Below, in pieces: positions 1-64,000 of a DNA stretch of 64,000 nt. Numbering within the stretch: position 1 is the stretch's first letter; every line of letters begins with the position of its first letter. The notes under the pieces were generated by a model. It was not told the origin of the DNA. It ran no database searches and saw only the letters and a list, made by a program, of their open reading frames with translations. A program made the position numbers and the translations under genes. Source of the stretch: Haloterrigena salifodinae (GTDB lineage: Archaea > Halobacteriota > Halobacteria > Halobacteriales > Natrialbaceae); the NCBI RefSeq assembly GCF_003977755.1, contig NZ_RQWN01000001.1:574995-638994 (forward strand), in the 5' to 3' direction.

Positions 1-87
1 TTCGGCAACTTGCTCGCCCGCCTCCTGCATCTGTTCGGTGAACATCGCAGGCGGGAACCAGAGCGATCGATCGGAGTCGTCCGTCAT
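1..87 (-). CDS. 5' end of a gene divergent from maoC (possibly PHA-associated)
   Basis: An ATG at 87-85 opens 29 codons that run off the window edge. The visible residues read MTDDSDRSLWFPPAMFTEQM and continue with a Gln/Glu-rich helix. The gene diverges from a MaoC-type hydratase. In haloarchaeal polyhydroxyalkanoate loci a MaoC gene often sits head to head with the AbrB-like regulator or phasin gene of the phaEC operon, so that identity is plausible, but 29 residues cannot prove it. Confidence 0.55.
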   Translation of the reverse strand, partial: MTDDSDRSLWFPPAMFTEQMQEAGEQVAE

Positions 88-130
88 CACCTGTATCAAC
101 GAGCGCACTCCACATAAGGGTTTCCACTAG

Positions 131-160
131 ATACCATCTAATACCATCTGATACCATAGA
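131..160. promoter_or_regulatory. Three 10-bp tandem repeats between divergent genes
   Basis: Three head-to-tail copies of a 10-bp unit, ATACCATCTA, ATACCATCTG and ATACCATAGA, lie about 45 bp upstream of the partial minus-strand gene. A 10-bp period puts each copy on the same face of the helix, as expected for cooperative binding of a repressor or activator. An autoregulatory site for a PHA regulator is inference from the neighbours. Confidence 0.5.
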
Positions 161-352
161 GGGGGACGGGTGGTTTCGAGGGCGACTGTATTACCGGATC
201 GTATCACCGGAAAATTCCTGTCTGTCGGTTGTACCGATGCGAATTCCGGCTCCAGAGCGGCCCTAATCGTAAATTACTAGCTATGAGGGCCAGTAACAGT
301 CCGTGCGCGAGCCAAAGAAGTCATAATGTCCACACGCTTACCGACGCCATAG

Positions 353-988
353 ATGTCCCACGAGAATACTGCGAAACGCAACCTCGCTGCCATGACCGAT
401 GCCTGGTCGGCGATGACCCAGACCCTCCTCCAGAGCGCGACCGCCGCGAACCGGGCGGCCATCTCGGCGATGGTGCCGCCAACCGCGTCGAACGGGTCAG
501 AGAGCGAAACGGTTCCCGCGTCGATTCCGTCGATCGACCACTCCAGTCTCGACTGGCAGTTCGACCGAACCGTCGACGATCCGGACCACATCAGCGTCGG
601 CGACACCGTGACCTTCGAGAAAGTAATCAGCGACGAGGACGTCCGCGCGTTCGCCCACGTCAGCGGCGACACGAACCGGCTTCACCTCGACGAGGAGTTC
701 GCCGCTGGCACCCGCTTCGGCGAACGGATCGTCCACGGCACGCTCGTGTCCGGGCTCATCAGCGCCGCCCTGGCTCGGCTACCCGGGCTCACCATCTACC
801 TCTCTCAGGACCTCGAGTTCAGCGGTCCCGTCGGGATCGGCGACCGCGTCTCCGCCCGCGTCGAAATCGTCGAGGAACTCGGGAACGATCAGTACCGCCT
901 CGAGACGGTCATTCGCAACGAGGACGACGACGCGACCGTCATCAACGGCGAGGCGGTCGTGCTGATCGACGACCTCCCCGAGGAGTAG
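353..988 (+). CDS. MaoC-family (R)-enoyl-CoA hydratase with N-terminal helix
   Basis: 211 aa. A MaoC/hot-dog domain spans about residues 75-205, with the hydratase motif around residues 105-110 (D-x-N-x-x-H in GDTNRLHLDEEF) and the RFGERIVHG stretch after it. It probably hydrates (R)-3-hydroxyacyl-CoA/enoyl-CoA, a way to supply monomers for polyhydroxyalkanoate. The first 70 residues are an Ala-rich amphipathic segment not needed for the fold and could bind granules or a partner; that is inference. The gene is divergent from the partial gene at the window edge, with a 265-bp shared regulatory region. An upstream in-frame start is absent; the ATG at 353 is the first good start. Confidence 0.85.
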   Translation: MSHENTAKRNLAAMTDAWSAMTQTLLQSATAANRAAISAMVPPTASNGSESETVPASIPSIDHSSLDWQFDRTVDDPDHISVGDTVTFEKVISDEDVRAFAHVSGDTNRLHLDEEFAAGTRFGERIVHGTLVSGLISAALARLPGLTIYLSQDLEFSGPVGIGDRVSARVEIVEELGNDQYRLETVIRNEDDDATVINGEAVVLIDDLPEE

Positions 989-1201
989 CCCGCTCCGAAC
1001 TCGAGTCGGCATCGTCCAGCCGCTCGCCGTCCGCCGCTTGCCGCTCCACGGGGGCGAGTAACCACCGCAGCCGCGTTGAATCGGCTTCCCCGCCGTTTTC
1101 GCAGTTTCACGAGTTCGCCAGAGCGGACGGATCCGCCGTCGGGCGTGCGAACGTGACGCGTGTGCAGTGTTGCTAAGTAGTTCCTCGCGGAACGGCCCCA
1201 C

Positions 1202-2644
1202 ATGACGCTATTCGGGACTGCCGGGATCCGCGGTCCAGTCGAGGAGATCACCCCGTCGCTGGCGCTTTCCGTCGCGCAGGCCGCCGGCGAACCGGGGTCC
1301 ACATTCGTCGTCGGCCGCGACGGCCGGGAAACCGGACCCGCGCTCGCCGCCGCCGTCGAAGCCGGCCTCGAGAGCGCCGGCGCGGACGTCTACCGCCTCG
1401 GGCAGGTGCCGACGCCGACGCTGGCCTTCGCCTCGCGCGGGCGACGCGGCGTGATGCTCACCGCGAGCCACAACCCGCCCACGGACAACGGGATCAAACT
1501 CTTCGTCGACGGCGTCGAGTACGACCGACAGGCCGAACGGGAAATCGAAGACCAGCTCGCGGACGGCTCCTCGCCCGCGGTCGCCGACTGGGACGAGTGG
1601 GGTCGGCCGGCCGAACTCGATATTCTCGATCGGTATCGCGACGCCGTTATCGATTTCGTCCGCGACCGCTTCGACGGTGCGGAGCACGCGGTCTCGTCTT
1701 CGGGTCCGCTCGCCGAGCTCTCGATCGCCGTCGACTGCGGCAACGGCATGGCGTCGCTGGCGACCCCGCAGGTCCTCGAGCGGCTGGGCGCCGACGTCGT
1801 CGCGGTCAACGCCACCGTCGACGGCCACTTCGTCGCCCGCGAGAGCAAACCGACGCCCGAGACGCTCGCGGAGTTCATCGACTTCCTCGCGGGGAGCGAG
1901 GCATCGCTCGCCTCGGAACGGCGGGGCGCCACCGCCGCGAGGGCCGACCAGTTCGATCTCGGACTGGCCCACGACGGCGACGCCGACCGGCTGGTCGTCC
2001 TCGGCCCCGACGGCGACGTGATCCACGAGGATACGATCCTCGCCGTCGTCGCCGCCCACTACGCCGAGACGAGCGACGCCGACGACCCTGTCGTCGTCAC
2101 CACGCCCAACGCCTCAGCCCGGATCGACGAGCAGGTTCGCGAGGCCGGCGGCCGCGTCGAACGCGTCCGTCTAGGTGCGCTTCACGAGGGGATCGCGCGG
2201 GAGCGAGCTGAGGGAGGTCCGGACACCGAAATCGTCTTCGCCGCCGAACCCTGGAAACACATCCACACCGCCTTCGGCGGCTGGATCGACGGCGTCGCCA
2301 GCGCCGCCGTCGTCGCCGCGCTGGTCGCCGAGGCCGGCGACGCGGCGACCCTTCGCGACCCCGTCACCGAACGCCCCTACCGGAAGGTCAGCGTCGACTG
2401 TCCCGACGACGCCAAGACCGACGCGATGGCCGCCCTCGAGTCCGATCTCCCCGACGCCTTCCCCGACGCTGCAGTCGACACGGACTACGGCGTCCGCCTC
2501 GAGTTCGAGGACGCCTCCTGGATCCTCGTCCGCCCCAGCGGGACCGAACCCTACGTGCGCCTCTACGCCGAGAGCGACGCCGTGGACGAACTGGTCGCCG
2601 AGGCCCGGGAGGTCATCGAGTCGGCCGTCGCGGCCTCGCGGTGA
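1202..2644 (+). CDS. glmM: Phosphohexomutase (phosphoglucosamine/phosphomannomutase)
   Basis: 480 aa, the normal length for the alpha-D-phosphohexomutase family. The phosphoserine loop TASHNPPTDNG lies at about residue 87, the Mg-binding DGDADR loop near 258 and the phosphate-binding RPSGTEPYVR loop near 443, so all four domains and catalytic parts are present. It should interconvert 1- and 6-phosphates of glucosamine, mannose or glucose for sugar-nucleotide synthesis. Sequence alone does not fix the sugar; archaeal members of this short form are often GlmM. Cytidine deaminase follows after 48 bp on the same strand. Confidence 0.9.
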   Translation: MTLFGTAGIRGPVEEITPSLALSVAQAAGEPGSTFVVGRDGRETGPALAAAVEAGLESAGADVYRLGQVPTPTLAFASRGRRGVMLTASHNPPTDNGIKLFVDGVEYDRQAEREIEDQLADGSSPAVADWDEWGRPAELDILDRYRDAVIDFVRDRFDGAEHAVSSSGPLAELSIAVDCGNGMASLATPQVLERLGADVVAVNATVDGHFVARESKPTPETLAEFIDFLAGSEASLASERRGATAARADQFDLGLAHDGDADRLVVLGPDGDVIHEDTILAVVAAHYAETSDADDPVVVTTPNASARIDEQVREAGGRVERVRLGALHEGIARERAEGGPDTEIVFAAEPWKHIHTAFGGWIDGVASAAVVAALVAEAGDAATLRDPVTERPYRKVSVDCPDDAKTDAMAALESDLPDAFPDAAVDTDYGVRLEFEDASWILVRPSGTEPYVRLYAESDAVDELVAEAREVIESAVAASR

Positions 2645-2692
2645 CGGTGTCCGAGAGGGACCTTTTTCCGTTCGCTCGAGTCAGTACCCGCT

Positions 2693-3091
2693 ATGACCGA
2701 GTCCGAGTTACTCGAGGCCGCCCGTACCGTCCAGGATTCCGCCCACGTCCCCTACTCCGAGTATCCCGTCGGCGCCGCGCTCGAGACCGCCGACGGCGAG
2801 GTCTTCGTCGGCTGTAACCTCGAAAACGCTAACTTCAGCAACAGCCTCCACGCCGAGGAGGTGGCGATCGCCGAGGCGGTCAAAAAGGGCCACCGCGACT
2901 TTTCGCGACTCGCGGTCAGTTCCGGCCGCCGTGACGGCGTCACGCCCTGCGGAATGTGCCGCCAGACCCTCGCCGAGTTCTGCGACGACGATCTGATCGT
3001 GATCTGCGACGAGGGCGAGGGCGAAGCGCCCAGCGAGTACACGCTGGGCGAACTGCTGCCGAACACGATCACCGAGGAGATGCTCGAATAG
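2693..3091 (+). CDS. cdd: Cytidine deaminase
   Basis: 132 aa, the usual size of the homotetrameric enzyme. The zinc and catalytic residues are all visible: HAE near residue 52 and PCGMC near residues 84-88, with the substrate loop CNLENANFSN before them. It deaminates cytidine or deoxycytidine to uridine. It follows the mutase closely on the same strand, and a uridine phosphorylase gene lies 1 kb downstream, which gives a local pyrimidine-salvage pair (cytidine to uridine to uracil plus ribose-1-phosphate). Confidence 0.95.
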   Translation: MTESELLEAARTVQDSAHVPYSEYPVGAALETADGEVFVGCNLENANFSNSLHAEEVAIAEAVKKGHRDFSRLAVSSGRRDGVTPCGMCRQTLAEFCDDDLIVICDEGEGEAPSEYTLGELLPNTITEEMLE

Positions 3092-3588
3092 CGCTCGATT
3101 CGCCTATCGATCCGAGGTGTCCGATGGCGCGCTGGCGCGCGGTGAGCCGACGGCGAACCGCGTCGTCAACTCGCGAGGGATGAGTGAGCGAACAAAGTGA
3201 ACGATCGAATCGGCTGGGGAGGGTGGTGGAAATCCCCATTGCCAGGCGGATTTCGTGCCTTTGGACGGTCTTTGGATACTCGAGACTGGCTCAGTCGTGA
3301 CTGACCCGTGCTACGTGAACGAACGATCGAGACAAACGAAGGACAGTGGGAAGCGTCCTGCTTCCGTGACGACAGGGAAGTGCCTCGTCCTCCCCAACCG
3401 ATTCGCTCGCGTGATTTTGGGACGCGGTTCGGTTGTCACTCACCGCGTCCCAGCACGCGCCACCGCGTGTCGGGTTCGCAGTCTCGAGCGACACGTAAAT
3501 CGCCGATATCGACCGATCAAACCGGCTCTCGCTCAAAAATCGTTGTTGATGGACGGTCGCCCCAAGTAGCCGTGACTCGAGTCACCGA
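3092..3588. other. Intergenic region, 497 bp, with a GTGAGC hairpin
   Basis: No convincing gene in either strand: the short ORFs have poor codon use and no recognisable motif. The region lies between the end of cdd and the convergent DUF488 gene. It contains one hairpin of the dispersed family described separately (3138-3162), and just after it a stemless variant (GTGAGCGAACAAAGTGAAC) near 3183. Confidence 0.6.
3138..3162. repeat. Variable-stem hairpin with GTGAGC...GCGAAC loop
   Basis: The stem is CGCGGT (3138-3143) paired with ACCGCG (3157-3162), and together stem and loop spell GTGAGCCGACGGCGAAC. The same loop words occur in the hairpins trailing tRNA-Ser at 27825 and 27943, with different stems. 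It is 47 bp past the cdd stop and could act as a terminator, but the conserved loop suggests a dispersed element. Confidence 0.55.
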
Positions 3589-4101
3589 TCACGCGGACCC
3601 CCTAGCAGAAAGCACGTCCCGGAGCGCCGTCCGGTGGCACCGCTTCTTCTCGGTGTTCTCGAAACAGACCAGCGCCAGCGACTCGCCCGCGGCCAAGCGC
3701 GACTCGAGGTTCTCGATCGCCGCCCGCGCCTCGTCCGATTCCTCGAGATACTTCCGATACGCCTCCTCGAACCCGACCTCGTCCCACGCGGCGTTGTGGG
3801 CGCCCTCCTCGCAGAGCCCCTGCATCTTCATGTCCTCCTCACGCTGGCGGAACGTCTCGAGCAGGTCCGCCGGCGGCCCCAGTTCGGGTCGGTTCTCGTC
3901 GATGGCGCCGTGGAACCACGACGTGGGTTTGCGGACGACGCCGACGCGGGTCGCATCGGCGGGCAGCTCGACCAGTTCGTGCTGGATCGCGGCGACGTAG
4001 GTGTCGGTGAGCGTTCCGGTCCCTCCGTCAGCGTCCTCGCTCCCGACGATATCGCCGCTCTCGTCGGTCCCCGCGGGCTCGTGCTCGTCTGCGTCGACCA
4101 T
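3589..4101 (-). CDS. DUF488-family protein
   Basis: 170 aa. The C-terminal signature, LALVCFENTEKKRCHRTALRDVL, matches the DUF488 pattern of a hydrophobic strand, Cys, Glu and then CHR, and the VVRKPTSWFHG stretch fits the family's substrate-side loop. Function is unknown; the conserved Cys and His suggest a catalytic or redox role. The first 30 residues are acidic and probably disordered. The start at 4101 is backed by a TATA element centred 28 nt upstream, shared with the divergent uridine phosphorylase gene. Confidence 0.75.
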   Translation of the reverse strand: MVDADEHEPAGTDESGDIVGSEDADGGTGTLTDTYVAAIQHELVELPADATRVGVVRKPTSWFHGAIDENRPELGPPADLLETFRQREEDMKMQGLCEEGAHNAAWDEVGFEEAYRKYLEESDEARAAIENLESRLAAGESLALVCFENTEKKRCHRTALRDVLSARGSA

Positions 4102-4125
4102 ACCCTCGCTACGGGCGCCCTGCAG

Positions 4126-4132
4126 TTATATA
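4126..4132. promoter_or_regulatory. Shared TATA box for two divergent leaderless genes
   Basis: TTATATA reads as TATATAA on the other strand. Its centre lies about 28 nt from the DUF488 start (4101) and about 31 nt from the uridine phosphorylase start (4160). Only 58 bp separate the two start codons, so one near-symmetric TATA element seems to serve both leaderless transcripts. Confidence 0.65.
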
Positions 4133-4159
4133 CCGCGCCGGACCGAACCGCCGGACCGA

Positions 4160-4993
4160 ATGACCGGCGCCGATATCGACGACAGCGAAGACCCGAACGC
4201 CGACATCCAGTACCACCTCGAGGTCGGCCCCGAGGACGTGGCCGACACCGTGCTCCTGCCGGGGAACCCCGAGCGTCTCGAGAAGATCGTCGCCTTCTGG
4301 GACGACCACGAGATCGCGGCCCGCCACCGCGAGTACCGGACTGCCACGGGAACGTACGAGGAGACGCCGATCTCGGTCACGTCGACGGGGATCGGCAGCC
4401 CCTCCGCAGCGATCGCCGTCGAGGAACTCGCTCGAGTCGGCTGCGACACCTTCGTTCGGGTCGGCTCCTGCGGGGCGATCCAGCCCGAGATGGACGTCGG
4501 CGACCTCGTCATCACGACGGGGGCGGTCCGCCAGGAGGGGACCAGCGACGAGTACGTCCGCGAGGACTACCCCGCAACGGCCGATCAAGAGGTCGTCAGC
4601 GCCCTCGTCGCCGCGGCGGAGCGGCTGGGCTACGACTATCACACGGGCGTCACGATGAGTGCCGACTCCTTCTACGCGGGGCAGGGCCGCCCCGGTTTCG
4701 AGGGGTTCGAGGCCGCGGGCTCCGAGACGCTTGTCGAGGACCTCAAGGAGGCGAACGTGAAGAACATCGAGATGGAGGCCAGCGTGATCCTGACGCTAGC
4801 GAACCTCTACGGGCTCCGTGCGGGTGCAGTCTGTACCGTCTACGCCAACCGCGAGACCGGCGAGTTCCGCACTGAAGGCGAATCCCGCGCTGCCGAGACC
4901 GCGACGCTGGCAACGCACCTGCTGGCGAAGATGGACCGCATCAAACGCGAAGCCGGCGCCGATCGATGGCATGCGGGACTCTCGCTCGAGTAA
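4160..4993 (+). CDS. udp: Uridine phosphorylase (nucleoside phosphorylase family)
   Basis: 277 aa. Family motifs are PGNPERLEKI near the N-terminus (phosphate loop), GSCGAIQ, MSADSFYAGQ and NIEMEASVI (ribose-binding Glu-Met-Glu), followed by CTVYANRETGEF. It splits uridine with phosphate to give uracil and ribose-1-phosphate. The reading frame extends upstream, but the ATG at 4160 fits the TATA box at 4126 as a leaderless start, and the earlier residues belong to the shadow of the divergent gene. Together with cdd upstream it forms a pyrimidine-salvage route. Confidence 0.88.
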   Translation: MTGADIDDSEDPNADIQYHLEVGPEDVADTVLLPGNPERLEKIVAFWDDHEIAARHREYRTATGTYEETPISVTSTGIGSPSAAIAVEELARVGCDTFVRVGSCGAIQPEMDVGDLVITTGAVRQEGTSDEYVREDYPATADQEVVSALVAAAERLGYDYHTGVTMSADSFYAGQGRPGFEGFEAAGSETLVEDLKEANVKNIEMEASVILTLANLYGLRAGAVCTVYANRETGEFRTEGESRAAETATLATHLLAKMDRIKREAGADRWHAGLSLE

Positions 4994-5027
4994 CGAGAAC
5001 GCTACGAACCGACCGAAAAACGAGCGC

Positions 5028-5795
5028 TCAGTCCCGCATCCGGACGATCCCGTTTTCGAAGACCTTCCGATTGGGGACGATGTACTCCTCCGAGTCGTCC
5101 TCGATCTTCGTGACGAAGAGATCGACCTCCTGGACGATCCCCGTCTGGTCGCCGATGCGGATCTCGTCGCCGATCCCGTAGGGCTGGTTGAGAAGCAGAT
5201 AGATCCCCGCCGCGCTCGAGATGAGGAAGTCCTTGAAGGCGACGGTGCCGACGATGACGATGCCGACGGCGTACACCGTCAGCAAGATTAGCAGGGCGAC
5301 GACGTGGACGCCGACCTGTCCGAGTGCGATGATCAGCGTCACGTAGAGGACGCTGTACTTGACGAGTTTCGGGATCACGGAGACCTCGGGGAGCTTGACA
5401 CCCCGGAGGTATTCGCTGACGACCAGTTCGGCCTTGTCCGCGATGATGAAGCCGATGATGAGCACGAGGACGGCGATGAACAGCTGCGGGATGAAACTCG
5501 TCACCCGGAGCCAGAACGCCTCCGTGTCGAGCAACTGCGCGATGTGGATCGCCGTCAGCACGGCAATGCCGTAGATGAACCACGAACTCAGTCTGGCGAC
5601 GATCTCGACCGTCGAGGTGCCGATCGACTGGGCGGTCCGCTCAAACGGCGTCCCCTCGACGGCCTCCGGGACGCCCGACGCCTGCAGGAGCTCTTCGTTG
5701 AGCCGCCCGACCAGATAGCCGACGACGAGTCCGAGCGCTAGGACCGCTGCGGCTATCACGGCCGGTTCGTTGATGAGCGTCTGCCACTCTACCAT
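5028..5795 (-). CDS. Mechanosensitive ion channel, MscS family
   Basis: 255 aa with an N-terminal membrane segment (residues 10-30), two further helices around 75-130 and the pore helix plus MscS beta domain after 170. The stretch GIYLLLNQPYGIGDEIRIGDQTGIVQEV is the typical start of the MscS beta domain, and IVPNRKVFENGIV closes it. It lacks a long C-terminal cage, so it is a short form. The start at 5795 leaves 1 bp after the dacZ stop; earlier in-frame starts lie inside dacZ and were rejected. Co-transcription with the c-di-AMP cyclase points to an osmotic-stress role. Confidence 0.88.
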   Translation of the reverse strand: MVEWQTLINEPAVIAAAVLALGLVVGYLVGRLNEELLQASGVPEAVEGTPFERTAQSIGTSTVEIVARLSSWFIYGIAVLTAIHIAQLLDTEAFWLRVTSFIPQLFIAVLVLIIGFIIADKAELVVSEYLRGVKLPEVSVIPKLVKYSVLYVTLIIALGQVGVHVVALLILLTVYAVGIVIVGTVAFKDFLISSAAGIYLLLNQPYGIGDEIRIGDQTGIVQEVDLFVTKIEDDSEEYIVPNRKVFENGIVRMRD

Positions 5796-5796
5796 A

Positions 5797-6609
5797 TCAG
5801 TACGCCTCCGGATCGACCTCCAAGATGAGCTCTCCGGCTTTGAACGCCCGGACGAGCCCATCGCTTTCCGAGAGCACGATCGTGATCGCGTTCGTATCCC
5901 GCGTGATCGCGCCCCCGGCCATGTGTCGGGCCCCCAACCCCTTCGGAATGTCGACACCTTCCGCGGACGGCTCGAGGTAACGGTACGCGGAGACGATCTT
6001 GCCCGCGTCGGAGATGACGAACGCGCCGTCGAGCCGCGAGAACTCCTTCAACATCACGTTCACGATCGGATCGCCGACGTGGACGTGGGACTTCTCGAAG
6101 GGGTTGTACGACAGCGGGCGGGACTTATTCATCACCTTGCCCGCGTCGCCGACGACGAACAGCGCGCCGACGGGTTTCCCCTTCTGGCCTTTCTTGCCGA
6201 GTTCGATCGCCAGTTCGAGGACGGCCTTGATCACCGCCGGCTCCGCGCGGGACTTGACGAACAGGTCGTAGATGCCCGTGTGCGTCTCGGCGTCGGCGCG
6301 GACCCGGGAGACCGTATCGATCTCGTCGCCGTAGAGGCTCGTCGCACAGATCAGCTGGTCGCCGTCCTCGATGAGGTCCTGCTCTAAGGCGCCCTCGAGA
6401 CCGAACTTGATCCGCTCTTTGATGTCGTCGAACGCGAGAGGGAGTTCGACGAAGACGTCGGCGTTGACGGGGTTTTCCGTCCCGACGACGATGACGTCGA
6501 GGTCGTCGACGTCCGCGAAGCGTTCGTAGTACGAGCCACTCGGCGAGAAGAGAAGGACGGCATCGATGCTCGCATAAAGATCCCCGAACACGTCGTCTAA
6601 CCCGGCCAT
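5797..6609 (-). CDS. dacZ: Diadenylate cyclase (c-di-AMP synthase)
   Basis: 270 aa. The C-terminal DisA_N/DAC domain carries the DGA motif (LDGAFVISDAG, about residue 193) and the RHR-type motif as GARHMAGG (about residue 226), the residues that bind ATP and metal. The N-terminal half is the archaeal DacZ-specific domain. The enzyme joins two ATP into c-di-AMP, which controls osmolyte and ion transport in many microbes. The downstream MscS gene follows after 1 bp, so both are almost surely one transcript. A TATA-like element at 6632-6641 is 27 nt upstream, so the mRNA is probably leaderless. Confidence 0.93.
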   Translation of the reverse strand: MAGLDDVFGDLYASIDAVLLFSPSGSYYERFADVDDLDVIVVGTENPVNADVFVELPLAFDDIKERIKFGLEGALEQDLIEDGDQLICATSLYGDEIDTVSRVRADAETHTGIYDLFVKSRAEPAVIKAVLELAIELGKKGQKGKPVGALFVVGDAGKVMNKSRPLSYNPFEKSHVHVGDPIVNVMLKEFSRLDGAFVISDAGKIVSAYRYLEPSAEGVDIPKGLGARHMAGGAITRDTNAITIVLSESDGLVRAFKAGELILEVDPEAY

Positions 6610-6962
6610 TGCTCATACAAGTTGCTCCCGCGCGAATAAGCGTTGTGGACCGTCTGACGCACGTCTGTCGCTTCTCTCTCGGTTCGACCGGATTCAAAAT
6701 ACCCAGATCACGGTTCAGCGCTCGATTCCGGAGCTCGGACGGCATTCCCGCCATTCGGCGGTGTGACGCAGCGTCGGTCCGATTCTCAACCAGTGGATGA
6801 TCGGTCTCGACGACGCCGGAGCCGTTCTCGAACGGCCGTCGACGCGCCGGTTCCTGACGACTCCGCGAACGAGTCTCTTTCAAGCCGGTCCGGAATCGGT
6901 GTCGACCGTCCGCTTCTTCACAATCGGGTCACTGCGTGGAGCTGCCACTCGAGACGAGCGGC
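6610..6962. other. Intergenic region between dacZ and a small membrane protein
   Basis: 353 bp. It carries the dacZ promoter on the minus strand (TATA-like GCTTATTCGC, 6632-6641). The rest shows no ORF with good codon use and no clear repeat. Confidence 0.55.
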
Positions 6963-7199
6963 TCACTCGGTCAGCGGCAGGATGACCCCGAAAATCCACA
7001 CCGAGAAGAAGCCGATGATGAGGCCGCCACCTTCCGCGAAGGTAAACAGCGTGTGTTCCCACCCCGGAAGCTGTCCCACGAACATGTGGCCGAACAACTC
7101 GCCGGCTGCGCCCAGCATCAGGAGCCCGAGGCCGAGCAGGAAGCCGCTCTTCGTGAGGAACGGGTAATCGAGATCACCGTATCGTCCTGTACGGGTCAT
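6963..7199 (-). CDS. Small two-helix haloarchaeal membrane protein
   Basis: 78 aa. Two hydrophobic segments are clear: residues 19-35 (GFLLGLGLLMLGAAGEL) and 56-73. The conserved-looking features are GDLDYPFLTKSGF at the start, PGWEHTLF in the middle and ILPLTE at the end. It resembles a small family of unknown function found widely in haloarchaea. The ORF can be read upstream, but the ATG at 7199 has a TATA-like element (GATAATAATT on the minus strand, about 7221-7230) 27 nt before it. Confidence 0.75.
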   Translation of the reverse strand: MTRTGRYGDLDYPFLTKSGFLLGLGLLMLGAAGELFGHMFVGQLPGWEHTLFTFAEGGGLIIGFFSVWIFGVILPLTE

Positions 7200-7310
7200 A
7201 CGTAACACAGATACGCGAGGAATTATTATCGCTTCGGAACCCGAAGGCGATCGCTCGGGCCTTGTTGCCGACCGCTCAGCGCTCGTGATCGGTTTCGTTG
7301 AATGAGGGCT

Positions 7311-7427
7311 GCGGGACCGGATTCGAACAACGCGAAGACGTGCTCGCTCCCGATGGTCGCTGCGCGCGTCTTCTCTCGTTCGAATCCGCTGGCTACATTT
7401 TCCACTCACGACGTTGTTCGCGGAAAA
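7311..7427 (-). repeat. tRNA-Leu trailing element: hairpin plus T-arm palindrome
   Basis: Read in the tRNA direction, the gene is followed by a hairpin (ATTTTCC 7397-7403 with GGAAAAT 7422-7428, reaching the discriminator base). Next comes a nested palindrome: outer arms 7378-7388 and 7318-7328 (GTTCGAATCCG and its complement, i.e. the T-arm), inner arms 7367-7373 and 7334-7340 (CGTCTTC/GAAGACG), and a loop holding GCTCGCTCCCGATGGTCGCT. It ends in an 18-bp exact copy of the tRNA 3' part (7311-7328 equals 7431-7448). No integrase is present. Confidence 0.8.
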
Positions 7428-7512
7428 TGCGCGGGACCGGATTCGAACCGGCGGACCCCTACGGGACAGCGTCCTAAGCGCTGCGCCGTTGGCCTAGCTT
7501 GGCTACCCGCGC
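7428..7512 (-). tRNA. tRNA-Leu (anticodon TAG)
   Basis: 85 nt with a complete cloverleaf. The acceptor stem is GCGCGGG paired with CCCGCGC and the discriminator is A. The anticodon stem CAGCG/CGCTG closes a 7-nt loop CTTAGGA with anticodon TAG, reading CUA. A long variable arm and the GGTTCGAATCC T-arm fit a leucine tRNA. CCA is not encoded. No intron is visible. The 3' side is followed by a copy of its own 3' end (7311-7328). Confidence 0.95.
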
Positions 7513-7558
7513 TCACTCCCAGATTTTCACGAATCCAGTAAGTACCTGTCGATCCGCG

Positions 7559-7732
7559 CTACCGCTGTTTCACTGGCTCTTCGGGTGACCAGTCCGGCGG
7601 CACGATAAACGTCACGTGCTCCGAATCCCGAAGCTGGTGCAGTTCCGCCGCTTGTTCGGCCAGCGATCGATTCCGGTACGGCATCTCGAGGCCGCAGCCG
7701 GTACAGACGAGCTTGCAGGTTGGCTCTTTCAT
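7559..7732 (-). CDS. 57-aa CxxC protein
   Basis: 57 aa starting MKEPTCKLVCTGCGLEMPYR and ending PPDWSPEEPVKQR. Cys6, Cys10 and Cys13 form one CxxxCxxC knuckle; only three Cys plus His32 and His39 (both in the middle helix) are available, so a single Zn site is possible. Codon use is typical of the neighbours, unlike the two longer overlapping frames. It sits between tRNA-Leu and a TFB-like gene. Function unknown; small zinc proteins of this kind are common in haloarchaea. Confidence 0.65.
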   Translation of the reverse strand: MKEPTCKLVCTGCGLEMPYRNRSLAEQAAELHQLRDSEHVTFIVPPDWSPEEPVKQR

Positions 7733-7988
7733 AGACGGGACGCAGCCGTGCAGGAGCCGGACGAGCGTCTATTGTGAGGGACGAAGACAACCCGGTTTAG
7801 TAGTCGTGTCCTAGTGAAATTGTCAGAGAACGGCCAATTAGGCAACTCGTTCGTAGCTGAACGTTGCCCAGCGTAGCACCGGATTGGACGGTCCGTTCGG
7901 TGCTATTTCGAATCAGCCGCCCGAATATGTGATCGTTTCCTGATCGATTGGCCCCACCTTTATGCGCGCCGCACCGATAGCCGGGTGC

Positions 7989-8297
7989 ATGCACAGCGCC
8001 CGGGATCGGATCGAATACGAACCGTGGCTCGAGGAACTCGAGCAGATCGCCGACCGGTTGGAGCTCTCGACCGAAGCGCGATCTTGTGCGGTGGATCTCT
8101 TCTTGACGGACGTTCCGGAGGACGACCGGTCGAAGCGAGCCGTCCTCGCAGCCAGCATCTATGCGGGCTCGCTCGTCGCCGGCGAGGGTCGAACGCAGGG
8201 CGACGTCGCCGACGCCGCGGACGTCTCGCGGCTCTCGATCCAGTCGCGCTGGAAGGATCTCCTCGAAACCGCGGGCCTCGAGCCGCCGCGGTGGTAA
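7989..8297 (+). CDS. Small TFB-like protein (one cyclin fold)
   Basis: 102 aa. The stretch VLAASIYAGSLVAGEGRTQGDVADAADVSRLSIQSRWKDLL matches the second cyclin repeat of archaeal transcription factor B, including the helix-turn-helix. The N-terminal zinc ribbon, B-finger and first repeat are missing, so it cannot recruit RNA polymerase in the usual way and may act as a modulator. The ATG at 7989 lies 27 nt after a TATA-like TTTATG (7959-7964), which favours it over the longer frame start at 7962. Confidence 0.75.
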   Translation: MHSARDRIEYEPWLEELEQIADRLELSTEARSCAVDLFLTDVPEDDRSKRAVLAASIYAGSLVAGEGRTQGDVADAADVSRLSIQSRWKDLLETAGLEPPRW

Positions 8298-8453
8298 CTC
8301 GCCCGAGCCGACCGTTTCGACTGTTTCACGGGCTCACGCTGTGACTGTCTTCCCGTAAGTATACGCTACAAGAACGAAAATCGCGCGTCGGGTGGCCGTT
8401 GCTTCCGTCTCTCGATTCGATTCTCTGTCGGGTGGCCGGATCGATCCGCTCCG

Positions 8454-8942
8454 TCAGTTGGTGCCGGCCGCGTCGTCCCCGTCTTCGAGGACGTTTCCGT
8501 GTTCGTCGATCTCGCCCTTGACGACCCGGGTGCTGGAGATGATGTCGCCGTCCTCCGCGCGGACGTGTGGCACGACGACGACCTCGAGGGGGTTGTGGCC
8601 GCGCTCCCGTCGAATCTCGTTGATCTGCTCCCCGCCGTCTTTGGTCTCCGGAGAGACGACCAGATAGTCGAACTGCGGTTCGGTCGCGATGCCGGTCGGT
8701 TCCTCGAGAGGCCGGACCTCGAACTCGCGGTCGTGGTCCGCGGCGAACGACTCGAGTTCCGCCTCGAGCGCCGCCTTCCGTTCGTCGAACGATCTGACGC
8801 GGCGCTCGACGTGTCGCGTCTTCGGCGCGAGTTCGTCGCTCGTCAGTCCCACGGTCACGTCTCCGAGTTCGAACGCCCGTTCGAACAGCCGACGGTGGCC
8901 GTCGTGGACGGGGTCGAACGTCCCACCAAGCGCGACGTCCAT
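8454..8942 (-). CDS. coaD: Phosphopantetheine adenylyltransferase, archaeal type
   Basis: 162 aa from the ATG at 8942. The nucleotidyltransferase motif GGTFDPVHDGH (HxGH) is at the N-terminus and the ISSTRV signature near residue 140. It transfers AMP to 4'-phosphopantetheine in coenzyme A synthesis. The four-residue upstream extension (MEWG) was rejected because a TATA-like TTTTATAC (8966-8973, minus strand) is centred 27 nt from 8942. The C-terminus is acidic and low in complexity. Confidence 0.9.
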   Translation of the reverse strand: MDVALGGTFDPVHDGHRRLFERAFELGDVTVGLTSDELAPKTRHVERRVRSFDERKAALEAELESFAADHDREFEVRPLEEPTGIATEPQFDYLVVSPETKDGGEQINEIRRERGHNPLEVVVVPHVRAEDGDIISSTRVVKGEIDEHGNVLEDGDDAAGTN

Positions 8943-9089
8943 ACCCCATTCCACTGGAGCGGAGCGTATAAAACGGTCGAATCGGGGGACGCGTCGGCCT
9001 CGAGCGCCGGTCGGATCGAGGCGATATTTCGACGATTGTCGAATTAGGCCTTCACATTGTTTTTAGTACTCCCCTGCAGTGTCCCCAAT

Positions 9090-11345
9090 ATGGGATTAGA
9101 CGAGGACGCACTCGAGTATCACCGCACCGATCCGCCGGGAAAAATAGAGATTTCGACAACGAAACCGACGAATACCCAACGCGACCTCTCGCTCGCGTAC
9201 TCGCCCGGCGTCGCCGCGCCGTGTACGGAGATCGACGAGGACCCGACCGACGCCTACCAGTATACGGCTAAGGGTAACCTCGTCGGCGTCGTCTCGAACG
9301 GCTCGGCGGTGCTGGGACTCGGCGACATCGGCGCCCAGGCGTCGAAACCCGTCATGGAGGGGAAGGGCGTGCTGTTCAAGCGCTTCGCCGACATCGACGT
9401 CTTCGACATCGAACTCGACGAGGAAGACCCGCACAAGTTCGTCGAGGCCATCAAGATGATGGAGCCGACGTTCGGCGGCGTCAACCTGGAGGACATCAAG
9501 GCGCCGGGCTGTTTCACTATCGAGGAGCGCCTGCGCGAGGAGATCGACATTCCCGTCTTCCACGACGACCAGCACGGCACCGCGATCATCTCGGGCGCCG
9601 CGCTGCTAAACGCCGCCGACATCGCCGGGAAGAGCCTCGAGGAACTCGAGGTCGTCTTCTCGGGCGCCGGCGCGAGCGCGATCGCGTCGGCCCGCTTCTA
9701 CGAGTCGCTGGGCGTCCGGAAGGAGAACATCACGATGTGTGACTCCTCGGGGATCATCACCGAGGCCCGCGCGGCCGAGGGCGACGTCAACGAGTACAAA
9801 CAGCAGTTCGCTCGTGACCTCCCCGAGGGCGGCCTCGCGGATGCGATGGAGGGCGCTGACGTCTTCGTCGGCCTCTCGATCGGCGGCATCGTCTCGCAGG
9901 ACATGGTCCGCTCGATGGCCGACGATCCGATCATCTTCGCGATGGCCAACCCCGATCCCGAGATCGGCTACGAGGAGGCCAAGGAGGCCCGCGACGACAC
10001 GGTCATCATGGCCACCGGCCGCTCGGACTACCCGAACCAAGTCAACAACGTCCTCGGGTTCCCCTTCATCTTCCGCGGCGCGCTCGACGTGCGCGCGACG
10101 GAGATCAACGAAGAGATGAAGGTCGCCTGCGCCGAGGCACTGGCCGATCTCGCCCGCCAGGACGTCCCCGACGCGGTCGTCAAGGCCTACGGTGACGAGC
10201 CAATCCAGTACGGCCCCAACTACATCATCCCCAAGCCGGTCGACCCGCGCGTGCTCTTCCGCGTCGCGCCGGCGATCGCGGAGGCCGCGATGGAGTCCGG
10301 CGCCGCTCGGACCGAACTCGATCTCGAGGCGTACGAGGAAGAACTCGAGGCCCGCCTCGGGAAGTCCCGCGAGATGATGCGCGTCGTCCTCAACAAGGCC
10401 AAGAGCGACCCCAAGACGGTCGCGCTGGCAGAGGGCGAGAACGAGAAGATGATCCGCGCGGCCTACCAGATCCAGGAGCAGGGGATCGCCCTGCCGATCC
10501 TCATCGGCGACGAGAGCGAGATCCGACAGACCTCGGCCAACCTCGGCCTCGACTTCGATCCGCAGGTCGCGGACCCGTCGGTCGGCGACTACGAGGAGTA
10601 CGCCGACCGGCTCCACGAACTCCGCTCGCGCAAGGGGATCACGCGCAGCGAGGCCGGCGAACTCATCGAGCGCGACACGAACTACTTCGGGAGCGTGATG
10701 GTTGAACAGGGCGACGCTGACGCACTCCTGACCGGCCTCTCCCACCACTACCCCTCGGCGCTGCGGCCGCCGCTGCAGGTGATCGGGACCGACGAGGACG
10801 TCGATTACGCGGCCGGCGTCTACATGCTGACGTTCAAGAACCGCGTGATCTTCGTCGCCGACGCGACGGTCAATCAGGACCCCGACGAGGAGGTCCTCGC
10901 GGAGGTCACCAAACAGACGGGCAAGCTGGCGCGACGGTTCAACATCGAACCGCGTGCGGCCCTGCTCTCATACTCGAACTTCGGCAGCGTCGACAACGAA
11001 GCGACCCGCCGACCCCGACGCGCGGCGAGCATGCTCCAGGACGACCCCGAGGCCGACTTCCCGGTCGACGGCGAGATGCAGGCCGACACCGCCGTCGTCG
11101 AGGACATCCTCGAGGGCACCTACGGCTTCTCCGAACTCGAGGACCCGGCGAACGTGCTGGTCTTCCCGAACCTCGAGTCGGGTAACATCGGCTACAAGCT
11201 GCTCCAGCGACTCGGCGGCGCCGACGCCATTGGTCCGATGCTGGTCGGCATGGACGAGCCGGTCCACGTCCTCCAGCGGGGCGACGAGGTCAAGGACATC
11301 GTGAATCTGGCCGGCGTTGCGGTCGTCGACGCGCAGAAAGAGTAG
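9090..11345 (+). CDS. maeB: NADP-type malic enzyme fused to phosphotransacetylase-like domain
   Basis: 751 aa, the size of the hybrid MaeB class. Residues 1-about 430 are the malic enzyme: the [11 protein letters not shown] and [24 protein letters not shown] motifs, the catalytic Lys in the latter, [11 protein letters not shown] for metal binding, and a Rossmann domain ([16 protein letters not shown]). Residues 430-751 are a phosphate acetyltransferase-like domain, which in this class is usually regulatory (acetyl-CoA binding) rather than catalytic. It decarboxylates malate to pyruvate with NAD(P)H production. The ATG at 9090 was chosen over the upstream TTG. Confidence 0.92.
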
Positions 11346-11347
11346 CG

Positions 11348-11364
11348 AGGGATCGTAGATCCCT
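11348..11364. terminator. Hairpin just after the malic enzyme gene
   Basis: AGGGATC (11348-11354) pairs with GATCCCT (11358-11364) across a 3-nt loop, two bases after the stop codon. A second GC-rich hairpin (GCGGTC/GACCGC, 11399-11412) follows. Both lie between convergent genes, so a bidirectional terminator is likely, although no long T tract follows. Confidence 0.45.
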
Positions 11365-11491
11365 GAACGAACGGGGACCGAAGTGACCCGTGAGTAGCGC
11401 GGTCCCGACCGCTCACCGCGACCGAATTTTCGGCATTTCCTCGAGACGGTTTGGGAGAGCCGTTAGGACGGGTGCACGCTGGGTACGATAA

Positions 11492-12997
11492 TTAGGACGC
11501 GTTCCACTCCCGAAACGCTCCGTCGCTGTCGGAGTCGGTCTCAGTGCCGACGTCCTCGAACGTGACGCCGCCGTAGGCGACGCTGCTGCCGGCTCCCGAG
11601 TAGACGCCCGCATCGCCGCAGTCCGCCGCTCGCGCGGTCGTCAGCGTCGCATCGACGTCCGCTCGGAAGCGGAACGCCTGATCCCTCGCGCCCGTGGCCG
11701 TCACGGCGCTCAGCTTCAGGTCGTCCATGTCGTCGAAGAGGATCGCGTTCGTGAACTCGCCGTCGACGACGGTGTTCGAGATCTCGGCGCCGTCGAATCC
11801 GGCCGCGTACAGCCCCGAGCCGGCGGCCAGCCCTCTGTTATCGGTTCTGATCGTGACGTTGGTAACCGTCAGCTCTCGGCGGCCGCCCTTGACGTGTCCG
11901 AGCGAGATCCCTCGCGCGTTCTCGATACACGAGACGGAGTCGATCGTTAGGTCCTCGATCTCGTCGCCGGTGTCGCCTCGGATCGCCGAATAGAGGCAGC
12001 CAGTAATGTATCCGTTGCTGATCGTGATCGACTCGTTTCCGTTCCGGTGGATGTGGACGCCGTACTCCGGACCGTTCTCGGGGTCGATCTCGAAGTTCTC
12101 GAGGGTGCAGTTCCGCGTCGGGGTGCCGTCGCTCCCGGCCAGTAGCTCCTCGCCGCCGTTCCAGACGCTGTTCGACGCGATTTCCGTGGTCTGGTTGTCG
12201 AACTGAATTGGCGCGTCCGAGTCGGCCTCGCCGCCTCGAGTCGCCCAGTAGCCGTCAATTCCGACGTTTTTCGAGGACACGACGTCGATGTGGTGATAGT
12301 AGATCCGGTCGCCGTAGATCCGTTCCAGTCGGACGTTTTCCGCGTGTGCGGGCATGATCCCGTTCGTGGCCGGCGAATCGATTCGGACGTTGCAAATCCC
12401 CCAGTTCGACGCGCCGTCGAAATCGACCGCGTCGTAGCCCCTGTTGGAGAGCAGCGCCCGGCCGTCCTCGTCGTCGGGGCGCGTTCCCTCGAGGACCGTC
12501 GAGCGACCCGCGCCCAGCAGGATCGTATCATCGCCGATCAGCGGCGTCCGCTCGAAGAGGTACCGACCCGGCGGGAAGTAGACGATCCCGCCGCCGGCGT
12601 CCTCGACGTCCGCGAGGAGGTCGTGGACGGCCGCGCCGACTTCCGTCTCGCCGTCGCCCTCGATCCCATGGGCTTCGACGTTCCAGACGGGGGTTTCCTC
12701 GGTGCGCGCGTGGACGAACTGCGCCGCCTCGAAGTGGCTCGTTCCCGGCACCGGTTGCTCCGAACAGCCCTTGCCGCCGAAGTACGTCCAGTCCTCGCTC
12801 GAGGCGTCCCAGCGCCACGTGATCTCCTGATCGGTCGCGTGGTAGAGTTCGTCGTCGTACTCGCCCTCGTCGGGGCGGTCGGCGATCGGTCCTCGAACGA
12901 TCGCGTGTCGGTCGACGGCTTCGACCGTGTCGGTGTGATCCCACGCGTCGCCCTCCTCGAACGTCCCGAGTCCGAGCCGCGGCGTTCGATCGCTCAC
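11492..12997 (-). CDS. Right-handed parallel beta-helix (pectate-lyase-like) protein
   Basis: 501 aa from a GTG at 12997. After a 100-residue head, residues 120-480 have the short-strand periodicity of a parallel beta-helix of the pectate lyase/pectinesterase superfold, with the GGGIVYFPPGRYLFERTPLIG entry coil and repeats rich in N, G and I. Such proteins bind or cut polysaccharides outside the cell. This ORF has no signal peptide. A TAT lipoprotein signal is encoded immediately upstream in a different frame (13000-13152), so the two are probably parts of one frameshifted gene. Enzyme specificity cannot be read from sequence. Confidence 0.8.
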   Translation of the reverse strand: MSDRTPRLGLGTFEEGDAWDHTDTVEAVDRHAIVRGPIADRPDEGEYDDELYHATDQEITWRWDASSEDWTYFGGKGCSEQPVPGTSHFEAAQFVHARTEETPVWNVEAHGIEGDGETEVGAAVHDLLADVEDAGGGIVYFPPGRYLFERTPLIGDDTILLGAGRSTVLEGTRPDDEDGRALLSNRGYDAVDFDGASNWGICNVRIDSPATNGIMPAHAENVRLERIYGDRIYYHHIDVVSSKNVGIDGYWATRGGEADSDAPIQFDNQTTEIASNSVWNGGEELLAGSDGTPTRNCTLENFEIDPENGPEYGVHIHRNGNESITISNGYITGCLYSAIRGDTGDEIEDLTIDSVSCIENARGISLGHVKGGRRELTVTNVTIRTDNRGLAAGSGLYAAGFDGAEISNTVVDGEFTNAILFDDMDDLKLSAVTATGARDQAFRFRADVDATLTTARAADCGDAGVYSGAGSSVAYGGVTFEDVGTETDSDSDGAFREWNAS

Positions 12998-12999
12998 GA

Positions 13000-13152
13000 T
13001 TACTCGCCTCCGTGTCCGTATTTTCGCCCGTAGGCGGTTCCGTAACTGACGGCGTCGACCGACGCGTCGCTTTCCGAGCAGCCGGCCAGCAGGAGGGAGG
13101 TACCCGAGACCGCGACGAGTACGTCCCGTCGGCGGGGTCCTGAATCGGTCAT
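13000..13152 (-). CDS. 50-aa TAT lipoprotein signal segment
   Basis: 50 aa. It starts MTDSGPRRRDVLVAVSGTSL with a twin-arginine motif, continues to the lipobox LLAGC (Cys24) and then a Ser/Asp linker, and stops at YGRKYGHGGE. The start lies 26 nt from a TATA box (GTATAAA region 13175-13181 on the minus strand). The stop codon is 2 bp before the GTG of the beta-helix ORF, and the two are in different frames. A 26-residue mature peptide makes little sense alone, so this is most likely the severed 5' end of the beta-helix gene. Confidence 0.6.
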   Translation of the reverse strand: MTDSGPRRRDVLVAVSGTSLLLAGCSESDASVDAVSYGTAYGRKYGHGGE

Positions 13153-13290
13153 ACGCCCTGACTCTCCCACCACCGTATAAACATTATTGCCTGAAACGGA
13201 GCCTCGCGGACGCCGGCCGGCGTCGCGTTCGCGACGGCCGCGGAACCAGTGGGATTTTTCGAGACCCCCTCCAGACGTGTAGAACACCCA

Positions 13291-14661
13291 ATGCGATCTC
13301 CGAACCGAGATACGGTCTCCGAACGCGGTTGCGAACGGTCCGCCGGCCTCTCGCGTCGTCGGTTACTCGGCGCGAGCGCGGGCGCCGCAGCGGCAGGGCT
13401 GGCCGGCTGCGTCGGCGTCGACCTGCCGACCACGCTGGGTGGACGCTTCGATGGCACCGAGGACGTGTCGCTGTTCCAGAACGGGCTCCGTCGCCTCGGC
13501 TACTACCCCGACGAAACCGTCCCGGAGTCGGTGAGCGTCAACTGGTCGTTCCCGATCAACGCCGCCGACCACACGGCCGCCAAGTCCAGTCCCGTGCCGA
13601 CGCCCGACGGCGAGACGATGGTCTTCGGCGGCGACACCGGCAAGGTGTGCGCCTACGCGCCCTCGGGCGACCTCCGATGGGCGACGCAGACGGACGCGAC
13701 CGAAAAGGGCTTTCACGGGTCGGCGGCGATCGTCGGCGACGTCGCCTTCATCGGCGGTTACGACGGCGATCTCTACGCGCTGGATACCGAGAGCGGAGAC
13801 ATCGTCTGGCGAACGCGCTCGGAGGACGGCGATCTGGATGGACCGCTCGCAATCGGCTCGAGTCCCGCCTACCACGACGGCTCCCTCTACCTCATCTCCG
13901 AGTACGCCCCGCCCTCCTCCGGCGCGCTCTGGGAGATCGACCCCGAGACCGGCGACCCGACGTGGAGCGATGACCGCATCTGGGGGCAGGCCCACCCCTC
14001 GCCGACGATCGATCTCGAGGCGGGACGGATTCTCGCCGGGTCGAACGACGGCGTCGTCTACTGCTGGGAGTATCCCTCCCTCGAGTTCGCGTGGTCGTTC
14101 CGGGCCGACGCCGACGGCGAGGAACAGGCGGGCGGCGCCTTCCGCAAGGGCGCCCAGATCAAGGGCACGGTGGCAGCCCACGACGGCTACGGCTACGTCG
14201 GCAGCTGGGACGGGAACTTCTATTGTCTCGACCTCGAGGACGGCTCGGAGGAGTGGTCGTTCGAGACGGGCGAGGTGATCATGTCGAACCCGGCGGTCGA
14301 TACCGACGCGGACGTCGTCTACATGGGAAGCGACGACGGCTACGTCTACGCGCTCGATCCGACCTCGGGCGAGGAGCTGTGGTCGACGGACGTCGGCGGC
14401 CGCGTCATCGGCGCGCTGACGGTCACCGCGGAGACGGTGCTGGTCGGCTCCTACGATTCCCACCTGTATGCCCTCGACAAGGAGACGGGTGATCGCCGGT
14501 GGCGGGTTCGGAACCGGGGTCGAGTCACCAGCGCGGCGGTCCCCGTCGACGGGCGGATCTACTACGCGGAGCGGGCCGTCTTCTCGAACTACTACGACGA
14601 CGACGAGGAGACGGTCCTCGAGGAGCCGGGACACGGGTACTGCCTGGTCGGCGACGAGTAG
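13291..14661 (+). CDS. PQQ-like beta-propeller TAT lipoprotein
   Basis: 456 aa from the ATG at 13291. SRRRLLGASAGAAAAGLAGC is a TAT signal with a lipobox, so it is probably a membrane-tethered lipoprotein facing outside. From about residue 70 on, propeller blades of the PQQ/quinoprotein type repeat (GDLYALDTESGDIVW, GNFYCLDLEDGSEEW, GYVYALDPTSGEELW, SHLYALDKETGDRRW). It may be a scaffold, as in BamB-like proteins, or a dehydrogenase-like protein; no cofactor-binding set is evident. It points away from the beta-helix gene with 138 bp between the starts. Confidence 0.85.
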   Translation: MRSPNRDTVSERGCERSAGLSRRRLLGASAGAAAAGLAGCVGVDLPTTLGGRFDGTEDVSLFQNGLRRLGYYPDETVPESVSVNWSFPINAADHTAAKSSPVPTPDGETMVFGGDTGKVCAYAPSGDLRWATQTDATEKGFHGSAAIVGDVAFIGGYDGDLYALDTESGDIVWRTRSEDGDLDGPLAIGSSPAYHDGSLYLISEYAPPSSGALWEIDPETGDPTWSDDRIWGQAHPSPTIDLEAGRILAGSNDGVVYCWEYPSLEFAWSFRADADGEEQAGGAFRKGAQIKGTVAAHDGYGYVGSWDGNFYCLDLEDGSEEWSFETGEVIMSNPAVDTDADVVYMGSDDGYVYALDPTSGEELWSTDVGGRVIGALTVTAETVLVGSYDSHLYALDKETGDRRWRVRNRGRVTSAAVPVDGRIYYAERAVFSNYYDDDEETVLEEPGHGYCLVGDE

Positions 14662-14757
14662 CCCCCTCAGCCGACGAGTAGCGCCGACACGGGCAGGCGA
14701 CGGCAGTCGCGACCGCGCGATCCGCCGGGCGGGTTCCGGACGGGGCCCTAACGTTGC

Positions 14758-14768
14758 ATATAAATATA
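14758..14768 (+). promoter_or_regulatory. TATA box of rps8e
   Basis: The A/T stretch ATATAAATATA is centred 27 nt before the S8e start codon, giving a leaderless transcript. It lies in otherwise GC-rich sequence. Confidence 0.65.
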
Positions 14769-14788
14769 CGCCGAGACTGGATGCGAGT

Positions 14789-15160
14789 ATGCAAAACCAG
14801 GGACGCTCCACGCGCAAGCGAACCGGTGGCCGACTGAAGAACGTCCGCAAGCGCCGAAAGAACGAGCTCGGACGCCTGCCGACGGAGACGCAGGTCGGCG
14901 AGCCCCGATACCGAACCGTCGACGTCCGCGGCAACGGGACGAAGACCCGCGCGCTCGCGACCGACGTCGCCAGCGTCAACAAGGGCGGCGAGACCGTCTC
15001 CGCCGAGATCGAGGACGTCGTCGAGAACGACGCCAACCCCAACTACGTCCGCCGAAACATCATCACGAAAGGCGCCGTCATCGAGACCTCGGAAGGCCGC
15101 GCCCGCGTCACCTCCCGTCCCGGTCAGACCGGTCAGGTCAACGCCGTTCTGCTCGACTAA
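14789..15160 (+). CDS. rps8e: Ribosomal protein S8e
   Basis: 123 aa. The basic N-terminus MQNQGRSTRKRTGGRLKNVR and the C-terminal GRARVTSRPGQTGQVNAVLL are typical of the archaeal small-subunit protein S8e. The frame is open far upstream, but the ATG at 14789 has a strong TATA element 27 nt before it. It is a single transcription unit here. Confidence 0.95.
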   Translation: MQNQGRSTRKRTGGRLKNVRKRRKNELGRLPTETQVGEPRYRTVDVRGNGTKTRALATDVASVNKGGETVSAEIEDVVENDANPNYVRRNIITKGAVIETSEGRARVTSRPGQTGQVNAVLLD

Positions 15161-15271
15161 ACTGCGACCGTCTCGCTTCGTCTTCGCTCGAAGGCGACGC
15201 TCAGTGCTCTCGAGCGACAGCTATCTTTGAGCAGTCGCGCAGCTCCGCTCGAACTCCCGTGAGCGGGCGCG

Positions 15272-16255
15272 TCAGATGTCCCCGATCTCGGCGTTCCAGA
15301 CCGGCGTCTTCGGCGCCTCGAGTCGCTCGAGTTCCTCGTCGGACAGGTCGATCTCGAGCGCACCGACGTTTTCCTCGAGGTGATCGATCGTCCGCGGCCC
15401 GACGATGGGCGCGTCGACGAGATCCTTGTGCAACAACCAGGCGAGCGACAACTGCGTCGGCGAGACGTCCTTCTCCTCAGCAAGCTCCCGGACGATCTCG
15501 AGCACGTCCCAGTTCTCCTCGGTGAACCGCTTCTCCATGAACTCGTCCGAGGCGGCGCGGCCCTCCTCGGGGTCCGCGTCGCGTTCGTACTTGCCCGTCA
15601 GGAAGCCGCCGGCCAGCGGCGACCACGGGAGGACGCCGACGTGCTGGTCGGCACAGAGCGGCAGGACGTTGGCCTCTTCGTGGCGGTCGACGAGGTTGTA
15701 CTCGCACTGCATCGAGACGAACCGCTCGCGGTTGTTCAGGTCGGCCTCGTACAGCGCCTTCGCGAACTTCCAGGCGGGCATGGTGCTCGCGCCGACGTAG
15801 CGGACGTTGCCTTCCTCGACGAGCGCGTCGAGCGCCGAGAGGGTCTCCGCGATCGGTGTCTCGTCGTCCCAGCGGTGGATCTGGTAGAGGTCGACGGAGT
15901 CGAGCCCGAGTCGCTCGAGGCTCGCGTCGGCCTGCTCGAAGATGTGCTTGCGGGAGAGTCCCTGCCCGTTCGGGCCGTCGTACATCGGGCCGTACACCTT
16001 CGTCGCGACGGTCAGTTCCGCCCGGTCGCAGTCCGCGTCGGCTAGCGCCTCGCCGAGAATCTCCTCGCTCTCGCCGTGGGAATAGACGTTCGCGGTATCG
16101 AAGAACGTGATTCCGAGGTCGAGCGCTCGCTGGATCACTGCACGGGACTGCTCGCGGTCGTTTATCATCCAGGGCTCGTCGCTGCCGAAGTTCATACAGC
16201 CGAGACAGAGCCGGGACACCTCGAGTCCCGTCTCGCCGAGGTGGGTGTACTCCAT
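15272..16255 (-). CDS. Aldo/keto reductase
   Basis: 327 aa. The catalytic tetrad of the family is present: Asp and Tyr in FFDTANVYSHGESEE, Lys in TVATKVYGP and His in LYQIHRWDDE. The C-terminal NADPH-binding part (LSLAWLLHKDLVDAPIVGPRT) is complete. This is the YajO/Kv-beta-like branch that reduces small aldehydes and ketones. Substrate unknown. It is a lone gene between rps8e and the AbrB-PhoU regulator. Confidence 0.9.
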   Translation of the reverse strand: MEYTHLGETGLEVSRLCLGCMNFGSDEPWMINDREQSRAVIQRALDLGITFFDTANVYSHGESEEILGEALADADCDRAELTVATKVYGPMYDGPNGQGLSRKHIFEQADASLERLGLDSVDLYQIHRWDDETPIAETLSALDALVEEGNVRYVGASTMPAWKFAKALYEADLNNRERFVSMQCEYNLVDRHEEANVLPLCADQHVGVLPWSPLAGGFLTGKYERDADPEEGRAASDEFMEKRFTEENWDVLEIVRELAEEKDVSPTQLSLAWLLHKDLVDAPIVGPRTIDHLEENVGALEIDLSDEELERLEAPKTPVWNAEIGDI

Positions 16256-16384
16256 CCCGTCGTCGTTCGCGGCGTCGCGGGAAAGTCCTCATCCGACATC
16301 GCGAACACTGTCTCGACGCCCGACAGAACCCCGAGCGCGGGCGGTACTCGAACGGGGAGTGACGAAACCGAATCGAACCCCAGG

Positions 16385-17380
16385 TCAGGGGCGAGGCGCG
16401 GCCTTCTGGAGGGCCGTCTCGGCGATGTTGCCGCCGTAGTCGGCGCTCCGGGACAGCGAGTCGACGATCAGCCCCAGCGACTGGGCCTGCACCGGTTCGA
16501 GTTCCCGGAGCATGTCGTCGATCGTCCTGGTGTGTTCGTCGATTTCGAGGATCGCCTCGCGGGCGGCGTGGCCGAGGTCGGTCGCCTCGTCGCTGTCCTC
16601 GGCGACCAGCGCGTCCATCGATTTCTCGATGACGTCCGCGACATCGTCGTGGAGGGCGACGAGCGCGTCGGCGACGTCTCCGGGAATCGCCCCGAGTTTG
16701 AGCGCGAGGTTGCTGATCTTGGCCGCATGGTCGGCGACCCGCTCGAGCTGGCGGGCGCTCGAGTGGAAGTCGAAACAGTCCTCGCGGGGGACGCCGAGCT
16801 CCTCCGCGGCCCGCGGCGAGCGCAGCGTTGCGCGGAAGATCCGTGAAACGACCTGCCAGAGGCGGTCGACGTCATCGTCGCGTTCGATAACGTCCTGAGC
16901 GATGTCGTCGTCGTTCTCGACCAGCGCCGTGACGGCGTCCTCGAGCATCGCCCGAGCGATCAGGCGCATCCGCGAGACGGCGTTGACGATCGAGAGCTCA
17001 GAGGAGTCGAGCAAGTCTTGAATGACGACGCTGTCGGTCGTCTCCTCTAGCACCTCGACGCCGACGAGGCTCTGGGTCGCGCTCCGGATCGCGCTGCGCT
17101 GGTCGGTCGTGATGCGGCCGGCCGAGAGGCGGATGATGTCGAAGCCGCTGACGTACATCGTCATCACGGCCCGAGTGAGCCGCTCGCCCTCGAGGTCCGT
17201 GACGTCGAGGGTTCCCGTCTGGCGATCGGTTTCGCTCTGGGGCGTCAACAACAGCGAGTCCCCCTCCGGATAGAACTCGACGGTCGTCCCGGCGCTGACG
17301 TCGTTGTCGGTCGCCCAGGATTTCGGCAGCGAGACGGTAAACGTCGACCCGCCCGTCACCTGCACCTTGCGCGTCTCCAT
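16385..17380 (-). CDS. AbrB/SpoVT DNA-binding domain fused to PhoU domain
   Basis: 331 aa from the ATG at 17380. Residues 1-45 (METRKVQVTGGSTFTVSLPK and on) are an AbrB/SpoVT swapped-hairpin DNA-binding domain. The rest has PhoU-type helical bundles with acidic metal-binding stretches (EDAVTALVENDDD, ARQLERVADHAAKIS). This fusion is an archaeal phosphate-response regulator type. It lies next to the pst genes and points away from them. TTTATACG on the minus strand (17403-17410) is 27 nt upstream, so the start is well supported over the longer frame to 17494. Confidence 0.88.
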   Translation of the reverse strand: METRKVQVTGGSTFTVSLPKSWATDNDVSAGTTVEFYPEGDSLLLTPQSETDRQTGTLDVTDLEGERLTRAVMTMYVSGFDIIRLSAGRITTDQRSAIRSATQSLVGVEVLEETTDSVVIQDLLDSSELSIVNAVSRMRLIARAMLEDAVTALVENDDDIAQDVIERDDDVDRLWQVVSRIFRATLRSPRAAEELGVPREDCFDFHSSARQLERVADHAAKISNLALKLGAIPGDVADALVALHDDVADVIEKSMDALVAEDSDEATDLGHAAREAILEIDEHTRTIDDMLRELEPVQAQSLGLIVDSLSRSADYGGNIAETALQKAAPRP

Positions 17381-17451
17381 ACAGTGGCGATTCGACCCCG
17401 TGCGTATAAACCCATCTTCATCTATAGAGTTCTTCGTCGACGGCAGTATGA

Positions 17452-17712
17452 TCACACTACTGCTTCTGTGGCGGTGAGTAGCCGAAATACGCACCCTTGT
17501 CCCTCGAGAGCCAGTCCGATCGTAGGGAGATGCATAGTTGACAAGAATCTATGTAGGGATGGCAGCGACGTACCCGTCCCCGGCCGTTCGCGAGCGGCGC
17601 GTTGTTCGGTCTCGAAAATCGAGTAGTACCGCCGATCAACGCCGTCGTACGCCCACTCCCCGTAGGGCTCTGTAGCGTCACCAGGGCGACGTGCAACGGA
17701 CGGACCGCTCAT
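17452..17712 (-). CDS. Possible small protein upstream of the pst genes
   Basis: 86 aa, not recognised. The first 55 codons (MSGPSVARRPGDATEPYGEW and on to about RPGTGTSLPSL) have codon use like the neighbours; the last 30 do not, so it may be a truncated gene. An A/T stretch upstream (AATAAATACT on the minus strand near 17722) could be a promoter but is only about 12 nt away. It may be spurious. Confidence 0.3.
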   Translation of the reverse strand: MSGPSVARRPGDATEPYGEWAYDGVDRRYYSIFETEQRAARERPGTGTSLPSLHRFLSTMHLPTIGLALEGQGCVFRLLTATEAVV

Positions 17713-17889
17713 AGCACAGTATTTATTCGCTCGGGCCTTGAGTACGGATAATGGTACCTGTGCACCGATTCGGACGCCGACCGATCGGAGCCGAGTTCGG
17801 TCCGGCGCTCGCCGCCGGTCGTGTGCCACCACGGCAGCGATCGTATCGACCTGCGTTTTCCAACCGATAACTGCCCGAACTCACCCACA

Positions 17890-18744
17890 ATGATCGCGAA
17901 CGGAACCCAATCCGTCTCGACGTCCGACGACAGCACCGCCCGTTCGGAGACGTCCGTAACCGACGACGTTCCCCTCGGATCACCGCGGGTCGACGACGCC
18001 ATCATCGAAGCCCGCGATCTGGACGTCTACTACGGCGACGACCAGGCGCTGGACGGAATCCACATGGACATCCCCGAGCGGAAGGTCACGGCGCTGATCG
18101 GACCGTCGGGCTGTGGGAAGTCGACGTTCCTGCGCTCGATCAACCGGATGAACGACCTCATCGACATCGCCCGCGTCGAGGGCGACCTCTACTTCCATGG
18201 GAAAAACGTCTACGATGACGACGTCGACCCCGTCGCCTTACGGCGGAAGATCGGCATGATCTTCCAGTCGCCCAACCCGTTCCCGAAATCGATTCGGGAC
18301 AACGTCGCCTACGGGCTGAAGGTCCAGGGGAAAGACGAAAACGTCGACGAGAAGGTACGAACAGCCCTCGAGCGGGCAGCCCTCCTCGAGGAAGTCGACA
18401 GTCAACTCGACTCGAGCGGACTGGACCTCTCCGGCGGTCAGCAACAGCGACTCTGCATCGCTCGGGCGATCGCGCCCGATCCGGAGGTCGTTCTGATGGA
18501 CGAGCCGGCGTCAGCGCTGGATCCGATCGCCACCTCGAAGATCGAGGACCTGATCGAGGATCTCGCCGAGGAGTACACCGTCGTCATCGTCACTCACAAC
18601 ATGCAGCAGGCGGCTCGGATTTCGGACAAAACGGCAGTCTTCCTCACCGGCGGGGAACTCGTCGAGTTCGACAACACCGAGAAGATCTTCGAGAATCCCG
18701 AAAGCGACCGCGTCGAGGACTACATCACCGGCAAGTTCGGGTAA
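17890..18744 (+). CDS. pstB: Phosphate ABC transporter ATPase, copy 1
   Basis: 284 aa. Walker [11 protein letters not shown]-loop [11 protein letters not shown], signature LSGGQQQR, Walker [13 protein letters not shown] and the switch His (VIVTHNMQQ) are intact. The first 45 residues are an acidic Ser/Thr-rich extension. It drives the PstCA permease. It stands alone upstream of pstS, 474 bp away, while a second pstB closes the operon. The two copies share exact DNA tracts of 86 and 88 bp (18292-18377 and 18527-18614 here), a sign of gene conversion. Confidence 0.93.
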
Positions 18745-19218
18745 GCGAAGCACCGGTACGTGCGGCTACGAGGAGCCGGAGTCGACGACTCCGAAGCGTC
18801 CGAAAGCCGCCGGAAGAATGGCCGTACGATTCTCGCTTGCCGACTTGGACCGACCGGCGACTCGATTTTGCTGATCAACCCACGGAAACAGAGCCCGACG
18901 CCAATCGGTGTGCCCGCGCTTCGATCCGTCGAACGCTTCGATCCGGACTCATGATCCGGTCACCGTAACGCTTCGTCGGACCACCGACCGATCGTCTGAC
19001 CTCGTCTATATATGTTCGACTGTTCGCCGCCGAATACTCTCTCGGAGAATACACGTACATTCATCGCTATGTCTTCTCGTGTCAGCTATTGTCATATGTA
19101 TGGGTTAGCAGCCAAACACTGGCACCAGTTATCGTGTTGACAGCCGCCGAATCAGGTACATATCACTATATAGTTCTCATAGTAGTCTACTTACCTACAG
19201 TGTGGTTTGCATCCGGTG
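18745..19218. other. 474-bp region between pstB copy 1 and pstS with two TATA-like elements
   Basis: No convincing gene. Two A/T-rich promoter-like elements are present: TCTATATATG near 19006-19015 and the palindrome CTATATAG at 19166-19173. The second lies about 27 nt before a start point near 19197, leaving a 20-nt leader before the pstS ATG. The AT-rich 19000-19200 stretch is where phosphate control of pstSCAB would be expected; no known operator word is recognised. Confidence 0.55.
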
Positions 19219-20193
19219 ATGTCGAGAGAAACCACGGCGTCCCTGCCGACCGACTTCGGTCGGCGTGATTTTCTCGCCGCGGCTGGTGTTGCCCTCTCCA
19301 GTGGGTTAGCTGGCTGTAGCGGCGTCTTCGCCGCGGAAGAAGATAATGTGAACGTTGCGGGGAGCAGTACGGTGTTTCCCGTGACCGAGGCGATCGCTTC
19401 CGCGTTCTCCGAAGAGAACCCGACCGTCAACATCTCGCTCAGTAAGACCGGCACCGGCGGCGGGTTCGGGAATTTCTTCTGCGCGGGACGAACCGACATT
19501 AATAACGCGAGTCGGGCGATCGCCGACGCCGAAGTCGAACAGTGCGGGAGCAACGATATCACGGCCGTAGAGTTCCAGATCGCGACCGACGCGCTGACGG
19601 TCGTCGTCAATCCGGATGCGGACTGGGTTGACTGCCTCACGGTCGAGGAACTCCGCGAGATCTGGCGGGCCGACGGCGCCCAACAATGGAGCGATATCAA
19701 CGAGGACTGGCCCGACGAGGAGTTCGAACTGTACGGGGCCGCGACGACCTCCGGCACGTTCGACTACTTCAACGAGGCCATTATCGGCGAGGAAGAAAAC
19801 CACCGTAGCGATTACCACGCGACCGAACGCGACCGAACGATCGTCCAGGGGGTTCAGGGCTCGGAGTACGCGATGGGGTACTTCGGCTTCTCGTACTACA
19901 GCGAGAACCCGGACTCGATCAAGGCGGTCTCCATCGATAACGGCGACGGCTGCGTCGAACCGTCGATCGATACGGCCATGTCCGGTGAGTACACGCCCCT
20001 CTCGCGACCACTCTACATCTACGTCGCGAAGGAATCGCTCACGAAGTCGGCGGTCCAGGACTTCAGCCGCTTCTACATGAAACAGGCCGCGACGGACCTC
20101 GTCTCCGACGTCGGTTACGTTCCGATCACCGAGGAGAACCGCGACGAGAACCTCAAGAAACTCGACGCCGAGATCGAGGAGGTAACCGAATGA
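19219..20193 (+). CDS. pstS: Phosphate-binding protein, TAT lipoprotein
   Basis: 324 aa from the ATG at 19219; in-frame TTG and GTG lie just upstream. GRRDFLAAAGVALSSGLAGC is a TAT signal with a lipobox. The mature part has the phosphate-binding loops VAGSSTVFPVTEAIA and KTGTGGGFGNF, the substrate loop ATTSGTFDYF, and VQGSEYAMGYFGF. It captures phosphate outside and delivers it to PstCA. The stop overlaps the pstC start (ATGA), so the operon is translationally coupled. Confidence 0.95.
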   Translation: MSRETTASLPTDFGRRDFLAAAGVALSSGLAGCSGVFAAEEDNVNVAGSSTVFPVTEAIASAFSEENPTVNISLSKTGTGGGFGNFFCAGRTDINNASRAIADAEVEQCGSNDITAVEFQIATDALTVVVNPDADWVDCLTVEELREIWRADGAQQWSDINEDWPDEEFELYGAATTSGTFDYFNEAIIGEEENHRSDYHATERDRTIVQGVQGSEYAMGYFGFSYYSENPDSIKAVSIDNGDGCVEPSIDTAMSGEYTPLSRPLYIYVAKESLTKSAVQDFSRFYMKQAATDLVSDVGYVPITEENRDENLKKLDAEIEEVTE

Positions 20194-21113
20194 GCCAACC
20201 CGACTTCTCTCACGACGCGAGTCGCACGGCGCGTGGCACCGCATTCCGCTATCTCTTCATGCTGTGTGCGCTGCTGTCGATTCTGACAACCGTCGCGATC
20301 ATTCTGACGCTGCTGATCGACGCGGTCGACTTCTTCGCGCAGGTCTCGCTCGTCGAATTCCTCACGGGCACGCGGTGGAGCCCAACGAATGAACCGATCG
20401 CATTCGGCGTTCTCCCGCTGATTTCGGGGACGCTGGTCATCACCGTCGGCTCGGCGATGGTCGCGCTCCCGATCGGACTGCTGACCGCGATCTACCTGAG
20501 CGAGTACGCTACCGATCGCCAGCGATCGTATCTCAAGCCGGCCCTCGAGGTGCTGGCGGGCGTTCCGACGGTCGTCTACGGCTACTTCGCGCTCGTCTAC
20601 ATCACGCCGGCGCTGGACACGATCCTACCGCTGTCGACGTTCAACGGGCTGTCGGCGTCGATCATGGTCGGCATCATGATCATCCCGATGGTCTCTTCGA
20701 TCAGCGAGGACGCGATGAGCGCGGTGCCGGACTCGCTCCGTCAGGCCAGTTACGGGCTGGGAGCGACGAAGTTCACCGTCTCGACGTCCGTCGTCGTGCC
20801 GGCGGCGCTGTCCGGAATCTTCTCGTCGTTCATCCTCGCGCTCTCGCGGGCGATCGGGGAGACGATGATCGTCGCCATCGCGGCGGGACAGACGCCCCGG
20901 ATGGTCGATCTGACCGATCCGGCAGGGATGTTCCTGAACTCGATCCAGCCGATGACCTCCGCGATGGTCCAGATCGGGACGGGCGACATCGTCGGGCAGG
21001 GCGAAGCGTACAAGAGCCTCTTCGCGGTCGGGCTGACGCTGTTCGTCATCACCTTCGTCATGAACCTCATCAGTGAATTCGTCGCGTCGCGCTACCGGGA
21101 GGTGTACCGCTAA
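20190..21113 (+). CDS. pstC: Phosphate ABC transporter permease PstC
   Basis: 307 aa with six membrane segments. The MetI-type EAA loop before the fifth segment reads SLRQASYGLGATKF, followed by the GETMIVAIAAG stretch. The start overlaps the pstS stop by 4 nt, and its own stop overlaps the pstA start (TAATG). It forms the transmembrane channel with PstA. Confidence 0.93.
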   Translation: MSQPDFSHDASRTARGTAFRYLFMLCALLSILTTVAIILTLLIDAVDFFAQVSLVEFLTGTRWSPTNEPIAFGVLPLISGTLVITVGSAMVALPIGLLTAIYLSEYATDRQRSYLKPALEVLAGVPTVVYGYFALVYITPALDTILPLSTFNGLSASIMVGIMIIPMVSSISEDAMSAVPDSLRQASYGLGATKFTVSTSVVVPAALSGIFSSFILALSRAIGETMIVAIAAGQTPRMVDLTDPAGMFLNSIQPMTSAMVQIGTGDIVGQGEAYKSLFAVGLTLFVITFVMNLISEFVASRYREVYR

Positions 21114-22003
21114 TGGCGGCCGATACCCGCGACGAACCCGCCGATTCCGAGTTCGGTCAAATCAGCCGGACGAAAGACGTGTCGTTCCGCCTGCTCGCGC
21201 TGGCGGCGACGCTCGTCGGCATCGTCTCGCTCGCGGCGTTGCTCCTGAACGTCGCCGTCGACGCCGTCGGCTGGCTCGACTGGCAGTTCCTCACGAACCC
21301 GCCCCACCCCGACCCGTACCAGGCAGGATTCCTGCCCGCACTCGTCGGCTCCGTCGCCATCATGCTCGTGATCGCGCTGATCACGTTCCCGCTCGGCGTC
21401 GGCGCCGCGATCTACCTCGAGGAGTACGCCGACGACGGCTACCTCACGCGGTTCATCCAGCTCAACATCGCGAACCTTGCGGGCGTCCCCTCGGTCGTCT
21501 ACGGCCTGCTGGGACTGGGACTCTTCGTCGGCCTCTTTAACATCGGCTACGGGACGGTGCTGGCGGCCGCGTTCACCATCGCCCTGCTCATCCTGCCGAT
21601 CGTGATCATCTCGGCTCAGGAGGCGATTCGGTCCGTCCCCGACTCTCAGCGACAGGCATCCTACGGGATGGGCGCGACGAAATGGCAGACGATCCGCAAC
21701 GTCGTCCTACCGCGGGCGATGCCCGGTATCATGACCGGAACGATCCTCGCGCTCGGCCGCGCGATCGGGGAGACGGCGCCGCTGATCATGATCGCCGCCC
21801 CGACGACCGTCTTCGGACTTCCGAACGGTCCCTTCAGCAAGGTCAGCGCCATGCCGCTGCAGATCTACAACTGGGCCTCCTATCCCCAGACCGAATTCCA
21901 GTACGGCGTCGTCGCTGCTGGCGTCGTCACGCTGCTCGTCGTCTTGCTGACGATCAACTCGATCGCGATCGTCATTCGGAATCGATATCAACAGCGCACC
22001 TGA
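21113..22003 (+). CDS. pstA: Phosphate ABC transporter permease PstA
   Basis: 296 aa with six membrane segments. The EAA loop reads [14 protein letters not shown], followed by [17 protein letters not shown], the PstA-type variant. It pairs with PstC. The start overlaps the pstC stop by 1 nt and the pstB copy 2 start follows the stop by 2 nt, so all four genes are one operon. Confidence 0.93.
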
Positions 22004-22005
22004 CA

Positions 22006-22875
22006 ATGACTAACGAACAGATGACTTCCTCGGAAACGGAATCGACCGACGACCAGCCAGCCCCGACGCCGGGAACCGACGGCCTCGTCGACAGTGCCGA
22101 CGCCGGCGCCGAGACGGCGACCGATCGGACGCTGCTCGAGGCGCGCGACCTCGACGTCTACTACGGCGAGGAGCAAGCGCTCGACAGCGTCGACATCGAG
22201 ATTCCCGAAAAGCAGGTGACGGCGGTCATCGGCCCGTCGGGCTGCGGGAAATCGACGTTCCTCCGGTGTATCAATCGGATGAACGATCTCGTCGACGCCG
22301 CCCGCGTCGAGGGCGAACTGCTGTTCGACGGCAAGAACGTCTACGACGACGACGTTGACCCCGTCGCCTTACGCCGGAAGATCGGCATGGTCTTCCAGTC
22401 GCCTAACCCGTTCCCGAAGAGCATTCGGGACAACGTCGCCTACGGGCTGAAGGTCCAGGGGAAAGACGAAAACGTCGACGAGAAGGTACGAACAGCCCTC
22501 GAGCGGGCGGCCCTCCTCGAGGAAGTCGATGGTCAACTCGACTCGAGCGGACTGGACCTCTCCGGCGGTCAACAGCAGCGCCTCTGTATCGCCCGCGCGA
22601 TCGCGCCGGATCCGGACGTGATCCTGATGGACGAGCCGGCCTCGGCGCTCGACCCCGTCGCCACCTCGAAGATCGAGGACCTGATCGAGGATCTCGCCGA
22701 GGAGTACACCGTCGTCATCGTCACTCACAACATGCAGCAGGCGGCCCGAATCTCGGACAAGACGGCCGTCTTCCTCACCGGCGGGGAACTCGTCGAGTTC
22801 GATAACACCGAGAAAATCTTCGAGAACCCCGAGCACGACCGCGTCGAGGACTACATTACCGGCAAGTTCGGATAG
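22006..22875 (+). CDS. pstB: Phosphate ABC transporter ATPase, copy 2
   Basis: 289 aa, in the operon with pstSCA. Walker [18 protein letters not shown] and [12 protein letters not shown] are intact. The N-terminal 45 residues differ fully from copy 1, whereas the core is nearly identical at the DNA level, with no indels for several hundred bases. The frame is open upstream inside pstA; the ATG at 22006 is the only sensible start. Why two ATPases are kept is unclear; different N-terminal tails may give different control. Confidence 0.94.
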
Positions 22876-22886
22876 CCGTCGACACC

Positions 22887-22902
22887 ACCGCCGATCGGCG
22901 GT
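22887..22902. terminator. Perfect palindrome after the pst operon
   Basis: ACCGCCGATCGGCGGT is a perfect 16-bp palindrome 11 bp after the pstB stop. A short T-rich run (CTTTTGTT) follows about 30 bp later. It probably ends the pst transcript. Confidence 0.5.
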
Positions 22903-23069
22903 CGTCGATCGCGCGCTGACCGGGTATACTTTTGTTCGTCGTGGCGTTTTCGGTCACCGATTGCTGAGCGAACGCACTGTTCACCGTCGGACGTGATGCG
23001 CTACTCTAGGAATGTGTATTGTTCTCTAACCAGATCTATTATGTGATTCAATAGCATGGGTTGGCAAAT

Positions 23070-23561
23070 ATGGTCGCTACTGGGGTACACATTCTGCTCG
23101 GTCTGGCACTGGTTCCGCTCGTCACTCGGTCAGAACGATCGGAGCCGTATCTCGTCGCGGCGCTCGCCGCCGCCGTTCCCGATGTCGATACGTTCGTCTT
23201 TCGGCCGCTGATCGAACTCGGCTACGTCTCGAGTATCGTGTGGACGCACCGCGGGCTCACGCACTCGCTGCTGGCTGGGGTCGTCATAGTGGGTCTCCTC
23301 TCCGCGTTCGGTCCCTGGCGAGCCGCCGCGATCGGGTTCGGATCGCATGTCGGCTTCGATATGCTGAGCGGCGGGGTCCGGTTGTTCGCACCTGTCGATC
23401 AGACGGCGTACGGGGTATCGCTCGACTGGCTGCTCCTGAACATGGCCACGTCGGCCTTCGCGGTCGCCGTGATCCTCGGCAGTTTACTCGGCATGAAATA
23501 CGATTTCGAGCGACGCGTTTCCCTTCGATTCCCGAAGTCGACACTCGAGCGATTCCGTTAG
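23070..23561 (+). CDS. DUF457 membrane-bound metal-dependent hydrolase
   Basis: 163 aa. The family's metal motifs are present: GVHILLG near the start, AAVPDVDTF, the HRGLTHSL core and SHVGFDMLSGG, set in four membrane helices. The family (YdjM/LexA-regulated type) is predicted to act on phospholipid-like substrates; the function is not settled. The ATG at 23070 is about 30 nt after an A/T element (TCTATTATG, 23034-23042) and was chosen over a TTG at 23061. Confidence 0.82.
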   Translation: MVATGVHILLGLALVPLVTRSERSEPYLVAALAAAVPDVDTFVFRPLIELGYVSSIVWTHRGLTHSLLAGVVIVGLLSAFGPWRAAAIGFGSHVGFDMLSGGVRLFAPVDQTAYGVSLDWLLLNMATSAFAVAVILGSLLGMKYDFERRVSLRFPKSTLERFR

Positions 23562-23708
23562 CAATGGGTCGTAGCAGAGTTATTCACACGTCGCATTTAG
23601 CTGGAACCTGACGGGCGATTTGGGAATAACGTGTGCCACCTAACAGCAGATTCGTATCGGTGTCCGTTGAAACGCCCGCCGCTGGTAGACGGTAACCGTC
23701 AGCTCGCC

Positions 23709-25349
23709 TTATGCGTCATAGATCGGCAAGGAGACGAAAACTGTTGTCCCGTTCTCGGGCTCGGACTCCACCCACATCTCGCCGTCGTGGCGCTCGGCGA
23801 TTCGTTCACAGAGTGATAGTCCGATCCCCGTGCCGGAGTGGTCTTCACGACTGTGGAGGCGTTCGAACACCTCGAAGATCTGGTCGTGATTGGCAGGCTC
23901 AATGCCAATTCCTTCGTCGCGGACGGCGATAACCCCCTTCGATCTACCTTGTTCAGCCGACACATAGACGCGCGGCGGTTCGTCACCGCTGTATTCGAGC
24001 GCGTTGTCTAGCAGATTCTGGAACAGTTGTCGCAGTTGGCTAGGGTCTCCTTCGACGCGAGGAAGGTCCGTAACGGTTACCTCAGCCTCGGTTTCCTCGA
24101 TCTTCCGCTGGAGGTCAGTCTGCACGTCCATCAGCACATCGTTCAAACCGACCGGTTCGAACGGGCTACCCTGCGTCTCAACTCGCGAGTATGCGAGCAG
24201 CGCATCGATCATATTGCGCATCCGTTCTGCACCATCGACGGCAAACTCGAGAAATTCTCGACCCTCCTCGTCCAGCGTCTCGCCGTACTGGTTTTCGATC
24301 AATTGGAGATAGCTTGACACCATCCGCAGCGGCTCTTGCAGATCGTGCGAAGCAGCGTGGGCGAACTGCTCGAGCCGTTTGTTCGACGCCCTGAGTCGTC
24401 CGTTGACGGTTTCGAGTTGTCGCTCGGCTTGCTTTTGGTCCGTAATATCAGTGAGCGCACCAGGGAAGGTCACCGGGTTCCCGTCGTCGTCGCACTCGAC
24501 GTATCCGCGGGCGATGACCCACTGCAGTTCGTCGTCGGCATTCCAAACGCGGTATTCGGCTTCGTACTCGCCGCAGGATTCGACGGCGTCTTCGATTTCC
24601 CGCGTCACTCGGTCACGGTCGCCCTCGTGAATGGAATCGAGCAACTCCTGAAGTGGCACGCCCTTGCTGGCTTTATCCGGATCAACTCCGAAAGTCCTCG
24701 CGAATGATGGTCCAGTGACGAACTGGTCTTCGGGGATGTTCCATTCCCACGTCCCGACCGCACCAGCGTCCACCGCTGCCTCCATCTGTAATTGCGTATC
24801 ACGTAAGGATTGATACTGTTCTCGCTGTTGGAGCTGCGTACTCACCCAATTGCTGAGGAGTTCGATAAACGTCTCCTCCCAGTCGGAGAAGCCCTCGCTC
24901 CTGGCCTCCGTCCCGCACAAGCAAAACGTTCCGTAGACCTCATCGGCATTGAATATCGGCGCCCCGAGGTAACAGTCGATTCCCCAGGGATCTGCCAACT
25001 CCGTGGCTTGCGCTTCGACGTCCCCGAGGACGAGCGTTTGCTCGGTTTCGACGACGCGTTTGGACTTCGGGACCTCGGAAAGCGGAACCGCATCTCCCCG
25101 CTGAATATCGGCTCCGTTTGGGACGTCAATTGCCTCGAAGACGCAGGCGTCGTCATCTACAAATGAGAACGCGGCGAACTCCGTCCCGACGGCGTCACGA
25201 CCGGTTTCCAGGAGAGAATCAATTTGATCGAGGAACGGCTGGTCAGTATCTGAGATGATCTCCGAGACCTGCTGTAAGAACCTATTCCGACGCTCAAGTT
25301 CGTCCGTGAGATTTTCTTGAGAGCCGCTCGGTGATCCATCGTCACCCAT
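23709..25349 (-). CDS. GAF-PAS sensor histidine kinase
   Basis: 546 aa, cytoplasmic, no membrane segment. Order: a coiled start (residues 10-30), GAF domain (about 35-170), PAS domain with PAC tail (about 185-305, ending GALTDITDQKQAE), HisKA with HAASHDLQEPLR (His near 340), then HATPase with N-box QNLLDNALEYSG, G1 DEGIGIEP and G2 GTGIGLSL. This layout is the bacteriophytochrome-like kinase group that is expanded in haloarchaea. No response regulator is adjacent. Its DNA has more A/T in third positions than the pst genes around it, which may mean later insertion between pst and phoU. Signal unknown. Confidence 0.92.
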   Translation of the reverse strand: MGDDGSPSGSQENLTDELERRNRFLQQVSEIISDTDQPFLDQIDSLLETGRDAVGTEFAAFSFVDDDACVFEAIDVPNGADIQRGDAVPLSEVPKSKRVVETEQTLVLGDVEAQATELADPWGIDCYLGAPIFNADEVYGTFCLCGTEARSEGFSDWEETFIELLSNWVSTQLQQREQYQSLRDTQLQMEAAVDAGAVGTWEWNIPEDQFVTGPSFARTFGVDPDKASKGVPLQELLDSIHEGDRDRVTREIEDAVESCGEYEAEYRVWNADDELQWVIARGYVECDDDGNPVTFPGALTDITDQKQAERQLETVNGRLRASNKRLEQFAHAASHDLQEPLRMVSSYLQLIENQYGETLDEEGREFLEFAVDGAERMRNMIDALLAYSRVETQGSPFEPVGLNDVLMDVQTDLQRKIEETEAEVTVTDLPRVEGDPSQLRQLFQNLLDNALEYSGDEPPRVYVSAEQGRSKGVIAVRDEGIGIEPANHDQIFEVFERLHSREDHSGTGIGLSLCERIAERHDGEMWVESEPENGTTVFVSLPIYDA

Positions 25350-25755
25350 TAGCTGTCAGCAGCGACTCTATGAGGAAAGGGTTGTTCAATTCTTCTCCCG
25401 TCCTGAACAAAAGGTTTACAGCCCACTCCGAATACCGAAGCTGTATTACTCTCTACTGTTTGTGAGTGGTCTCGACAGCCTGTACTCAATCACGTCGGTT
25501 TTCAGCGAGTCGATCCGACTTCGGCTGCAGTTCCCACATACCCGCTCTATCCGTCGGTCGTTCGATTCTGCTGTCCATCGAACGTACTCTACCAAGCCGT
25601 TTTTAGAGCGCTTCGTATACTGCGTTTCACGCTGACAAGGTTTCAAGCGTCATAGGGGTCCGACACTTCGCTCACGGATCGATGCAGCCTTCGACGGGCG
25701 GTTCCGGTAGTTCGGTGGCACAAGTTATATCTACGCCCGGAAAGGTGGCTGAACC
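25350..25755. other. 406-bp A/T-rich region before phoU
   Basis: Lower GC than the surroundings. A 66-codon minus-strand frame (25446-25646, TTG start, one CxxC pair) is present but has poor codon use and no close initiation signal, so it is not called. The phoU TATA element TTATATC (25725-25731) lies at the end, 28 nt before its ATG. Confidence 0.5.
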
Positions 25756-26427
25756 ATGGCCAGAAAATCGTATCAGGAGAAACTCACGGAACTCCGCGAG
25801 GACATCCTCTACATGAGCGAAGTCGTCATGGAGCGACTTCGGATGGGGCTCGACGCCCTCGAGCAGAAAGACCACGAACTCGCCCGAGAGGTAATCGAGG
25901 GCGACGGCGAGATCAACCGGATGTATCTCGACTTAGAGCAGGACTGTATCGACCTGCTGGCGCTCCAGCAGCCGGTCGCGAGCGACCTCCGGTTTATCGC
26001 CGCCTCGTTCAAGATCATCACCGACCTCGAGCGGATCGCCGACCTCGCGACGAACCTCGGAGAGTACACGCTAGACGCCGAGGAGAACCTGTTCCCCGAC
26101 GTCGACGTCCAGGAGATGGGCGAGCTGACCCTCCAGATGATCGAGGACGCGATGGTCGCCTACGACGAGGAAGACACAGAGGCCTGTCGCGAACTCGCCG
26201 CTCGCGACGACGACCTCGATCACTTCGCGGAGCGAGCCAGCGAGATCGTCGTCCGCGACCTGATCGAGCGCGAACTCGATTCGCCCGAAGAGGTCGAACT
26301 ACTGTTGCAGGATGTCTCGCGGCTCCTGCTGACGATCCGCGACCTAGAGCGCGTCGGCGATCACTCGGTTAACATCGCGGCGCGGACGCTGTACATGGTC
26401 GAAAACGACGACGAACTGATCTACTGA
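25756..26427 (+). CDS. phoU: Phosphate-uptake regulator PhoU
   Basis: 223 aa, the standard two three-helix bundles. Metal-binding motifs are visible in both halves: ASFKIITDLERIADLATNLGEY (about 85-105) and LLTIRDLERVGDHSVNIAART (about 190-212). It restrains Pst activity when phosphate is ample. It is the simple form, in contrast to the AbrB-PhoU fusion 8 kb upstream. It has its own leaderless promoter and is separated from pst by a membrane-protein gene and a kinase gene. Confidence 0.94.
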   Translation: MARKSYQEKLTELREDILYMSEVVMERLRMGLDALEQKDHELAREVIEGDGEINRMYLDLEQDCIDLLALQQPVASDLRFIAASFKIITDLERIADLATNLGEYTLDAEENLFPDVDVQEMGELTLQMIEDAMVAYDEEDTEACRELAARDDDLDHFAERASEIVVRDLIERELDSPEEVELLLQDVSRLLLTIRDLERVGDHSVNIAARTLYMVENDDELIY

Positions 26428-26462
26428 GCGCCCCGCTTCGTTTTCTCGCCTGCGAACCGTCC

Positions 26463-27323
26463 TCACTCGGGTTCGCGGTCGGTCGTCCCCATCGTGATCT
26501 CGCCGTCGGCGCGGATCGTCCCGTCGATCTCCGCGTCGGGGCCGAGCTCGAGCGCCGCACACGAGACGTCGCCGAGGACACGAGCGCCCGCCGCGATCGT
26601 GACGTCGCCGTCGCGCGTAGTCAGGTCGCCGTGAATCCGCGTTCCCTCGCCGACGGTGATGTCGCCTCGAGCCCGGAGGCTGCCGAAGATCGTCGTCTCG
26701 GCTCCGACGGCGATCGTCTCGGCGCGGACGTTGCCGTGAAGCCGGCAGTCGTCGCCGATCGTCGCGGGCGTCGAGACCCGCCAGGCGTCGTCGCTGACCG
26801 TCGCGTTTTTGGGAATCACGAGCGGGTCGGCGTCGATCTCCTCGCCCTCGTCCTCGTCGACGAGTTCGGAGACGAGTCGCTGTGCGGTCTGTTCCTCGCC
26901 GATCAGCAGGAGGTGTTTGAGGTAGACGAACAGGAACACGATCGTCGGCATGGGGTTGCGAATGACGATCCAGCCGTTGGCCTCGAACCCCTCCTCGATC
27001 TCGACGTCGTCGCCGATGTCGAGATCGCCGGCGACTTTCATCTCGCCGGCGACGTGGACGCGCTCGCCGATGTAGGCATCTTGACCGACCAGTACGTTCT
27101 CGGCAACCTCACACCACATGTCGAGGCGACAGTCCGCCTCGGCTTCGATGGCGCCGCCGAACTCAACGCCTTCGCCGGCGAGGACGTTTCGGCCGCGGAC
27201 CCCGAACTCGACGGTCGACCGACCGCCGACGAGGACGTCACCGTCGGTTACGAGGTCGACTTCCTTGGCTTCCGTTCCGTCGGGAACGACCAGTTCGTCT
27301 AACGGGTCCCTGCTGAAGGCCAC
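26463..27323 (-). CDS. Bactofilin-like polymer-forming protein with a hydrophobic insert
   Basis: 286 aa. Two regions have the regular beta-solenoid turns of bactofilin/polymer-forming proteins: residues 15-125 (repeats such as GDVLVGGRSTVEFGVRGRNV) and 185-280 (GNVRAETIAVGAETTIFGSL and on). Between them, residues 130-150 (PMPTIVFLFVYLKHLLLIG) are hydrophobic and could anchor to the membrane, followed by an acidic loop. Bactofilin relatives in haloarchaea (halofilins) act in cell shape; whether this is an orthologue cannot be told here. It converges with phoU with a 35-bp gap. Confidence 0.72.
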   Translation of the reverse strand: MAFSRDPLDELVVPDGTEAKEVDLVTDGDVLVGGRSTVEFGVRGRNVLAGEGVEFGGAIEAEADCRLDMWCEVAENVLVGQDAYIGERVHVAGEMKVAGDLDIGDDVEIEEGFEANGWIVIRNPMPTIVFLFVYLKHLLLIGEEQTAQRLVSELVDEDEGEEIDADPLVIPKNATVSDDAWRVSTPATIGDDCRLHGNVRAETIAVGAETTIFGSLRARGDITVGEGTRIHGDLTTRDGDVTIAAGARVLGDVSCAALELGPDAEIDGTIRADGEITMGTTDREPE

Positions 27324-27448
27324 ACTTCACCCCAAAGGAGTTATCCACTAATAAACCTCGCGCGTCGTCCGCCGCGCGTCTGACGCGCGTCTCACGCGAA
27401 GCGAGTCGCAACGCCTCTCTTTTAATCCCGCGCCGCATACGGCCGTTC

Positions 27449-27643
27449 ATGACGACTCTCGCGTTCGATGAAGAGGGGGTCGACGTCGTCTACGAAGGCA
27501 CCGAGTTCCGCCTCGAGCGAGAACTCATCGAGGAGGCGACGGAGAAGACCTACTATGACGTGACCGACCACGAAGTGCTGCAGATCGTCGCCGAACAGCC
27601 GAATCTCCAAGGAGAACCGCGACGCGTCGGTGATATCCTCTGA
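27449..27643 (+). CDS. DUF5800-like small haloarchaeal protein
   Basis: 64 aa. It starts MTTLAFDEEGVDVVYEGTEF and ends PNLQGEPRRVGDIL, strongly acidic. It resembles a short family found in many haloarchaea and annotated DUF5800, from memory of the family; function unknown. TTTTAAT just upstream (27420-27426) fits a leaderless promoter for the ATG at 27449. tRNA-Ser follows 95 bp later. Confidence 0.72.
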   Translation: MTTLAFDEEGVDVVYEGTEFRLERELIEEATEKTYYDVTDHEVLQIVAEQPNLQGEPRRVGDIL

Positions 27644-27738
27644 GGACGAACGGGGATCCCGAGACTGGTACGGTACACACCATCACGGGAGGCGAAAACC
27701 GAAACGGGTAAAAACATCACCCGGGTACGAATGAGTGA

Positions 27739-27823
27739 GCCGAGATAGCCTAGCCCGGCCAAGGCGGTAGATTCGAAATCTACTGTCCTCACGGACTCGG
27801 GAGTTCAAATCTCCCTCTCGGCG
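27739..27823 (+). tRNA. tRNA-Ser (anticodon CGA)
   Basis: 85 nt. Acceptor GCCGAGA pairs with TCTCGGC, discriminator G as usual for serine. The anticodon stem GTAGA/TCTAC closes the loop TTCGAAA, anticodon CGA (codon UCG). A long variable arm follows, and the T-arm is GGAGTTCAAATCTCC. CCA is not encoded and there is no intron. A two-unit trailing array of copies of its own 3' end follows (27824-28121). Confidence 0.95.
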
Positions 27824-28121
27824 TTTTCACGGCGATAACGACGGTGAGCGGAGCGAACCGTCCGTCGTCGTGAAACTTACAAGGAGATTTGAATCAGGGA
27901 GGAGCTTTGCTCCGACCGTGGTTCAACTCTCCCTCTCGGCGCTTTTCCAGCAGCAAACCGGTGAGCGACGCGTAGCGGCGCGAACCGACTCCCGTTGCTG
28001 GAAAACGATCGCGGGATTTGAACGAGGCCAGACGCGCACAGCGGAGCGAGCACGTCTGGACGTTGTTCAATCATCCTCTCTTACGAACGGCAAAGTGAGT
28101 GCAGCGAGCCGTGCGTTCGTT
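27824..28121 (+). repeat. tRNA-Ser trailing array: three hairpins and two T-arm palindromes
   Basis: Order: hairpin 1 (TTTCACG 27825-27831 with CGTGAAA 27869-27875; inner ACGACGG/CCGTCGT). Palindrome A: inverted T-arm GGAGATTTGAA 27883-27893, inner GGAGC/GCTCC 27901-27913, then a copy of the tRNA 3' end, 27921-27941, with 1 mismatch in 21. Hairpin 2 (TTTTCCAGCA 27943-27952 with TGCTGGAAAA 27996-28005). Palindrome B: arms near 28015-28023 and 28065-28072, inner CCAGACG/CGTCTGG 28028-28059. Hairpin 3 (ACGAACGGC from 28083). The loops carry GTGAGCG and GCGAAC words. Confidence 0.82.
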
Positions 28122-28354
28122 CATCCGACGACACTGTCCCGAGCCCGAGTCCCGTCCCCGAGTCGAGCCCGCAGCGACGACCCACTCACCGCTTTGTCGA
28201 CCGCGGCGAGCCGTTACGCGTCTGGCCTCCACGAGTGACAGACACAACCATGCTATTCGCAAGCATACTGTTTATCGAAATCGGTCCGAAATCGGTAGTA
28301 GCAGAAAATGGGACTCGATTATAATCAGGCAGCCGTCGATCGGGGTGGACAGCG

Positions 28355-29953
28355 GTGAGTTCCGACGATCACGAGGATGCGGACGAGGAGGTGTTTCATC
28401 CGCTCGGCGAAGAGTGGCAAGATGGCCTCGAGGCGGAACTCGAGGATACGGAGTACGACGCGGAGTTAGGCATGGAGATGGCCAAAGACGCCATGCGCGT
28501 CACCAAGGGGGAGCTCTCGGAGGAGGAATTCCACGATCGCTATCACGAGGACGTGATGGACGAGTTCGGCGAGGACGAACGACCGATCGAGGCCGGTAAC
28601 GCCGACGAGGACGGGCGCCTCGAGAGCACGCTCTCTCGGTTCGGCGTCGACGAGGAGTCGCGCCGTGACGTCATGAAGAAGATGGGGGGCGCCGGCGCTG
28701 TGGGATTCGGTGCCTGGGGAATCTCCAACGGTGGTTCGGACGAGCCGCCAGCCGCTGCGCTCGCGGAAGAATCCACAGAGGGGGGCGAAGAGGAAGCAGG
28801 CACTCAGTGGGGGATGGCGCTCGATCTGGAGCACTGCGACGGCTGTCTCTCCTGTGTCGTGGCCTGCGCCGAGGAACACGACTGGGATCAGGGCGCCAAC
28901 TGGATGTACATCCTCGACTATCAGGACGAGACGACCGACGGGGACGAGAGCTACCGCCTCATTCGGCCCTGCCAACACTGCACCGACGCGCCCTGCGAGA
29001 AGGTGTGTCCGACGACGGCGCGCCATACCCGCGACTCCGACGGACTCGTGCTGACCGACTACGACGTCTGCATCGGCTGTCGCTACTGTCAGGTCGCCTG
29101 CCCGTACGGCGTCAACTACTTCCAATGGGACGATCCGGAAGTCCCCGAATCCGAACTCGATCCGGACCACGTCTACGACGAACGGGGCCGACCGGTCAGC
29201 GCCCGCGGGCCGCGGGGCGTCATGGAGAAGTGTACGTTCTGTCCGACCCGTCAGGACGGAAGCAAGGGCGAGGAATTCATCGGTCGGACGGCCTGCGAAG
29301 ATGCCTGCCCGCCGGAGGTCATTCAGTTCGGCGATATGAACGATCCGAACAGTGATCCGCAACGGTACATCGAGAACACCGCGAAAAGCCGCTCGCTCGT
29401 CCGAATCGCCACCGATCTCCCGGATCCGCAGACGATCGAGGAGAATCTCGAGGGCAACGATCAGGGCCTCCAGTCGGTCGTCGAGTCCGTCGAGGACCTC
29501 GACGAGGAGACGATCGCGATCGTGTTGGCGGTCGCCATCCTCGGAAAGGGCGGCGAACCCGAACACGGAGCGAACGAGACCCTCGCCGAACAGGAGGCGG
29601 CCGTGTTCGACGTCGTCCGCGCGCTCGACGAAAACGGACTCGACCTCGAGAGCCAGGAACTGCTCGTCGAACTCGAGCTCGCGGAAGATCCGGGCGAGGA
29701 CGAGGAGTTCCAGGGATCGGACGAGGAACTCGCACAGGAAGTCCTCGAGAACTTCGGCGGCGATCCGCAGTCGCAGTTCAAGCTCCTCGAGGACATCGGG
29801 ACGGATCCGAACGTCGTCTACATCGGCAACCAGCCCGGTCCGGAAGCCCACCAGGTTGAAGGTCCGGTCGCCTACGAGGACGTCGACCAGACGGACGTCC
29901 GCAAGGACGTCCTCGACGAGAAAACGTTCGGCCCGCAGGGTCCCTCCCTGTGA
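28355..29953 (+). CDS. Four-cluster [4Fe-4S] electron-transfer subunit (DmsB/PsrB type) with internal TAT motif
   Basis: 532 aa from a GTG. Residues 1-100 are a very acidic helical domain (FHPLGEEWQ, YDAELGMEMAKDAMR). A twin-arginine stretch ESRRDVMKKMGGAGAVGFGA follows near residue 103. The ferredoxin core at about 150-330 has four Cys groups: CDGCLSCVVAC, CQHCTDAPCEKVC, CIGCRYCQVACPYG and CTFCPT with later CEDAC. The last 200 residues are acidic and not recognised. Such subunits pass electrons between a membrane quinol module and a molybdenum enzyme, but neither partner is adjacent; only a 65-aa membrane protein follows. Confidence 0.82.
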   Translation: MSSDDHEDADEEVFHPLGEEWQDGLEAELEDTEYDAELGMEMAKDAMRVTKGELSEEEFHDRYHEDVMDEFGEDERPIEAGNADEDGRLESTLSRFGVDEESRRDVMKKMGGAGAVGFGAWGISNGGSDEPPAAALAEESTEGGEEEAGTQWGMALDLEHCDGCLSCVVACAEEHDWDQGANWMYILDYQDETTDGDESYRLIRPCQHCTDAPCEKVCPTTARHTRDSDGLVLTDYDVCIGCRYCQVACPYGVNYFQWDDPEVPESELDPDHVYDERGRPVSARGPRGVMEKCTFCPTRQDGSKGEEFIGRTACEDACPPEVIQFGDMNDPNSDPQRYIENTAKSRSLVRIATDLPDPQTIEENLEGNDQGLQSVVESVEDLDEETIAIVLAVAILGKGGEPEHGANETLAEQEAAVFDVVRALDENGLDLESQELLVELELAEDPGEDEEFQGSDEELAQEVLENFGGDPQSQFKLLEDIGTDPNVVYIGNQPGPEAHQVEGPVAYEDVDQTDVRKDVLDEKTFGPQGPSL

Positions 29954-30013
29954 GCGGGTCGCCCACCGGCGCCGACCCGTCGGGTTCATTACGCCCGCCG
30001 CGAACGTCCACGT

Positions 30014-30211
30014 ATGAATATTCGCCAGCGACTGATCGTCGGGGCCCTCTGGATCGGCGTCGGGGCCGTAATGGCGATCACGATCGAGCCCGGCGTTCCG
30101 TCGACCGCGAGCGAGGTCCTCAAACTGTTCGTCGTGCTCCTCGCGCTGTTCATCGCGTGCGTTTACCTGCTCGACCCCTGGAACGTCATCTCTCGCCAGC
30201 GGTTCCACTAA
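30014..30211 (+). CDS. Small two-helix membrane protein
   Basis: 65 aa, MNIRQRLIVGALWIGVGAVM and on, with two hydrophobic segments (residues 7-24 and 34-54) and a basic end. It lies 60 bp after the Fe-S protein and may be its membrane partner or an independent gene. A weak A/T element (TTCATTACG, 29986-29994) is about 25 nt upstream. Family unknown. Confidence 0.65.
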   Translation: MNIRQRLIVGALWIGVGAVMAITIEPGVPSTASEVLKLFVVLLALFIACVYLLDPWNVISRQRFH

Positions 30212-30275
30212 CGGGACGAATCCGGAACGGCAGCTATTCTCCGGCGACCACGTGAAAAAACTGCTCGTCGCGACC

Positions 30276-31850
30276 TCAGTCGTCCGCCGGCGCGAGCGGC
30301 TGCTGATCGGCTGCGAGCAACCGATCGAGCGCGTCGACCATCGCCTCGACGCTCGCACGCGTGATGTCGGCCTCGCTGCGGGCGACCGTCACGGAGCGAT
30401 CGTTGCGAATCATGGTCACCTCGACGGTGACGACGGCGTCCGTGCCGCCGGTCACGGCGTCGACGTGGTAGGAGTCGAGTTCGGCGTCGGCCATCGAGCC
30501 CAGCGCCTCGCGAACCGCGGAGACGGCGGCGTCGACGGGGCCGGAGCCGGTGCCGCTCGCGACGCGTTCCTCGCCGCCGACGTCGAGCCGAACGCTCGCG
30601 GTCGGGACGGCACCGCCGCTCGTGGCGGACAGATCGAGGAGTTCGACGACTCGCTCGCGGTCGTCGCCGGTGACGTCCTCGGCGATCGCCAGCAGGTCGG
30701 CATCCGTGACCCGGCGACCTCGGTCGCCGAGTTCGGTGACGCGATTCGCGATTTCGGCGATTTCGTCGTCGGCGGCGTCGACGCCGTGTTCCTCGAGCGT
30801 CGCCGCGACGCCCGCGCGGCCGGTGTGCTTCCCGAGGGCGAGCCGTCGCTCGCGGCCGACGGTTTCGGGCTCGTAGGGCTCGTACATCTTGTCGTCCTTG
30901 AGCGTCCCGTCGGTGTGGATCCCGCTCTCGTGGGTGAAGGCGTTCTCGCCGATGACGGCCTTGTTCGGCGGGAGCTGGATGCCCGTCGCTCGCGAGACGG
31001 TCTGGGCGAGGTCGTACAGCTCCGTGAGCTCGAGCGTCTCCACGTCGTAGACGTGCGAGAGGGCGATCGCGACCTCCTCTAAGGCGACGTTGCCGGCGCG
31101 TTCGCCGAGCCCGTTGACCGTACAGTGGACGAGGTCGGCGCCGGCCGAGACGGCCGCCAGCGCGTTCGCGACGCCCAGGCCGAGGTCGTCGTGAGTATGG
31201 GCGCTGACCGGTCCAACGTCGGTGAGCCGACCGACCGCTTCGGCTGTGCGCTCCGGCCCGGTGTGGCCGACGGTGTCGGCGAAGCAGATCCGATCGGCGC
31301 CGGCGTCGACGGCCGTCGCCATCAGCTCCTCGAGGTAGTCGAGATCGGCCCGGGAGCCGTCCTCGCCGATGACCTCGACCCAGAGGTCGTGGTCTTTCGC
31401 GTAGGCGACGAGTTCGGCGGTTTTCTCGAGGTTGTCCTCGTGAGAGGTGCCGACCTTGTCCTCGATATGGCGGTCACTGGCGGGGACGACGATGTGGACC
31501 CCGTCGACGTCACAGTCGAGGGCCAGATCGATGTCGGACTCCATTCCGCGACAGAAGCTCGTGACACGGGCGTCGAGCTCGAGGTCGGTCACCCGCGAGA
31601 TGGCCTGTCGTTCGCCCGCGCCGGTGCAGGCGCTGCCCGCCTCGATGACCGAGACGCCCGCCCGCTCGAGCGAGCGGGCGATTTCGACTTTCTCGTCGGG
31701 CGTCAAGGAGACACCCGGGGCTTGTTCGCCGTCGCGAAGCGTCGTATCGAGAAGGCGGACTGTGCGGTCTGGAGCGATCGTATCGTTGGCGGAGTGAGTC
31801 ACAGGTAGAAGCGAATCGGTGGTTACGGTCGTTTCATCGGAGAATTTCAC
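30276..31850 (-). CDS. cimA: (R)-citramalate synthase / isopropylmalate-synthase family
   Basis: 524 aa from a [23 protein letters not shown] at the start, [26 protein letters not shown] and [13 protein letters not shown] are family signatures with all metal and acetyl-CoA residues. The C-terminal 130 residues form the LeuA-type allosteric dimer domain. It condenses acetyl-CoA with pyruvate (citramalate) or with 2-oxoisovalerate (isopropylmalate); haloarchaeal members of this subgroup are mostly annotated as citramalate synthases on the threonine-independent isoleucine route. No leucine or isoleucine gene is adjacent. Confidence 0.85.
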
Positions 31851-32011
31851 GCCCAGCCGGGTTGCCCCGACTTCCTCTATCCTCGGACATATGTATGTGC
31901 CTCTATCACAGTATGCTGACTTAAATCCGCCGGTCCCGACTCGCTGAGACGAGGTTTGGAGTCCACCTCCCTCGGTTCGTTCGACCGCTCAGCACCTCGG
32001 TTTGGGGGCGC

Positions 32012-32383
32012 TCAGGACTTGAGGATGACCCGATCTCCTTCCTCAACGCCGTCCGCGGTGCCGGCCGGGAGTTCGACGAGTAGGTCGCATTCCGCACGGG
32101 CGAAGCTCCGCCATGGGCGCAGGCGCTCGATTCGTTCGACGACGCCGTCGGCCACCCAGACGGCGTCGATCGGGAAGAAGACGAACAGCATGTGGACGTC
32201 GCGGACCTTCGCAGAATCGAATCGGAAGGCAAGCGCGGAGCCGTCCGGCATCGATCGTCGGAACATCAGGCCGCGGGTCTGGCTCAGCAGCGAGTCGGCG
32301 AGGTCGACGTCCGCCGCCAGCACTTGTCGGTCGCCCTCGTCGGTCGCATCGCCGCTCGAATCCGCTTCGTGAACCAACTGCAC
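32012..32383 (-). CDS. DUF192 family protein
   Basis: 123 aa from the GTG at 32383 (MQLVHEADSSGD). The DUF192 core is clear: ADSLLSQTRGLMFRRSMPDG, the MLFVFFPIDAVWVADGVV strand set and the LVELPAGTADGVEEGDRV end. Function of the family is unknown; many members are exported, but this one has no signal peptide. The longer upstream frame is rich in Arg and is out-of-frame-like, so it was rejected. Confidence 0.78.
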   Translation of the reverse strand: MQLVHEADSSGDATDEGDRQVLAADVDLADSLLSQTRGLMFRRSMPDGSALAFRFDSAKVRDVHMLFVFFPIDAVWVADGVVERIERLRPWRSFARAECDLLVELPAGTADGVEEGDRVILKS

Positions 32384-32681
32384 GCCCTCGAGTCGGAAGG
32401 CGGGTGGCAAAAGTCTTCTCGCTCGAGGCGCCGTCGCGAGCCGACTGCGACGAGACCGAGCGGTCCGCCGTCTTCGCGGCTGAACCGCTCCGCGTCTTGT
32501 CCCGACTGCGTTGTAACGCGATCTTTCCCGCATGGACTGATCCTTCGTTGCCGTAACCGCAGTGATGTGCCGAACACAGTCGTACGGGCGGTGCCACGGG
32601 AAGGTTACGACCGTGAACGAACGTCCGTCTTTTATTGGACGCCGTTTCTACGTGCGGGCGTCCGCCGGGGACGAGAGAACG

Positions 32682-33290
32682 ATGACTCATAGCAACGAAC
32701 ACCGGCCTGAGAGAACCGGTTCCGACGAATCGCGCCGGACGTTCCTCAAGAAAGGGGCCGTCGTCACCGCCGGCGCGAGCGCCGCAGCATCGGGCGTAAC
32801 GAGCGCACAGGAGGACGACGAGGAACGGCCCGGCGCCCTCGAGGGCGCGTGGGAGGCGTTAATTTTCCAGAACGACTTCCATCCGGAAGCGCGGTTTGCG
32901 ATCGTTTCGGACACCCTCGATTGGTCGCCGAATTACGGCGGGATCGACGATAGCTGGTTCACGGGCTACAACACGCGCACGATTCGGTGGCTCAACACCG
33001 GTGAACACGTCCAGCTATTCGTCGCGGACGAAGCCGACATCGGGCAGTACGACGTGAGCCTCGGATACGTCCCGAATCAGGAAGAGGGCTCGGACCGGCC
33101 GCTGGTATTCGAGGTGAGCCCGGAGTGGTCGCCCTTCGATAACGATCCGCGGCTGACCACGATCAACTTCAGTCCGGTCGAGGAGGAGATCGAAACGCAA
33201 CTGCTCGAGGGGGACGACTGGTGGCGGAACCAGGAAGAGACGATCCCCGAAGCCGAACGTACCGACGGCAACGCCACCGACGATACTTAG
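32682..33290 (+). CDS. TAT-secreted protein of unknown function
   Basis: 202 aa. ESRRTFLKKGAVVTAGASAA is a TAT signal, probably cleaved near ASGVTSAQ. The mature part is acidic, rich in Trp and Tyr, with strands such as FAIVSDTLDWSP, IRWLNTGEHVQLFVADEADI and LVFEVSPEWSPF; it suggests a small beta-sandwich. No known family is recognised. The ATG at 32682 was taken over upstream starts because the signal motif follows it. TCTTTTATT (32628-32636) may be the promoter but leaves a leader. Confidence 0.7.
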   Translation: MTHSNEHRPERTGSDESRRTFLKKGAVVTAGASAAASGVTSAQEDDEERPGALEGAWEALIFQNDFHPEARFAIVSDTLDWSPNYGGIDDSWFTGYNTRTIRWLNTGEHVQLFVADEADIGQYDVSLGYVPNQEEGSDRPLVFEVSPEWSPFDNDPRLTTINFSPVEEEIETQLLEGDDWWRNQEETIPEAERTDGNATDDT

Positions 33291-33398
33291 ACTGACGACT
33301 CCGGGGACGAGAACCGACGGCCGATACTCGGAGTTCCAAGTCGACTCGCCGACCCGTGACGTTCAACTGCTCGCCGTGCGAATGGCTGCTAACCGCGC

Positions 33399-33926
33399 AT
33401 GGAGAAAACGCCACGGGGCACGTCGGTCGGCGTCGACGACCCCTACGAGTTCGCGGGCGTCTGCGATCACCTCACCGGCGAGGGAAACTGCCGGTACGCC
33501 TTCGACCACTACGAGCACGATCCCGAGTTCGCCCGCGAGCGCGCCGAAGACGAGTACGAATGCCCCGTCATCGATCCCGAATCCGACTGGACGTGGGCCG
33601 ACTGCCCGCACTTCCGCTCGCGCAATCGCGACCGGGAGTGTGTCCGCTGTGGCCTCGCGGAAAAGCGCATGGCCCACGACGACGAGCGGCCGCTGCTCGA
33701 GGAGCACCACCTCTCGTACGCGCGCGACGGGGAAACCCTCTCCCACGAGATCACGGTCTACCTCTGTCGGTGGTGTCACGCCAAGGTCCACAACTCGTGG
33801 GCGCGAATCACCGACGACGCGGCGCCGGATCCGAAAGCGATCGCGGCCCTTGAGGAGCGCCGCGGTCGCGAGCACGAGGAGTTAGGGTTCGAGTCGGCCG
33901 CGGAGCGATACGACGAGGACGACTGA
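33399..33926 (+). CDS. Cys/His-rich HNH-like protein
   Basis: 175 aa. Several Cys pairs: GVCDHLTGEGNC near the start, CPHFRSRNRDRECVRCG in the middle, and LLEEHHLSYARDG followed by LCRWCHAKVHNSW. The last part resembles the betabeta-metal HNH core (His-His, then CxxCH and HN), so it could be a nuclease-like or zinc-structural domain. It matches a haloarchaeal family of unknown function. It is a single gene, 46 bp from the convergent ppc stop. Confidence 0.68.
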   Translation: MEKTPRGTSVGVDDPYEFAGVCDHLTGEGNCRYAFDHYEHDPEFARERAEDEYECPVIDPESDWTWADCPHFRSRNRDRECVRCGLAEKRMAHDDERPLLEEHHLSYARDGETLSHEITVYLCRWCHAKVHNSWARITDDAAPDPKAIAALEERRGREHEELGFESAAERYDEDD

Positions 33927-33971
33927 GGAACGGACGGCCGCGTCAGCCGCCTCGTGGACCGAACCGATCGA

Positions 33972-36665
33972 TCAGCCCGTGTTCTTCATCCCTGCGGCGA
34001 TTCCCTTGACCGTCAGCCGGAGCGTCCGTTCCTCGATATCCGTGCGGTGGGTCTGCTGGAGCAGGTAGACCTGCAACATGTTCAGCGGATCGACGTAGGG
34101 GTTGCGCCGCGCCAGGTTCTCGCCGAGCCAGTCGCGGGTGTGGAGATCCTCGCGCTGGCCGATTTCCGTGATCAGTTCGGTCGCCCGTTCGTACTCGTCG
34201 GTCACGCGCGGGAAGAACTGTTCGCGGAGGTCCGGTTCCGCCAGGTCGGCGTACTGCTCGGCGATCTCGAGTTCGGTTCGCGAGAGCGAGAGGGCGGCGT
34301 TGTCAAGCGTGGTGCGGAAGAATGACCACTCGTCGTACATCTCTTGGAGGGTGTCCATGGACCCTCCGTCGTCCAGATACGCGTCGATCCCCGCCGCGAC
34401 GGCGTACCAGCCCGGGAGGATACACCGCGACTGCGTCCAGGAGAACACCCACGGGATCGCCCGCAGGTCCTCGACGGTTCGCTCCCCGCTGCGGGAGGCG
34501 GGTCGCGACCCCAGGTCCAGATCCTCGATGACAGTGATCGGCGTCGCCTGCTCGAAGTACTGGACGAAGCCGTCGCTCTCGAGGAGATCGCGGTACTCCT
34601 GCCGGGCGGCGTCGGCCATCGTCTCCATCGCGTCGAACCACTCCTCGGGGAGTTCCTCCTCGTCGGGTTCTTCCTTGGCGTACAGCCGCGCCCGGAGCTG
34701 GGCGTTGAGCATCTGCTCGATGTTTCGCTCGGCGATACGGGGATTGGCGTACTTCTCGGCGATGGCCTCGCCCTGTTCGGTGAACTTGACCTGGCCGGTG
34801 ATCGTGTTGTTCGGCAGGGCCAACAGCGCCTCGTTCATCGGACCGCCGCCACGGGAAATCGAGCCACCCCGGCCGTGGAACAGCCGCATCTGGACGTCGT
34901 AATCGTCGCAGATCTCGCCCAGACGGCGCTGGTTTTTAAATAGCGACCAGTTGGCCGCCAGGAAGCCGTTCTCCTTGTTCGAGTCCGAGTAGCCCAGCAT
35001 GATCTCCTGAGTCCGTCCGCGGGCCTCGAGGGCCTGACTGTAGGCCTCGTTTTCGAACAGCGTGCCCATGATCCGCCGGGCCCCAGAGAGGGCGTACTCG
35101 GTCTCGAGCAGCGGGACGATGTCGATCCCCGCGTGTTCGGGCAGCGAGACGACGCCGGCCTGATCCGCGAGGAACAGCACCTCGAGGACGTGGCTGGGCT
35201 CGTCGGTCATCGAGATGGCGTACGTGTCGATGGCTTCGACGCCGTACTCGGTCTGCCAGTCCCCGAGGCTGTCGAAGAGTTCGAGGACTCGCGCCGAGTC
35301 ATCGGAGAGGTCGCTCGTCTCCGAGAGGTCGACGAGGGGGTCGTCCTGTAGGACCGCGTCGGTCAGCAGTTCGACGCGTTCGTCCTCGGAGAGCGATCTG
35401 TAGTCGATTCCCTCTTGCTCGAGGGCCTCGGCGATAGCGACGGTGTGTTTCTGCTGGTGTTCGCGCAGGTCCAGACTGGCCAGCGAGAAACCGAAGGTGG
35501 CGACTTGACGCCGGATCGGATCGACGTGGGCCTCGACGACGCTCTCCCCGCCGTTGTTCCGCAGACTCTGTGCAATGACCGCGAGATCGTCGAGGAGTTC
35601 GTCGACGTCGTCGTAGCCGCCCGGACGGACGTCGCCGACGCGCGCGAGGCGCTCGCGCATGAGTTTGAGTTTCTGGCGGTAGGGCTCGCCCGGGTATCGA
35701 TCTTCGGCGGTGCGAGCGCTTCCGGGCAGTCGCTCGCGGTCGTCCTCGAGGGAGGCCTCGAACTCGCCGCCGGTGTCGATCCGGCTCCCGTCCTGGCTCA
35801 GGACGCCCGAGAGGCGCTTGAGCTCGTCACGGTACTTCTCGAGGACGACCTCGCGCTGGCGCTCCAAGACGTTCGCGGTCACTTCGGGCGTCACGTAGGG
35901 GTTGCCGTCGCGGTCGCTGCCCGCCCACGAGCGGAACTCGAACAGCTTCGGGATCTCGAGGTCGCCCGCCGTCTCCGCGTCGATCGCGTCCGCGAGCTCG
36001 TCGTAGACCTCGCCGACCACGTCGAACAGCGTGTTCTCGAGGTACCACTGGATGTTTCGCGCCTCGTCTTCGGGCTCGGGCTGGCGGTTTCGCACCTGTG
36101 GGGTCTGCCAGAGGCTGGTTACCTCGGCATCGATGTCCCGCCAGACCTGCGACTGCTCCTTCTTGGTCAGCAGCCGTTCGTCCAGCGTCTCGAGGTGCGT
36201 CGAGATCGTCCGCAGCTTCGATTTGACCGTTTTGCGCCGCGCCTCCGTCGGATGGGCCGTGAACGTCGGCTCGATGAGGACGTCGTCGAGCACATCCTCG
36301 ACGGTGTCGACGCCGCGCTCGCCGAGTTCCTCGGCCGCCATCTCGAGGCTGTCCTCGAGCGTTCCCTCGTTGGATTCGGTGCGGATCGTCCGAACCCGCT
36401 CGCGCTCCTCCGCGAGGTTGATCAGTTCGAAGTAGGTCGTAAACGCCCGCGCGACGATCCGCTGATTGTGAGGCGACAGCCCCTCGAGTCGCGAGATCAG
36501 CGGCTCGCGGGACTCGAGGTCGCCCGAGCGGTAGTCGATCGCCGCCCGCCGGCACGATTCGACCGTCTCGAACCCTTGCCGGGAGGTCTGGTCCTCGAGA
36601 ACGTCGCCGAGTAACGCGCCGAGCTCTCGAACGTCCTGTCGAATCTCCCTGTTGTGAAGTCTCAT
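33972..36665 (-). CDS. ppc: Phosphoenolpyruvate carboxylase
   Basis: 897 aa, full length for the bacterial-type enzyme. Signatures: TAHPTEARR (catalytic His), SDRDGNPYVTPEVT, LGYSDSNKENGF and FHGRGGSISRGGGP, and the conserved C-terminus MKNTG. It carboxylates PEP to oxaloacetate to refill the TCA cycle, counterpart to the malic enzyme at 9-11 kb. The ATG at 36665 was taken; the frame extends nine codons further to an alternative start with no promoter support. Confidence 0.95.
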   Translation of the reverse strand: MRLHNREIRQDVRELGALLGDVLEDQTSRQGFETVESCRRAAIDYRSGDLESREPLISRLEGLSPHNQRIVARAFTTYFELINLAEERERVRTIRTESNEGTLEDSLEMAAEELGERGVDTVEDVLDDVLIEPTFTAHPTEARRKTVKSKLRTISTHLETLDERLLTKKEQSQVWRDIDAEVTSLWQTPQVRNRQPEPEDEARNIQWYLENTLFDVVGEVYDELADAIDAETAGDLEIPKLFEFRSWAGSDRDGNPYVTPEVTANVLERQREVVLEKYRDELKRLSGVLSQDGSRIDTGGEFEASLEDDRERLPGSARTAEDRYPGEPYRQKLKLMRERLARVGDVRPGGYDDVDELLDDLAVIAQSLRNNGGESVVEAHVDPIRRQVATFGFSLASLDLREHQQKHTVAIAEALEQEGIDYRSLSEDERVELLTDAVLQDDPLVDLSETSDLSDDSARVLELFDSLGDWQTEYGVEAIDTYAISMTDEPSHVLEVLFLADQAGVVSLPEHAGIDIVPLLETEYALSGARRIMGTLFENEAYSQALEARGRTQEIMLGYSDSNKENGFLAANWSLFKNQRRLGEICDDYDVQMRLFHGRGGSISRGGGPMNEALLALPNNTITGQVKFTEQGEAIAEKYANPRIAERNIEQMLNAQLRARLYAKEEPDEEELPEEWFDAMETMADAARQEYRDLLESDGFVQYFEQATPITVIEDLDLGSRPASRSGERTVEDLRAIPWVFSWTQSRCILPGWYAVAAGIDAYLDDGGSMDTLQEMYDEWSFFRTTLDNAALSLSRTELEIAEQYADLAEPDLREQFFPRVTDEYERATELITEIGQREDLHTRDWLGENLARRNPYVDPLNMLQVYLLQQTHRTDIEERTLRLTVKGIAAGMKNTG

Positions 36666-37748
36666 ACTGGCATGGTATAGCTTCTCCCCCAAAAACCCCT
36701 GTGTAGCCGTTCTACCGTCGGTTTGAATCGTTTTTCGTGATAGTTACCCACGGTGGTTAACTCCGGTGACACTTCGTGTAGACGAACGACGATAGTGCTC
36801 GTTTGAGAATAGCAACCACAGTCTCGTTACCGCGAGATTTCGTCAGAACAGGATGCCCGAGAGACTACTCGCTCGCCGTGACGGCCATCGGGGAGACGTA
36901 TATATTTCTGCCACCGCCATTCAATTCACTACAACAATAGTCAATGATTGTGATTTCCGGGCGGCAACGGACCCCGTTGCTGACCGCGCCCGATTTCACC
37001 GGCGCGCCCGGTCCGCTGTACCCACTGCATAGCGCGCGATCGTCGCGCTCGTTCGGCTGAAAGCAATTCCTATCGCTCGCGTACCCTATTGGATCTTTCC
37101 GCCAAGGCGCCGTTGGGGGTACTTACTCGCGCCGGCGTGACCGAACGTCGACGTCCTAGCTCTCGAGAATCTGAACCGTCGAGTTCGCGACTGACTTTAC
37201 CGCGTTCGTCAGGGTAGCAGTCCCAAACACATCTAGTTTATTCCCTGACACGTGTCAGCGTTCCAGTCATTCGTATACTATTCATTGACAATTTGGTGTG
37301 TATGTACTGTTCTCTGTCATCGATGGAGGAGAAAAACTCCATCGAGAATCACTCTGCGTCGGTGTTAGGGAGACTGAACGAATTGTACGACTATAATAAC
37401 AAAACTCTATACACTGTGACAATAGCCCCGTGTTCGCTATGGAGAGTTCGACTGGTTTCGATCGCCGCTCCGTGGCTGTCCGGACAGCCGACGGTACCCC
37501 TGTAGTCGAGCGCGCGGAGCGCGCTCGTCCCACGGTCGACCGTCGTCGGGACGGGAATGACGGTTTCGACGCCCTCACCGCGCCGAGAACCGAGAGCGCG
37601 TCCGGATCGGCAGCCCCCGGCCCCCGTTCGGGGCGACCGTTCGCTCGCGCGCGAGGACGGGGAAACCGCGATCGACCAGTGGCGTTGATTGGACGGATTG
37701 CAGGGTATCGAACGCAACCCGGGACCGCCTGCTACGGAGGGTGAGTGC
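36666..37748. other. 1.1-kb intergenic region before the glycan operon
   Basis: GC drops in 36700-37420. No gene is convincing. TATA-like elements are seen at about 36898-36905 (GTATATAT) and 37391-37398 (CTATAATA). An ORF of 102 codons at 37439-37744 has Arg/Pro-rich, out-of-frame-like composition. A short minus-strand frame ending near 37156 (translating to ...TNAVKSVANSTVQILES) may be a remnant. The 37391 element may be the promoter of the GT2 gene with a long leader. Confidence 0.5.
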
Positions 37749-38777
37749 ATGTATAGACAGCACACGATCGGCGTCGTCGTCCCGGCGTACAACGAGGAAG
37801 GATTCGTCGGCGATGTGCTCAGAACGATGCCGGAGTACGTCGATCGGATCTACGCCGTCGACGACTGCTCGACCGACGGCACCTGGGACGAGATCCGCCG
37901 GACGGCCGAGGAGATCAACGGCGCCGAGAAGTCCGTCGCGGCCATTCGGGCCGACGAACAGCCGGCGGCCGCCACCGACGGCGGTCCGGCATTCGACCGG
38001 CGCGTCGTCCCGATTCAACACGAGACGAATCGGGGTGTCGGCGGCGCGATCAAGACCGGCTACCTCGAGGCCCTCGAGGACAAGCTCGACATCACGGCCG
38101 TGATGGGCGGCGACGGGCAGATGGACCCCGACATTCTGCCGCGCTTTCTCGACCCGATCGTTGAGGGCGAGGCGGACTACACGAAGGGGAACCGCCTGGT
38201 CGACAAGGAGTACCGCGACGGCATGTCGCGATGGCGGTTCTTCGGCAACTCGGTCCTGACCTTCCTGACGAAGATTGCCTCCGGCTACTGGAAGATGATG
38301 GATCCGCAGAACGGGTACACCGCCATCTCCCGACGGGCCCTCGAGAACGTCGGCATCGAGGAGATGTACGAGTATTACGGCTACTGCAACGACTTGCTGG
38401 TGAAGCTCAACGCCCACGGCATGCGGATCGCCGACGTCCCGATGCCGGCCGTCTACGGCGACGAGGAGTCGAGCATCGATTACCCCTCCTACATCTGGAA
38501 CGTGTCGGGAATGCTCCTCCGGAACTTCTGCTGGCGGCTGAAGGCCCGTTATCTCGTCCTCGATTTCCACCCGCTGGCGCTGTTTTACCTCCTCGGGACG
38601 GCGATCTGTGGCGTCGGCGTCCTCGGGATCGTCTGGTCGCTGTACGCCTGGCTGACGCTCGCCGCCCCGCTGTTCGTCCGCGGATCGATGAGCGCGCTCC
38701 TGTTCGTCACCGGCTGCCTGTTCGTCCTCTTCGCGATGCTGTTCGACATGCAGGCAAACGAATCCATGGAGGTGTGA
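37749..38777 (+). CDS. Family 2 glycosyltransferase with two C-terminal membrane helices
   Basis: 342 aa. GT2 fold: VVVPAYNEEGFVGDVL, the nucleotide Asp in VDDCSTDGTWDE, the metal region in MGGDGQMDPD and KGNRLVDKEYR after it, with the acceptor loop around DPQNGYTAISRRAL. Two membrane helices lie at about 275-300 and 305-330. It resembles polyprenyl-phosphate glycosyltransferases (DPM1-like with membrane tail). A Gly/Ala/Asp insert (PAAATDGGPAF) splits the N-terminal part near residue 75. First gene of a three-gene operon with 2-bp spacing to the next. Confidence 0.88.
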   Translation: MYRQHTIGVVVPAYNEEGFVGDVLRTMPEYVDRIYAVDDCSTDGTWDEIRRTAEEINGAEKSVAAIRADEQPAAATDGGPAFDRRVVPIQHETNRGVGGAIKTGYLEALEDKLDITAVMGGDGQMDPDILPRFLDPIVEGEADYTKGNRLVDKEYRDGMSRWRFFGNSVLTFLTKIASGYWKMMDPQNGYTAISRRALENVGIEEMYEYYGYCNDLLVKLNAHGMRIADVPMPAVYGDEESSIDYPSYIWNVSGMLLRNFCWRLKARYLVLDFHPLALFYLLGTAICGVGVLGIVWSLYAWLTLAAPLFVRGSMSALLFVTGCLFVLFAMLFDMQANESMEV

Positions 38778-38779
38778 CG

Positions 38780-39940
38780 ATGGCGACCGCACCTGCGGGC
38801 CGCGTCGTCGTCACCGTCCAGCACCCGGCTCACGTCCACTTCTTCAGGAACGCGATCGACGAACTGGAGGATCGGGGCTACGACGTCCGCGTCTTCGCCC
38901 GCGAGAAAGACGTTACCGAGGCTCTCCTCGAGGCCTACGGCATCGAGTACGAGCGCCTCGCAGGGAGCGCGGCGTCGCCCCTCGAGCTCGCGAAAGTACA
39001 GGCAACCTACGAGTATCGCCTGCTCAAACGCGCCCGGCGGCTGGATCCGGACGTCATGCTCGCGATCGGCGAGCCGGGGGTCGCACACGCGTCCGCGGCC
39101 GTCGACGGCTACAGCGTGCTGTTTACCGATACCGAGCACGCCACCCTGTCGAACGCGCTCGCGTTGCCGTTCGCCGACCTCGTCTGCACGCCCCGCGCGT
39201 TCTGGGACGACCACGGCTCCGCCCACTACACCTATCCGGGCTACCACGAACTGGCGTACCTCCACCCGGATCGGTTCAGTCCCGATCCGTCGGTCCTCGC
39301 GGACCTCGAGCCGCAGGTCGAGGCGGGTCTTCCCGCGGCGACCGACGGCGGGGCCGCGTCCGGCGGCGCGCTCGAGACCGATTCCGGGGCCGGCACCGCG
39401 ACCGGACCCGGCGGCTCGACCGGCGGCGTCGGCGACGAGTCGCTGGTCGTCTTGCGGCTGATCTCGTGGACCGCGGCCCACGACATCGGCCAGAAGGGGA
39501 TGGCCGGCGTCGAACGCCTCGTGGCCGACCTCGAGCGCGAGGGGGCGACCGTCCTCGTCTCGGCGGAGGGCGATCTCCCGCCGGCGCTTGCCGACCGGCG
39601 GATCGACCTGCCGCCCGATCGAATGCACGACCTGCTGGCCCACGCCGACCTGTTCCTCGGCGAGAGCGCGACGATGGCCATCGAAAGCGCCGTCCTCGGC
39701 ACGCCGTCGCTGTACGTCTCGGATCTGGACGCCGGCGTCCTCGAGGAACTCGAGACGCGCTACGGGCTTCTCCGCCGGCTCGAGCAGGACGCCGAGCCGA
39801 GCCGAGTCGCCGCCACCGCCCGTGAGCTGCTGGCGATCGACGACTCGACGTGGCGGGAACGCCGACGGACGTTGCTCGACGAGACGATCGACACGACGGA
39901 CTTCGTCGTGAACACGGTCGAACGGGTGAGCGACGCGTGA
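38780..39940 (+). CDS. DUF354 glycosyltransferase-like protein
   Basis: 386 aa. DUF354 has a GT-B type double Rossmann shape: VVVTVQHPAHVHFFRNAIDEL at the start, AIGEPGVAHASAAV, FTDTEHATLSNALALPFAD, LFLGESATMAIESAVLGTPS. A 35-residue low-complexity linker rich in Gly, Ala, Thr and Asp (about 190-225) separates the halves. It probably acts in synthesis of the same glycan as the upstream GT2. Its stop overlaps the next start by 1 nt. Confidence 0.82.
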   Translation: MATAPAGRVVVTVQHPAHVHFFRNAIDELEDRGYDVRVFAREKDVTEALLEAYGIEYERLAGSAASPLELAKVQATYEYRLLKRARRLDPDVMLAIGEPGVAHASAAVDGYSVLFTDTEHATLSNALALPFADLVCTPRAFWDDHGSAHYTYPGYHELAYLHPDRFSPDPSVLADLEPQVEAGLPAATDGGAASGGALETDSGAGTATGPGGSTGGVGDESLVVLRLISWTAAHDIGQKGMAGVERLVADLEREGATVLVSAEGDLPPALADRRIDLPPDRMHDLLAHADLFLGESATMAIESAVLGTPSLYVSDLDAGVLEELETRYGLLRRLEQDAEPSRVAATARELLAIDDSTWRERRRTLLDETIDTTDFVVNTVERVSDA

Positions 39941-40821
39941 TGGCGAACCGTTCGTTCGATGACGACTACGAGTTCGCCCTCTGTCTCACCCACGACGTCG
40001 ACCGACCCTACAAGACGTTCCAGGCGCCCTATTACGCCGCCGCGGAGTGCGACCCTTCCCACCTCCGGTCGCTGGTCGCCGACGAGCGTCCCTACTGGCA
40101 GTTCGAGGAGCTGATGGCCCTCGAGGACGACCTCGACGTCCGGTCGGCCTGGTACTTCTTGAACGAGAAACGCCTCTGGGAGAAATCTCCCCGCGAATGG
40201 CTCGAGCCCCGCAATTGGATGCTCTACACGGGCCGGTACGACATCACGGACCCGGAGATCGTCGACGTCGTTCGGGCGCTCGACGACGGCGGCTGGGAGG
40301 TCGGCCTGCACGGCTCCTACGACTCCTACGACGACCGGGAGCGACTGCGGTACGAGAAGCGGGTTCTCGAGGACGTCCTCGGCGACTCCGTTCGCGGCGG
40401 CCGCCAGCATTACCTCAACACGAAACTCCCCGACACGTGGGAACACCACCAGGAGATCGGCCTCCGGTACGACGCCAGCTACGGCTCGAGCGACAGCTAC
40501 GGGTTCGACGGTCAGTACGACGTCCTCCGCCCGTTCAACGACGAGTTCGTCGTCTTCCCGCTGACGGTGATGGAGACGACGCTGTTCTCCCAGACCTCCT
40601 CGGTCGACGCCGCGTGGCGCGAGTGCCGGCGCCTCCTCGAGGAGGCGGCCGACAACGGCGCGATCATGACCGCGCTCTGGCATCCGCGGTACCTAAACGA
40701 GGAGGAGTTTCCGGGGTATCGGACGATCTACCGCCGAATGATCGAGGAAGCGAAGGCGCTGGGCGGGTGGGTCGGTCCGCCGGCCGAGTGTTACGACCGG
40801 CTCACGGCTGTGACGCCGTAG
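39940..40821 (+). CDS. Polysaccharide deacetylase-like protein
   Basis: 293 aa. NodB-like motifs are modified: LTHDVDRPYKTF at motif 1, GLHGSYDSYDD at motif 2, GLRYDASYGSSD at motif 3 and ALWHPRYL at the His motif. No signal peptide, so it acts inside the cell, perhaps on a lipid-linked or nucleotide sugar. The start overlaps the DUF354 stop by 1 nt (TGATG), so both are translationally coupled. Whether it deacetylates is inference from the fold. Confidence 0.8.
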   Translation: MANRSFDDDYEFALCLTHDVDRPYKTFQAPYYAAAECDPSHLRSLVADERPYWQFEELMALEDDLDVRSAWYFLNEKRLWEKSPREWLEPRNWMLYTGRYDITDPEIVDVVRALDDGGWEVGLHGSYDSYDDRERLRYEKRVLEDVLGDSVRGGRQHYLNTKLPDTWEHHQEIGLRYDASYGSSDSYGFDGQYDVLRPFNDEFVVFPLTVMETTLFSQTSSVDAAWRECRRLLEEAADNGAIMTALWHPRYLNEEEFPGYRTIYRRMIEEAKALGGWVGPPAECYDRLTAVTP

Positions 40822-40882
40822 CGACCATTCGCGCACAAAATCGGCACTCCGCCCCGGTAGCTAACTGAGTCGGTCGGAGAAA

Positions 40883-41806
40883 TTACTGGTTCTCGAGGGC
40901 GGTGCGGGCCTCCTCGCGGCCCATGTTGAGACAGATATCGTGTTCGTCGTAGTACATAGCTGCGTTGGACGCGTTGCCGACGACGTAGCCCAGCGGGCCG
41001 ACGGCTTCGATCCGGTTGTCGTCGGTCGTCGTGAAGCGCATCGAGGTATCCTCGAAGGCAAGTTCGCCGTTGACCCAGTACTGCATCACGCCGTCCGCGT
41101 TGGCCTGGCCGTTCTGGTAGGAGTTGACCTTCACGTGGCACTCGATCTCGTTCCACTCGTCCATCTGCACTACGGCGTCGGTCATCTGGAAGTCACCGGA
41201 GCCGGTGTTGTCGAGGTGGTAGGAGTAGCTGAAGAACTTGTACCCCTCCGGCGCCGGCGAGTCGTTCCGGTTGGCGAAGCCGATCGCGTTCGACCAGCCG
41301 TTCGTTCCGTCGGTGTTGCCGCCGCCGGAGGAGCCGGGACCGTTCGTCAGGGGCCCCCAGAACATCCGGATGGTGTCGTCCTGATTGAGGTTGAAGTTCT
41401 CCGGGTAGATTTTGAACCGTGTGTAGACCTCGTCCTGGTAGTCGCCGACGTGCTCGGGGAATCGGTACTCGCAGTTGGCGATCTTCTGATCGTCGGTAAA
41501 CGCCGTGTAGAGGGACTGTTGGCCCGTCGTCGTCCGGTTCGTGACGAACTCGGGCTGATGAGAGCCGCGAACGTCGTTGACGTTGTAAACGTCGCCCGGG
41601 GCGCTGTAGTCGTCGTAATTAACGGAGATCAGGTCGCCGTCACCTGCGGCAGCCGCCGACCCTGCCACGCCCGAGATTCCGAGCGCCGCGGCGGCCGACC
41701 CGGCCAGCTTGAGATAGGACCGTCGGCCGAGACCCGCCTCGGCACCGCTGGTTCGGTCGTTGCTGACCGATCGATCGCGTTCGGTTACCGGCTGATCGCT
41801 CGTCAT
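40883..41806 (-). CDS. TAT-secreted polysaccharide-lyase-like protein, paralogue 1
   Basis: 307 aa. A twin-arginine signal (GLGRRSYLKLAGSAAAALGI) is followed by one domain of about 230 residues with a jelly-roll pattern: NVNDVRGSHQPEF, VYTRFKIYPENF, NGPGSSGGGNTDG, GWSNAIGFANRNDSPAPEGY, FFSYSYHLDNTGSG, and YWVNGELAFE. The pattern recalls polysaccharide lyases of the alginate-lyase type, but no catalytic residues could be verified. Two paralogues lie at 42080 and 47068. It faces the deacetylase operon with a 61-bp gap. Confidence 0.78.
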   Translation of the reverse strand: MTSDQPVTERDRSVSNDRTSGAEAGLGRRSYLKLAGSAAAALGISGVAGSAAAAGDGDLISVNYDDYSAPGDVYNVNDVRGSHQPEFVTNRTTTGQQSLYTAFTDDQKIANCEYRFPEHVGDYQDEVYTRFKIYPENFNLNQDDTIRMFWGPLTNGPGSSGGGNTDGTNGWSNAIGFANRNDSPAPEGYKFFSYSYHLDNTGSGDFQMTDAVVQMDEWNEIECHVKVNSYQNGQANADGVMQYWVNGELAFEDTSMRFTTTDDNRIEAVGPLGYVVGNASNAAMYYDEHDICLNMGREEARTALENQ

Positions 41807-42079
41807 GCAACTCGGGTAACGTGGGGATACCATTATAAACCTTTACCACTGATTAACATCAGATTATCCTGATTGTATCTTATTACTACTACGATTGTTC
41901 GATAATTCTCGAAAATATATATGGGCGACGGCAGTCGATATTCCTCGTTCGAAAGGCGGTATTACCGGTCGTTGACGGTGGGAAATAGTCTCTTACTCCG
42001 GCAGGAATCGGCCGCTCGATCGCCGGTAGTGGACGGAAAACGGACGAAATCGAACCGTCGAAACGCCGAGTCGACGGTT

Positions 42080-44146
42080 CTACTGAACGTTGTGGTAGAC
42101 GTCGACGGTGGCGTCGCCGACGAGTTGGAAGTCCGTGATGTCCCCGTCGAAGAAGTAGGCGTCTCGCTCGCCCGCCCCGACGGAGCCCGCGGCGCTCGTA
42201 CCCTCGAGCGAGTCAGCGCGGTCGACGGTCGCGTCGCGGTAGTTCGACTGGATCACGTCGCCGTCGATGGTAAACGAGTAGTCGGTCGCGTCGTCGGCCT
42301 CGCTGCCGTCGATGACGATCGCGTGCGGGAGGACCCGGGTCTCGCCGCTGTAGTCGGCGGGATCGATGCGCTCGGCGTCGAGGTACACGTGCGTCTCGCC
42401 CGTCGCGAACGTGACATCGACGAGTTCACCGGAGAAGCGGAACCGGTGGACGCCGCGCTCGATCGTCCCCGTCACGGTCTCGGTGGTCTGCCGTTCGGCG
42501 CCGGCGGCGGACGCGTCGCCCAGGACGGTGTCGATCGTCCCGTCGACGGTCAGCTCGTAGCTCGCCTCCGAACCGTTCCCGACCACGGTCAGGACGTGGG
42601 GCAGGTCGTCGCCGTAGTCGGCGGGATCGATTTCCTCGCCGTCGACGGAGACGCGCGCGGCCCCGTCGACCGTCAGCTCCTCGAGTTCGCCGCTGAAGCG
42701 GAAGGCGTCTCGCCAGCCGCCGACGAGACCGGTGACGCGTCCGCCGTCGATGGCGTCGCCGTCGTCGATCGACGCGCCGCCGTCGGTCGATTTCTCGACC
42801 GAACCGCTGACGGCGAACTCGTATCGGGTAGTGCTAGTCGTTCCGAGGCCATCGACGAGCACGACGTGCTCGAGGGGCTCGTCGGGCTGGTCCTCGGCCG
42901 GCGGCGAGTCGGGATAGTCGGCCGGATCGATCTGCTCGCCCGAGACCCAGAGCTGCGAGGGGTCGGGGTCGGCGGAGATGGCGACGATGTCGCCGTCAAA
43001 GAAGTAGCCGTCGATAGTACCGGGGTCGGCCGTCGCCTCGATGACGGCGTACTCGTCGGACGTGATCTCGACGCTCTCGTTGTAGGTCGCCTGGCCCCAG
43101 TCGGACTGGACGATATCGCCGTCGACGTAGATGCGGTACACGGCTTCCTCGTCGCCGTTCCGGTAGGTGAACCGCTCCTCGTACTGCTCGCGCGCGCTGG
43201 GTTCGACCAGCGTCGGATCCTCGTCGTACGGCGGCGAGTCGTCCCGATCGGCGGGCATACCGCCGATCGCGATCTCGTGGTCGTCGTAGATCAGCGCGTC
43301 GCCGGAGAGGTTCGATCCGACGACGTAGCCCAGCGGGCCGACGCCCTCGATGAGGTTGCTCTCCGTGGTCGTCATCCGGAGGTTCGTCCGCTCGAAGGCG
43401 AGTTCGCCGTTGACCCAGTAACGCATCACGCCGTCCCGGTTCGCGCTGCCGCCGGAGAACGTGTTACACCGGACGTAGCCCTCGATCTCGTTCCACTGGT
43501 CCATCCAGATCGGGACGCTCGACATCTGGAAGTCGCCCGACCCGCTCCGGTCCATGTGGTAGGAGTAGCTGAAGAAGTTGTAGCCGTCCGGCGCCGGCGA
43601 GTCGTTCCGATTGGCGAACCCGATCGCGTTCGACCAGCCGTTGGTCCCGTCCGTCGCGCCGCCGCCCGACGATCCGGGGCCGTTCGTCAGGGGCAGCCAG
43701 AAGATTCGGACCGTATCGTTCGCGCTGAGTCGGATCCCGTCGGGGTAGAGCTTGAAGCTGGTGTACACCTCCCGCGGCATCTCGTAGCCGTTCTCCTCGA
43801 ACCGGTACTCCAGGTTCGCGGTCTTTTGCGCGCTCGAGAACTCCGTCCGGATCGCCTGACTCGAACCGTTCGTCGGCGAGGAGACGAATTCCGGCGGAAT
43901 GCCGCTCCGATTGTCGTTGACGTTGTACAGCTGCGACGGATCGCCGTATTGGTCGTAGTCGAGTTCGATTCGTTCCATTCCCTCGGTCGATTGCGCGCCC
44001 GCGACGCCCGCCGAGGTCCCGATCGCCGCCGCGGCCGCGCCGGCGAGTTTGAGATACGATCGTCGATCGATTGCACCGTCGCCGGCGGCCCTCTCGTCCG
44101 CACCGTCCGACGATTCGTCACCCAGTTCCGGAGTCTTGCGTGCCAT
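42080..44146 (-). CDS. TAT-secreted polysaccharide-lyase-like protein with four C-terminal modules, paralogue 2
   Basis: 688 aa from the ATG at 44146 (the frame starts earlier). TAT signal IDRRSYLKLAGAAAAAIGTS, then the same jelly-roll as paralogue 1 (NGPGSSGGG, GWSNAIGFANRNDSPAP, YWVNGELAFE), then from about residue 330 four tandem copies of an 80-110-residue module. Marks of the module are Y-x-F/I-x-V-x-G, FRFSGEL or YFFDGDI, and the ending IDPADY (three times) with a fourth copy ending in VDVYHN. The module also occurs once in paralogue 3. A binding role for the modules is inference. Confidence 0.8.
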   Translation of the reverse strand: MARKTPELGDESSDGADERAAGDGAIDRRSYLKLAGAAAAAIGTSAGVAGAQSTEGMERIELDYDQYGDPSQLYNVNDNRSGIPPEFVSSPTNGSSQAIRTEFSSAQKTANLEYRFEENGYEMPREVYTSFKLYPDGIRLSANDTVRIFWLPLTNGPGSSGGGATDGTNGWSNAIGFANRNDSPAPDGYNFFSYSYHMDRSGSGDFQMSSVPIWMDQWNEIEGYVRCNTFSGGSANRDGVMRYWVNGELAFERTNLRMTTTESNLIEGVGPLGYVVGSNLSGDALIYDDHEIAIGGMPADRDDSPPYDEDPTLVEPSAREQYEERFTYRNGDEEAVYRIYVDGDIVQSDWGQATYNESVEITSDEYAVIEATADPGTIDGYFFDGDIVAISADPDPSQLWVSGEQIDPADYPDSPPAEDQPDEPLEHVVLVDGLGTTSTTRYEFAVSGSVEKSTDGGASIDDGDAIDGGRVTGLVGGWRDAFRFSGELEELTVDGAARVSVDGEEIDPADYGDDLPHVLTVVGNGSEASYELTVDGTIDTVLGDASAAGAERQTTETVTGTIERGVHRFRFSGELVDVTFATGETHVYLDAERIDPADYSGETRVLPHAIVIDGSEADDATDYSFTIDGDVIQSNYRDATVDRADSLEGTSAAGSVGAGERDAYFFDGDITDFQLVGDATVDVYHNVQ

Positions 44147-44587
44147 ATACACCGGGTAATCAGATTTTACTATCATAAACTTTTCTGCTCCGTGATCGAA
44201 CAAATATTCCTAGATTAAAGGCGTTTGAAAGGGAGTTCTGTAAAATAACCCAGCATATATCGAAAACATTGACTGTAATGCATTCATGGTGTAAGGTGGG
44301 ATTACCGGCGGCTCGAGGCCACATCGGTCGCACAACCGTCGCCGGTCGGCCCCGTTTCGCAGGCTCGAAACGGTCAGACCGTCCGTACGGTCACGCGAAC
44401 CGACGCTATCGCGGCCGTCGCGAACCGCGTGTCCGCACGACCCGTACCGGAACGAAAGAAGCGACTCCCTTCGTTTTGCGCAGTACGGCTACAGCGGCCG
44501 TACGGCTGCTATAACAAAGCCTACATGAACCGAAGCTGAGCGAGAGTGTCGCCTTCGGCGATCGACCGCCCGTCGACACCGACAACA
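44147..44587. other. 441-bp divergent regulatory region
   Basis: Separates the divergent polysaccharide-lyase-like gene and the FemAB-like gene. No ORF is convincing. Elements: an A/T-rich tract near 44160-44275 on the minus-gene side and GCTATAACA (44508-44516), too far from the ATG at 44588 for a leaderless start, so that gene may have a leader of about 45 nt. Confidence 0.5.
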
Positions 44588-45646
44588 ATGAGTATTCGTG
44601 TTTCAGTAGCCGATCCGTCAGAACAGGAGACGTGGAACAGGTACGTCGATCGCTCCCCCCAGGGGACGGTCTTCCACCGGTACGAGGCCCTCGAGTGCCT
44701 GCGGGATCACACGGGTGCGACGCTGTATCCGCTGATGGGACACAAAGGGGAGCATCCGGTCGGAATCTTCCCCGTCTTCGAACTGAACAGCGGCCCGTTC
44801 TCGCTGGTCTTCTCGCCGCCGTACGAACTCGGGATACCGAACCTCGGCCCCGCACTGCTGCATATGGGCCAGCTGAAACAGCGAAAACGGGAGAAACGAC
44901 ACCGCCGATTCATCGAGAGTTGTCTCGAGTGGATCGACGAGGAGATCGATCCGCAGTACACCTACGTCGAAACCGACTGGAACTACGACGATACCCGCCC
45001 GTTCGACTGGAACGAGTTCGACGTCTCGCCGGCGTACACGTACGTCGTCCCGCTCGAGGACTCGCCAAGCGAGGAGGAGTTGATCAAGCGGTTCAGTCAG
45101 AGTCCGCGCAGGCGGATCCGGGACGCACAGGACCGGGAAGACGAGTACACGATCGAGACCGGCGACCGTGCCGATCTCGCGTGGACCGTCGAGCAGGTGC
45201 GGAACCGGTACGAAGAGCAGGACCGAAAGCCGCATCTCCCCGTCGACTTCGTAACTGGACTGTACGACCGACTCCCCGAAGGAGCCGTTCGCGTGGATGT
45301 GCTCCGGCTCGACGGCGAACGGGTGTCGGGCAACATCATCCTCGATAACGGCGATCGAATTCGCGGCTGGCAGGGCAGCACGCGCCCCGACACCGATTTC
45401 CCGGCCAACGAGTTGCTCGAGTACCACGGTATGTGCGACGCCCTCGAACGCGGGGCCGACGGCTACGAGATCGTCGGGGCGAACACGCCTCGGCTGACCA
45501 CGTGGAAGGCGAAGTTTAGCCCGGAGACGCGAACCTACTACTCGGCGAAGCGGTCGACGATGAGCATGGAGATGGCCGAGAGCCTCTACGTCAACCTCCG
45601 GGACAGCAGCGAGTTGCTCTCGCGACTGTCTCCGGCGACGAACTAG
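44588..45646 (+). CDS. FemAB/GNAT-like acyltransferase 1
   Basis: 352 aa. The N-terminal part (WNRYVDRSPQGTVFHRYEAL) and the central RFSQSPRRRIRDAQDRED, followed by VRNRYEEQDRKPHLP and VRVDVLRLDGERVSGNIIL, follow the double-GNAT FemAB/BioF2-like pattern used in exopolysaccharide loci for transfer of acyl or aminoacyl groups. No membrane segment. A second member follows 46 bp downstream. The actual donor and acceptor are unknown. Confidence 0.78.
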   Translation: MSIRVSVADPSEQETWNRYVDRSPQGTVFHRYEALECLRDHTGATLYPLMGHKGEHPVGIFPVFELNSGPFSLVFSPPYELGIPNLGPALLHMGQLKQRKREKRHRRFIESCLEWIDEEIDPQYTYVETDWNYDDTRPFDWNEFDVSPAYTYVVPLEDSPSEEELIKRFSQSPRRRIRDAQDREDEYTIETGDRADLAWTVEQVRNRYEEQDRKPHLPVDFVTGLYDRLPEGAVRVDVLRLDGERVSGNIILDNGDRIRGWQGSTRPDTDFPANELLEYHGMCDALERGADGYEIVGANTPRLTTWKAKFSPETRTYYSAKRSTMSMEMAESLYVNLRDSSELLSRLSPATN

Positions 45647-45692
45647 GCGCTTCCATCGCCGCGCGGGCCGCGTCGTCCGAGACCGCGAATCG

Positions 45693-46802
45693 ATGTCGCT
45701 CACAACTACCGTCCGACCAACCGTCTACGCTTTCGAAACCGTGTCAGCACTCGATCCGACTCTGTACCGAAGCATCGAACCGATAAACGAGAACCAGTGG
45801 AACAACGTCGTCACCCAGTCCGACCGCGGAACCGTCTACCAGCGCTACGAGTGGGTTCGGGCGATCGAAGAGACCTTCGACTACGAGCCCCGCCACGTCG
45901 TCGTCGAGAAGAGCGGCAACCCTATCGCCCTCATGCCGAACTTCCAGGTCGACCTCCCCGTTCCCGATACCGTCACGGAGACGCTCCCCGTGACGCCGCC
46001 GCTCAAGCAGCTGGTCTCGCTGCCGACCGGGTTCGGCGGCCCGGTCGTCCTCACGGACGAGGCCGACGCGCTCGACCTGCTGTTCGACGGCCTCGAGTCG
46101 ACCAGCGAGCGGACCGTCGTCAACCACGCCATCGAGACCTACGACCTCGAGTACGTGCGGTACGGCCAGTACCTCCAGACCCGGGGATACGAGCCGTCGT
46201 TCGACTCGTGTCTGTTCCTGATCGACCTCGAGGACGGCTGGGACGCCATCCTCGACGGGATGGACAAGGGCCGACGCCGCGACATCCGAAAGGGTAACGA
46301 ACAGGAGTATCGGATCGAGATCGACCCGCTCGGGACGGACCTCGAGACGACCTACGACTGGTACGTCAAGAACCTGGAGCGCGTCGACGGCTCGCCGCTT
46401 CCGAAGGCGTTCTTCGAGTCCCTGGCCGACCGACTCGAGGACCGATTGCGAGTCTTCCGGGCTATCGTCGAGGGAGAGGAAGTCGGCCGGTACGTTTACC
46501 TCCTCGACGACGAGGGCGACGTCCTCCACCACTGGCTGTCGGCGATCCCGAATTCGGACAACTACCAGTATCACCCCTCCGAACTCCTCCACGAACGCGG
46601 GATCAAGTGGGGGATCGAGCAGGGGTACGAGCGGTACAACTTCGGGAAAACCGGCTCGCACTTCTCGAATTCGGTCTTTCGGTTCAAACACAAGTACGGG
46701 GGAACGGCCGTCCCCATCTTCAAGGTCGAGAAGGGGTACTCGCGCGTCGCGTGGCCCCTGTACCAGCTCGGGCGCGAGAAGTACGTCGAAAAATCCCTCT
46801 AA
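45693..46802 (+). CDS. FemAB/GNAT-like acyltransferase 2
   Basis: 369 aa. Same double-GNAT pattern as the neighbour: NQWNNVVTQSDRGTVYQRYE, GMDKGRRRDIRKGNEQEYRI, FRAIVEGEEVGRYVYLLDDE, and YERYNFGKTGSHFSNSVFRFK at the end. The two proteins are only distantly alike, so the duplication is old. They are likely co-transcribed. A hairpin (GGTTCGCC/GGCGAACC, 46821-46839) follows the stop. Confidence 0.8.
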   Translation: MSLTTTVRPTVYAFETVSALDPTLYRSIEPINENQWNNVVTQSDRGTVYQRYEWVRAIEETFDYEPRHVVVEKSGNPIALMPNFQVDLPVPDTVTETLPVTPPLKQLVSLPTGFGGPVVLTDEADALDLLFDGLESTSERTVVNHAIETYDLEYVRYGQYLQTRGYEPSFDSCLFLIDLEDGWDAILDGMDKGRRRDIRKGNEQEYRIEIDPLGTDLETTYDWYVKNLERVDGSPLPKAFFESLADRLEDRLRVFRAIVEGEEVGRYVYLLDDEGDVLHHWLSAIPNSDNYQYHPSELLHERGIKWGIEQGYERYNFGKTGSHFSNSVFRFKHKYGGTAVPIFKVEKGYSRVAWPLYQLGREKYVEKSL

Positions 46803-46820
46803 CGAACTTTTTCCGCGTCG

Positions 46821-46889
46821 GGTTCGCCTATGGCGAACCGCTCGCGTAAAAACTTCGATGAAAAAGGCCGCTCGCTCCCGATGGTCGCT
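46821..46889. repeat. Hairpin plus 20-bp word shared with the tRNA-Leu element
   Basis: GGTTCGCC (46821-46828) pairs with GGCGAACC (46832-46839) just after the FemAB-like 2 stop and may terminate it. At 46870-46889 the 20-mer GCTCGCTCCCGATGGTCGCT is identical to 7342-7361, the loop of the tRNA-Leu trailing palindrome. So the loop core is not confined to tRNA loci. Confidence 0.6.
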
Positions 46890-47067
46890 CGCGGGTGCAG
46901 CGCTTGCGCCTCGACGGCAGTGGTAACGCCTCAGCCTGTACGTGCCGCGAGTTTCACAGTAAGCTCCGTGATCCAGTTATTATCTACTCGAGACGTCCGG
47001 TCACGTATACTGATGGGAGAATGCGCGCGCTTCTCGAGGGGATGCAACTCTCGCCAATCTCCCTTCG

Positions 47068-48300
47068 TCACTCCCCGGGCCTCGAGGGAACGGCCGCCGG
47101 ATCGAGTTCCTGCCCGTCGACCCACAGCTCCGCCAGTTCCGGGACGGCGTCGACGGCGACGATCGAGCCGTCGTACAGGTAGCCGTCGGCGCTCTCGGGA
47201 GCGGCGACCGCGTCGGCGGTCGCGTACCCTTTGGTGGTATCGGCCAGCGCGATTTCGACCGTCTCGTTCGGCGTCGTCGTATGTCCGTCGACGTTACTCC
47301 ACTCGCTGTGGACGACGTAGCCATCGACGTAGATGCGGTAGCTCGTCTCCGCGTCGCCGGTCGCAACGGTGATCCGGCCGTCGTAGTCGTCCATCCTGCT
47401 GGAGTCCTCGACGTAGGGATCCGATTCCAGTCGGTCCTCGATCGCCCCGTTGCCGCGCAGTTCGTGGTCGTCGTAGTAGATCGCCAGGTCCGCCGGCGCC
47501 GTTTCGTTGCCGCCGTACCGAACCAGCGGCCCGCCGTACTCGATCGCCTGGTCTTCGGTCGTCGTCCAGCGAAAGTCGGTTCGCTCGTAGACGGGCGTGC
47601 CGTTCAGCCAGCACCGAACCTCGCCGTCCGGGTTCGCCGTGCCGTCGCTGACCGTGTTCATCCGGACGAGCGTCTCGAACCGGAACCACTTGCCGGTCGG
47701 AACCGGCGCGCCGACGACCTCGAACTCGCCGCTGATGCCCTCCTGATCCATGTGATAGGAGTACGCGGCAAGGTTGTAGGTCGCCTCGTCGTCGATCTCG
47801 CGATCGGTCACGGCGAACATGCTCGACCAGCCGTCGTCGCCGTGTGGCCGACCCCGACTGCCCGATCCCTGGATGCCGGCCTCCGTGTTGAGCCCTGCAC
47901 ACCAGAACCGACAGACGTCCGTCTCTTCCATCGTCCAGTCATCGCTCAGAGAGATCATCGCTCGCTGGTAGAGCGCCCGTGGCTGGTCGTAGCCCTCGTC
48001 GGGAAACCAGACCATCGCGTTGCTCCCGTCGCTGTCGCCCGCGGGGATGTCACACCGCAGGGCCGTCGCTCCCGTGTAGGCGGCTCCGTCCTCGAAGGCA
48101 AATCGTTCCGGATACCCCGTCCAGACGCGGTAGACGTCGGACGGGTCGTCGTGCGCGTCGTACTCGATTTCCCGTTCCTCGAACGTCGCAGCCCCGCCGC
48201 CACCCCCCTCGTTCCGGGCGACCAGTGTGATCACCCCGCCCGCGATCCCCGCCGTAAGCGCGCCGCCGGTGAGTTTCAAATACGACCGTCGGTCGACCAT
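47068..48300 (-). CDS. TAT-secreted polysaccharide-lyase-like protein, paralogue 3
   Basis: 410 aa. The signal is MVDRRSYLKLTGGALTAGIA. The domain is a more distant copy of paralogues 1 and 2: DDPSDVYRVW, RPHGDDGWSSMFAVTD, LAAYSYHMDQEG, CWLNGTPVYER, and AIYYDDHELRG. One copy of the accessory module is at the end (YRIYVDGYVVHSEW to LWVDGQELDP). Whether the signal is cleaved or acts as an N-terminal anchor is unclear. Confidence 0.76.
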   Translation of the reverse strand: MVDRRSYLKLTGGALTAGIAGGVITLVARNEGGGGGAATFEEREIEYDAHDDPSDVYRVWTGYPERFAFEDGAAYTGATALRCDIPAGDSDGSNAMVWFPDEGYDQPRALYQRAMISLSDDWTMEETDVCRFWCAGLNTEAGIQGSGSRGRPHGDDGWSSMFAVTDREIDDEATYNLAAYSYHMDQEGISGEFEVVGAPVPTGKWFRFETLVRMNTVSDGTANPDGEVRCWLNGTPVYERTDFRWTTTEDQAIEYGGPLVRYGGNETAPADLAIYYDDHELRGNGAIEDRLESDPYVEDSSRMDDYDGRITVATGDAETSYRIYVDGYVVHSEWSNVDGHTTTPNETVEIALADTTKGYATADAVAAPESADGYLYDGSIVAVDAVPELAELWVDGQELDPAAVPSRPGE

Positions 48301-48886
48301 CTCCCGTACGATACGGTGATCCCGCCCTTAGTTACGTTCCGAATTAGAGGGTATACAATCGGTAGCAGGTCGTTATCCGATATACGCCCTTCCTACGGCA
48401 CCGTCCAGCAACGTCGCGATACTCGAGGGCCCTCACGGATCGTCTCCGAGTTTCAACGAGGACAGTCAGACCGCGTCGCTGCGTGCAGTACTCCACGCTC
48501 GAGAGACATTCTCGCTCTTCGGATCGAATCGCTACCGTAGCTGAGGTCGAGTTGGAATTCGAGTCCGTCTCGGCGGCCGTTGTGTCACCCTACTCTGACA
48601 ACTCTGATCCGGTTACGTTCACCGAAATTATCATAATATATTGAATGTGAGCGGTCCAACAGTAGCGACAGCGATACGTTCTCAGCGGCTGTGAACGGTG
48701 TCGAACGTTTTTCGAACGCAATTGTATCTAGTTCCGACAGATGATCAGTTCCGTCGATCGAAGCGGACCGACAGCCCGCCGTCGGTCCCGACCAGGAGCC
48801 GAACCGAGACCGGAGTCCGTCGCTCGAGTACGGATACCGAACCCCTCGCGACCGATCGCGAGACCGACGCAGGTCGGTGGTGCGCC
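48301..48886. other. 586-bp region upstream of the large membrane protein
   Basis: No gene is called. An A/T element ATAATATATT (48634-48643) suggests transcription from about 48665. A GTG at 48698 is in frame with the membrane protein and could add 63 residues, but those are Arg/Ser/Thr-rich and read like non-coding translation, so the later GTG was preferred. Confidence 0.5.
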
Positions 48887-50779
48887 GTGAGACGGCTCGT
48901 CGACCGCGTCTACGGGCTGTCGACGACCGCGTTACCGCTCGTGGCCGTCGTCGGAATCGTCGTCCCGCTGGTCCTCGGGCTGACGAACCTGGCGATTATG
49001 GGGCTGTACTTCGCCGTCCCCATGATCGCCGCGCCGGCGCTGGTCCGAGCGATCGGCGACGAACGGGGCTCATCGACGACGGCCGGTCGTCGGATCCCGT
49101 GGGTCGACTGGCGCGTCTGGTCGGTCACCTTCCACGTGCTGCTCGCGGGGCTCGTGGTGTTGCTCAGCGCGACCGAGGTTCGACCGTTCCTGTTCTACGC
49201 GGGAGTCGCCGTCGCGTACCTGCTGTGTTTCCTGTTGATAACGACCTCGCGGCCGACTCGAGGCCGCCACGCGATCGGCCTCTATCACCTGGTGGTCCTC
49301 GCCGCGCTCGTCATCTTCAGCGTCACGCTGAACTACGACTTCTTCGTCGGCCACGGCGACCTCATGACCCACATCGCGATGGCCACGTCGATCCTCGAGA
49401 CGGGCGAGCTCTCGTCGCTGCTGCCGGAGTACGAGGCGTTCCAGCTCTGGCACGTCTACACCGCCGTCTCGACGCAACTGTTCGGCGACTGGATCCCTGT
49501 TCACACGACGATGTACCTCCTCTCCGGGGGCGTCTTCGCCGCCGCCGTCGGGCTCATGTACGGCCTCGCCAGGCGCGTCTACCCCAACGAGACCGCCAGC
49601 CTGCTGTCGTGTCTGGTGCTGATCTCGTTCCCGCTGTACCTCTTCTACGGAATGTACTCGATCCCACGCAGCGTCACCTCGATCCTCTTCCTCGGGCTCG
49701 TGCTCGCGCTCGTCGATCGGCCGACGGGGAACATGCGGATCCTAACGGTCCTGCTAGTCGCCGCGATCGTGGTCTACCACCCCGCGTCGATCCCGTTCGT
49801 CCTCGCGATCCTCCTCCTGTTCGCGGCCCTCGAGTTCTCGATCGCCAGCCCGATCCGGGCCGCCGACAACTACGTGCTCTCGGTCGGCGTCCTGGTCACG
49901 GCCACCTACTGGCTCTACAACGCCGAGTTCATCGTCGAACGGCTCGTCGACACGATGGTCGCGAGCTTCCTCGGCTCCACGCCGGGGTCGGGCCAGTCCG
50001 GAGACGTGCTCGCCGCGCCGTGGGCGCAGGTTGCGAACTTCGTCCCCTACGCGTTCGCGCTGTTGCTGGTCCTCGTCGGTTTCCTGTTCTGGCACCGGCG
50101 GCTCGCGACGAGCGGTGAAGCCGACGCGATGGCCGACGTGGCCGAGTCGAGCGTCGACTTCCGTTCGTCGCGGCGCGTACCGCTGTTCACTTCCCTCGGG
50201 CTGCTGACGGTGGCTCTCATTCCGCTCGCGTTCCCCGGACCGACGCTGCTGCTCGACTCCTTGGCCGGCATCAACATCAGCCGATTCGGTCACTACAGCA
50301 TCATGTTCATCGCGTTGCTCGGCGGGTTCGGACTGTACGAACTGTTCGACCGCGGCGGCGTCGCGGTGTTCCTCGCGCTCCTCGTGCTCACGTCGGGGCT
50401 CGGATTCACCGCCGTCTCCAACGAGGTCACCGCCTCCGACAACCCGGTCGTCGAACGTCCCTTCTACACCTTCTACCTCACCGACAACGAGGTCCAGTCG
50501 TTCGAGGCCGTCGACGCGGGCTACGATGGCGAGATCGGCGCCGACAGGCTTTCCTGTCGGTATCTCACGGAGCTACAGGGCTCGTCGTGTTCGGTCGTTG
50601 ACGCCGGCGGGGAGGGGGACCTGTTCGCCGGCTACGACGCCGTCCTCATCAGGGAGGGCGAACTCGCGGACAGACCGTTGCAGTTCTCCGAGTACGTCGA
50701 GAAGGAGTCGATCGACGAGAGCGAACTCGCGGACCGAAACCGCGTCTACGACTCGAACGAGGTCGCGCTCTACGGCTGA
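48887..50779 (+). CDS. Large multi-pass membrane protein, GT-C-like
   Basis: 630 aa from the GTG at 48887 (an alternative GTG at 48698 gives 693 aa). About 13 hydrophobic helices are visible, then a soluble C-terminal 110 residues (DNPVVERPFYTFYLTDNEVQSF and on). An early loop GHGDLMTHIAMATSILETGEL has the Asp and His seen in GT-C glycosyltransferases and oligosaccharyl transferases. It probably uses a lipid-linked sugar at the outer face, or serves in polymerisation. It is convergent with the flippase gene. Confidence 0.72.
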   Translation: MRRLVDRVYGLSTTALPLVAVVGIVVPLVLGLTNLAIMGLYFAVPMIAAPALVRAIGDERGSSTTAGRRIPWVDWRVWSVTFHVLLAGLVVLLSATEVRPFLFYAGVAVAYLLCFLLITTSRPTRGRHAIGLYHLVVLAALVIFSVTLNYDFFVGHGDLMTHIAMATSILETGELSSLLPEYEAFQLWHVYTAVSTQLFGDWIPVHTTMYLLSGGVFAAAVGLMYGLARRVYPNETASLLSCLVLISFPLYLFYGMYSIPRSVTSILFLGLVLALVDRPTGNMRILTVLLVAAIVVYHPASIPFVLAILLLFAALEFSIASPIRAADNYVLSVGVLVTATYWLYNAEFIVERLVDTMVASFLGSTPGSGQSGDVLAAPWAQVANFVPYAFALLLVLVGFLFWHRRLATSGEADAMADVAESSVDFRSSRRVPLFTSLGLLTVALIPLAFPGPTLLLDSLAGINISRFGHYSIMFIALLGGFGLYELFDRGGVAVFLALLVLTSGLGFTAVSNEVTASDNPVVERPFYTFYLTDNEVQSFEAVDAGYDGEIGADRLSCRYLTELQGSSCSVVDAGGEGDLFAGYDAVLIREGELADRPLQFSEYVEKESIDESELADRNRVYDSNEVALYG

Positions 50780-50800
50780 TCGGCGCCGCACAGCGTGCGG

Positions 50801-52261
50801 TCAGCCCGTGAGTTGCTCCGCGACTTGATCGACGTCGATGAGATCGAAGGCCTGGCAGGCGACCAACCAGACGACGGCGCTGGCGCCGATCGCGACGACG
50901 AGGCCGACGTATCCCGAGAGGACATGCAGGAACGCCAGCACGATGGCGGCCATTCCGACGCTGATCCCCAGCGACGTCGTGAAGCAGCGGGCCACCTTTC
51001 GGTAGTCGAAGGGGAGTTCGGTGTAGACGATCCCGACCGTACAGATCGCGTAAGTGCCGTACGTGATCACGGTCGCGACCGCGGCCCCGGCGGCCCCGAA
51101 GAGCGGGATCAGGGCGACGTTCAGGGCGACGTTCCCGATCGACGTCACCCCCTTGAGAACCGCTCGCGATCGGGCTCGTCCAAGGTAGTCCAGTGCGGGC
51201 CCGGAGATGTTCTCGAGGGCCTCGAAGAAGACAAACAGCGAGAGGATCTGGACGACGAGGATGCCGCCGGCGTAGCCGTCCCCGAAGATCAGCACGACGG
51301 CCGGGTCGGCGACGACGAGAATACCGATGCAGGCGGGCACGTACAGCGTCAGCGTCTTCCGCAGACTCTCTTCGTACACCGAGGCGGCCGCCTCCGTTTC
51401 CCCCTTCGACGACTCGGCCCCGTAGGAGGGCGAGAGCGCGAAGCCGATCGACGCCGCGGGGACGCGCGTGAACTGACTGATCTGTTTGCCGATCGTGTAG
51501 AACGCGACCTGCGTCGGGTTCGTGAGAAAGCCAACGAGGATCGTGTCGAGGTGTCCGTCGACCTCGGCGGAGAGCCGCGTGACGCTCAGGGGCACGTTGT
51601 ACCGGAGGATGTTCATTCGAACCTCGCCGTCGCCGGCGACGCTCTCCCGGTCGAGGTCGCTGACGCGCCAGACCATCCAGTGGCCGAGCAGCGTCGCGAG
51701 CGCGTAGGCGACCACGTAGCCCACGACGGCCGCCGTCGGCGTCGGCCGGAGCAGGACGGCGGCCGTCACGAGCGTCAGGGTCATGCCGCCCTTTATCGCG
51801 TGTAGCTTCGCCGTGGTGGTGATCGCTTCGTACCCCTGCAGGATGGCCCGATTGTACCGGTAGAGCGTGTAGAACAGGACGTAGCCCGAGCCGACGAACA
51901 ACAGGCCGGCGAGGCCAGCTTGGTTCAGCAGCGCCGCGAGGAAGTCGGCGCCGACGAGCAGGGCGACGGCGACGGCCAGCGACGCGATCGCGACGAGGAT
52001 CCACGATTCGACGACTGCGGCGACGGCGCGCTCGGTCGCGTCGTCCCTGTCCTCCGCGATGAACCGCGCTGCGGCCCACGGCAGCCCCGATTCGCTGATG
52101 AACCGAGAGAAGGAGAAGACCGAGAGCGCGAACGCGAGCAGTCCGTACGACTCCGGCCCGAGGATCCTCGTGAGCACGAGCAACAGGAGTCCGGTCGATA
52201 CGACGTGGACGACGCGACCACCGAAATCGGAGACGATGTTCGATATCAGTCTGTTCGCCAT
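50801..52261 (-). CDS. Wzx-type lipid-linked oligosaccharide flippase
   Basis: 486 aa with about 14 membrane helices. N-terminal SNIVSDFGGRVVHVVSTGLL, then RILGPESYGLLAFALSVFSF, is the MATE/MOP polysaccharide-exporter signature; NVPLSVTRLSAEVDGHLDTILVG marks the second half. It should flip lipid-linked glycans across the membrane. It ends 21 bp from the convergent membrane protein, so both lie in one glycan export set. Confidence 0.9.
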   Translation of the reverse strand: MANRLISNIVSDFGGRVVHVVSTGLLLLVLTRILGPESYGLLAFALSVFSFSRFISESGLPWAAARFIAEDRDDATERAVAAVVESWILVAIASLAVAVALLVGADFLAALLNQAGLAGLLFVGSGYVLFYTLYRYNRAILQGYEAITTTAKLHAIKGGMTLTLVTAAVLLRPTPTAAVVGYVVAYALATLLGHWMVWRVSDLDRESVAGDGEVRMNILRYNVPLSVTRLSAEVDGHLDTILVGFLTNPTQVAFYTIGKQISQFTRVPAASIGFALSPSYGAESSKGETEAAASVYEESLRKTLTLYVPACIGILVVADPAVVLIFGDGYAGGILVVQILSLFVFFEALENISGPALDYLGRARSRAVLKGVTSIGNVALNVALIPLFGAAGAAVATVITYGTYAICTVGIVYTELPFDYRKVARCFTTSLGISVGMAAIVLAFLHVLSGYVGLVVAIGASAVVWLVACQAFDLIDVDQVAEQLTG

Positions 52262-52589
52262 GTGGTGTTTCGAGTTGTTAGGTCATCGATTGGACGGCGC
52301 GGGGTTCCGGAGCCGACGCGAGCGCGGAATCGACGCCGTCCGCGGTCGGCCCGGGGCGATACCTGACCTGATGGTGATGTGAAACGCGAACTAATAGGTT
52401 CGTGACGGGAATCGTGTCACTAACGAGTTGCTGAACGCTAGGGATCGAATAGGATTCGCTATCCGTCGCCTGAACCGGCCGGCGGCGCGCGTAGGATCCG
52501 AATTCTCTCTGCCGTCTCAAGGCGGTCCAGTTGCCGCGGTTCGAACGATCACCCACCGATATGTACGCGAATCGCATCAGCTGACCGTG
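52262..52589. other. 328-bp intergenic region upstream of a GNAT gene
   Basis: No ORF is convincing. GATATGTACG (52558-52567) lies about 28 nt before the ATG at 52590, consistent with a leaderless GNAT transcript. Nothing else stands out. Confidence 0.5.
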
Positions 52590-53213
52590 ATGTCACTCGT
52601 CAGTAAGGCAAAGCACACCACGCAGGATCTCACCAGCAAAGCGAAGAACGCGAAACTCGATCTGGCCGCCTACAAGTTTGCTGGCGAGTTTCCCGAGGAG
52701 TCGTACGCGTCGATCGACACCGAGCGAGCCGTCGTCGACGACAGGGCGTCCGTGCGTCGGTTCTTCGGCGACGACCCCACGTGGCGGGATCGGTACTTCG
52801 AGTACCTCGAGGACGGCCACGTCGGGATGGTCCTCCACGACGACGGCGAGGTGATGAGCTACGGCTGGACCCTGACGCCGGAGTCGGTGCGGGCTCCCAG
52901 GGCGCTCCCGGATACGATCGTTGAGGAGGACTGCTACTGGCTGTTCGACGCCGGGACGGAACCGGAGTACCGCGGCAACGGGCTGTTCAAGGAGATCAAC
53001 CGCGCGCGAACCGAGTGGATCCTCGAGCGGGATCCCGACGCGACGATCTACACCGATACCGGCGTCGACAACGTCGCCCGCTACGGCATCGAATCCTCGC
53101 AGTTCGAACCGCACGGCACGATCTCGCTTGTCAGATTCGAGCTCCCGGGAACCCCGCTCTTGAAGTGGAGCCGGTGGGATCGGGACGCCGAGCATCCGCC
53201 GAAACCGGAGTGA
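52590..53213 (+). CDS. GNAT-family acetyltransferase-like protein
   Basis: 207 aa. N-terminal amphipathic helix (VSKAKHTTQDLTSKAKNAKL), then a GNAT fold with GHVGMVLHDDGEVMSYGWTL and the acetyl-CoA loop DAGTEPEYRGNGLFKEINRA (R/Q-x-x-G-x-G/A pattern as YRGNGLF). It may modify a sugar or a peptide of the surface glycan, given its neighbours. The longer frame from 52428 was rejected because the promoter supports 52590. Confidence 0.75.
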   Translation: MSLVSKAKHTTQDLTSKAKNAKLDLAAYKFAGEFPEESYASIDTERAVVDDRASVRRFFGDDPTWRDRYFEYLEDGHVGMVLHDDGEVMSYGWTLTPESVRAPRALPDTIVEEDCYWLFDAGTEPEYRGNGLFKEINRARTEWILERDPDATIYTDTGVDNVARYGIESSQFEPHGTISLVRFELPGTPLLKWSRWDRDAEHPPKPE

Positions 53214-53369
53214 CGGATCGGCGACGGACGACGGTCACTCGAGTCTCGCACCGGACCTGTTCGATCGCCACCACTAATGCACGATCGACGGGTACGGGCC
53301 GATTACCGCCCGTTCGTACGGTGGACGACCGACTGGTTTTATGTCACGGTCCGGAATAGTGCGGCGGCG

Positions 53370-53648
53370 ATGCCTACGCCACGTCGTCTCCGATTCGTTC
53401 AGACGCAGGTCGCGCTGCTCCTGGGATTGCTCCTGGCGCTGGCCGTGATCGGCTCCTTCTCGCCGGGACTGTTCGTCCTGCTTGGTGTCATCGGCTTCGT
53501 CACGGCCATCGAACTCCTGACGCCAGCCGAGGTCCGCCCGCGGTGGTATGGGCGCGTCGAAGTGCTCGTCACGCTGGCACTGGTCACCGCCGCGGCCGTC
53601 GCCGGCGTCCGCACCGTCCAGTTGTTCGAACCGGGCCTGCTTCCGTAG
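53370..53648 (+). CDS. Small membrane protein with two or three helices
   Basis: 92 aa. Hydrophobic segments at residues 14-27, 30-50 and 64-80. It starts MPTPRRLRFVQTQVALLLGL. GGTTTTATG (53335-53343) is about 30 nt upstream, so the transcript is probably leaderless. No family recognised. Confidence 0.62.
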   Translation: MPTPRRLRFVQTQVALLLGLLLALAVIGSFSPGLFVLLGVIGFVTAIELLTPAEVRPRWYGRVEVLVTLALVTAAAVAGVRTVQLFEPGLLP

Positions 53649-53929
53649 CGCGGCCGTCCGTCGCCGTCGGCGAGTGAACCTCGTCTGGACGGTCGGACGC
53701 TACACTCCTCATAGCGACACCGTCCTCCGAGCACTAACATCGATATCCCGCACTCAGTAGAGCGCACAACGCTCGGACTCCGTACCGGCCAAAACACCCG
53801 CCGAGCGACAACTCGCGTCTCGCTGACGCGCCGATTCCCTCAGAAGGAGTACTGGTCACCCGCTCGAGTCAGTCCCGTCAGAACGGTCGACGCCGCTTCG
53901 CGACTCGAGTCCGTCCCCCCGTCGCCCGC

Positions 53930-54808
53930 TCAGTCCGCGCCGGTCTCCGCGTCCCACTCGCAGCGGACGAGCCACTCCCCGCGGTCGGTGTCGTCGGTGA
54001 CCTCGAGTCGGACCGGCCGCTCGAGGACCTCGGCCAGCCCCACTGCGAACGTCGAGGCGACGGGGTGGTCGAACCGGTCGACGGCGCCGAACGCGCTGCC
54101 GGAGACGGCAATTTCGGCCCGGCCTCGATCGATGTCGACGGCCGGCTCGGCCGCAGTCGCGAACTCGAACCGGCCCTCGAGGGCGTCGCTCAGTTGCTCG
54201 ACCGTCGCGGCCGGCGTCTCGGTCGCGTCAGGGCCGGTTCCCGCGACTTCCCGAACGAACTCAGTGCCGATCGGCTCGAGAACGAGGCCGCCCTCGCCGA
54301 AGCCGACGCTCGCGCCGCCCTCGACCGGCCGCGGCGCGTCGTCCGACTCGGCCGGAACGAACAGGCGGACGCGGTCGTCGTCGGTCGGGAGGTACCACCG
54401 GTCCGTCTCGAGACCGCGACGCGCGAGTATCGACTCGTAGTTGGCGGCACAGGTCGCGTAGATTCGCTCGGCGTCGTCGCTTTCGACGAACCGGCTTCCC
54501 GTCACGGAACGGGTCAGCAGCCCGGCGAACAGTCCGACGCCGGCGAGCGCGTACAGCACCTCCTGTCCGCTCGGGAGGACGAACGCGGCCGCGAAGCTCA
54601 GGACGCCGAGGCCGACGAATCCGAGGGCGGTGAGCCGGAGCCGGTGTCGACGGACGTTGCTGACTCCGTCCCGGAGCCGTTCGTTTTGGGATCGCAGTCG
54701 CTCGACCCGGTGCTCGAGTTCGACGCGGTCGCCCTGCGTCGGGCCGCGAGTTCGGTCGGTGTCGGCGATGCTCGCATCGACGTTTTCATCGGGGTTGTCA
54801 GTCCTCAT
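53930..54808 (-). CDS. Haloarchaeal membrane protein with coiled coil
   Basis: 292 aa. Residues 28-58 form a coiled coil (HRVERLRSQNERLRDGVSNV). Two membrane helices follow at about 60-80 and 84-100. The rest is soluble, with DDAERIYATCAANYESILARRGL and mixed alpha/beta regions. A haloarchaeal family of unknown function is likely. It is divergent from the DUF1616 gene. Confidence 0.7.
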   Translation of the reverse strand: MRTDNPDENVDASIADTDRTRGPTQGDRVELEHRVERLRSQNERLRDGVSNVRRHRLRLTALGFVGLGVLSFAAAFVLPSGQEVLYALAGVGLFAGLLTRSVTGSRFVESDDAERIYATCAANYESILARRGLETDRWYLPTDDDRVRLFVPAESDDAPRPVEGGASVGFGEGGLVLEPIGTEFVREVAGTGPDATETPAATVEQLSDALEGRFEFATAAEPAVDIDRGRAEIAVSGSAFGAVDRFDHPVASTFAVGLAEVLERPVRLEVTDDTDRGEWLVRCEWDAETGAD

Positions 54809-55177
54809 GGGTGGATTCCTATGGCGGTCGACCGCCGCGGACGGCCGCCGGCGCGCCGCGTCGGTCCCGCGAGCGACGCCGAGAGAGACGGCTCGCTCCC
54901 GGTGGGCGGAGAGACGCCCGTAGCCGACGCGAACGGCGCATTCCTTGGGTACTAATGACGATCCCGGTGAAAGTAATGCCCTCTCTATACTCTATCGAAG
55001 CCGGAACCCGCGGGAGACGCCGTCGAGCGTCGCGGTTTTCGACCCGGCCAATCGTTCGCGCGGGCGGCGTAGTCGGATGCTACGCTCGTGACCGTTCAGG
55101 TTGCTTAATCACTACTTCCTGACTGTCTCCGCAAGCGACCATCCAATTTACTTACCGGATATCGAACGGGGGGATAT
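54809..55177. other. 369-bp divergent region
   Basis: Between the coiled-coil membrane gene and the DUF1616 gene. No gene. Several T/A-rich bits are present near 54970-55000 and 55140-55175 (ATTTACTTACC, GATATATG). The latter is too close to the DUF1616 start for a TATA box of a leaderless transcript. Confidence 0.45.
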
Positions 55178-56254
55178 ATGTCAGATACCACTGCGAACCG
55201 GAATCGGTCCGCGCGGACCAAGCGGTGGCTGCCGCCGGATCTCGCGGCGGTCGTCGTGGCGACGTTGCTCGTCATCGTCGCCGCGTTCGCGCCGGTGATC
55301 CGCGAGACGCCGCTGCGCGTCCCCCTCGGAATCGTCTTCGTCCTCTTCGTCCCCGGATACGCACTCATCGCGGCGCTGTTTCCCGAACGGAACCGAGTCG
55401 CTGTCGCCGGCGCGGACGGCGACGATGCGGACGACGCGACCGGCGGAAGAGGAACCCGCATTCTCGGCGCCGGCACCGGCCTCGACGGCGTCGATCGCCT
55501 CTCGCTGTCGGTCCTCGCCAGCGTAATCCTCGTCTCGACGGTCGGCGTCGCGATCCACTACACTCCCTGGCCCATCCAGGCCGGCCCGGTCGTCGCCGTC
55601 GTGGCGGTCGCCACGATGCTGTTAGCGTGGATCGCCGCCCGTCGTCGGCGAGCGCTCGCTCCGTCGGTCGCGTTCGCCGTTCCGGTCGAGCGCTGGCGAT
55701 CGATGGTTCGGGGTGCCGTCCGCGATCCCGACAGCCGCGCCGACGTCGTGCTGACCGGTCTCCTCGTTCTCGCCGTCGGGATCGCGCTGGCGAGCGTCGG
55801 CTTCGCCGCCGTCGGCCCCGGATTCGGCGGCGCCGACGAGGCCGAGGGCCACTCGGCTCTGTTCCTCGAGCAGGACGGCGACCTTCTGACCAACGAATCG
55901 GCCGCCTTCGAGGCCGACAACGCGACTAACGTCACCGTCGGCGTCGAGAACAAGGAAGGGCAGGCGGTCGACTACACCGTCGTCGCCATCGCACAGCAAC
56001 TCGAGGACGACGGCGAGAGCGTCTCCGTTGCGAACGAAACCGAACTCGATCGCCGCGGGGTCGAGGTCGACGACGGCGAAACCCGGCGCCTCGAGTACGA
56101 ACTCGAGTCCGCGGCGGTCACCGACGCCGCAGACGACGCGCGGGTTGTCTGGTTGCTCTACTCGGGCGAAGTGCCCGACGACCCGTCGACGGAAACCGCC
56201 GAGGCGTACGTGACGCTGTCGCCGTCGGACGGCCCGGACGGGACAGACAGCTGA
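55178..56254 (+). CDS. DUF1616 membrane protein
   Basis: 358 aa. The DUF1616 core (WLPPDLAAVVVATLLVIVAAFA, PLRVPLGIVFVLFVPGYALIAALFP) has four membrane helices at about 25-45, 52-70, 115-135 and 140-155; a fifth helix lies near 195. The C-terminal 150 residues are outside, with repeats of acidic beta structure (VTVGVENKEGQAVDYTVVAI). The family is often near archaeal surface-glycan genes. Function unknown. Confidence 0.85.
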   Translation: MSDTTANRNRSARTKRWLPPDLAAVVVATLLVIVAAFAPVIRETPLRVPLGIVFVLFVPGYALIAALFPERNRVAVAGADGDDADDATGGRGTRILGAGTGLDGVDRLSLSVLASVILVSTVGVAIHYTPWPIQAGPVVAVVAVATMLLAWIAARRRRALAPSVAFAVPVERWRSMVRGAVRDPDSRADVVLTGLLVLAVGIALASVGFAAVGPGFGGADEAEGHSALFLEQDGDLLTNESAAFEADNATNVTVGVENKEGQAVDYTVVAIAQQLEDDGESVSVANETELDRRGVEVDDGETRRLEYELESAAVTDAADDARVVWLLYSGEVPDDPSTETAEAYVTLSPSDGPDGTDS

Positions 56255-56525
56255 GCGCCGCGGCCCGATTTAGCCGACTGCACGGCACAGTAGCGACCGA
56301 CCGCGGATCGGTCCGGCCGCCGATCGAGGTCGGTCGCGCTCTCCGGCCATCGACGTACCGCTACTCATCCCAACCTCTTTTCGAACGGCCTGACAGCCGT
56401 TCCGCTCGCGGTAGCGCGGAATCGATTCGAGGTATCGGTGAGTTCCTAACTGACCTGACAGCGGAACAGAACGTCGTCACCCCTCCGGCAACAATAATCA
56501 AGAGGCCGTACTTACAAGCGAGACT

Positions 56526-58457
56526 ATGACAGAGTCGGGTCCACCGGAGGGGGAACGCGAGGAGGGCCCGGAGCGGTCGCTCGTCTCGCGAGTCGCGCGC
56601 TCGGTCGTTCCCGGCGTCGTCCGCCGCAGCTACGCGCTGAAACTCGCGCTTGCGCTCTTCGTCGTCGTCCTGCTGATCGCCGGCATCGGCGTGGTCAGTT
56701 ACGTCCAGATTCAGGGGATCATCGAAGCGGACGCGGAGGATACCCTCCGATCGACCGCGACGGTCCAGTCAGACGCCGTCGGCGAGTGGATCGACGGGAT
56801 CGAGAGCCAGACACGCGGGATCGCGACGTCGGACGTCTACGGCACTCGAGACCGGGAGGCGATCCGAGACCACCTGCGTGACTCGCAGGCGCTGGCCGGC
56901 GAGGACGTCGTGGGCGCCCACTACGTGGATCCGGAGAGCGACGAGATCGTCGCGAGTACCGACCCGGAGTACGAGGGGGAATCGGTCGCGACGACGGTCC
57001 CGGCCTGGAACGACCCGATCGAGCGGGTGACCGCCGACTCGGGCGACGGCGACCCGATCGCGTCGTCCGATCGCGCCTACGAACGCAACGGCCGCCTGCT
57101 GATGGCGTTCGCCCGTCCGGTTCGCGTCGGCGACGGCGTCCTCGTCGTCGTCGCCGACGTCCGGCAGGGCTTCGAACAGCTCTACCGGTCGGAGACAATC
57201 ACGACGACGCGGGTCCTGACCGCCGACGGCCGCGAGGTGACCGCCCCGCGCCAGTCCCGGCCGGCGCCTCTCTCGGACTCGTCGGCGTTCGACGGCGCTC
57301 GCGACGGGAAGACGGCGATTCACGACCGCGAGTCCGACGTGTTCGCGTTCGCTCCCGTCGACGGCACCGACTGGATCGTCGTCGCCGAGGCCCCCAAGGC
57401 GCAGCTCTATCAGGCCGGCGAGACCGTCGGCCGGAACGTCGCCGTTCTGATCGTCACCTCGCTCGCCGCCCTCGCCGTCGTCGGACTCGTGCTCGGCCGC
57501 GGGACCGTCCTCCCGCTGATCCGACTGCGCGAGCGGACCCGGGCGCTCGAGGACGGCGAGTTCGACGTCGATCTTCGAACTGACCGCGAAGACGAGATCG
57601 GGCGACTGTTCACCTCCTTCGCGGCGATGCGAGACACGCTCCGAACACAGATCCGGGAGACCGAAGCGGCGCGAGAGCGGGCCGAACGCTCCAGTCAGAA
57701 ACTCGCGCGCCAGAACGAACGCCTCGACCAGTTCGCGAGTACAGTCAGCCACGACCTTCGCAACCCGCTGAACGTCGCGGACGGCTACCGGGATCTCCTC
57801 GAGTCGAAACTCGCCGACGCCGAGTCCGAGGACGTCGACCTCGAGGAACTCCGGGAGTACGCGACGCGGATCGACGAATCTCACGAGCGTATGGAGACGA
57901 TCATCGACGACGTGCTGGCGCTCGCCCGGGAGGAGAACACCATCGATGACACCGTCTCGGTCGACCTCGAGTCCGTCGCCGCCGACGCCTGGGCGAACGT
58001 CGACCACGAGGATTCGACGGTATCGGTGGTCGGCAGCCGGACGTTCGAGGCCGATCGGGAGCGGCTCCTGCGCGTGTTCGAGAACCTCTTCCGGAACAGT
58101 ATCGAACACGGTTCGACAAGCCCTCCTTCGCACGCTCAGGAGGACGCCGTGGAGCATGGCTCCACGAGTTCCATCCCCAACCCCGAACAAAACCCCGTCC
58201 AGCAGGACGGTTCGAGCGTCAGCATCGAGGTCGGCCCCGCGGAAACGGGCTTCTACGTCGCCGACGACGGCCCCGGGATCCCGACGGACGCCGTCGACGA
58301 TGTCTTCGAGTACGGGGCGACGACGGCCGAGGACGGAACCGGGTTCGGGCTGGCGATCGTCGAGAGCATCGTCTCGGCGCACGACTGGACGATCGCCGTC
58401 GACGAGAGCTACGACGACGGGGCGAAGTTTGTCGTCTCGGACGTCGGCGGCGAGTGA
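56526..58457 (+). CDS. Cache-HAMP sensor histidine kinase
   Basis: 643 aa. TM1 (about 38-60), extracellular Cache-like sensor (about 62-290; GEWIDGIESQTRGIA, VGAHYVDPESDEIVAS), TM2 (about 298-322), HAMP (about 322-380), a coiled linker, HisKA with VSHDLRNPLNVADGY (His near 409), then HATPase with N-box FENLFRNSIEHGS (near 522), G1 ADDGPGIPTD and G2 GTGFGLAI. A Ser/Gln-rich insert of about 40 residues with a repeated EHGSTS lies between N-box and G1. No response regulator is adjacent. The sensed ligand is unknown. Confidence 0.92.
   Translation: MTESGPPEGEREEGPERSLVSRVARSVVPGVVRRSYALKLALALFVVVLLIAGIGVVSYVQIQGIIEADAEDTLRSTATVQSDAVGEWIDGIESQTRGIATSDVYGTRDREAIRDHLRDSQALAGEDVVGAHYVDPESDEIVASTDPEYEGESVATTVPAWNDPIERVTADSGDGDPIASSDRAYERNGRLLMAFARPVRVGDGVLVVVADVRQGFEQLYRSETITTTRVLTADGREVTAPRQSRPAPLSDSSAFDGARDGKTAIHDRESDVFAFAPVDGTDWIVVAEAPKAQLYQAGETVGRNVAVLIVTSLAALAVVGLVLGRGTVLPLIRLRERTRALEDGEFDVDLRTDREDEIGRLFTSFAAMRDTLRTQIRETEAARERAERSSQKLARQNERLDQFASTVSHDLRNPLNVADGYRDLLESKLADAESEDVDLEELREYATRIDESHERMETIIDDVLALAREENTIDDTVSVDLESVAADAWANVDHEDSTVSVVGSRTFEADRERLLRVFENLFRNSIEHGSTSPPSHAQEDAVEHGSTSSIPNPEQNPVQQDGSSVSIEVGPAETGFYVADDGPGIPTDAVDDVFEYGATTAEDGTGFGLAIVESIVSAHDWTIAVDESYDDGAKFVVSDVGGE
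58101..58165 (+). repeat. Palindromic insert inside the histidine kinase gene
   Basis: Two hairpins: CCTCCT (58122-58127)/AGGAGG (58138-58143) with loop TCGCACGCTC, and GTGGAGC (58149-58155)/GCTCCAC (58159-58165) with loop ATG. They encode the linker between two copies of EHGSTS, one being the end of the N-box. The insert keeps the reading frame. Confidence 0.6.
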
Positions 58458-58562
58458 GCGCGGGTCCTCGAGAACGACGGCGTCGGGCGGCGGGTTCGCA
58501 ACCGACCCTCGGTTCGGCGACAGGCCATCACTGTTATCAGCATTACCGAGAGTTCATCGGTA

Positions 58563-60485
58563 ATGCATCGCCGACGGTATCTGGCGTCGCTCTCGGCTAG
58601 TTCGGTGGCTGCGTTCGCCGGCTGCTCGAGCCAGCGAACCGACGGTCCGGTGACGGCCGGACCGCCGCGACTCACCGTCGAAGGGCGATGGGTGACCGAT
58701 CCGGACGACAACCCGGTCGTCCTCCGCGGAGTGAGCCTCGACGATCCGGTGTGGAGCCTCGAACACGCTGAGGTGCGGGAGAAAGAGTACTGGGATGCCT
58801 TCCGGCTCGCGACCGACGACAACGCCGGGTGGCACGCGCGGGTACTCCGGCTTCCGATAACGCCGCGTTCGATCAGCGATGCCGGCATGGACGCCGTCGT
58901 CGACGCCCTCGATCGGGCGGTCGAACTCGCGGCCGAGCGAGGCGTCTACCTGCTGGTCGACTACCACGCGAGCGAACGCTACGACACGTCGTCGATCGAT
59001 CGGCGACTGCGCTCGTTCTGGGACCGCGTCGCCCCGCGGTACGCCGACGACACCCACGTCCTCTACGAACTGTTCGGCGCGCCGACCGAGCCGGCGGCCG
59101 GCGGCCTCGGGGCCTGGCGGACCTGGCGCGACTGCGCGACGCCGTGGCTGTCCCGCGTCCGCGACCGCGCTCCGGAGACGCCGATCGTCGTCGGGTCGCC
59201 GGCGTGGTCGTCGATGACGGCCTACGCCGCCGAGGAACCGTTCGATCACGACGGACTGCTATACTCGGCGCACGTCTACCCGTCGTGGGACCCTCGTTCC
59301 TGGGAGGCGGCCTTCGGAACGCCCGCCTTCGACGTCCCGGTGTTCCTGACCGAGTGGGGGTACACCGCCGCCGCCGAGACAGCGGGGGCGGACGCCCACC
59401 TGATCGGGAGCACGGCGGAGTGGGGCGAGCCGTTCCGCGAGTGGGTCGACGCCCACGAGAACATCCACTGGTGTGCGGCGACGTTCGGTACTCGCCGACA
59501 GCCGGCCATGTTCGACGCAGACTGGACCCTCCCCGACGGCGACGACCACATGGGCGCGCTGGTCAAGGACTGGCTCGCCGACAGACGCGACGACCACCGA
59601 CCCGGTCGGGAGACGCCGATCCCGTCCGGCGAGGGGTCGCCGCCGGCATCTCCGGAATCGGTCAGGATCGAGGAAATCCACGAGACGAGGGCGACCGTGC
59701 GATGGGAACGGCCGCCGGATCCGGACGGTGACGACGTCCTCCAGTACCGGGTGATCGTCGACGACCGCGAGCCGTCGACCCTGCGGGGCGTCGAACAAGC
59801 GACGGAGCTCTCGAACCTCGATCCGGATCAGGAATACGAGGTGCGCGTGACGGCCGTCGACGAGCGCGGCCTCGAGTCGGACCCCGCGTTCGTCCGGTTC
59901 AGTACGCTCGATCGCACCCGTCCGGCGGCAGTCATCCCCAGAACCGCTTCGGATCCGGTCGGCGACGAGGACAGTGCGTGGTCCGCCGCCGAACCACATG
60001 CAGCCGATATGCTCCTCTGGACTGATCGCCCGCTCGAGAACACGATCACGTGGCGGGCGCTGTGGGACGAAACCGCGCTGTACGTGCGCATCGATCTCAC
60101 CGATATCGAGGACTGGCAGGATACCTTCGCGGAGGTTTATCTCGACCTCGACAACAGCCGCGAGGAGACGTACGACGGAGAGAACGATCTCGATATGATC
60201 GTTCCTCGAGGCGGGCGGATCATCTGGCAGAGCGCGAACACGGCGCCGATAAGCGACGGTTCTTCGGTTACGACGACCGAGACCGACGGCGGATGGCGGG
60301 CAGAGTTTACGATTCCGTGGCGGGAATACGGCGTGCGGCCGATCGTCGGTCATCGCTTCGGAATGGACATCCACACCGTCGTCGAGGAAGGCGGCGAGCG
60401 GATCGCGAAGTTCGGCTGGTTCGACGAAACCGACGAGGCGTGGGAGGACCCGCGGAAGTTCGCGACCGTCGAACTCGGCGAGTGA
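58563..60485 (+). CDS. GH5-like TAT lipoprotein with FN3 and CBM9-like domains; acid/base Glu missing
   Basis: 640 aa. MHRRRYLASLSASSVAAFAGC is a TAT signal with lipobox Cys21. Residues 33-345 form a GH5-type barrel: VLRGVSLDDPVW, YLLVDYHASERY, VLYELFGAPTEP at strand 4, YSAHVYPSWDP, VFLTEWGYTA at strand 7 (nucleophile Glu near 264). Strand 4 normally reads NEP; here it is GAP, so the acid/base Glu is absent. Residues 355-450 are fibronectin-III-like and 460-640 are CBM9/DOMON-like (WRALWDETALYVRIDLTD). It may bind rather than cut glycan. Confidence 0.82.
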   Translation: MHRRRYLASLSASSVAAFAGCSSQRTDGPVTAGPPRLTVEGRWVTDPDDNPVVLRGVSLDDPVWSLEHAEVREKEYWDAFRLATDDNAGWHARVLRLPITPRSISDAGMDAVVDALDRAVELAAERGVYLLVDYHASERYDTSSIDRRLRSFWDRVAPRYADDTHVLYELFGAPTEPAAGGLGAWRTWRDCATPWLSRVRDRAPETPIVVGSPAWSSMTAYAAEEPFDHDGLLYSAHVYPSWDPRSWEAAFGTPAFDVPVFLTEWGYTAAAETAGADAHLIGSTAEWGEPFREWVDAHENIHWCAATFGTRRQPAMFDADWTLPDGDDHMGALVKDWLADRRDDHRPGRETPIPSGEGSPPASPESVRIEEIHETRATVRWERPPDPDGDDVLQYRVIVDDREPSTLRGVEQATELSNLDPDQEYEVRVTAVDERGLESDPAFVRFSTLDRTRPAAVIPRTASDPVGDEDSAWSAAEPHAADMLLWTDRPLENTITWRALWDETALYVRIDLTDIEDWQDTFAEVYLDLDNSREETYDGENDLDMIVPRGGRIIWQSANTAPISDGSSVTTTETDGGWRAEFTIPWREYGVRPIVGHRFGMDIHTVVEEGGERIAKFGWFDETDEAWEDPRKFATVELGE

Positions 60486-60581
60486 TGCCATCGCGGCTCG
60501 CAGCTGGAAGAGACGCAGTTACTCCGGACCGGCCACGTTCGCACGATACCGTTACGACTGCGCAACTGATCGTCTCGAGCA

Positions 60582-61571
60582 CTAATTCGGCCGTTGAACC
60601 CGTTCTCGCTGGTCATCCCGATCGCTCGCGGACTCGGTCTCGTCCGCATCTGCCGATCCGATCAGATCCGTCCGGAACGTGCGGTCGTACGAGAGGAACT
60701 CCAGCGGGATCGTCCGCTGGACTCCGGCATACTCGAGAGTCGCATTAAATTCGACCGACAGGGTCGACGTTTCGTCGTTCCGGAGATGCGTGACCCACCA
60801 GTCGTCTAGCTCCGTGTTATCGATGGCCGCCCTGGCGTCGATCGTTCGTGTACTGTCGGCCGGGATAAGGGTCCGCTCGGCCGCGACGCCCTCTCCGACG
60901 ACGATTCCGTTCAGCCGTACCGTGTAGCCGATCTCTGTGATTGGGACCGGCAGCCCGGTCGGGTTGGTCACCGTCGCCGACGCGTTGATCGGAGTTCGGT
61001 TCTCGGTCGCGGTGCCCCACTCGGCGTCCGTTTCGTCGACGACCAACACCGTCCGATCGTACGCCCGGAACCGTCGGGTCTGATTCGTCTGGAGCGGCTC
61101 GAGCAGGTCCGTCCGAACGGTCCGTTCCTGCGCCACTCCGTCCGCGGGGAGCCGGATACCGCCGTAGGTGGTGACCACGTCGGGTTCGACGCGAACCGTC
61201 GTCGTCTCGTTTCGGTTGACGTGGGACGCCCACCACGCCGGGATTTCGTCGTTATCGATCCACGTCGAGACGGTAACGGCGCGTCCCGTCTCGTCGAATC
61301 GGACGCGGTTTTCCCGCTCCGACGCGAGCACGATGTCGTTCGCCGAGACGGTGTACGAGACGTCCGCCGCGGCGTCGCCGGCGCGGAGTACCAACGGCTC
61401 GTCGACACCGATCCGGGTTTCGACTTCGGTCCGCTCGTCCGTGATGGTCCCCCACTCGGTCTCGACCGATTCGACCTGTGGCCGGTCGGCCGTGATCACG
61501 CCGTACGTCGCGGTCCCGCCGGTCAGGACGATCGCGGCGAGCACCGCCAGCACCGCTCTGCGACGGCTCAT
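60582..61571 (-). CDS. LEA14/WHy-domain protein, duplicated
   Basis: 329 aa. N-terminal signal or anchor (residues 5-25), then two similar halves. Each holds a WHy/LEA type 2 pattern: SYTVSANDIVLASERENRVRF with WIDNDEIPAWWASHVNRNET in the first half, and GYTVRLNGIVVGEGVAAERT with AIDNTELDDWWVTHLRNDET in the second. Each half ends in a RTFRTDLI/ERTVRTDLL segment. Such beta-sandwiches are linked to desiccation stress and membranes; for archaea the role is unknown. Confidence 0.8.
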   Translation of the reverse strand: MSRRRAVLAVLAAIVLTGGTATYGVITADRPQVESVETEWGTITDERTEVETRIGVDEPLVLRAGDAAADVSYTVSANDIVLASERENRVRFDETGRAVTVSTWIDNDEIPAWWASHVNRNETTTVRVEPDVVTTYGGIRLPADGVAQERTVRTDLLEPLQTNQTRRFRAYDRTVLVVDETDAEWGTATENRTPINASATVTNPTGLPVPITEIGYTVRLNGIVVGEGVAAERTLIPADSTRTIDARAAIDNTELDDWWVTHLRNDETSTLSVEFNATLEYAGVQRTIPLEFLSYDRTFRTDLIGSADADETESASDRDDQRERVQRPN

Positions 61572-62073
61572 CTACCGTCCCTTTCGTCCGACCGGGGTTC
61601 TGCTATCGCGTTACACGTTCAGGTCGTTCAAGTCCGCACCGTCAGTGACACGTTCTCAACGCTTCGGAACGCAGGCGAGCGCTGGTCTCCTCCGCCCGCT
61701 CGAGTCGTCTCTACTCACGAGACCGCGGCGAACCGAACCAGCTGCTCCGCGACCGAATCTCGGATACCAAATATTATTGGATATACGATTATTCCGATCG
61801 GTCTCCTTTGTTGTCCTAGGGCAGGGACCCACCCCCATCATCGCAGTGTCAGAGGCAGTTTTCCTGCCCTACGGCGACATCCCCCCCTTCCATCCTCCCT
61901 TCGAAGCGCAGTCCGGGAGACACGCGACCGCTCCTGTTTCCGTCCAGTCGCTTCGTCGTCCCTGCTCGAGTCGAGCGACTCGTCTAGCTCGATAAGCGAC
62001 TCGCTTCCGGTGAAAACACAGCGCAACCTCAGGAGGGACACCCTACGCGTCGCTTACTCGAGAACTGTATCGG
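61572..62073. other. 502-bp region before the tRNA-Glu element
   Basis: No gene is called: the open frames use codons poorly. A run of seven C lies near 61883. The region leads into the trailing palindrome of tRNA-Glu at 62074. Confidence 0.5.
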
Positions 62074-62175
62074 AGAAGTGCTCCGTCAGGGATTCGAACC
62101 ACAGTCGCAGCAAAGCTGCTCCCTGATTCGAATCCTGGGTTGCAGTCTTCGCTCACGGAATTGTTCGCGAAGAAG
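62074..62175 (-). repeat. tRNA-Glu trailing element: hairpin plus T-arm palindrome
   Basis: In the tRNA direction: a hairpin (TCTTCGC 62146-62152 with GCGAAGA 62167-62173), then outer arms TTCGAATCC (62127-62135) and GGATTCGAA (62090-62098), an inner hairpin GCTGC/GCAGC (62107-62119, loop AAA on the plus strand), then a 27-bp exact copy of the tRNA 3' part and flank (62074-62100 equals 62171-62197). The core around the inner hairpin matches that of palindrome A after tRNA-Ser. Confidence 0.82.
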
Positions 62176-62250
62176 TGCTCCGTCAGGGATTCGAACCCTG
62201 GTCATTGCCGTGAGAGGGCAATATGATTGGCCGGACTACACCAACGGAGC
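62176..62250 (-). tRNA. tRNA-Glu (anticodon CTC)
   Basis: 75 nt. Acceptor GCTCCGT pairs with ACGGAGC, discriminator A. Anticodon stem TTGCC/GGCAA closes the loop CTCTCAC with anticodon CTC (codon GAG). T-arm CAGGGTTCGAATCCCTG. No CCA encoded, no intron. A 27-bp copy of its 3' end lies 97 bp downstream. Confidence 0.95.
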
Positions 62251-62414
62251 GTTCACTGCGTTCTCGCACCGAGCCTCGACGGACATCGTCCCTCTCGGCA
62301 ACGGAGCGTGTACGTCCTTCGTCTGCATTCAATCGTTACGTCGTACGATGTTTAAGCATTCCGTTTCGATCCGAGAGTGTCCCACCGTCACACGGGTTTG
62401 CCTGCTGACAGCAG

Positions 62415-63647
62415 TCATTCCTCGAAGGGCGATTTGGTCGCTTCGGGTTCGAACCCGTCGAGGCTGATGATGTTCTCGCGACCGACCCGGAGTTTGCTGA
62501 TCGTGCCGTCCTCTTCCATATCGGAGAGGAGCATGCTGACCTTGGATTTCGACCAGCCCGTCTCCTCGACGATGTTGACCTGCTTCATGCGGCCGCCGTT
62601 CTCGCGGATGAGTTTGACGACACGGTCCTCGTCAGTGAGCAGCTCTTCGTCGGTGAGCGGATCGGGCTCCGATTGGGTCTCTTGTACCGACGGCTCGTCG
62701 TCGGCATCGCGCTCGGCCACGCCGGCCGTCGCGGCTGCCGCCGCCGGGGCCGACGAGGCAGACGCCTCGGAATCGTCCGGCTCCGCGACTGCGTCCGGCG
62801 TCGGGCCGTCGCCGTCGTCGTCGGTCCGTCGGCGGTGATACCAGACGGCGCCGACGATGACGGCCAACGCGAGGAGGCCGGCCGCGGCGAGTTGCCACGT
62901 CACGGCGCTCCCTTCGGCGACGCCGTCCCGTACGAACACCGTTCGCGGTTGCCCGTCGAGAAACTGCTGCTCGCCGCTCCAGCGGACCGTGTCCGTGTTC
63001 TCGAGCGAGTTTCCGGCGTACTGAGCGTCGGCTTCGGGATCGACGCGATCGAAGGTGAGACCGTCGCCGGCCTCGACCTCGATTACCTGATCATCCGCGA
63101 TGTAGAGGTCTTCGAAGACGTCGCCGACGGTAACGGTCCCGTCGTCGACGCGGGCGAACCCTTCCCAGGTGAACGACATTTCGACGATGCCGTGCGTTGT
63201 GCCCAACTGCTCTTCGACTCTCGCGGAGCGTCGGAAGTTCGTCGCTTCCATCTCGCGGTCGGTCTGCTCGGCGCCGCTGGCCGCCATGGCCTTCGAGGAG
63301 TTGACAAACCGCTGGTAGAGATCCGTCTCTTCGGACTCGAACTCCTCGGCGAACTCCTCGAACGCGTCCTGTTCTTCGGACGCGTTCTCGCCCTCGAACC
63401 GCCGTTCGTGGCGGATCGTCCACGTCGCGCTCCCGTTCTGGTGGACGGTGATCTCGAACGTCGTCTGATCGAAGTCCTGAGACTGAGCGATCGCGGGCTG
63501 TGACTGCGTCTCCGTCGGCGCGGTCGACTGTGCGTACGGCGACGGGTCGCTCGTGGCACCCGTCCCAGCCATCGCCGTCGGGACGCCGAGACCGGCGACA
63601 CAGAGCACGACGAGAACGACGGCGACGACGGAGACCGGCCGGTTCAT
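62415..63647 (-). CDS. Membrane-anchored winged-helix regulator
   Basis: 410 aa. A signal peptide (residues 7-27), an extracellular domain to about 265 (FEITVHQNGSATWTIRHERRF and on), one membrane helix (about 268-288; WQLAAAGLLALAVIVGAVWY), an acidic/Ala linker, then a C-terminal winged helix (ENGGRMKQVNIVEETGWSKSKVSMLLSDMEEDG). It could sense an outside signal and act on DNA directly, a one-component design frequent in haloarchaea. A T-rich element (CTAAAAAT on the plus strand, 63671-63678) lies about 28 nt upstream. Target unknown. Confidence 0.82.
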   Translation of the reverse strand: MNRPVSVVAVVLVVLCVAGLGVPTAMAGTGATSDPSPYAQSTAPTETQSQPAIAQSQDFDQTTFEITVHQNGSATWTIRHERRFEGENASEEQDAFEEFAEEFESEETDLYQRFVNSSKAMAASGAEQTDREMEATNFRRSARVEEQLGTTHGIVEMSFTWEGFARVDDGTVTVGDVFEDLYIADDQVIEVEAGDGLTFDRVDPEADAQYAGNSLENTDTVRWSGEQQFLDGQPRTVFVRDGVAEGSAVTWQLAAAGLLALAVIVGAVWYHRRRTDDDGDGPTPDAVAEPDDSEASASSAPAAAAATAGVAERDADDEPSVQETQSEPDPLTDEELLTDEDRVVKLIRENGGRMKQVNIVEETGWSKSKVSMLLSDMEEDGTISKLRVGRENIISLDGFEPEATKSPFEE

Positions 63648-63858
63648 TCGTCTACCACTACGTGCCGCAGCTAAAAATCCTTGTGAATACGAGACTCTCG
63701 AGGCGACCGGCCGACATTCGAGTCGAGAGCCGATACCGTTCGGCTACAGACCCAAAATCGCACTCTGAGAGGGGATGAATCGGTGACGCACAGCGCTCGA
63801 GACCGACGCGTGTCGGGATGTCGATACGTACAAACGGGTCGACGGCGTATCGGCGGCT

Positions 63859-64000
63859 ATGATCGCCAATCTCGCACAGGGCGTCCAGGCGTTTACGAGC
63901 AACGTCTTTCTCGTCGACGGCGAGCGGACCGTGTTGGTCGACGCGGGAGCGAACTTCGACGTCGTCGCGGCCGTCCGGGAACGGGTCGACGACCTCGACG
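63859..64000 (+). CDS. Metallo-beta-lactamase-fold protein, 5' part
   Basis: The first 47 codons of a gene cut by the window edge. MIANLAQGVQAFTSNVFLVD then GERTVLVDAGANFDVVA is the N-terminal strand pair of MBL-fold hydrolases, including the LVDAG of motif 1. The HxHxDH motif lies beyond the edge, so the subfamily cannot be told. Confidence 0.75.
   Translation, partial: MIANLAQGVQAFTSNVFLVDGERTVLVDAGANFDVVAAVRERVDDLD

Follow-up and report, generated by a model that had tools for sequence, protein, structure and literature searches.

Palindromic units that copy the 3' ends of haloarchaeal tRNA genes: candidate gene-free mobile cassettes

Tandem units downstream of a tRNA gene, all with a copy of the tRNA 3' end, are known from E. 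coli as the rtT repeats of the tyrT operon, and casposons insert at tRNA 3' ends. Archaeal tRNA-targeting integrative elements use tyrosine integrases and target the 3' part of the tRNA (PMC8371274). In Haloquadratum, PATEs and SMRs do not duplicate their target and are not described as tRNA-targeted, and the MITEs end in inverted repeats that are related to transposons (PMC3119063). Here we describe a tandem array of palindromic units 3' of the tRNA-Ser(CGA) gene of Haloterrigena salifodinae. The window, which is the whole stretch of 64,000 nucleotides that was analysed, is G000:C1:574995-638994 of this 4.96-Mb haloarchaeal genome (G000).

The target gene, tRNA-Ser(CGA), was located at 27739..27823 by ARAGORN and Rfam, and its part from G53 to N73 occupies 27803-27823 (the gene and all features of its array are on the + strand). 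The first-pass annotation had described the order hairpin, palindrome, hairpin, palindrome, hairpin after this gene, and this order was present at 27824-28120. Unit 1 begins with the hairpin H1 (27824..27875; TTTTCACGGCG...CGTCGTGAAA), which carries tandem G.A pairs at its tip (GAGCGGAGCGA). Its left arm (27883..27893) was recognised with an inverted-arm profile as an inverted T-arm (GGAGATTTGAA), and a type A inner stem-loop follows at 27894..27920 (TCAGGGAG-GAGCTTTGCTC-CGACCGTG). The G at 27921, after this stem-loop, is the G53 of the right arm (27921..27941), a direct copy of tRNA-Ser G53-N73 that matches 27803-27823 at 20 of 21 bases, in agreement with the claim that the first copy spans the whole tRNA 3' end. 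Unit 2 has its own H1 (27943..28005; TTTTCCAGCAGC...GTTGCTGGAAAA), which in a congener (G003, locus L049) sits directly 3' of tRNA-Ser(CGA). It continues with an inverted T-arm as left arm (28011..28022; GCGGGATTTGAA), an inner stem-loop (28023..28064; CGAGGCCAGACGCG...CGTCTGGACGTT) and a decayed direct copy as right arm (28065..28080; GTTCAATCATCCTCTC), for which the sister genome G004 has GTTCAAATCTCCCTCTC. The third hairpin (28082..28120) is probably an H1 left over from an older unit. The claim that a direct copy closes each palindrome held well for unit 1 and less well for unit 2, whose copy has decayed, and the inner stems do not pair perfectly as had been stated, since G.T, G.A and other mismatches were found. 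The folding z was -6.2 for 27739-28135 as RNA and -4.7 for 27824-28135 as DNA, and in either case none of 100 shuffles was as good.

The arrangement at tRNA-Ser(CGA) is not unique, and two further tRNA genes in the window have units, both on the - strand. At tRNA-Leu(TAG) (7428-7512), H1 lies at 7398..7427 and the palindrome with the direct copy of the tRNA 3' end at 7310..7389; at tRNA-Glu(CTC) (62175-62250), H1 lies at 62146..62174 and a type A palindrome with the direct copy at 62078..62138. A check of the 300 bp 3' of the tRNA genes, as the first-pass annotation had proposed, was run on 45 genes of G000. The gene's own 3' end (at least 75% of its last 20 nt, within 300 bp) was copied downstream in 27 of the 45, versus 0.1 expected from shuffles, and an inverted T-arm (at least 10 of 12 bases matching) was found at 17 of them, versus 0.45 expected. 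The tRNA-Trp gene, which is additional to this set, has two units, and about one third of the G000 tRNA genes have none. Dozens of units in G000 ruled out a peculiarity of the single tRNA-Ser(CGA) locus, and a chance repeat there was ruled out by the shuffles together with the genome-wide excess. Elsewhere in the window, the tRNA-Thr called by ARAGORN at 3939-4036 (+) is probably false (no Rfam tRNA match, no unit), and a leuA-Halobacteria cis-regulatory RNA (RF03001) was found at 31839-31891 (-), at the start of a citramalate/isopropylmalate synthase-like gene.

A strict pattern (GATTYGAA-N20-50-TTCRAATC) was used for the genome scan. It matched 1-24 times each in 23 of the 24 sampled genomes of the order, which cover at least five families. 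Outside the order, one or two matches each were found in 11 of 124 genomes of the phylum, and in four of these 11 genomes, among the matches listed, the sequences were unlike units. Matches of a reversed-pattern control were near zero, and all true matches in G000 lay 3' of a tRNA. The units are confined to haloarchaea, and nearly all sampled haloarchaeal genomes have them. No unit was found in viral and phage collections by two IMG/VR patterns and phage BLAST, which ruled out the known viruses covered there as carriers. The sole plasmid match was a 987-kb Natrinema replicon, on which the same region is present, with a PEP carboxylase gene on one side and a 4Fe-4S protein gene on the other. 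No prior description of the units was found in a literature search limited to open-licence papers; an earlier description is possible because only such papers were covered.

A unit consists, in this order, of the H1 hairpin, an inverted T-arm, an inner stem-loop and a direct copy of tRNA G53-N73. It is about 75-130 bp long and non-coding, and its sequence is determined by structure. The arm profile was built from 92 first units at many loci. It showed that the direct copy starts abruptly (identity 0.97 at G53 versus 0.53 one base before), keeps an identity of at least 0.90 up to position 72 and ends at N73 (0.80-0.91 versus 0.48 beyond). In the inverted arm, the match begins at T54 and fades after about 10 bases. 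The left arm is specific to the local tRNA. Its outer four bases gave 320 matches to the local tRNA (203 expected; maximum 234 in 5000 permutations) and its variable T-loop positions 323 of 345 (267 expected); these counts are inflated by related sequences, yet 30 isoacceptors are represented. In a five-unit array at tRNA-Ser(TGA) of G096 (L127/L152), the left arm spans nearly the whole inverted tRNA 3' end.

Many tips of inner stems and H1 combine tandem G.A pairs with two base pairs and a GNA triloop. GNA triloops are especially stable in DNA. Tandem-G.A tips were found on the tRNA-sense strand in 46 cases versus 4 on the antisense strand for palindromes, and in 27 versus 1 for H1. When stem mismatches were counted on the sense strand, G.A exceeded C.T (333 versus 67) and G.T exceeded A.C (219 versus 145). 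The excess of G.A and G.T and the sense-strand tips therefore suggested that the sense strand folds, either as RNA or as single-stranded DNA. A second kind of unit (type II), in which the copies flanking a hairpin, one inverted and one direct, are limited to the acceptor part and the T-loop is absent, was seen at tRNA-Ala(GGC) and tRNA-Arg(GCG) of G000 and at tRNA-Ala(CGC) of G004 (L011, L039 and L099). In L134, L234 and L266, integrase-bearing elements have ends made of a similar hairpin plus core.

One inner type, GAATCAGGGAG-N-CGACCGTGGTTC, was searched in 84,980 genomes and gave at least 129 matches in at least 120 stretches; all 80 listed titles were Halobacteria. Of the 129 matches listed, 115 followed a same-strand tRNA at a distance of 35-382 bp, and 30 isoacceptors were represented among the tRNAs preceding the matches listed. 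Of 12 outer bases in the right arm beside this inner type, 10.2 agreed with the local tRNA and 5.4 with other tRNAs. For inner stems overall, 160 similar pairs were co-oriented and none was inverted. Fourteen listed matches had no upstream tRNA, and six examples were examined. Five of them (L208, L234, L260, L266 and L268) have a partial tRNA 3' end immediately upstream of the unit, which ruled out true non-tRNA copies at these loci; such partial ends look as if left by an element integrated between the tRNA and the unit. Two of the tRNA-less matches come from the last example, L177, and lie at the protein gene considered below; the remaining ones are close to the ends of the sequence stretches compared. 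Units displaced from their tRNA were likewise seen at two loci of the pattern search (L088 and L134).

Orthologues of tRNA-Ser(CGA) in 29 relatives have from zero to three or more units. Between G000 and its sister G004, a unit is present in G004 only at Pro-TGG and in G000 only at Gly-TCC and Gly-GCC, and at these sites the sequence beyond the copy directly adjoins the tRNA in the other genome. At Ala-CGC an acceptor-only (type II) unit is in G004, not in G000. The inner stem differs between the two genomes at Thr-TGT, where H1 and the sequence downstream of the copy are conserved, and at Phe, where H1 is conserved. Pro-TGG was compared in six congeners: units are absent from G000, G001 and G005, A stands alone in G004 and follows B in G003, and in G002 an A with another inner stem (A') is followed by the H1 of B. 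The Gly-TCC unit is in G000, G002, G005 and, displaced, in G003, and is lacking in G001 and G004. This distribution suggests that unit loss is also common, and in some lineages it looks more like loss than gain. At multi-unit loci (n = 30), the proximal copy was better in 21, equal in 8 and worse in 1. Presence/absence and permuted order could partly arise via recombination between direct repeats, which would take no special enzymology. No excised or circular unit was seen. Two local rearrangements were seen as well: at tRNA-His of G004 (L143) a hairpin pair of about 50 nt is nested in H1 relative to G000, and at tRNA-Asn of G000 (L001) about 200 bp, including the unit and sequence beyond, appears tandemly duplicated after the tRNA.

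Units were also found at a gene that does not encode a tRNA. In Natronorubrum texcoconense, three units lie 3' of a protein gene with a weak OB_ChsH2_C match (L177, reverse complement 6735-7070). The gene ends with ...WDGYRFEPV-stop, and these last codons (GGTTCGAACCGGTCTGA) form a T-arm look-alike (GGTTCGARCC). The same site holds one to three units each in G258, G022 and G002 (L295, L296 and L297), and in many other Natrialbaceae the same gene end is empty of units. The left arm there (CCGGTTCGAA) matches the gene-end target too. In both kinds of target, the direct repeat spans from the crossover point to the gene 3' end: at tRNAs it covers G53-N73 (21 nt), and at the OB-fold gene it is 15-19 nt long and reaches the stop codon or its vicinity. 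The repeat follows the functional gene end, which points to the carriage of a replacement gene end rather than to a staggered cut of fixed length. The four OB-fold loci may represent one or few insertions, so that the gene-end inference rests on few events. In these genomes, paralogues of the OB-fold gene match to a similar extent.

DNA-level insertion of discrete units at T-arm motifs is well supported by these comparisons: the swapped and permuted units, the empty sites and the OB-fold insertion argue for it and against a pre-tRNA trailer. The same evidence supports the suggestion of the first-pass annotation that this could be a tRNA-targeted palindromic element. It had also been right that the array goes beyond one integration event; repeated insertion fits, with the copy nearest the tRNA best preserved. 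On balance, we think it probable that the array consists of two cassettes and a remnant, which would be non-coding, mobile and site-specifically recombined into the T-loop by a recombinase acting in trans. This reading builds on features that the compared genomes display: the units occur class-wide, match their targets, are precisely present or absent, shuffle as modules, keep a fixed orientation and also use a target that is not a tRNA gene, and integrase-bearing elements share their core. A cassette would enter the T-loop of a tRNA gene, or a motif resembling it, between G53 and T54, leaving an intact gene end beside the gene and displacing the previous end outward. Because each insertion would push the old end outward, repeats of this step would build tRNA-[H1-palindrome]-[H1-palindrome] arrays. 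The recombinase would be supplied in trans, with a tyrosine integrase as the best candidate, and the palindrome would be the recombination site, probably as a folded single strand like integron attC or CTXphi attP. The identity of the recombinase, the single-strand folding and the route by which the arms match a new target are what we infer. Matching of the arms to each new tRNA lies beyond the recombination model, and hairpin-templated correction or conversion from the tRNA are candidates for it. More tentatively, and with less than even confidence, gene-free palindromic cassettes of this sort might be an undescribed, class-wide kind of mobile element, probably recombined as folded single strands into the T-loop of almost every tRNA gene and bringing along a spare 3' end matched to that gene, with tRNA genes as integron-like platforms.

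The matching of arms to their target is what replication template switching with gene conversion would account for. Palindromic T-arms would stall replication, the 3' end would be copied in both orientations, and ectopic conversion would spread inner stems between tRNA loci via the shared TTCRAATC core; the short cores in both arms are indeed common to all tRNAs. Hairpin-tip swaps (Val-GAC) and nested hairpins (His of G004) would also follow. This account is nevertheless unlikely in our view, because whole units are gained and lost precisely with defined ends (G53 to N73 plus H1), one inner type occurs in a single orientation across many genera and 30 isoacceptors, and units stand at a protein gene end whose orthologous sites are empty.

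Integrases and large elements were found at the same core. In Haloterrigena salina, a 3.1-kb element lies in tRNA-Val at the same T54-N73 core, beside a unit; its integrase is broken and matches Phage_integrase at E 0.00077, which falls short of the curated cut-off. In L234 an intact integrase (PF00589, 1.4e-7) adjoins a displaced unit. These two elements indicate that integrases acting on the T-loop region exist, and integrases from such elements are candidate movers of the units. A third element, of about 18.6 kb (G003:C1:2290714-2309908), lies in tRNA-Gly(TCC) with a tRNA repeat of about 45 nt and displaces a unit. Near tRNA-Ser(CGA), Pfam found no integrase in two neighbour proteins (bactofilin-like and ferredoxin-like), and no integrase was recognisable by eye among the other ORFs within 5 kb of the array. 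Since large elements integrate at the same genes and cores, and the type II units at Ala and Arg genes are like the hairpin preceding the core at large-element ends, the units might be ordinary att scars, i.e. end-only deletion relics of integrase-encoded elements with no mobility of their own. We regard this as improbable, because the large-element ends that were examined (L208 and L166) are without the H1/inner pair and because the compact unit is repeated at 30 isoacceptors and shuffles as a unit.

Insertion by a Cas1- or casposase-like enzyme, with the gene 3' end as the duplicated repeat and H1-palindrome as the insert of a CRISPR-like array, seems more improbable again. It would give the leader-repeat-insert-repeat geometry, with the best-preserved copy adjoining the leader, and the direct copy would automatically be the local gene's own end. 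However, the repeat length is not fixed (21 nt at tRNAs versus 15-19 nt at the protein gene, from few events), the target-matched inverted arm is left unaccounted for, and a non-systematic look identified no casposon-like terminal inverted repeats in the units. Least probable, and not supported as an origin, is the other alternative of the first-pass annotation, a structured pre-tRNA trailer, here taken as under RNA-level selection, whose hairpins or extra 3' end would regulate tRNA processing: the fixed orientation and the mismatches and tandem-G.A tips favouring sense-strand folding agree with it, but that bias is equally compatible with single-stranded DNA, about one third of the G000 tRNA genes do without units, units of the same type stand at a protein gene end, and turnover is fast, sister species differing at orthologous genes. 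A secondary RNA role may exist beside the DNA-level origin.

If the cassette reading is true, most haloarchaeal tRNA genes would be assembly platforms for tiny modular DNA cassettes, a class-wide and apparently unnamed system. It would offer a minimal natural case of recombination sites customised to their target, could be where integrase decoy sites at tRNA genes come from, and would allow the gene-free spread of palindromic DNA to be tested in a tractable system. For annotation, it would mean that a partial tRNA copy in a haloarchaeon is not necessarily a scar left by a phage.

The units match none of the tested known families in full; integrons, integrase-encoded elements, PATEs and casposons each fail at least one tested feature. 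The rtT repeats are alike in being tandem 3' units that hold a copy of the tRNA 3' end, but they occur at one locus, have no target-matched inverted palindrome and are not class-wide over tRNA genes; an Rfam search of the array region gave no family but tRNA at the gathering score and no rtT match. Casposons and CRISPR arrays share the leader-repeat-insert-repeat layout at a tRNA 3' end, whereas the repeat length of the units follows the gene end and an inverted arm is present. PATEs, SMRs and MITEs are short, non-coding, palindromic, mobile and haloarchaeal like the units. Unlike PATE or IS605-type elements, every unit is flanked by direct gene-end copies. The inverted arm of a unit is internal and target-derived rather than terminal, which may set the units apart from MITEs. 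With tRNA-targeting integrative elements, the units share the duplicated gene end, the intact gene and the T-loop core. They differ in being about 100 bp long, encoding nothing and being too short for an integrase, and in being palindromic, tandem, present at most tRNA genes and equipped with a target-matched inverted arm. Integron arrays differ in other respects, since the units are archaeal, have no genes and, among the ORFs within 5 kb of the tRNA-Ser(CGA) array, no recognisable linked integrase IntI, target the tRNA T-arm and have arms customised to the host gene. The likeness to integron arrays lies in modules that each end in a strand-asymmetric palindrome with an inverted and a direct core, in the newest module standing beside the fixed end, in the fixed orientation and in a core that starts G-TT. 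An attC-like feature, inverted and direct T-loop cores flanking a strand-asymmetric stem, is present in the units and may be read as a resemblance only.
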